The notes under the pieces: generated by a model
Databases searched by the model: none
Seen by the model: only the letters and a program-made list of their open reading frames with translations
What the model was told of the DNA's origin: nothing
Made by a program: the position numbers and the translations under genes
Shown here: piece after piece, positions 1-19,693 of the stretch
How positions within the stretch are numbered: the stretch's first letter is position 1
Layout of the letters: every line of letters begins with the position of its first letter
DNA from: Parabacteroides sp. AM08-6
GTDB lineage: Bacteria; Bacteroidota; Bacteroidia; Bacteroidales; Tannerellaceae
Direction of reading: 5' to 3'
Assembly: GCF_003473295.1 (NCBI RefSeq)
Contig: NZ_QRMP01000033.1
Coordinates: 1 to 19,693 of the forward strand
DNA: 19,693 bases

Positions 1-260
1 GCATTATTGAAGGTATTCGACAATATTACATAATCATTCGTAATGCCTAATACAAAAGGAGAACCTTGCAAAAAACAATCCGGAGTAGTTTCCAATGGAA
101 TAATTTCCACTTTATCAAAAAGTTCATCAGTGTAAATACGCCTTTGTTCAGCCACATAAAAATCAATGTTTTTTAAACCATCATTCCCTTTTTCTCCAGC
201 ATTCACACAAGAGAATAACCATACAGAAAAAACAGCTATAATTAAATATGCCTTCATCAT
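1..260 (-). CDS. 6-bladed beta-propeller lipoprotein, N-terminal fragment
   Basis: This is the first 86 codons of a minus-strand gene whose 3' part lies outside the window. Reading from ATG at 260 gives a short hydrophobic signal peptide (MMKAYLIIAVFSVWLFSC) ending in a plausible lipobox, LFSC, with Cys18 as the lipidation site, so an exported lipoprotein is likely. The mature start contains EIIPLETT followed by a QGSPFVLG-ITNDYVIL stretch. This resembles the opening strand of the 6-bladed beta-propeller proteins (DUF4934/DUF5128 type) that are abundant in Bacteroidales. These are usually surface or periplasmic proteins of unknown ligand. An in-frame TAG lies about 20 bases upstream, and the ATG at 260 is the first start after it; the ATG at 257 is an alternative. 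No TAnnTTTG box was found on this strand in the gap. The family call is recognition from a short fragment. Confidence 0.6.
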   Translation of the reverse strand, partial: MMKAYLIIAVFSVWLFSCVNAGEKGNDGLKNIDFYVAEQRRIYTDELFDKVEIIPLETTPDCFLQGSPFVLGITNDYVILSNTFNN

Positions 261-365
261 ATATTCAATTAAAGTGAAATACTATAAGACTACTTGAAGC
301 TATTATCAAATAATTCACAATGCGTTCAGTTATATCCATACATGCAATTTTATAATAGTAATAGT

Positions 366-386
366 ATACGTATGCAATATACGTAT
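366..386. promoter_or_regulatory. Paired ATACGTAT palindromes, possible operator
   Basis: Two identical, perfectly palindromic octamers (366-373 and 379-386) are separated by GCAAT, with centres 13 bp apart. They lie about 106 bp upstream of the lipoprotein start on the minus strand. Such an arrangement could bind a dimeric regulator twice, but no regulator gene is adjacent and the sequence is AT-rich, so chance is possible. Confidence 0.25.
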
Positions 387-581
387 CTTTAATATTTATT
401 CCTAACGAATTAAACTAATTTAATCATTAAAACACAAAATTGCACTTTTTTCACCCTTTTATCTTCTACAAGATGAAAAACAACATCCCCACATCTCCAT
501 ACGCACGGGTTCCCCGACGGTATCACACTATCCTTTTTCGCATTACATGCCATAGTGTTCGAATTTGCCCGGCATATATTT

Positions 582-667
582 TGTTTTCGACGGCGTCGCG
601 AATATTTTTGACGCCGTCGAAAATATTAATGACGACGTCAAAAATATTAACGACGCCGTCGAAAACA
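582..667. repeat. 86-bp nested palindrome, four 21-bp units
   Basis: Four near-identical cores GACGNCGTC begin at 589, 610, 631 and 652, an exact 21-bp period. Each core is itself palindromic around its middle base. The linkers are A/T-rich, and the first three carry AATATT. The whole element is also an inverted repeat: 582-598 and 651-667 are perfect 17-bp reverse complements, and folding the full 43-bp arms about 624.5 (inside an AATATT) matches at 37 of 43 positions. It could form a long hairpin or cruciform, or present four sites phased at about two helical turns. The pentamer GGCAT occurs outside both ends (571-575 and 677-681) but does not abut the repeat. Candidate explanations are a small non-autonomous or REP-like element, or a multi-site binding array. 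The function is not known to me. Confidence 0.85.
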
Positions 668-842
668 GATTGGGAAGGCATCTAATTGCCAGAATGACAC
701 CAGTAATAAAAGAAATCTCTCTATACGTTATTATATAACAACCTAATATTATAAAAATCCACCCGGCAAAGACGGATACTGAAAACAAAACTGCCGTATT
801 GTCACAATTCCTGTCAGCTAAACATTTTCAAACGAACCCTTG

Positions 843-850
843 TTACTTTG
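843..850 (+). promoter_or_regulatory. Weak candidate -7 box for dnaK
   Basis: TTACTTTG differs from the Bacteroidetes TAnnTTTG consensus at one defined position and lies 87 bp before the dnaK ATG. No clear -33 TTTG precedes it at the usual spacing. No HrcA/CIRCE-type inverted repeat was seen in the dnaK leader. Confidence 0.25.
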
Positions 851-936
851 GCATACGATTTGTACAATAATAAATGCAGCTCGAAAGAGAAAAGCAAATA
901 CACAAGTAAATAATAACAATTAAAATATTATCAATT

Positions 937-2853
937 ATGGGAAAAATTATCGGAATCGACTTAGGAACAACCAACTCCTGCGTTGCCGTATTGGAAGGCA
1001 ATGAACCGGTTGTGATTGCAAATAGTGAAGGAAAAAGAACAACTCCTTCAATTGTTGCATTTGTAGAAGGAGGCGAACGCAAGGTAGGTGACCCGGCTAA
1101 ACGTCAGGCCATTACCAATCCGGAAAAAACAATATTCTCCATCAAACGCTTTATGGGGGAAACATACGATCAAGTTCAAAAAGAAATTAATCGCGTACCT
1201 TATAAAGTAGTACGTGGCGACAATAACACCCCGCGCGTCGACATTGAAGGACGTCTGTACACACCACAGGAAATTTCGGCCATGGTTCTTCAGAAAATGA
1301 AGAAAACGGCGGAAGATTATCTGGGACAGGAAGTTACAGAGGCTGTTATCACTGTTCCGGCATACTTTAGTGACGCACAACGTCAGGCAACAAAAGAAGC
1401 CGGCGAAATAGCAGGTTTGAATGTTCGCCGTATCGTAAACGAGCCGACCGCAGCCTCTCTGGCATACGGATTGGATAAGACGAATAAGGATATGAAAATC
1501 GCTGTATTCGACTTAGGTGGCGGTACATTCGATATCTCTATCTTGGAATTGGGCGACGGTGTATTCGAAGTTAAATCAACAAATGGTGATACCCATCTGG
1601 GCGGTGACGATTTCGACCATGTTATTATCGACTGGCTGGCTGAAGAATTCCAACGCGAAGAAGGGGTTGACTTGCGGAAAGACCCGATGGCTTTGCAACG
1701 TCTGAAAGAAGCAGCCGAAAAAGCAAAAATCGAATTGTCAAGTACTACAAGTACAGAAATCAACCTGCCGTACATTATGCCGGTTAACGGTATTCCAAAG
1801 CACTTGGTTAAAACGTTGACCCGTGCTAAATTCGAACAATTGGCCGACAGTTTAATCCAAGCTTGTATCGAACCGTGCCGCCAGTCTTTGAAAGATGCAA
1901 ACTTGAGCACTTCTGATATTGACGAAGTAATCTTGGTTGGTGGTTCTACACGTATCCCCGCCGTACAGGCTATCGTTGAGAAATTCTTCGGTAAAGCTCC
2001 GTCAAAAGGTGTAAACCCGGACGAAGTAGTAGCCGTAGGTGCTGCCATCCAGGGGGGGGTACTGACAGGTGAAGTCAAAGACGTATTGCTACTGGATGTT
2101 ACTCCGTTGTCATTGGGTATCGAAACGATGGGTGGTGTAATGACCAAACTGATTGAGGCCAACACGACTATCCCAACCAAGAAGTCTGAAACATTTACAA
2201 CAGCTGTAGATAATCAGCCTTCCGTAGAAATCCATATATTGCAGGGTGAACGTTCACTGGCAAAAGATAATAAATCTATCGGTCGTTTCCACCTCGACGG
2301 AATACCTGCCGCACAGCGTGGTGTACCTCAGATTGAGGTGACTTTCGATATCGACGCAAACGGCATCCTGAACGTATCTGCCAAAGATAAAGGGACCGGA
2401 AAAGTTCAAAGTATCCGTATCGAAGCTTCCAGTGGTCTGAGTGACGATGAAGTGAAGCGCATGAAAGAAGAAGCACAGGCCAACGCTGAAGCCGACAAGA
2501 AAGAGAAGGAACGCATCGACAAGTTGAACCAAGCAGACAGTATGATTTTCCAGACCGAGAAACAGCTGAAAGATTTGGGTGACAAGCTTCCTGCAGACAA
2601 AAAAGCTCCTATCGAAGCTGCTTTAAACAAACTGAAAGAAGCTCACAAAGCTCAGGATATTGCAGGTATCGATGCTGCTATGGCTGAACTGAACAGTGTA
2701 TTCCAAGCTGCAAGCCAGGAAATGTACAACGCTCAGAATGCCGGCGGTGCACAACCGGGTCCTGACTTTGGTGGACAACAAGCTGGCGGTAATGCCGGAA
2801 ACAACAAACAAGATGGCGGTGTAACGGATGTGGACTTCGAAGAAGTAAAGTAA
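937..2853 (+). CDS. dnaK: Molecular chaperone DnaK (Hsp70)
   Basis: Cytoplasmic ATP-dependent chaperone that binds exposed hydrophobic peptides and cycles with DnaJ and GrpE. The protein has 638 residues, the usual bacterial length. The nucleotide-binding domain opens with phosphate-1 motif [14 protein letters not shown] (about residues 5-18), has phosphate-2 FDLGGGTFD near 190 and the adenosine motif VGGSTRIP near 335. The interdomain linker carries the [11 protein letters not shown] block, followed by the beta-sandwich substrate domain (about 390-500) and helical lid. The tail is Gly/Asn/Gln-rich and ends VDFEEVK, close to the classic EEVD-like bacterial terminus. The start is fixed by the conserved [10 protein letters not shown] opening. 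It is monocistronic here: dnaJ and grpE are absent, and a strong hairpin terminator follows 26 bases after the stop. A run of eight G (2052-2059) lies in codons 372-375. Confidence 0.98.
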
Positions 2854-2879
2854 CAACATACATTTTCCACACAAGATTG

Positions 2880-2918
2880 AAAATAGGGTGTGTCCTGACG
2901 ATGGGCACACCCTATTTT
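2880..2918 (+). terminator. Strong hairpin terminator after dnaK
   Basis: A 16-bp stem (2880-2895 with 2903-2918, a single G-U pair) has a 7-base loop and a T-rich flank. Because the flanks are A-rich on one side and T-rich on the other, it can also act on the minus strand for the convergent nitrilase gene ending at 2982. Confidence 0.9.
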
Positions 2919-2981
2919 ATTCTATTAAGAACGCTCTCTGTTCTTATCAGATGACTACTCTTTTTATCCGGTTTCTTAAAA

Positions 2982-3770
2982 TCAAATATCCGTCAATGTA
3001 AAACTGTCAGCATCTTTCCAAACAGGGAATCTTTGACGTAAATCCTCCAACTCTACTTTTGAAAGCGTACATGTACGAGTGACTTCCTCTCGTTTACCGG
3101 CATCAGCCAATTTTTTTCCTTTAGGAGAAAATATCATCGAATCTCCACGATAAGTAAAACCTTTTCCATCAATTCCTACCCGGTTCACTCCACATACATA
3201 CGCCATATTTTCTATAGCACGTGCGTTCAAAAGAGTTTTCCACACTTTCTTACGGGCTTCCGGCCAATTCGCTACATAAATCAATAAATCGTATCCGTTA
3301 TTCACATTCCGGCTCCATACCGGAAAACGAAGGTCATAACAAACTTGCAAACAAATGTTCCAATCTTTATAGCGGATAACAGTCTGTTTATCACCTGCTG
3401 TAAAATGAAGGTCTTCGCCTGCCATACGGAAAAGATGATGCTTATCATAGAAAAATGTATCACCCTCCGGGGTAATAAAGAAAGCCCGGTTGTAATAAAC
3501 ATCCTTTTCTTTCACGATAAAACTACCAACAACAGCCAGTTTATATTTTTTAGCCCAGCCTTTTACTGTAGCAACAGTAATCCCATCCATTGTATCAGCC
3601 AGTTTTTCTACATCCATTGAAAAACCGGTCGTGAAGGTTTCCGGCAAAACAGCTATATCCGTTTTACCACTGACACGCCGAAGCAATTCTCCATAATATC
3701 CAAGATTTTCTTCTCTGTCCTCCCAGATAATATGGGATTGGACCATACTAATACGCAAGTTGTCTGCCAT
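2982..3770 (-). CDS. Carbon-nitrogen hydrolase, YafV/omega-amidase type
   Basis: Cytoplasmic nitrilase-superfamily amidase of 262 residues. The catalytic triad is visible in the expected order: Glu44 in VLPETFTTGF, Lys110 in YDKHHLF and Cys144 in QVCYDLRFPVWSR. The HHLFRMAGE and CYDLRFPVWSRN blocks match the YafV/NIT2 branch, whose members are omega-amidases that hydrolyse alpha-ketoglutaramate or alpha-ketosuccinamate in metabolite repair and nitrogen salvage. That substrate is inferred from the family and is not shown by the sequence. It is the last gene of a three-gene minus-strand unit, 10 bp downstream of the acyltransferase gene, and it probably terminates at the bidirectional hairpin at 2880-2918. 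The first ATG is used; the MADNLRISMVQ opening leads straight into the first beta-strand. Confidence 0.9.
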   Translation of the reverse strand: MADNLRISMVQSHIIWEDREENLGYYGELLRRVSGKTDIAVLPETFTTGFSMDVEKLADTMDGITVATVKGWAKKYKLAVVGSFIVKEKDVYYNRAFFITPEGDTFFYDKHHLFRMAGEDLHFTAGDKQTVIRYKDWNICLQVCYDLRFPVWSRNVNNGYDLLIYVANWPEARKKVWKTLLNARAIENMAYVCGVNRVGIDGKGFTYRGDSMIFSPKGKKLADAGKREEVTRTCTLSKVELEDLRQRFPVWKDADSFTLTDI

Positions 3771-3780
3771 AATTTATAAA

Positions 3781-4326
3781 TTAAACTTGTACGAAATTTT
3801 CCGGGTGACAAGCCGTTATCCCTCTGTAATATTTACGGATTTCAAGGATATCCTTTTCTGTATCACCTGTCGGATAAAATATTCCCTTAAAGCCGGCTTC
3901 TTTCTTTTTGTAATCAAAATAAGCCATCAAAATAGGTACATTAGCTTTCTGTGCGATATAATAAAATCCTTTTTTCCACTCTTTTACCCGTTTACGCGTC
4001 CCTTCCGGAGTGACAGCCAGTTGGAAACTATCGCGCTTTTGGAACATTTCCACCATCTGGTCAGTCACAGAAGTACGTTTGCCCCGGTTCACCGGAACAC
4101 CACCTAACCAATTAAACAAAATGTTAAAAGGGAAAAAGAACCATTCCTTTTTAATCAGGAAATTCGCGTTACGCCCTACTGAGGTATAAAAAATCTTTCC
4201 GACAATAAAATCCCAGTTACTAGTATGCGGAGCCACACATATCACACATTTAGGCACATCTTCCACCAGCGGTCCTAATTTCCATCCTGCCAGTCGAAGA
4301 AGTGCCTTACAAATAGCTTTCTTCAT
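3781..4326 (-). CDS. PlsC-like 1-acylglycerol-3-phosphate acyltransferase
   Basis: The predicted protein has 181 residues and belongs to the LPLAT/PlsC acyltransferase fold. It would move an acyl chain to a lysophospholipid or related acceptor at the inner membrane face. The catalytic H(x)4D block is seen as HTSNWD (His34 to Asp39), and the glycerol-phosphate-binding TPEGTR motif at 106-111. There is a hydrophobic amphipathic stretch around 62-76 (WFFFPFNILFNWLGG), but no confident multi-pass membrane region. It is shorter than typical PlsC (about 240 residues) and resembles the compact acyltransferases common in Bacteroidetes, so the true acceptor is uncertain. It sits between the small helical gene (9-bp gap) and the nitrilase gene (10-bp gap), which implies cotranscription. 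Confidence 0.85.
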   Translation of the reverse strand: MKKAICKALLRLAGWKLGPLVEDVPKCVICVAPHTSNWDFIVGKIFYTSVGRNANFLIKKEWFFFPFNILFNWLGGVPVNRGKRTSVTDQMVEMFQKRDSFQLAVTPEGTRKRVKEWKKGFYYIAQKANVPILMAYFDYKKKEAGFKGIFYPTGDTEKDILEIRKYYRGITACHPENFVQV

Positions 4327-4335
4327 TCTTTCCGT

Positions 4336-4626
4336 TTACTTATCCACACTCAATTTTCCGATTTCAGCGGCAATCGCATCGACTTCCACCTGCAAATCAT
4401 TCCTAAGTTTCCGATAATACTCTTTTACCAAAGCAGCATTATCTTTTCCGTTCGGACGGTTGGCACGACGTATGAAATCGTCTTGCATATCGAGTATTCT
4501 CGACATCACCACATCCACCTTATCCGAGTCAACGCCCGGAATATATAACTTACATATTAATGCTTCTAAAAACAAATCGCCGGCTACATAGGCGATGTCT
4601 TTCTTTAAAATTCTTCTCTTAGCCAT
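4336..4626 (-). CDS. Small conserved helical protein, unknown function
   Basis: A 96-residue, probably soluble and mostly helical protein that starts MAKRRILKKDIAYVAGDL. No signal peptide, membrane segment or catalytic motif is visible. Charged residues alternate with Leu/Ile/Val in a way that suggests a helical bundle, including a stretch ALVKEYYRKLRNDLQVEVD. I recognise the general look of a short Bacteroidetes hypothetical but cannot assign a function. It is the promoter-proximal gene of the unit with the acyltransferase and the nitrilase. A TAGATTTG box lies 23 bases upstream of its ATG, which supports it as a real first gene. Confidence 0.75.
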   Translation of the reverse strand: MAKRRILKKDIAYVAGDLFLEALICKLYIPGVDSDKVDVVMSRILDMQDDFIRRANRPNGKDNAALVKEYYRKLRNDLQVEVDAIAAEIGKLSVDK

Positions 4627-4648
4627 AATCGTTTTTTTAAAATATCCA

Positions 4649-4656
4649 CAAATCTA
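4649..4656 (-). promoter_or_regulatory. -7 box of the three-gene minus-strand unit
   Basis: TAGATTTG on the minus strand matches TAnnTTTG and lies 23 bases before the ATG at 4626. No good -33 TTTG is seen. It is divergent from the glycogen synthase promoter, with about 55 bp between the two boxes. Confidence 0.5.
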
Positions 4657-4710
4657 CGTAATTCATTTATTAAATAACCTCTACAGGGAGAAAAAAAGAT
4701 AAAAATACCG

Positions 4711-4718
4711 TATCTTTG
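4711..4718 (+). promoter_or_regulatory. -7 box of the glycogen synthase gene
   Basis: TATCTTTG is a full match to TAnnTTTG, 38 bases before the ATG at 4756. A -33 element is not evident because the upstream region is a purine/A run. Confidence 0.65.
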
Positions 4719-4755
4719 CATCCAAGAAGTATCTGATAGTAAACAAAATTCATTT

Positions 4756-6414
4756 ATGGATAATAATATAGCAACGCCAGAATATCTTTTTGAAAGTAGT
4801 TGGGAAGTGTGTAATAAGGTGGGAGGTATTTATACCGTTTTATCGACAAAAGCACATACATTACAACAGTTTTTTAAAGACAAGGTGGTTTTTATCGGGC
4901 CAGATGTATGGAATGGGAACAACGCACCTGACTTCAAAGAAGATGATATTCTGTTTGCAGACTGGAAGGTGTATGCAAGGACCAGTGATAATTTAAAAAT
5001 AAAAGTAGGACGATGGGACGTACCGGGTACTCCTCCCGTTATACTAGTAGACTTCAAACCTTTTTTTAAAGAAAGGGATGCTTTCTTTTATTCCATATGG
5101 GAAGATTTTCATGTGGATTCTATTCATGCTTATGGCGATTATGACGAATCCTGTATTTTTGCGTATGCAGTGGGTAAAGTAATCGAAAGTTTTTATCGCT
5201 TCCACAAGCTGGAAGACAAAAAGGTTGTAGCTTTATTCAATGAATGGATGTTGGGTATGGGGGCATTGTATGTAAAAAAACAATTGCCGGCCATTGCAAC
5301 GCTCTTCACAACTCACGCCACTTCCATCGGACGTTCGATTGCTGGTAACGATAAGGCATTATATGCCTATATGGACGGTTATAACGGTGACCAGATGGCC
5401 AAAGAGCTGAATATGGAAGCCAAACATTCACTTGAGAAACAAACGGCTCTACATGTAGATTGCTTTACTACGGTCAGTGATATCACGGCCCGCGAATGTA
5501 AACAATTATTGGATAAAGCTCCGGATATTGTTACTCCCAACGGTTTTGAACGCAATTTCGTTCCCGAAGGAAAAGAATACACGAAAAAACGTGCAGAAGC
5601 CCGTCACGCGTTAATAAATGTGGCGGAAAAGTTGCTGGGATGCCCGATTTCTCCTGACGCATTGCTCGTTTCCACCAGCGGACGTTATGAATATAGGAAT
5701 AAAGGTATCGACGTTTTTATAGAAGCAATGAACCGTGTTCGTACTTCCGGACAATTGCAACGGGAAGTTGTTGCATTCATCATGGTTCCGGCATGGGTAC
5801 GCGATGCGCGTGCAGACCTGAAAGAGGTAATCGACAAAGATATTAAAACAACCTCTCCGATGCAGATGCCATTTGTAACCCACTGGCTTAACCTGATGGA
5901 GCAGGACAAAGTGCTAAACTATATTGCACACGCCGGCTTTACCAATTCCGCAGCCGACAAACTGAAAATTATTTTTGTCCCCTGTTACCTGGATGGACGC
6001 GACGGCATACTCGATAAATCCTATTACGATTTGCTTATAGGCATGGATGTTACCGTTTATCCATCCTATTATGAACCTTGGGGATATACTCCATTAGAAA
6101 GTATCGCTTTTGGTATTCCGACCATTACAACAAACCTGGCAGGTTTTGGTCTTTGGGCCAAAAAGAGTGTAAGTGGTAATGATATCAACGAAGGGGTGGC
6201 TGTTATAAACCGTACTGATTTTAACTATTTCGAAGTAGCCGATGCCATCACTGCTTTTGTTCTTTCACTAACCCAAAAGACAAAGGAAGATACAGATGCG
6301 ATTCGGAAGCGTTGTTTTGAACTGGCAAGTAAAGCAGAATGGAGTAAATTCATTGTATATTACAAGGATGCATTCAGAATGGCTTTAGAGGCAGCAAAGA
6401 AAAGAAATAGTTAA
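4756..6414 (+). CDS. Glycogen synthase, GT3 family
   Basis: Glycosyltransferase of 552 residues that extends alpha-1,4-glucan from a nucleotide-glucose donor. The N-terminal block LFESSWEVCNKVGGIYTVLSTKA is typical of the GT3 (animal/fungal-type) synthase family and not of bacterial GlgA of GT5; GT3 enzymes normally use UDP-glucose. The C-terminal Rossmann domain carries the E-x7-E donor-site motif as Glu440 and Glu448 in YYEPWGYTPLE, followed by SIAFGIPTITTNLAGFG. The protein lacks the long regulatory C-terminus of eukaryotic enzymes, as is usual for Bacteroidetes homologues. It is followed 106 bp later by glucan phosphorylase. No terminator was seen between them, so partial read-through is possible in addition to the separate promoter at 6443. 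Confidence 0.92.
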   Translation: MDNNIATPEYLFESSWEVCNKVGGIYTVLSTKAHTLQQFFKDKVVFIGPDVWNGNNAPDFKEDDILFADWKVYARTSDNLKIKVGRWDVPGTPPVILVDFKPFFKERDAFFYSIWEDFHVDSIHAYGDYDESCIFAYAVGKVIESFYRFHKLEDKKVVALFNEWMLGMGALYVKKQLPAIATLFTTHATSIGRSIAGNDKALYAYMDGYNGDQMAKELNMEAKHSLEKQTALHVDCFTTVSDITARECKQLLDKAPDIVTPNGFERNFVPEGKEYTKKRAEARHALINVAEKLLGCPISPDALLVSTSGRYEYRNKGIDVFIEAMNRVRTSGQLQREVVAFIMVPAWVRDARADLKEVIDKDIKTTSPMQMPFVTHWLNLMEQDKVLNYIAHAGFTNSAADKLKIIFVPCYLDGRDGILDKSYYDLLIGMDVTVYPSYYEPWGYTPLESIAFGIPTITTNLAGFGLWAKKSVSGNDINEGVAVINRTDFNYFEVADAITAFVLSLTQKTKEDTDAIRKRCFELASKAEWSKFIVYYKDAFRMALEAAKKRNS

Positions 6415-6442
6415 AATACTCTCATAATTAATAAGATAATCC

Positions 6443-6450
6443 TATCTTTG
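6443..6450 (+). promoter_or_regulatory. -7 box of the glucan phosphorylase gene
   Basis: TATCTTTG lies 70 bases before the ATG at 6521. It is followed at once by a 13-bp palindrome, CCGTTTTAAACGG (6453-6465), which overlaps the expected transcription start and could be an operator or a small 5'-end hairpin. Confidence 0.6.
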
Positions 6451-6520
6451 CCCCGTTTTAAACGGTAATGATAGTAAATTATTCAGCAAGAATCGTATTT
6501 AATATTTAAACTTCACGATA

Positions 6521-9091
6521 ATGAAAATCAAAGCGAATAACGCAAACAGTCCGATTTGGAAGGATGTTTATTCACATTCAATGCTTCCGGAAGCATTATA
6601 TCCTTTATATGAAATGGCAACAAACCTCTGGTGGGTATGGAACCATGAAGGAGCTAAACTATTCGGAAAAATAGATTCCGAACTTTGGGCATCAACTGAA
6701 GGAAATCCAGTCCTTTTACTTCAAAGTTTGTCATATAAACGTATTGAAGAAATTTTGGCTGACAAAATGTTAATGGCTGAAATTCAGGCTGTATACACAA
6801 TTTTCAAAGCTTATATCGATGTTAAGCCGGACAAGACGAAACCTTCTGTTGCTTATTTCAGCATGGAATATGGCCTGACAAACGTATTGAAAATTTATTC
6901 CGGAGGTTTGGGTGTATTAGCCGGTGACTATTTAAAAGAAGCCAGCGACAGTAACATCGACCTGACAGCTGTCGGTTTCCTTTATCGATACGGTTACTTT
7001 ACACAGTCTCTGTCAATGGATGGACAGCAGATTGCCAATTACGAACCGCAAAACTTCAACTCATTGCCTCTTACTCAGGTAATGCAGGCTAACGGTGAGC
7101 CGATGGTACTGGAAGTTCCGTATCCGGGCCGTACCGTTTATGCACATATCTGGAAAGTAAGTGTCGGTCGAGTTCCTTTGTATTTGATGGATACCGATAT
7201 TCCTCAGAACAGCGAATGGGATCGTTCTATCACTCACCAGTTATATGGCGGTGACTGGGAAAACCGTATGAAACAAGAATACCTGTTGGGAATCGGTGGT
7301 ATCCTGATGTTAAACAAATTGGGCATCAAGAAACAAATTTATCATTGCAACGAAGGACATGCAGCCCTAATCAACGCACAACGTTTGGTAGATTTCATCC
7401 AAAACGACGGCCTGACATTCAATCAGGCATTGGAAGTAGTTCGCGCTTCTGCTCTCTATACAGTACATACTCCGGTTCCTGCCGGACATGACTATTTCGA
7501 TGAAGGTCTATTCGGACGCTATATGGGCGAATTTCCGGGTAAATTGGGCATCAGTTGGCAAGAGTTCATCGACATGGGACGCGAAAATCCGGGTTCAAAC
7601 GAAAAATTCTCGATGAGTGTATTCGCTTTGAACACCTGCCAAGAAGCAAACGGTGTAAGCTGGTTGCACGGCAAAGTTTCACAACATATGTTCGCACCCG
7701 TCTGGAAAGGTTATTTCCCGGACGAATTGCATGTAGGTTACGTTACTAATGGAGTACACATGCCGACATGGGCTTCTACCGAATGGAAACGCTTCTTCGT
7801 TGAACACTTCGACAAGAATTTCTTCCAAAATCAATCCAACAAAAAATATTGGGAACCTATCCAAAACGCATCCGACGAAGAGATTTGGGATATTCGTAAA
7901 GCACTGAAAGATAAACTGTTTAAATATATCAGAAACGAATACAAGGCAAACTGGTTGAAAAATCAGGGAGATCCGGCAAAGGTTGTTTCTATTTTGGATA
8001 AGATTAACCCAAATGCTTTGCTGATTGGTTTCGGTCGCCGTTTCGCAACTTACAAACGCGCACATTTGCTCTTCACTGATTTAGAGCGTTTGTCTAAGAT
8101 TGTAAACAACGAAAAATATCCGATTCAGTTCGTTTTCACCGGAAAAGCTCACCCAGCCGACGGAGGTGGACAAGGCCTGATTAAACATATTGTCGAGATT
8201 TCACGCCGTCCGGAATTTTTAGGTAAAATCATCTTCTTGGAAAATTATGATATGCGTTTGGCACGTCATTTGATTGCCGGCGTAGATGTTTGGTTGAATA
8301 CTCCGACACGTCCTCTCGAGGCATCCGGTACTTCCGGTGAAAAAGCAGAGATGAATGGTGTCCTAAACTTCTCCGTACTTGACGGATGGTGGTATGAAGG
8401 TTATAAACCAAGTGCCGGTTGGGCGTTGACAGATAAACGTACGTACGAAAACCAACAATATCAGGATCAGCTGGATGCTGCGACTATTTATCATATACTG
8501 GAAACAGAAATTATCCCGACATACTATGCTAAAAACAGTAAGGGATATTCACCTGAATGGATACAGTACATCAAAAATTCCATGTCTGAAATTGCTCCGG
8601 ATTATACAATGAAACGTATGCTGGACGATTATATCCACCGTTTCTATGATAAATTGGCTACCCGTTCAGCTCATCTGCGTGAGAACAATTTTGCTGAAGC
8701 TAAATCAATTGCGGCTTGGAAAGAAGAAGTTGCAGAACATTGGGACAGCTTCCAGGTAGAATCCTTTACATCCAGTCAGGACCTCACGATTGACGGACCG
8801 GTTGTCGGAAAGAAGTATACATTCAATCTGGTAATTGACCGCCACGAGCTACAAGGCATGTTAGGGGTCGATTTAGTTGTCACTAAAGAAAACAACGAAA
8901 ATCATCAATTGGAATTAATGCGCGTAGAACATTTTAAACTAATGAAAGAAGAGGGTTCTAAATTGTATTTCCAATTAGAAACAACACCAAGCGAATCCGG
9001 AACCCACAAAATAGGTTTCCGCGTTTATCCTGAAAATAAAGAATTGCCCCATCGTATGGATTTTGCTTACGTACGTTGGATACAATTGTAA
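6521..9091 (+). CDS. Alpha-glucan phosphorylase, GT35
   Basis: PLP-dependent phosphorylase of 856 residues that releases glucose 1-phosphate from alpha-1,4-glucan. An N-terminal DUF3417-type domain is visible ([21 protein letters not shown], about 29-50). The catalytic core begins near 110 with [10 protein letters not shown] and [18 protein letters not shown]. The PLP site block [22 protein letters not shown] places the cofactor lysine at Lys608. This DUF3417-containing form is the bacterial/archaeal branch typified by Thermotoga and Bacteroides alpha-glucan phosphorylases, distinct from GlgP/MalP of enterobacteria. Residues after about 760 form an extra beta-rich tail ([20 protein letters not shown]... 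onward), likely a C-terminal accessory domain. With the GT3 synthase upstream it makes a two-gene glycogen turnover locus. No branching or debranching enzyme is in the window. Confidence 0.93.
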
Positions 9092-9113
9092 TTAAGGCAG
9101 TTATATATTATGT

Positions 9114-9147
9114 AAACGGGGAAGTTGAAACATCAACTCCCCCGTTT
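9114..9147 (+). terminator. Hairpin terminator after glucan phosphorylase
   Basis: A 15-bp stem with one mismatch (9114-9128 with 9133-9147), a 4-base loop and a following T-rich tail (TATTTTTAT) lies 22 bases after the stop. Confidence 0.88.
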
Positions 9148-9189
9148 TATTTTTATATATACAAAAATCATTTCCTCCTTAATAAAAAA

Positions 9190-9219
9190 CGGATTATCCG
9201 GAACAGGCCAGACAATCCG
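9190..9219 (-). terminator. Hairpin terminator of the FadL-like gene
   Basis: On the minus strand a 12-bp stem with minor mismatches or wobbles (9190-9201 with 9208-9219) and a 6-base loop is followed by a run of six T. It lies 28 bases after the stop of the gene ending at 9248. Confidence 0.85.
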
Positions 9220-9247
9220 CTAAATTATATAGAATAGATATATTCAG

Positions 9248-10714
9248 TTAAAACGCATACGATACACCTATCGCGGGCATTAATGCATAAATGTTATAAT
9301 GTCCCCCAAATGTGCGATCATTACCGGTTATCAGACTTTTGTCGCTATAGGAACCATCGCGTCCGAAACCTGTTACATAAGAAAATGCAAAATCAATGGA
9401 AAGAGGATTAATCGGACGGAAACTTAAACCAGCAGTAATACCGAATTTATCCATACTGGGAGTTTCCGGATTTAGAAAATCATCCTTTACCGGAGATTCA
9501 TCATAATAAGCACCTAAACGGACATCAAAACGGTTGGTTGCAGCGAACTGCGCACCCAGACGATAAATACGAGTATTATGATATTCTTTTTTAGCTACCA
9601 TATCATATTTGCTCAAAGAAGACGGAGAGAAATTAATCGATAATGTTTTATATGCTCCCCAACCTACAAACTGTACTTCTCCGGAAAGTATCCAACGATT
9701 TGTTGGTTTATAAGTAACCCCAACATTCCAGTTATCGGGCAATGGCAGTTCTGCAGTAAATGTACCTTCGTCCAAAGGAGGAATCGAAAAGTCTTTCATT
9801 GATTCCGGAATAGGAAATCCCTGGCTTTCAGCCAACTTCAACAATCCATCAACCTGAGGAAGCAAATTATTTTTCAAATCGGTTTCATTAGCATAACCTA
9901 AAGCAATATGACCTTCTTTCACACGAGCCTGTACTTTTGAACGATAAGAAAGACCGACAGTCACTTTTTCATTTACATCAAACATGGCACCTATATTAAA
10001 GCCCAAACGTACACCTGCATCACCTTTCAGGTTGACTGAGGCAGCCGAGGCATCCTTATACTTTTCCAAGTCCGTCATTAATTTATCGACAGTAGGTTTC
10101 ACCATCGCGGCTAATCCCGGATTAGCTGCCAATACAGGCTGAAACTGTTCCAGCAATCCGTTTGCCATATCATTCATTTCGCCCGGTCCGATTAAAGCGC
10201 GACTCAGTTCTATATTGCCAAACTCCATCATCAATCCGGCACCAATGCTTAAACGGTCTGTAATTTTCCAGGAAACTGTAGGCTGAACATTATAAGCTTT
10301 CAAGGAGATATCTTGTATGAGATGTGCACCTCTCCAGTCCTTGCCCCAATTCATTGAACTACCATAAGGAGTCGTTACGCTCACACCGGCAGCCAAAAAA
10401 TCGTAAATTTTAAAACCTGCATATACATATAAAGGAGTGCTAGGGGTATTATCCGGTCTGTGTACATAGTCACCTTGTGTAAACTTACCTTTTGAAAAAA
10501 CACCGGAAACGCCGGCCGACAGATTTATGTTATTTTCCATAAATGCCAATCCGGCAGGATTAAAATGCATACTTTCCGCACCCAATTTCATAGCAACACC
10601 AACATGTCCCATACCGGCCTGTTTTGTACTTTGAGCATTTACCTGGTAACCTTCTGCCGCCGCATAAGTCAAAGGAAGCATGGAAAAACATGCCAATGCG
10701 ATAATTCTCTTCAT
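9248..10714 (-). CDS. OmpP1/FadL/TodX-family outer-membrane transport protein
   Basis: A predicted 488-residue outer-membrane beta-barrel of the FadL family, which moves hydrophobic compounds such as long-chain fatty acids. A Sec signal peptide is clear (MKRIIALACFSMLPLTYAAA, cleavage near residue 20). The mature N-terminus carries the family hallmark: GYQVNAQSTKQAGMGHVGVAM, then SMHFNPAGLAF with the NPA signature near the start of the hatch. Many alternating aromatic/polar strands follow. The last residues, MPAIGVSYAF, end in an aromatic residue as expected for BAM-dependent barrels. A middle region (about 185-225) is helix-rich and lies between strands. The substrate cannot be inferred. It is monocistronic, divergent from queC, with a TATCTTTG box upstream and a hairpin terminator downstream. 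Confidence 0.92.
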   Translation of the reverse strand: MKRIIALACFSMLPLTYAAAEGYQVNAQSTKQAGMGHVGVAMKLGAESMHFNPAGLAFMENNINLSAGVSGVFSKGKFTQGDYVHRPDNTPSTPLYVYAGFKIYDFLAAGVSVTTPYGSSMNWGKDWRGAHLIQDISLKAYNVQPTVSWKITDRLSIGAGLMMEFGNIELSRALIGPGEMNDMANGLLEQFQPVLAANPGLAAMVKPTVDKLMTDLEKYKDASAASVNLKGDAGVRLGFNIGAMFDVNEKVTVGLSYRSKVQARVKEGHIALGYANETDLKNNLLPQVDGLLKLAESQGFPIPESMKDFSIPPLDEGTFTAELPLPDNWNVGVTYKPTNRWILSGEVQFVGWGAYKTLSINFSPSSLSKYDMVAKKEYHNTRIYRLGAQFAATNRFDVRLGAYYDESPVKDDFLNPETPSMDKFGITAGLSFRPINPLSIDFAFSYVTGFGRDGSYSDKSLITGNDRTFGGHYNIYALMPAIGVSYAF

Positions 10715-10771
10715 AAATTTTATATTTGTTAATACCTGTTTCTATTACGCCTTCCCGGACGCAAACGGCGA

Positions 10772-10779
10772 CAAAGATA
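10772..10779 (-). promoter_or_regulatory. -7 box of the FadL-like gene
   Basis: TATCTTTG on the minus strand, 57 bases before the ATG at 10714, is a full match to TAnnTTTG. Confidence 0.6.
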
Positions 10780-10903
10780 AATACTTTTCTTTAATATTGC
10801 ACATTTTTACCTATAATGTGCGGCACACAACCATTATTTCTGTGCACTCTATTGTATCCGGCAGAGAAACGACCTATTTACATTCATATTTCGAAAAACT
10901 CCG

Positions 10904-10911
10904 TATCTTTG
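10904..10911 (+). promoter_or_regulatory. -7 box of queC
   Basis: TATCTTTG is a full match to TAnnTTTG. The expected transcription start is near 10917, giving a leader of about 60 bases. The leader begins with an 8-bp hairpin, AAAAGGAA / TTCCTTTT (10917-10924 with 10928-10935), which directly abuts the predicted preQ1 aptamer. Confidence 0.65.
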
Positions 10912-10935
10912 CAATGAAAAGGAACATTTCCTTTT

Positions 10936-10969
10936 CCGTGTGCTTGCTAAACCACGTATTAAAAACAAG
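10936..10969 (+). ncRNA. Candidate preQ1-I riboswitch in the queC leader
   Basis: The segment aligns without gaps to the 34-nt preQ1-I aptamer of Bacillus subtilis queC. P1 is CGUG/CACG (10937-10940 with 10953-10956). The 12-nt loop UGCUUGCUAAAC (10941-10952) has exactly the family length and agrees at 9 of 12 positions. An A-rich tail (10958-10965) follows, and then CAAG (10966-10969), which pairs perfectly with CUUG (10943-10946) to make the P2 pseudoknot. Residues that contact the ligand in the known structure are present: the counterpart of U6 is U10941, C17 is C10952, and A29/A30 are A10964/A10965. Position 10/32 shows a compensatory change (A-U to U-A). The queC ATG follows 7 nt later, so ligand-induced folding would most simply hide the start region (translational control). 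The gene context (preQ1 synthesis) fits. P1 is short (4 bp), which is the weakest point. Confidence 0.8.
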
Positions 10970-10975
10970 AAAAAT

Positions 10976-11650
10976 ATGAAACATCAAGAAGCCGCTTTGG
11001 TTTGCTTCTCCGGTGGACAAGATTCCACAACCTGCCTATTCTGGGCAAAGAAGCATTTTAAACGTGTAGAAACGGTCTGTTTTACTTACGGACAAAAACA
11101 TTCTCTGGAAATTGAAGTAGCACGAAAAATTGCCGCCAATGCAGAAGTACCTTTCCATTTGCTGGATGTATCACTGATAAGCCAGCTTGACTCCAATTGC
11201 TCGTTGACTAATACAACGATGACTATGGATCAGGAAAAGCCTGCTGATAGTTATCCGAATACATTCGTTCCGGGCAGAAATATGGTGTTCCTGACTTTTG
11301 CAGCCATTCTGGCACGGAGTAAAGGAATTTTCAATTTAGTAACCGGGGTATCTGAAGCAGATTTTAGCGGCTATCCGGATTGTCGGGATACCTTCATCCG
11401 TTCTTTGAATGTTACGTTGAATCTGGCTATGGATGAACAATTTGTCATTTACACACCTTTAATGAACCGGGATAAAAGCGAGGTTTGGGAACTTTCGGAT
11501 CAATTGGGTGTATTTGAGTTAGTCCGGACACAAACACTGACCTGCTATAACGGTGTCCCGGCAGAAGGTTGCGGGCACTGCCCGGCCTGTAAACTTCGTA
11601 AAGAAGGCTTAGAAAAATATCTCAAACGGAAATCATTAAAAAACAACTGA
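10976..11650 (+). CDS. queC: 7-cyano-7-deazaguanine synthase QueC
   Basis: Cytoplasmic ATP-dependent enzyme that converts 7-carboxy-7-deazaguanine and ammonia to preQ0 in queuosine biosynthesis. The PP-loop ATP pyrophosphatase motif SGGQDST is at residues 12-18. [17 protein letters not shown] and [12 protein letters not shown] are typical QueC blocks. The C-terminal zinc site is complete, with four cysteines in TCYNG and [10 protein letters not shown]. The start at 10976 gives 224 residues beginning [17 protein letters not shown]. The longer in-frame start at 10940 is rejected because it lies inside the leader aptamer and adds a basic, non-conserved dozen residues. queF follows 64 bp downstream on the same strand with no evident terminator or TAnnTTTG box between, so the two are probably one operon under the leader riboswitch. 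Confidence 0.95.
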
Positions 11651-11714
11651 ATTTCACCTATTTTCAAAACAGGCTACATATAGACACAAAACAAAGCATA
11701 AATCAGTAATAAAA

Positions 11715-12182
11715 ATGGATACCAGAAAAGAAGAAAACGAACTCCACCTTTTGGGAGGTTCTACTGTATACAAACAAGATTATGCTCCGGAAGTATTGGA
11801 GGCATTCACGAATAAACATCCGGAAAATGATTACTGGGTACATTTCAACTGTCCTGAGTTTACGAGCCTCTGCCCTATTACCGGACAACCGGATTTTGCA
11901 ACTATTTATATCGACTACATACCTGATATAAAAATGGTAGAAAGCAAAAGTCTGAAATTATACCTGTTCAGTTTCCGAAATCATGGTGCATTCCATGAAG
12001 ATTGTGTAAATATCATCATGAAAGACCTGATAGCATTAATGGAGCCCAAATACATAGAAATAACAGGAATCTTTACGCCACGTGGCGGCATAAGTATTTA
12101 TCCTTATTGTAATTATGGCCGTCCGGGAAGTAAATATGAACAGTTAGCAGAGCAACGTCTTTTTAATCATAAAAGCATCTGA
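11715..12182 (+). CDS. queF: NADPH-dependent preQ0 reductase QueF (type I)
   Basis: Reduces the nitrile of preQ0 to the aminomethyl of preQ1 using two NADPH, the step after QueC. At 155 residues it is the short, single-domain (tunnelling-fold) type I form found in Bacillus. The covalent-catalysis cysteine is Cys53 in [11 protein letters not shown] and the acid is Asp60, close to the positions in the B. subtilis enzyme. The QueF signature [22 protein letters not shown] lies around residues 76-97 and provides NADPH-binding residues. [13 protein letters not shown] is also characteristic. The start is the first ATG of the frame and matches the expected N-terminal length. queD and queE are not in the window. 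Confidence 0.95.
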
Positions 12183-12226
12183 GCACAAAAAAGTGGCATT
12201 TGATAATCATTGTATTCTATTTTTTG

Positions 12227-12234
12227 TAAATTTG
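12227..12234 (+). promoter_or_regulatory. -7 box of the DUF1080 gene
   Basis: TAAATTTG matches TAnnTTTG. A TTTG at 12199-12202 could be the -33 element but is 24 bases away, longer than the usual 19-21. A perfect small hairpin CTAAAT-AAT-ATTTAG (12254-12268) lies between the box and the ATG. Confidence 0.5.
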
Positions 12235-12271
12235 TAACCAGAAATATGCAAACCTAAATAATATTTAGACC

Positions 12272-13057
12272 ATGAACAAGAAAAGTTTAACAATGAAAGC
12301 TGCATTGGCAGCCCTTACTTGCACAGTGTGTGTAAGCAGTATGAATGCACAAAAACAGTATCCCAAACAAGAAGGAATGACTCCGGGAATGTCTGAATAC
12401 TGGACACCGCAACCAAAAGTTGTAACTCCAGGTGACATCAAAACGAACACTGCTCCTTCCGATGCCATCGTTTTATTTGATGGAAAAGATCTTTCTGCAT
12501 GGGAAAGCGTATCTGGAGGTCCCGCACAATGGAACGTACATGATGGAGTATTCACGGTAAACAAAAAAGCCGGTGATATCCAAACCAAACAAAAATTCAA
12601 CAATTATCAATTGCATATCGAATGGTGCGTTCCCAAGAATATTTCAGGTGAAAGCCAAGGACGTGGAAACAGTGGTATTTTTATGCAAGGAATGTATGAA
12701 ATCCAAATATTGGATTGCTACAATAACGAAACATACGTAAACGGACAGACAGGTAGTATTTACAAACAAACACCTCCTTTGGCTAATGCCATGCGTAAAC
12801 CCGGAGAATGGAATGTATATGATATTATCTATTCTGCACCTATTTTCAAAGAAGACGGAACTTATCGTGTTCCTCCCCGCGTAACAGTTATCCAGAACGG
12901 TATTGTATTGCAGAATAATACAACTATTTTGGGAACAACTGAATATGTAGGTTTCCCAAAAGTTGTCAAACATGATGCTGGTCCTATCATCCTGCAGAGT
13001 CATGGCGACCCAAGCGAACCGATTAGTTTCCGTAATGTTTGGCTAAGAGAATTATAA
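12272..13057 (+). CDS. Secreted DUF1080 protein (3-keto-disaccharide hydrolase-like)
   Basis: A 261-residue exported protein. The signal peptide is clear (hydrophobic ALAALTCTVCVSS, predicted cleavage at MNA/QKQ near residue 26). The rest is a DUF1080 domain (PF06439, a concanavalin-like beta-sandwich), recognised from AIVLFDGKDLSAWE (about 65-78), WNVHDGVFTV, the GNSGIFMQGMYEIQILD core and the ending PISFRNVWLREL. Characterised DUF1080 members hydrolyse 3-keto-glycosides made by oxidoreductases; whether this one does is inference. The start could be the ATG at 12272 or the in-frame ATG at 12293. The latter leaves a tidier signal peptide and moves initiation away from the hairpin ending at 12268. 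It stands alone, convergent with dnaX. Confidence 0.88.
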   Translation: MNKKSLTMKAALAALTCTVCVSSMNAQKQYPKQEGMTPGMSEYWTPQPKVVTPGDIKTNTAPSDAIVLFDGKDLSAWESVSGGPAQWNVHDGVFTVNKKAGDIQTKQKFNNYQLHIEWCVPKNISGESQGRGNSGIFMQGMYEIQILDCYNNETYVNGQTGSIYKQTPPLANAMRKPGEWNVYDIIYSAPIFKEDGTYRVPPRVTVIQNGIVLQNNTTILGTTEYVGFPKVVKHDAGPIILQSHGDPSEPISFRNVWLREL

Positions 13058-13062
13058 TCCAT

Positions 13063-13098
13063 AAAAAAAGAGAAGCAGATTTTTGCTTCTCTTTTTTT
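13063..13098. terminator. Bidirectional terminator between DUF1080 gene and dnaX
   Basis: A 15-bp perfect stem (13063-13077 with 13084-13098) with A7 on one side and T7 on the other should terminate transcription in both directions. It overlaps the dnaX stop codon (13097-13099), so the last bases of dnaX are part of the hairpin. Confidence 0.9.
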
Positions 13099-14869
13099 AA
13101 TCCAAAGACAAATTAAACTCTTCTTTTAACCGGCCGAGTACCGGATTAATATTCAGTAAATGTTCATACTTCTCCGTTGAAGTATAAGCCAAATGTTTCT
13201 CATTCGATTCTATGATACGGACCCGCATCTGAATACGAGTATTTTTTAATTGAGTCCTCAAATAGCTCAAAAGGTCTATACAACCATTACTTAATTCATC
13301 CTGTTGACCCGGATTATGAACACCTACCTCAAAAAAGTAGTTATCCTGTAATACCGGTTTACAATTTATCATCGTATTTTTCAAATACACTTTCTTATCA
13401 ATCGAAGCAGCATAAGCATCCCAACAACGAGATAAGTCTTCTTGCGTAAACGGATTTACTATCTCTTGTGAAATATTGGACGTTTGCACCGTAGACTTCT
13501 GAACCTGTGAACGTTCTACTCCAATATCTTTGAGGGAAGTTCCGAACTGAGGGGGCCGGACCGGTCTTTTAGGAGGCGCAGCATCCGTAGTTTGTGGAAT
13601 AACAGTTGCCGAAGGCGGCATATTGGTAGTCATTACCTGAGGCCGGGCAGTCTGTACATTTTTCGTTCCTGCCGGCATCAGTACAGGTTGTTGTAAAGGT
13701 GGTGCCGATTGGATGGAAGAATTAGAAGCTATCGGTTCAATCAGTCCTTTTTTTTTATCATCGGCAGGCTGACCTGCATTGATTAACTGACAAAGTTGAA
13801 TCAGTGTCAGTTCCAGCAATAAGCGCTTATTCCGACTGACACGATAGTTCAAATCGCAACTATTCGCCAATTCTATTGCCTTAAATAAAAACTGATCAGC
13901 ACAACGTTTCGCCATTTCCTTATATCGTTCACGAATGGAAGCTCCCACTTCAAAAAGTACCAACGTAGCCTCATCCCGGCAAACCAGCAAATCCCGAAAA
14001 TGCGCAGCCAAACCGGTAATAATATTCTGCCCGTCAAAACCTTTACTCAGAATATCATTCAATATCAGAAGAGCAGAACGGACATTTCCGGAAAGCATGG
14101 CATCCGTCAACCGGAAATAATACTCGTAATCCAGCACATTCAAGTTGTCGATAACTGCTTGATAAGTAATATTCCCACTTGTAAAACTAACAACCTGATC
14201 AAATATGGATAATGCATCACGCATACCACCATCAGCCTTTTGTGCAATCACATTCAAGGCCTCCGGTTCTGCGTTTACCCCTTCACAGGAAGCAACATAT
14301 TGCAGATGTTCCACCATGTCCGCTATCGAAATACGGGAAAAATCATATATCTGGCAACGGGATAAGATAGTCGGCAAAACTTTATGCTTTTCCGTAGTAG
14401 CCAAAATGAAGAGTGCATGATGGGGAGGCTCCTCCAATGTCTTCAGAAACGCATTAAAAGCTGCCGAACTCAACATGTGCACTTCGTCGATAATGAAAAC
14501 CTTATATTTTCCGATTGGAGGCGGAATGCGTACTTGGTCTATCAAAGCCCGGATATCATCAACCGAATTATTGGAAGCCGCATCCAGTTCATGTATATTA
14601 TATGAACGTTGCTCATTGAATGCTTTACACGACTCACATTCATTGCAAGCCTCCCCGTCGGCTGTCGGACTCAGGCAATTGATTGTCTTTGCAAAGATAC
14701 GGGCACAAGAGGTCTTCCCTACTCCGCGGGGACCGCAAAACAGATACGCATGGGCCAGCTTGTTACTTTCTATTGCATTTTTTAATGTAGTTGTCAAGGA
14801 CTTCTGCCCTACCACACTTCTAAAAGTAGAAGGACGATACTTCCTTGCCGATACAATATAATTATCCAT
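13097..14869 (-). CDS. dnaX: DNA polymerase III subunit gamma/tau DnaX
   Basis: Clamp-loader ATPase that opens the beta clamp and, in the long tau form, tethers polymerase cores. The protein has 590 residues from ATG 14869. A longer in-frame start at 14905 is rejected because the TATCTTTG promoter box (14893-14900) lies downstream of it, and because MDNYIVSARKYRPSTF is the conserved opening. Walker A GPRGVGKT is at 46-53, the zinc cysteines are Cys65, 75, 78 and 81, Walker B DEVH is at 128-131, and the SRC arginine-finger motif is at 170-172. Domain III ends near 370, then a Pro/Gln/Thr-rich linker (about 375-470) leads to a divergent C-terminal domain. Codons 372-374 form an A9 run at the domain III/linker border, which may yield a short gamma-like product. 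It is convergent with the DUF1080 gene. Confidence 0.96.
   Translation of the reverse strand: MDNYIVSARKYRPSTFRSVVGQKSLTTTLKNAIESNKLAHAYLFCGPRGVGKTSCARIFAKTINCLSPTADGEACNECESCKAFNEQRSYNIHELDAASNNSVDDIRALIDQVRIPPPIGKYKVFIIDEVHMLSSAAFNAFLKTLEEPPHHALFILATTEKHKVLPTILSRCQIYDFSRISIADMVEHLQYVASCEGVNAEPEALNVIAQKADGGMRDALSIFDQVVSFTSGNITYQAVIDNLNVLDYEYYFRLTDAMLSGNVRSALLILNDILSKGFDGQNIITGLAAHFRDLLVCRDEATLVLFEVGASIRERYKEMAKRCADQFLFKAIELANSCDLNYRVSRNKRLLLELTLIQLCQLINAGQPADDKKKGLIEPIASNSSIQSAPPLQQPVLMPAGTKNVQTARPQVMTTNMPPSATVIPQTTDAAPPKRPVRPPQFGTSLKDIGVERSQVQKSTVQTSNISQEIVNPFTQEDLSRCWDAYAASIDKKVYLKNTMINCKPVLQDNYFFEVGVHNPGQQDELSNGCIDLLSYLRTQLKNTRIQMRVRIIESNEKHLAYTSTEKYEHLLNINPVLGRLKEEFNLSLD
13748..13756 (-). 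other. A9 slippery run in dnaX, candidate frameshift site
   Basis: On the coding strand nine A are followed by GG. One extra A (or a -1 shift) gives AGG ACT GAT TGA, ending after three more codons (377 residues). One lost A (or +1) gives GAC TGA, ending at 375 residues. Both alternative frames therefore stop almost at once, at the edge of the clamp-loader core. A small GC hairpin, GCAGG-TCAG-CCTGC (plus-strand 13764-13777), lies just upstream in the mRNA. Whether slippage happens is inference. Confidence 0.6.
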
Positions 14870-14892
14870 TCTCCGCTTTTTTATTGACAACA

Positions 14893-14900
14893 CAAAGATA
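14893..14900 (-). promoter_or_regulatory. -7 box of dnaX
   Basis: TATCTTTG on the minus strand lies 23 bases before the ATG at 14869, implying a leader of only about 15-20 bases. This box decides the dnaX start. Confidence 0.65.
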
Positions 14901-14956
14901 AACAAAAAAATTCATTTATCCTTAGTCCTTTTCATAAGCCAGAAGGTCATGAAATA

Positions 14957-16450
14957 TTATTTACATTCAATCTTAAAAACAACAGCATTCCGGCCTTGGA
15001 TGACAGGTACTGAAACACGAAGACCTTCATCCGACAATGTCCAGCGAAGTGGTTGATTGCTACCGATTACCGATACATTTTTAACATTCGGAGCCTGTTT
15101 TTGCTTTCCTTTCGCAAAACCTTTAAATACCATATCCTTGCCAGCCTGAGGTACCCCTAAGGTAATGGCATAAATATTATTTCCTTTCGTTGTATACCTG
15201 ACATCTTCAGGCGAATATTTCAGCTTCAGAAACTCCTGGTAAAATTCAAAACCGCCATCAGGTTGTACAGTAGGTCCCTCGCCGTATGTATACCACGGAC
15301 GTGTTCCATAAATAGCTTCACCATTGGCTTTCAACCATTGCCCTATTTCTTTAAGTACATCACGCTGCTCAAAAGGGATTGTTCCATCTGCTTTGGGAGA
15401 TATATTCAACATAAGAACTCCGTTTTTACTGACGATATCAATCAATACATCGATTAAATCCTTCGCTTTCTTTATTTCCAGTCCTTCCGTATAACACCAA
15501 CTACCCGTACTAATCGTTTCATCCGTCATCCACAGACGTGATTCGATATTCTGTTTACGCGATTTTTCCAAATTCTCAATACAAACATCCAGTGGCAAAT
15601 CATCCTGTTTACGACAAATAACAGGTTGTTGTCCTTTCTTTTTACCTTCCTCAATAAAGTAACGGGCAAATTGATAACGATATTTCTCCGGTATCATATC
15701 CAACCAACTATCAAACCAAATAATATCCGGACTATAATTATCGATTACTTCTTTTAGCTCGCCAAACCAAACCGGTTCGTAAAAATCTTCTGCCGGAATA
15801 TTTCCATAAAGAAGACGCAACATCGGGTTCGGAGACATGGTAGGCAGTCCTGCGATAGCCGGATAATGGCTATGGTCAAATTTCGTATCCCCAATCTTAT
15901 ACCGTTGCAACAAACGGGAATGATGGAAAGTAGTGACCAACTTCATTCCTCTACCTTTTATTTCTTTTTGTAATTCACCCAATATATCTTTATGCGGTCC
16001 CATCAATTTCGCATTCCAAGGTGTAATTTTACTATCCCACATCACGAAACCATCATGATGCTCAGCAACCGGTCCTGCAAAACGCGCACCAGCTTCCTGA
16101 AAGAGATCAACCCAGTCTTTTGCATTAAAATATTCTGCTTTAAACATCGGAACAAATACATCATATCCCACTTTTTCGGGAGGACCGTACGTTTCGGTAT
16201 GATGTTGATATTCTCTCGTCCCTTTATAAAACATCCGGCTGGGATACCATTCATCCCCGAAAGCAGGGACAGAATACACCCCCCAATGAAAATATATACC
16301 GAACTTAGCATCCAATAACCAATCGGGGGCCGGATTGTATCCGGTTTCACGGGCTAAACCCGCCCAATCCATTTTGAGATCTCGACTTTCCTGTGCTTTG
16401 GAAAAGAAGGTCAATAAGATAAAAAAGAGAATTAAACTATTTCGCTTCAT
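14957..16450 (-). CDS. Alpha-L-fucosidase, GH29
   Basis: Exported glycosidase of 497 residues. The signal peptide (MKRNSLILFFILLTFFSKA, cleavage before Gln20) suggests a periplasmic location. GH29 features include WLLDAKFGIYFHWGVYSVPAFGDEWYPSRM near the N-terminus, the AEHHDGFVMWDSKIT block and the nucleophile motif IIWFDSW with Asp247. Then comes VSKNGVLMLNISPKADGTIP, typical of the end of the catalytic (beta/alpha)8 domain. The last 100 residues form the C-terminal beta-sandwich. The acid/base residue cannot be placed with confidence; a Glu around ENLEKSR is a candidate. The gene follows the GH92 gene by 19 bp on the same strand, so both are probably cotranscribed and act on the same fucosylated, mannose-containing glycan. 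A weak stem (14930-14954) follows the stop, but no clear terminator was seen. Confidence 0.92.
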   Translation of the reverse strand: MKRNSLILFFILLTFFSKAQESRDLKMDWAGLARETGYNPAPDWLLDAKFGIYFHWGVYSVPAFGDEWYPSRMFYKGTREYQHHTETYGPPEKVGYDVFVPMFKAEYFNAKDWVDLFQEAGARFAGPVAEHHDGFVMWDSKITPWNAKLMGPHKDILGELQKEIKGRGMKLVTTFHHSRLLQRYKIGDTKFDHSHYPAIAGLPTMSPNPMLRLLYGNIPAEDFYEPVWFGELKEVIDNYSPDIIWFDSWLDMIPEKYRYQFARYFIEEGKKKGQQPVICRKQDDLPLDVCIENLEKSRKQNIESRLWMTDETISTGSWCYTEGLEIKKAKDLIDVLIDIVSKNGVLMLNISPKADGTIPFEQRDVLKEIGQWLKANGEAIYGTRPWYTYGEGPTVQPDGGFEFYQEFLKLKYSPEDVRYTTKGNNIYAITLGVPQAGKDMVFKGFAKGKQKQAPNVKNVSVIGSNQPLRWTLSDEGLRVSVPVIQGRNAVVFKIECK

Positions 16451-16469
16451 GGCTTTAAAGATTTAAAAT

Positions 16470-18692
16470 TTACTTAAGTTTGTATTTCAGAAGTCCTCCA
16501 TTCACTATTTGTTGATGATTTATCCTATAAGTTTTATGTGGTTTACCATTCAGTTCCATCTTATCAATCGCCCATTTTTCAGTTCCGGCATTTGCCGCTT
16601 CTATAACGAACTTTCCCCCTGAATAATAAGCCGGATCTAAATAAATTGTCACTCTATCAAAAACAGGACTGGTCAACTGATACTCCATATCTCCCGGACA
16701 GGCAGGATAAAATCCCATCATTGCAAACATAAGCCACGTAGACATGGTGCCGCAATCATCATTACCCGGTAGCCCGTTTATAGCATTCAAGAAATCTTCA
16801 TTTACTATTTTACGCACTTGTTTTTGCGTTTTCCACTCTTCTCCTTTTACATAGTTATAAAGATAAGGATATGCCAAATCCGGTTCGTTGGTAATATCAA
16901 AAAATCCTTTTTTAAAGCATTCGTCCAATTTAGAGACAAAATTGCGAGGCCCTCCCAACAGTTTCATCAGTCCTTTTATATCATGAGGAACCATATATGT
17001 ATAGTTCCAAGTGTTACCTTCGGTGAAACCTTCCTGATGTCGCTTATCATAGGGATCAAATGGCACAAACCATTGTCCGTCCAGATTTTTCGGCCGCATG
17101 AAACCGGTAGAGGCATCATAACTATTCTTATACAGCATCGAACGATTATAGAATTGCCGGTAATCCTCCTCTTTCCCTAAAGATTTTGCTAATTGTGCCA
17201 AATTCCAGTCCGCAATACAATATTCCATAGCAGTCGATACACTACCCCAAACCCCTCTCAGTCCGAGTTTTCCAACATCTTCCGGAATATATCCATATTT
17301 AAGCCAAGCCTCCATTCCAGGTCGCATATAATTATCTTTTTCCGGTGTTGTCGCATTATGCTTCATTGCCTCATAAGCAAGCTCAATATCAAAATCCCGT
17401 ACACCCCGAAACCAACTATCGACAATAACAGGCAGAGCCGGGTCACCAACCATAGCCGTAGTCTCCATTCCAGCCAAATCCCAACGCGGCAGAAAACCGC
17501 TTTCCTTATACATCCCCAGTAAGGATTTAACCATAGCCGATTGTTGTTGTGGAAATACCAGCGATAAAAAAGGATGCACATTCCGATAAGTATCCCACAA
17601 TGAAAAGATTGTATATCTATCCACTCCGTCAATTTTGCCAACTCCGGTACTTTCGAACATCTGATATTCCCCATTTACATCGTTAAATATATTCGGATGT
17701 ATCAAAGTATGATACATTGCCGTATAAAATTTAACTTTATCATCTTCGGTTCCTCCTTCCACGATAATCCGGGACAATTCCTTATTCCAAGCCTCTTTTG
17801 CTTTTTGGCAAGTACCGTCAAAATCAAAACCGGGCATTTCCTGTTCGACATTCAGCCGGGCATTTTCCGTACTGACAAAAGAGGTTCCCAATTTAACACA
17901 GACTGTCTCTTCCTGTTCGGTATCGAAAGTAAAGCAAGCACCAACATCGTTGCCCGCAACCTCGCGTTGATACTTTTCAAAGAATCTTCCATCCAGCCAT
18001 ATACCGCATTTGGCCGGTTCTTTACTCAACTTCGCATAAAAATAAACAATATGGATAGAAGACATGCCGCATATTCCCCCCAGCATTTTAAAACCTTCGA
18101 TTTCCGTAGATGAAATACGCTTAATCATTGCACCCTTCTGGGGAGAAAGCCCAAGTCCCATGTTTAATATAATGTTGGATGTACCTTTCGGAAAAGTATA
18201 ACGGCTGATGGCAATACGGGGCGTTGTGGTCAATTCCACTTTGATGTTATATTTATCCAGCATAACCGAATAGTATCCGGGACTGGCTGTCTCTTTTGAA
18301 TAAGGAGATGTATCCGTATGGCTGGGATTAAAAGAACCAGTAGTGGGCATCAGGCAGAATGTCCCCATCTCATTACATCCGGTACCACTCATATTCAGAT
18401 GAGTAAAACCGGCGATGTAATCGTTCCCGTAAATATAAGGACTTGGCCTTTTCATCTCGACATTTTCCGTATCATAAATATTAAAAGGAGAAACGGACAT
18501 CATTCCCCAAGGACAGACAGCTCCGGGATTGGTATAGGCATTGTCCATCGTAGCCCGTCCGGTCTTTCCTTCTGCCGTACCAATAAAAGGATTCACATAA
18601 CGGATCAAATCGGTATGCGACTGACTTTCAGCAGAAGTGCAAAACAATATACTGAAGAACACTATCTGTATTTTTTTTAAAGAGGTTCTCAT
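16470..18692 (-). CDS. GH92 family alpha-mannosidase
   Basis: Exported, calcium-dependent exo-alpha-mannosidase family protein of 740 residues. The signal peptide covers about the first 22-24 residues (hydrophobic IQIVFFSILF); the Cys after it lacks a good lipobox. The N-terminal beta-sandwich starts with DLIRYVNPFIGT. The catalytic (alpha/alpha)6 domain shows FSLWDTYRNVHPFLSL, GFLPRWDLAG, TEGNTWNYTYMVPHD with the predicted acid Glu558, and GNDDCGTMSTW with Asp645 and Asp646. The family norm for the last block, as I know it, is GNDDxGQMSAW, so Thr replaces Gln and Ala here. GH92 members attack alpha-1,2, 1,3, 1,4 or 1,6 mannose, and the linkage cannot be told here. It is the first gene of the pair with the GH29 gene. 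An A8 run in codons 5-8 is noted. No SusC/SusD pair is in the window. Confidence 0.93.
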   Translation of the reverse strand: MRTSLKKIQIVFFSILFCTSAESQSHTDLIRYVNPFIGTAEGKTGRATMDNAYTNPGAVCPWGMMSVSPFNIYDTENVEMKRPSPYIYGNDYIAGFTHLNMSGTGCNEMGTFCLMPTTGSFNPSHTDTSPYSKETASPGYYSVMLDKYNIKVELTTTPRIAISRYTFPKGTSNIILNMGLGLSPQKGAMIKRISSTEIEGFKMLGGICGMSSIHIVYFYAKLSKEPAKCGIWLDGRFFEKYQREVAGNDVGACFTFDTEQEETVCVKLGTSFVSTENARLNVEQEMPGFDFDGTCQKAKEAWNKELSRIIVEGGTEDDKVKFYTAMYHTLIHPNIFNDVNGEYQMFESTGVGKIDGVDRYTIFSLWDTYRNVHPFLSLVFPQQQSAMVKSLLGMYKESGFLPRWDLAGMETTAMVGDPALPVIVDSWFRGVRDFDIELAYEAMKHNATTPEKDNYMRPGMEAWLKYGYIPEDVGKLGLRGVWGSVSTAMEYCIADWNLAQLAKSLGKEEDYRQFYNRSMLYKNSYDASTGFMRPKNLDGQWFVPFDPYDKRHQEGFTEGNTWNYTYMVPHDIKGLMKLLGGPRNFVSKLDECFKKGFFDITNEPDLAYPYLYNYVKGEEWKTQKQVRKIVNEDFLNAINGLPGNDDCGTMSTWLMFAMMGFYPACPGDMEYQLTSPVFDRVTIYLDPAYYSGGKFVIEAANAGTEKWAIDKMELNGKPHKTYRINHQQIVNGGLLKYKLK

Positions 18693-18760
18693 AACATTAC
18701 ACTAAATTAGATTTTAAATGTCTAGTTCTCACTTAAATTAATCGTTTAAGCAAGATACTA

Positions 18761-18768
18761 CAAATATA
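18761..18768 (-). promoter_or_regulatory. -7 box of the GH92-GH29 unit
   Basis: TATATTTG on the minus strand matches TAnnTTTG and lies about 69 bases before the ATG at 18692. No good -33 TTTG is seen, and no regulator gene lies beside it. Confidence 0.55.
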
Positions 18769-18927
18769 CCATTTAGTTTATGATAATAAAAATATTCTCT
18801 CCACTAATTCAAATGTCTTCGCCATCATCGAGACAAAAAACAGACATTCAAAAGCTTATCCGGTACAAGTAATTCAACAACTTATACATCTAAAGAAAAA
18901 AAATCCTGAAAAATAAAATAAATCATT

Positions 18928-18935
18928 TACCTTTG
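18928..18935 (+). promoter_or_regulatory. -7 box of the FtsB-like gene
   Basis: TACCTTTG matches TAnnTTTG, 17 bases before the ATG at 18952, so the leader would be very short. Confidence 0.55.
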
Positions 18936-18951
18936 CAAAAACGAATTTACT

Positions 18952-19257
18952 ATGTCGCGCATAAAAGACTTTTACAACAAGTATCTATCCCGGATTAATG
19001 CCTATTGGTTGGTAACTATAGGCTTTCTGGCGCTAACCTTTACCGTAGGCGACAGCAATTTGTATAAGCGTTACACTTATGACGAAAAAATCCGGAGCCT
19101 GGAGAAAGAAATCAAGCATTACCAAAAGGAAATCGAGGTAAACAGCAAAAAGCTAAACGACCTCCATACCGATAAAGAAGGGTTGGAGCGCTTTGCCCGC
19201 GAGGAATATTTCATGAAAAAGCCGAACGAAGACGTCTACATCATCAAAAGTAAATAA
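18952..19257 (+). CDS. FtsB/DivIC-like septum formation initiator
   Basis: A 101-residue bitopic membrane protein. One transmembrane segment (about 18-34, YWLVTIGFLALTFTVGD) follows a short basic cytoplasmic start. A coiled coil follows it (about 42-75, EKIRSLEKEIKHYQKEIEVNSKKLNDL). The end carries the family's conserved tail LERFAREEYFMKKPNEDVYII. This is the size and order of the DivIC/FtsB family (PF04977), which joins FtsL and FtsQ/DivIB in the division complex. The short promoter spacing and the next gene starting directly after its stop (no gap) point to a two-gene operon. No ftsL or ftsQ is nearby. Confidence 0.88.
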   Translation: MSRIKDFYNKYLSRINAYWLVTIGFLALTFTVGDSNLYKRYTYDEKIRSLEKEIKHYQKEIEVNSKKLNDLHTDKEGLERFAREEYFMKKPNEDVYIIKSK

Positions 19258-19584
19258 ATGAACGGAAAAGTAAAAACGATTCTTTTTAATATCGCAGCTA
19301 TATTGGTTTTAGCCGGAGCTATCCTGAACATGGAATTCCCGGATATTGCTCCTTATCTTTTTGCCATAGGTGCCGCAGGTATAGCAGTCTGCCATCTGAC
19401 TACATCGACTAAAGAAATGGATTTCCGCACCCGTCGGCTCCACCGCTACAATATATTTGCAGGTTTGCTGGGGGTAGTTGCTTCCGGACTGATGTTCAAT
19501 CAACGGAAAGAATGGATTATTTGCCTTACCATTGCTGCAATCTTGCAACTCTATACAGCCTTCGTTACTCCAAATAAACAGTAA
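19258..19584 (+). CDS. Small four-helix membrane protein, unknown function
   Basis: A 108-residue protein with about four hydrophobic segments: 8-23 (ILFNIAAILVLAGAIL), 31-46 (APYLFAIGAAGIAVCH), 66-80 (FAGLLGVVASGLMFN) and 87-103 (IICLTIAAILQLYTAFV). A polar, Arg-rich loop lies between the second and third (KEMDFRTRRLHRYN), giving a basic middle that is probably cytoplasmic. There is no signal peptide or enzyme motif. The ATG follows the FtsB-like stop codon immediately, so translational coupling is likely. I recognise it only as a conserved-looking Bacteroidetes inner-membrane protein. A division-related role is an inference from the pairing. Confidence 0.75.
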   Translation: MNGKVKTILFNIAAILVLAGAILNMEFPDIAPYLFAIGAAGIAVCHLTTSTKEMDFRTRRLHRYNIFAGLLGVVASGLMFNQRKEWIICLTIAAILQLYTAFVTPNKQ

Positions 19585-19604
19585 AGACTTATTTTGTTCC
19601 ACTT

Positions 19605-19693
19605 GTTTCCTGCCGAGGGAACAAAAGTTTCCTGCCGAGGGAACAAAAGTTTCCTGCCGAGGGAACAAAAGTTTCCTGCCGAGGGAACAAAAG
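19605..19693. repeat. 22-bp tandem repeat array, cut by the window end
   Basis: Four identical copies of a 22-bp unit, GTTTCCTGCCGAGGGAAC plus AAAA, begin at 19605, 19627, 19649 and 19671, with the first base of a fifth at 19693. Each unit is an imperfect palindrome (GTTTCC/GGGAAC, one mismatch, around TGCCGA) with an A4 linker. A half-unit-like TTTTGTTCC (19592-19600) precedes the array. There are no spacers, so it is not a CRISPR. The array starts 20 bases after the stop of the membrane protein gene. Perfect identity among copies suggests recent expansion or active homogenisation. Confidence 0.95.

Follow-up and report, generated by a model that had tools for sequence, protein, structure and literature searches.

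The leader of queC-queF in Parabacteroides sp. AM08-6 probably contains a class-I, type-II preQ1 riboswitch which represses translation of these genes by covering an A-rich start region, a reading to which we assign a probability of about 0.82. We infer its ligand, its direction and the regulated step from what can be read directly: sequence, conservation, covariation, gene neighbourhood, spacing and the scarcity of Shine-Dalgarno sequences. Judged from sequence comparison, the leader RNA is very probably a real sensor of a queuosine precursor, and repression appears to operate by covering the start region itself; we take that region to be the hidden part since the ribosomes of Bacteroidota work without Shine-Dalgarno pairing. 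The window (the whole stretch of DNA analysed, 19,693 nt) has the following features in and around this leader:

10904-10911, forward strand: TATCTTTG, a match by sequence to the Bacteroidetes -7 promoter box TAnnTTTG
10916-10936, forward strand: P0, a 9-bp hairpin of the predicted fold, GAAAAGGAA-CAT-TTCCTTTTC, directly abutting P1
10937-10969, forward strand: putative preQ1-I type-II aptamer (P1, P2, A-rich L3), from models R1 and R2 and 82 distinct homologous cores
10937-10956, forward strand: P1, CGTG (10937-10940) with CACG (10953-10956), with two-sided changes at pairs 1, 2 and 3 over the 82 cores
10943-10969, forward strand: P2 pseudoknot, CTTG (10943-10946) with CAAG (10966-10969), with C-G to A-U and U-A to C-G changes in relatives
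10952, forward strand: the C of the type-II AC motif (10951-10952), AC standing 5' of the P1 3' strand in 82/82 cores
10961-10965, forward strand: A-tract of L3, at -15 to -11 relative to the queC ATG, from A-position counts in element leaders
10970-10975, forward strand: spacer AAAAAT, 6 nt, with no Shine-Dalgarno in its sequence
10976-11650, forward strand: queC, 7-cyano-7-deazaguanine (preQ0) synthase (TIGR00364, 243.8 bits, cut-off 150.3)
11715-12182, forward strand: queF, preQ1 synthase (TIGR03139, 173.7 bits, cut-off 86.9)

Read directly, positions 10936-10969 are CCGTGTGCTTGCTAAACCACGTATTAAAAACAAG. The first-pass annotation had described a 34-nt element here, 7 nt before the queC ATG: the 4-bp P1, 12-nt loop (10941-10952, inside P1), A-rich stretch and CUUG/CAAG P2 that it listed are all present, but only 33 nt (10937-10969) belong to the H-type pseudoknot arrangement, base 10936 being the last base of P0 (10916-10936) in the predicted fold and outside P1, and the gap is 6 nt, with the ATG at 10976. 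The compensatory pair that it placed at aptamer positions 10/32, which we take to be B. subtilis aptamer numbering, was borne out as A-U in the Bacillus leader L069 and U-A in the window. Its naming of the downstream genes was equally sound, as queC and queF both score over their NCBIfam cut-offs; queF is probably the second gene of the queC unit, with which it would be co-transcribed. The P1 closing pair G10940-C10953 is expected to form the floor of the ligand pocket, and C10952, by analogy with the role described in PMC11625349, is expected to be the Watson-Crick partner of preQ1 (this and the other papers cited here were available in part, and what we take from them is confined to those parts). 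The upstream TATCTTTG conforms to the published Bacteroidetes -7 box consensus (PMC7366714), and the queC mRNA would start at about 10914-10918.

QueC is present in 83 of 118 genomes sampled from the family that includes L001, an uncultured Parabacteroides whose QueC is 84% identical to that of the window (other relatives reach up to 92%). Readable leaders from the family numbered 76, being 73 of the 74 loci L111-L184 plus L001-L003; L132, which is the same place as L001, and seven of the 83 QueC-positive genomes (fragments, weak paralogue matches) were left out. A loose pattern recovered the element in 52 of the 76 queC leaders, in agreement with the expectation that P1 and P2 pairing would be kept in relatives, and the remaining 24 lack it in recognisable form. 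One of these 24, L139, still has both halves of P1 and of P2, starting 81 nt upstream of queC, with some 45 nt inserted in loop L2, and could tell whether L2 tolerates an extra domain. In others of the 24, queC has a different setting: in genome G021, for example, it is yhhQ (L209) that the element precedes.

Alignment A1, of 34 leaders with a mean identity of 90%, has two two-sided changes in P1, a count that is slightly too low since MAFFT misplaced L158 in it, and a P2 that hardly varies. Because P2 is nearly constant among the family queC leaders, covariation was sought in a wider set: 134 elements, none of which failed to parse, yielded 82 distinct cores. P1 pair 1 is CG in 66 cores, AT in 10, GC in three and TG in one, and is unpaired in two; pair 2 is GC in 81 and AT in one; pair 3 is TA in 68 and AT in 14; and pair 4 is GC in all 82. 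The first pair of P2 is CG in 77 cores, AT in two and TG in one, and unpaired in two; the second is TA in 76, CG in three, TG in one and CA in two; the third is TA in 75 and A.A in seven; and the fourth is GC throughout. Standard pairs are thus found in 80, 82, 82 and 82 of the 82 cores along P1 and in 80, 80, 75 and 82 along P2, with two-sided changes at three of the four P1 pairs and two of the four P2 pairs, counted as sequences and not as independent events. These pair counts are biased towards the structure, since the parser sought good pairing and the pattern and R1, which supplied the elements, both prefer CTTG/CAAG; but the raw sequences themselves clearly show the exchanges in P1 and, in L251 and L255, the change from C-G to A-U at the first P2 pair. 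In these two loci AUUG/CAAU stands in place of CUUG/CAAG, both partners having been exchanged cleanly. Of the seven A.A cores (CYAG with CARG), most belong to loci that bear the name Bacteroides or Mediterranea, and another P2 mismatch occurs in four of the 82 cores, two of which also have A.A at pair 3.

Model R1 was trained on queC leaders only. Its training set, A1, includes the window, and that of the second model, R2, holds a core identical to that of the window, so the scores of both on the window are circular. What tests the models independently is placement, as read from sequence, before yhhQ and queD, genes outside the training. Over 393 genomes of the order, R1 matched 61 at E<=0.1 and none of the other 332, listing 73 places; only 17 candidates per genome were scored, so weak elements may be missed and the true share is uncertain. 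At E<=0.003 there were 57 places, 54 of them outside the training set, and 57/57 lie before queC (10) or the transporter gene yhhQ (47; YhhQ/COG1738). The 16 places at E 0.003-0.1 are followed by yhhQ in four cases, queD in one and neither in 11. An NCBIfam check on examples covered two of the transporters (TIGR00697) and the QueD. Among 29 Bacteroidales queC loci, R1 matched 17 at E<=0.1, and 16 of these matches precede a transporter gene which itself precedes queC. G001, G024, G031, G184, G192, G244, G289, G380 and G447 have two copies each, of which one precedes queC or queD and the other the transporter gene, which in these genomes is a small predicted queuosine regulon.

R2 at E<=0.05 matched 60 of the 393 order genomes and added seven new places (G142, G165, G183, G203, G311, G442, G460). 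Elements of the Bacteroides type score low with R1 (for example 16 bits for L011), and L011 and L020 were counted as elements despite R1 E-values of 0.5 and 0.73, as they lie before yhhQ and parse. A wide spread in the phylum was considered and rejected: R1 at E<=0.003 matched four of 395 phylum genomes (G001, G024, G288, G447), all of them also in the order sample, and R2 at E<=0.05 matched seven, with two weak places (G183, G778) and otherwise the same confinement. The best match of R1 on 48 Firmicutes queC loci had an E-value of 0.26, which is chance level. The first-pass assignment to the preQ1-I riboswitches gains from P1 and P2 kept through compensatory changes, contact bases invariant, and sites before queC, yhhQ and, once, queD.

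The RF00522 covariance model, which the first-pass annotation had proposed as a check, went the other way: its cut-off (a gathering score of 39 bits) was not reached in the window or its relatives, and the best score in the window was 9.9 bits, misplaced, on a 51-nt piece. Neither the whole window nor a 121-nt piece matched at E<=10. The Bacteroidales relatives L021 and L014 score 10.8 and 13.1 bits, and over whole genomes none of 10 exceeded the cut-off, with one of 14 control genomes over it; six elements in G001, G002, G003, G006 and G009 lie under none of the weak RF00522 matches listed, at most 150 candidates per genome having been scored. As a positive control, four of 11 Firmicutes queC loci score 40-50 bits. 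The first-pass annotation had named the lack of a covariance-model hit as one of three refuting results. This failure is a matter of the reach of one detection model and is no structural feature; we do not count it as a refutation because comparison and R1 recover the element. Folding alone is weak evidence for the element: when 10912-10990 was shuffled 200 times, nine of the shuffled sequences equalled or bettered the native one in the energy model. Plain folding yields P0 and P1 only, and was not taken as proof because pseudoknots are beyond it.

Two other structured stretches occur in the window. At 582-667 there is a large inverted repeat, with 37-nt arms (582-618 and 631-667) that are 92% complementary and 12 nt apart; it is made of direct repeats at 21-bp spacing, lies upstream of a dnaK-like ORF (ATG at 937) and has weak microRNA matches far below the Rfam cut-offs. 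At 13063-13098 a terminator-like hairpin with a T-run stands between convergent ORFs, with weak matches to STnc40 and mir-1252.

The spacing between element and gene bears on the step at which the element would act. From the end of P2 to the ATG there are 1-10 nt in 117 of 125 distinct leaders, with a mode of 4 for the transporter and 6 for queC. Since a terminator would not fit ahead of the gene in any of these 117, attenuation was rejected as a general rule and translation is the likely regulated step. A preQ1 riboswitch that instead acts on transcription, by attenuation or early termination as the B. subtilis queC element does, is an improbable reading of the window's leader. It draws on the fact that the studied B. 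subtilis element is itself of type II and acts on transcription (PMC11625349, available text), and on eight distinct queC leaders in which the element lies 69-169 nt upstream, with room for a platform; yet no clear platform is seen in these eight, whose minimum-energy folds, inspected by eye, have no clear hairpin followed by a T-run. The long queC leaders are those of L150, L151, L169, L172, L204, L210, L231, L233 and L234, and L172 has a short frame 1 nt after the pseudoknot.

Upstream of P1, TAnnTTYG occurs within 70 nt in 106 of 123 distinct leaders, against 6.3% in base-shuffled controls, and lies only 2-9 nt from P1 in 19 leaders. A hairpin scoring at least 14 abuts P1 in 61 of the 123, against 4.3% in base-shuffled and in slid controls; leaders too short for the stretch needed were left out of both counts. 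By these sequence features the leader often seems to be little more than the aptamer, about half with a hairpin abutting P1.

The contact bases and class motifs bear on the ligand. All 82 cores have U6, the specificity C, the floor G-C and an A just 5' of the P2 tail (the parser required U6, C and a CA at the tail start), and these are the class-I ligand contacts according to PMC11625349 (L3 A included; available text). The same source separates type II, with AC before the P1 3' strand, from type I, with UC, and from type III, with UU beside the P1 5' strand and an AAGG Shine-Dalgarno in P2. AC stands before the P1 3' strand in 82/82 cores, under a parser with a slight preference for AC; U is followed by G or A in nearly all (UU in L251 and L255), and the P2 3' strand is CAAG, followed mostly by A. 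The AC motif together with the U and G or A in nearly all cores therefore gives type II, and types I and III were rejected on these bases beside P1 and P2. The features of class I are likewise present: the H-type pseudoknot with P1, a loop-tail P2 and an A-rich L3 in the 82 cores, and a location at queuosine genes at 57/57 strong places. It is quite unlikely that the fold is right and the ligand is another deazapurine (preQ0, queuine) or a guanine-like base; such a ligand would suit targets which are preQ0 synthesis and queuosine-precursor uptake genes, and loop L2 and the base after U6 do differ from the Bacillus leader, but the invariant set of contacts is that of class-I preQ1 aptamers.

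The remaining part of a translational preQ1 riboswitch, the hidden sequence, would differ from the usual one. In the window, positions -20 to -1 of queC have no AGGA, GGAG or GAGG, and no Shine-Dalgarno is there to be hidden. SD-like tetramers are about equally rare in element leaders (11 of 117, most of these overlapping the pseudoknot end) and in other leaders of the same loci (26 of 324, where the start was taken as the first ATG of frames of at least 200 residues and some starts are wrong). The A-tract of L3 falls at -11 to -13, with A in 95, 94 and 87% of leaders, and 98 of 117 element leaders have A at -12 as well as at -13, compared with 84 of 324 others. Spacings of 4-7 nt, which 90 of the 117 have, place the A-tract on -12/-13 in nearly all leaders; a 10-nt spacing would also give A at -12/-13, with other As. 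Such a fit would be expected of an A-tract that serves aptamer and ribosome alike, and is a correlation in sequences whose aptamer needs the A-tract anyway. Adenines at -3, -6, -12 and -13 favour initiation in Flavobacterium johnsoniae, for which a bS1 contact with -12 to -15 has been proposed (PMC6847099, available text), and Bacteroidia ribosomes fail to recognise Shine-Dalgarno sequences (PMC9976891, likewise). The earlier suggestion that the A-rich stretch 5' of the ATG is the target thus gains support from the A-tract, mostly at -11 to -13, and from the absence of an SD-like tetramer in 106 of the 117 leaders. Without the pseudoknot, the predicted unpaired probability over the 117 leaders is highest at -13 to -11 (0.81-0.84), which in these predictions agrees with a leader that is open when no ligand is bound. 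Values at the AUG are lower (0.38-0.57), and a longer predicted fold of the window has the AUG in weak pairing with the stretch that follows P1, also in the ligand-free state.

A 5' hairpin can protect an mRNA, which counts towards reading the element as a protein-binding site or as a translation-enhancing or mRNA-stabilising leader without a ligand. We regard that as very unlikely even with A-rich leaders known to promote initiation in Flavobacterium (PMC6847099, available text), as an enhancer leaves unexplained why two interleaved helices change in a compensatory way, why loop bases are invariant and why the element is restricted to queuosine genes.

A translational preQ1 riboswitch would work as follows. 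The aptamer and its start-site hairpin would make up almost all of the queC-queF 5' leader, with P0 perhaps stacked on P1 or shielding the 5' end. With preQ1 (or preQ0) in short supply, the A-tract, CAAG, spacer and AUG would be open and the 30S subunit would load on the A-rich region. At high levels of preQ1, the ligand would pair with C10952 between P1 and P2, P2 would close and the L3 adenines would dock on P1 in the ligand-bound form. The compact knot, ending 6 nt before the AUG, would block initiation, and less preQ0 and preQ1 would be made; before yhhQ, the element would limit uptake. What is hidden would be the A-rich region used for initiation (-11 to -15), together with the space beside the AUG. 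Going one step further, we give even odds to the proposal that the Bacteroidales preQ1 aptamer is the ribosome-loading site itself, its L3 A-tract, docked on P1 with ligand, doubling as the A-rich enhancer (-11 to -15, the proposed bS1 site) which replaces the Shine-Dalgarno in this phylum. If true, this would be a riboswitch working on an initiation pathway that makes no use of the anti-Shine-Dalgarno, in a leader of roughly a start-site hairpin and an aptamer. At 33 nt it could be a genetically simple system for studying control of initiation by RNA structure in Bacteroidia, and for asking if A-rich leaders truly act as a binding site. The element further suggests that RF00522-based annotation overlooks a queuosine regulon in one of the major groups of gut bacteria, among which sharing of queuosine precursors has been proposed (PMC6593275, available text).

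The first-pass annotation was fair in calling these riboswitches best described in Firmicutes, but a review from 2024 (PMC11625349, available text) already reports type I from phyla including Bacteroidota and a similar distribution for type II, so membership of the element in a known class is not new. The new part is the expression platform without a Shine-Dalgarno: translational preQ1 riboswitches are explained in that review by hiding of the Shine-Dalgarno, and the available text of PMC11625349, PMC3766115, PMC2258182, PMC6593275 and PMC11089507 has no description of a Bacteroidales preQ1 element without one. Among the titles listed in searches of a collection of open-licence PMC papers none is on it, a scope which leaves most subscription papers outside, including the type-II survey, and which is no proof that it is unpublished.

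Among known systems, the Bacillales queC leaders with RF00522 hits (L069, L039, L051, L032) likewise lie before queC, and L069 has, as the window does, a G-C-closed P1, U6, a loop ending in AC, an A-rich L3 and a loop pseudoknot. They differ in P2, which is CUAG/CUAA in L069 (UUCUAG in the loop, ACUAAGG in the tail) and CUUG/CAAG in the window; in the distance from the aptamer end to queC, about 125-220 nt in the four Bacillales loci against 6 nt to the ATG in the window; and in RF00522 score, 40-50 bits against 9.9. The type-II preQ1-I riboswitch of Thermoanaerobacter tengcongensis controls translation with a compact pseudoknot, as we propose for the window, but its P2 buries two Shine-Dalgarno bases (PMC11625349, available text), whereas the queC leader of the window has no Shine-Dalgarno. 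The type-III element of E. coli yhhQ, as far as the sources available in part describe it, has an AAGG Shine-Dalgarno in P2 and UU beside P1, where the Bacteroidales cores have CAAG, with A after it in most, and, in nearly all, a U with G or A after it.
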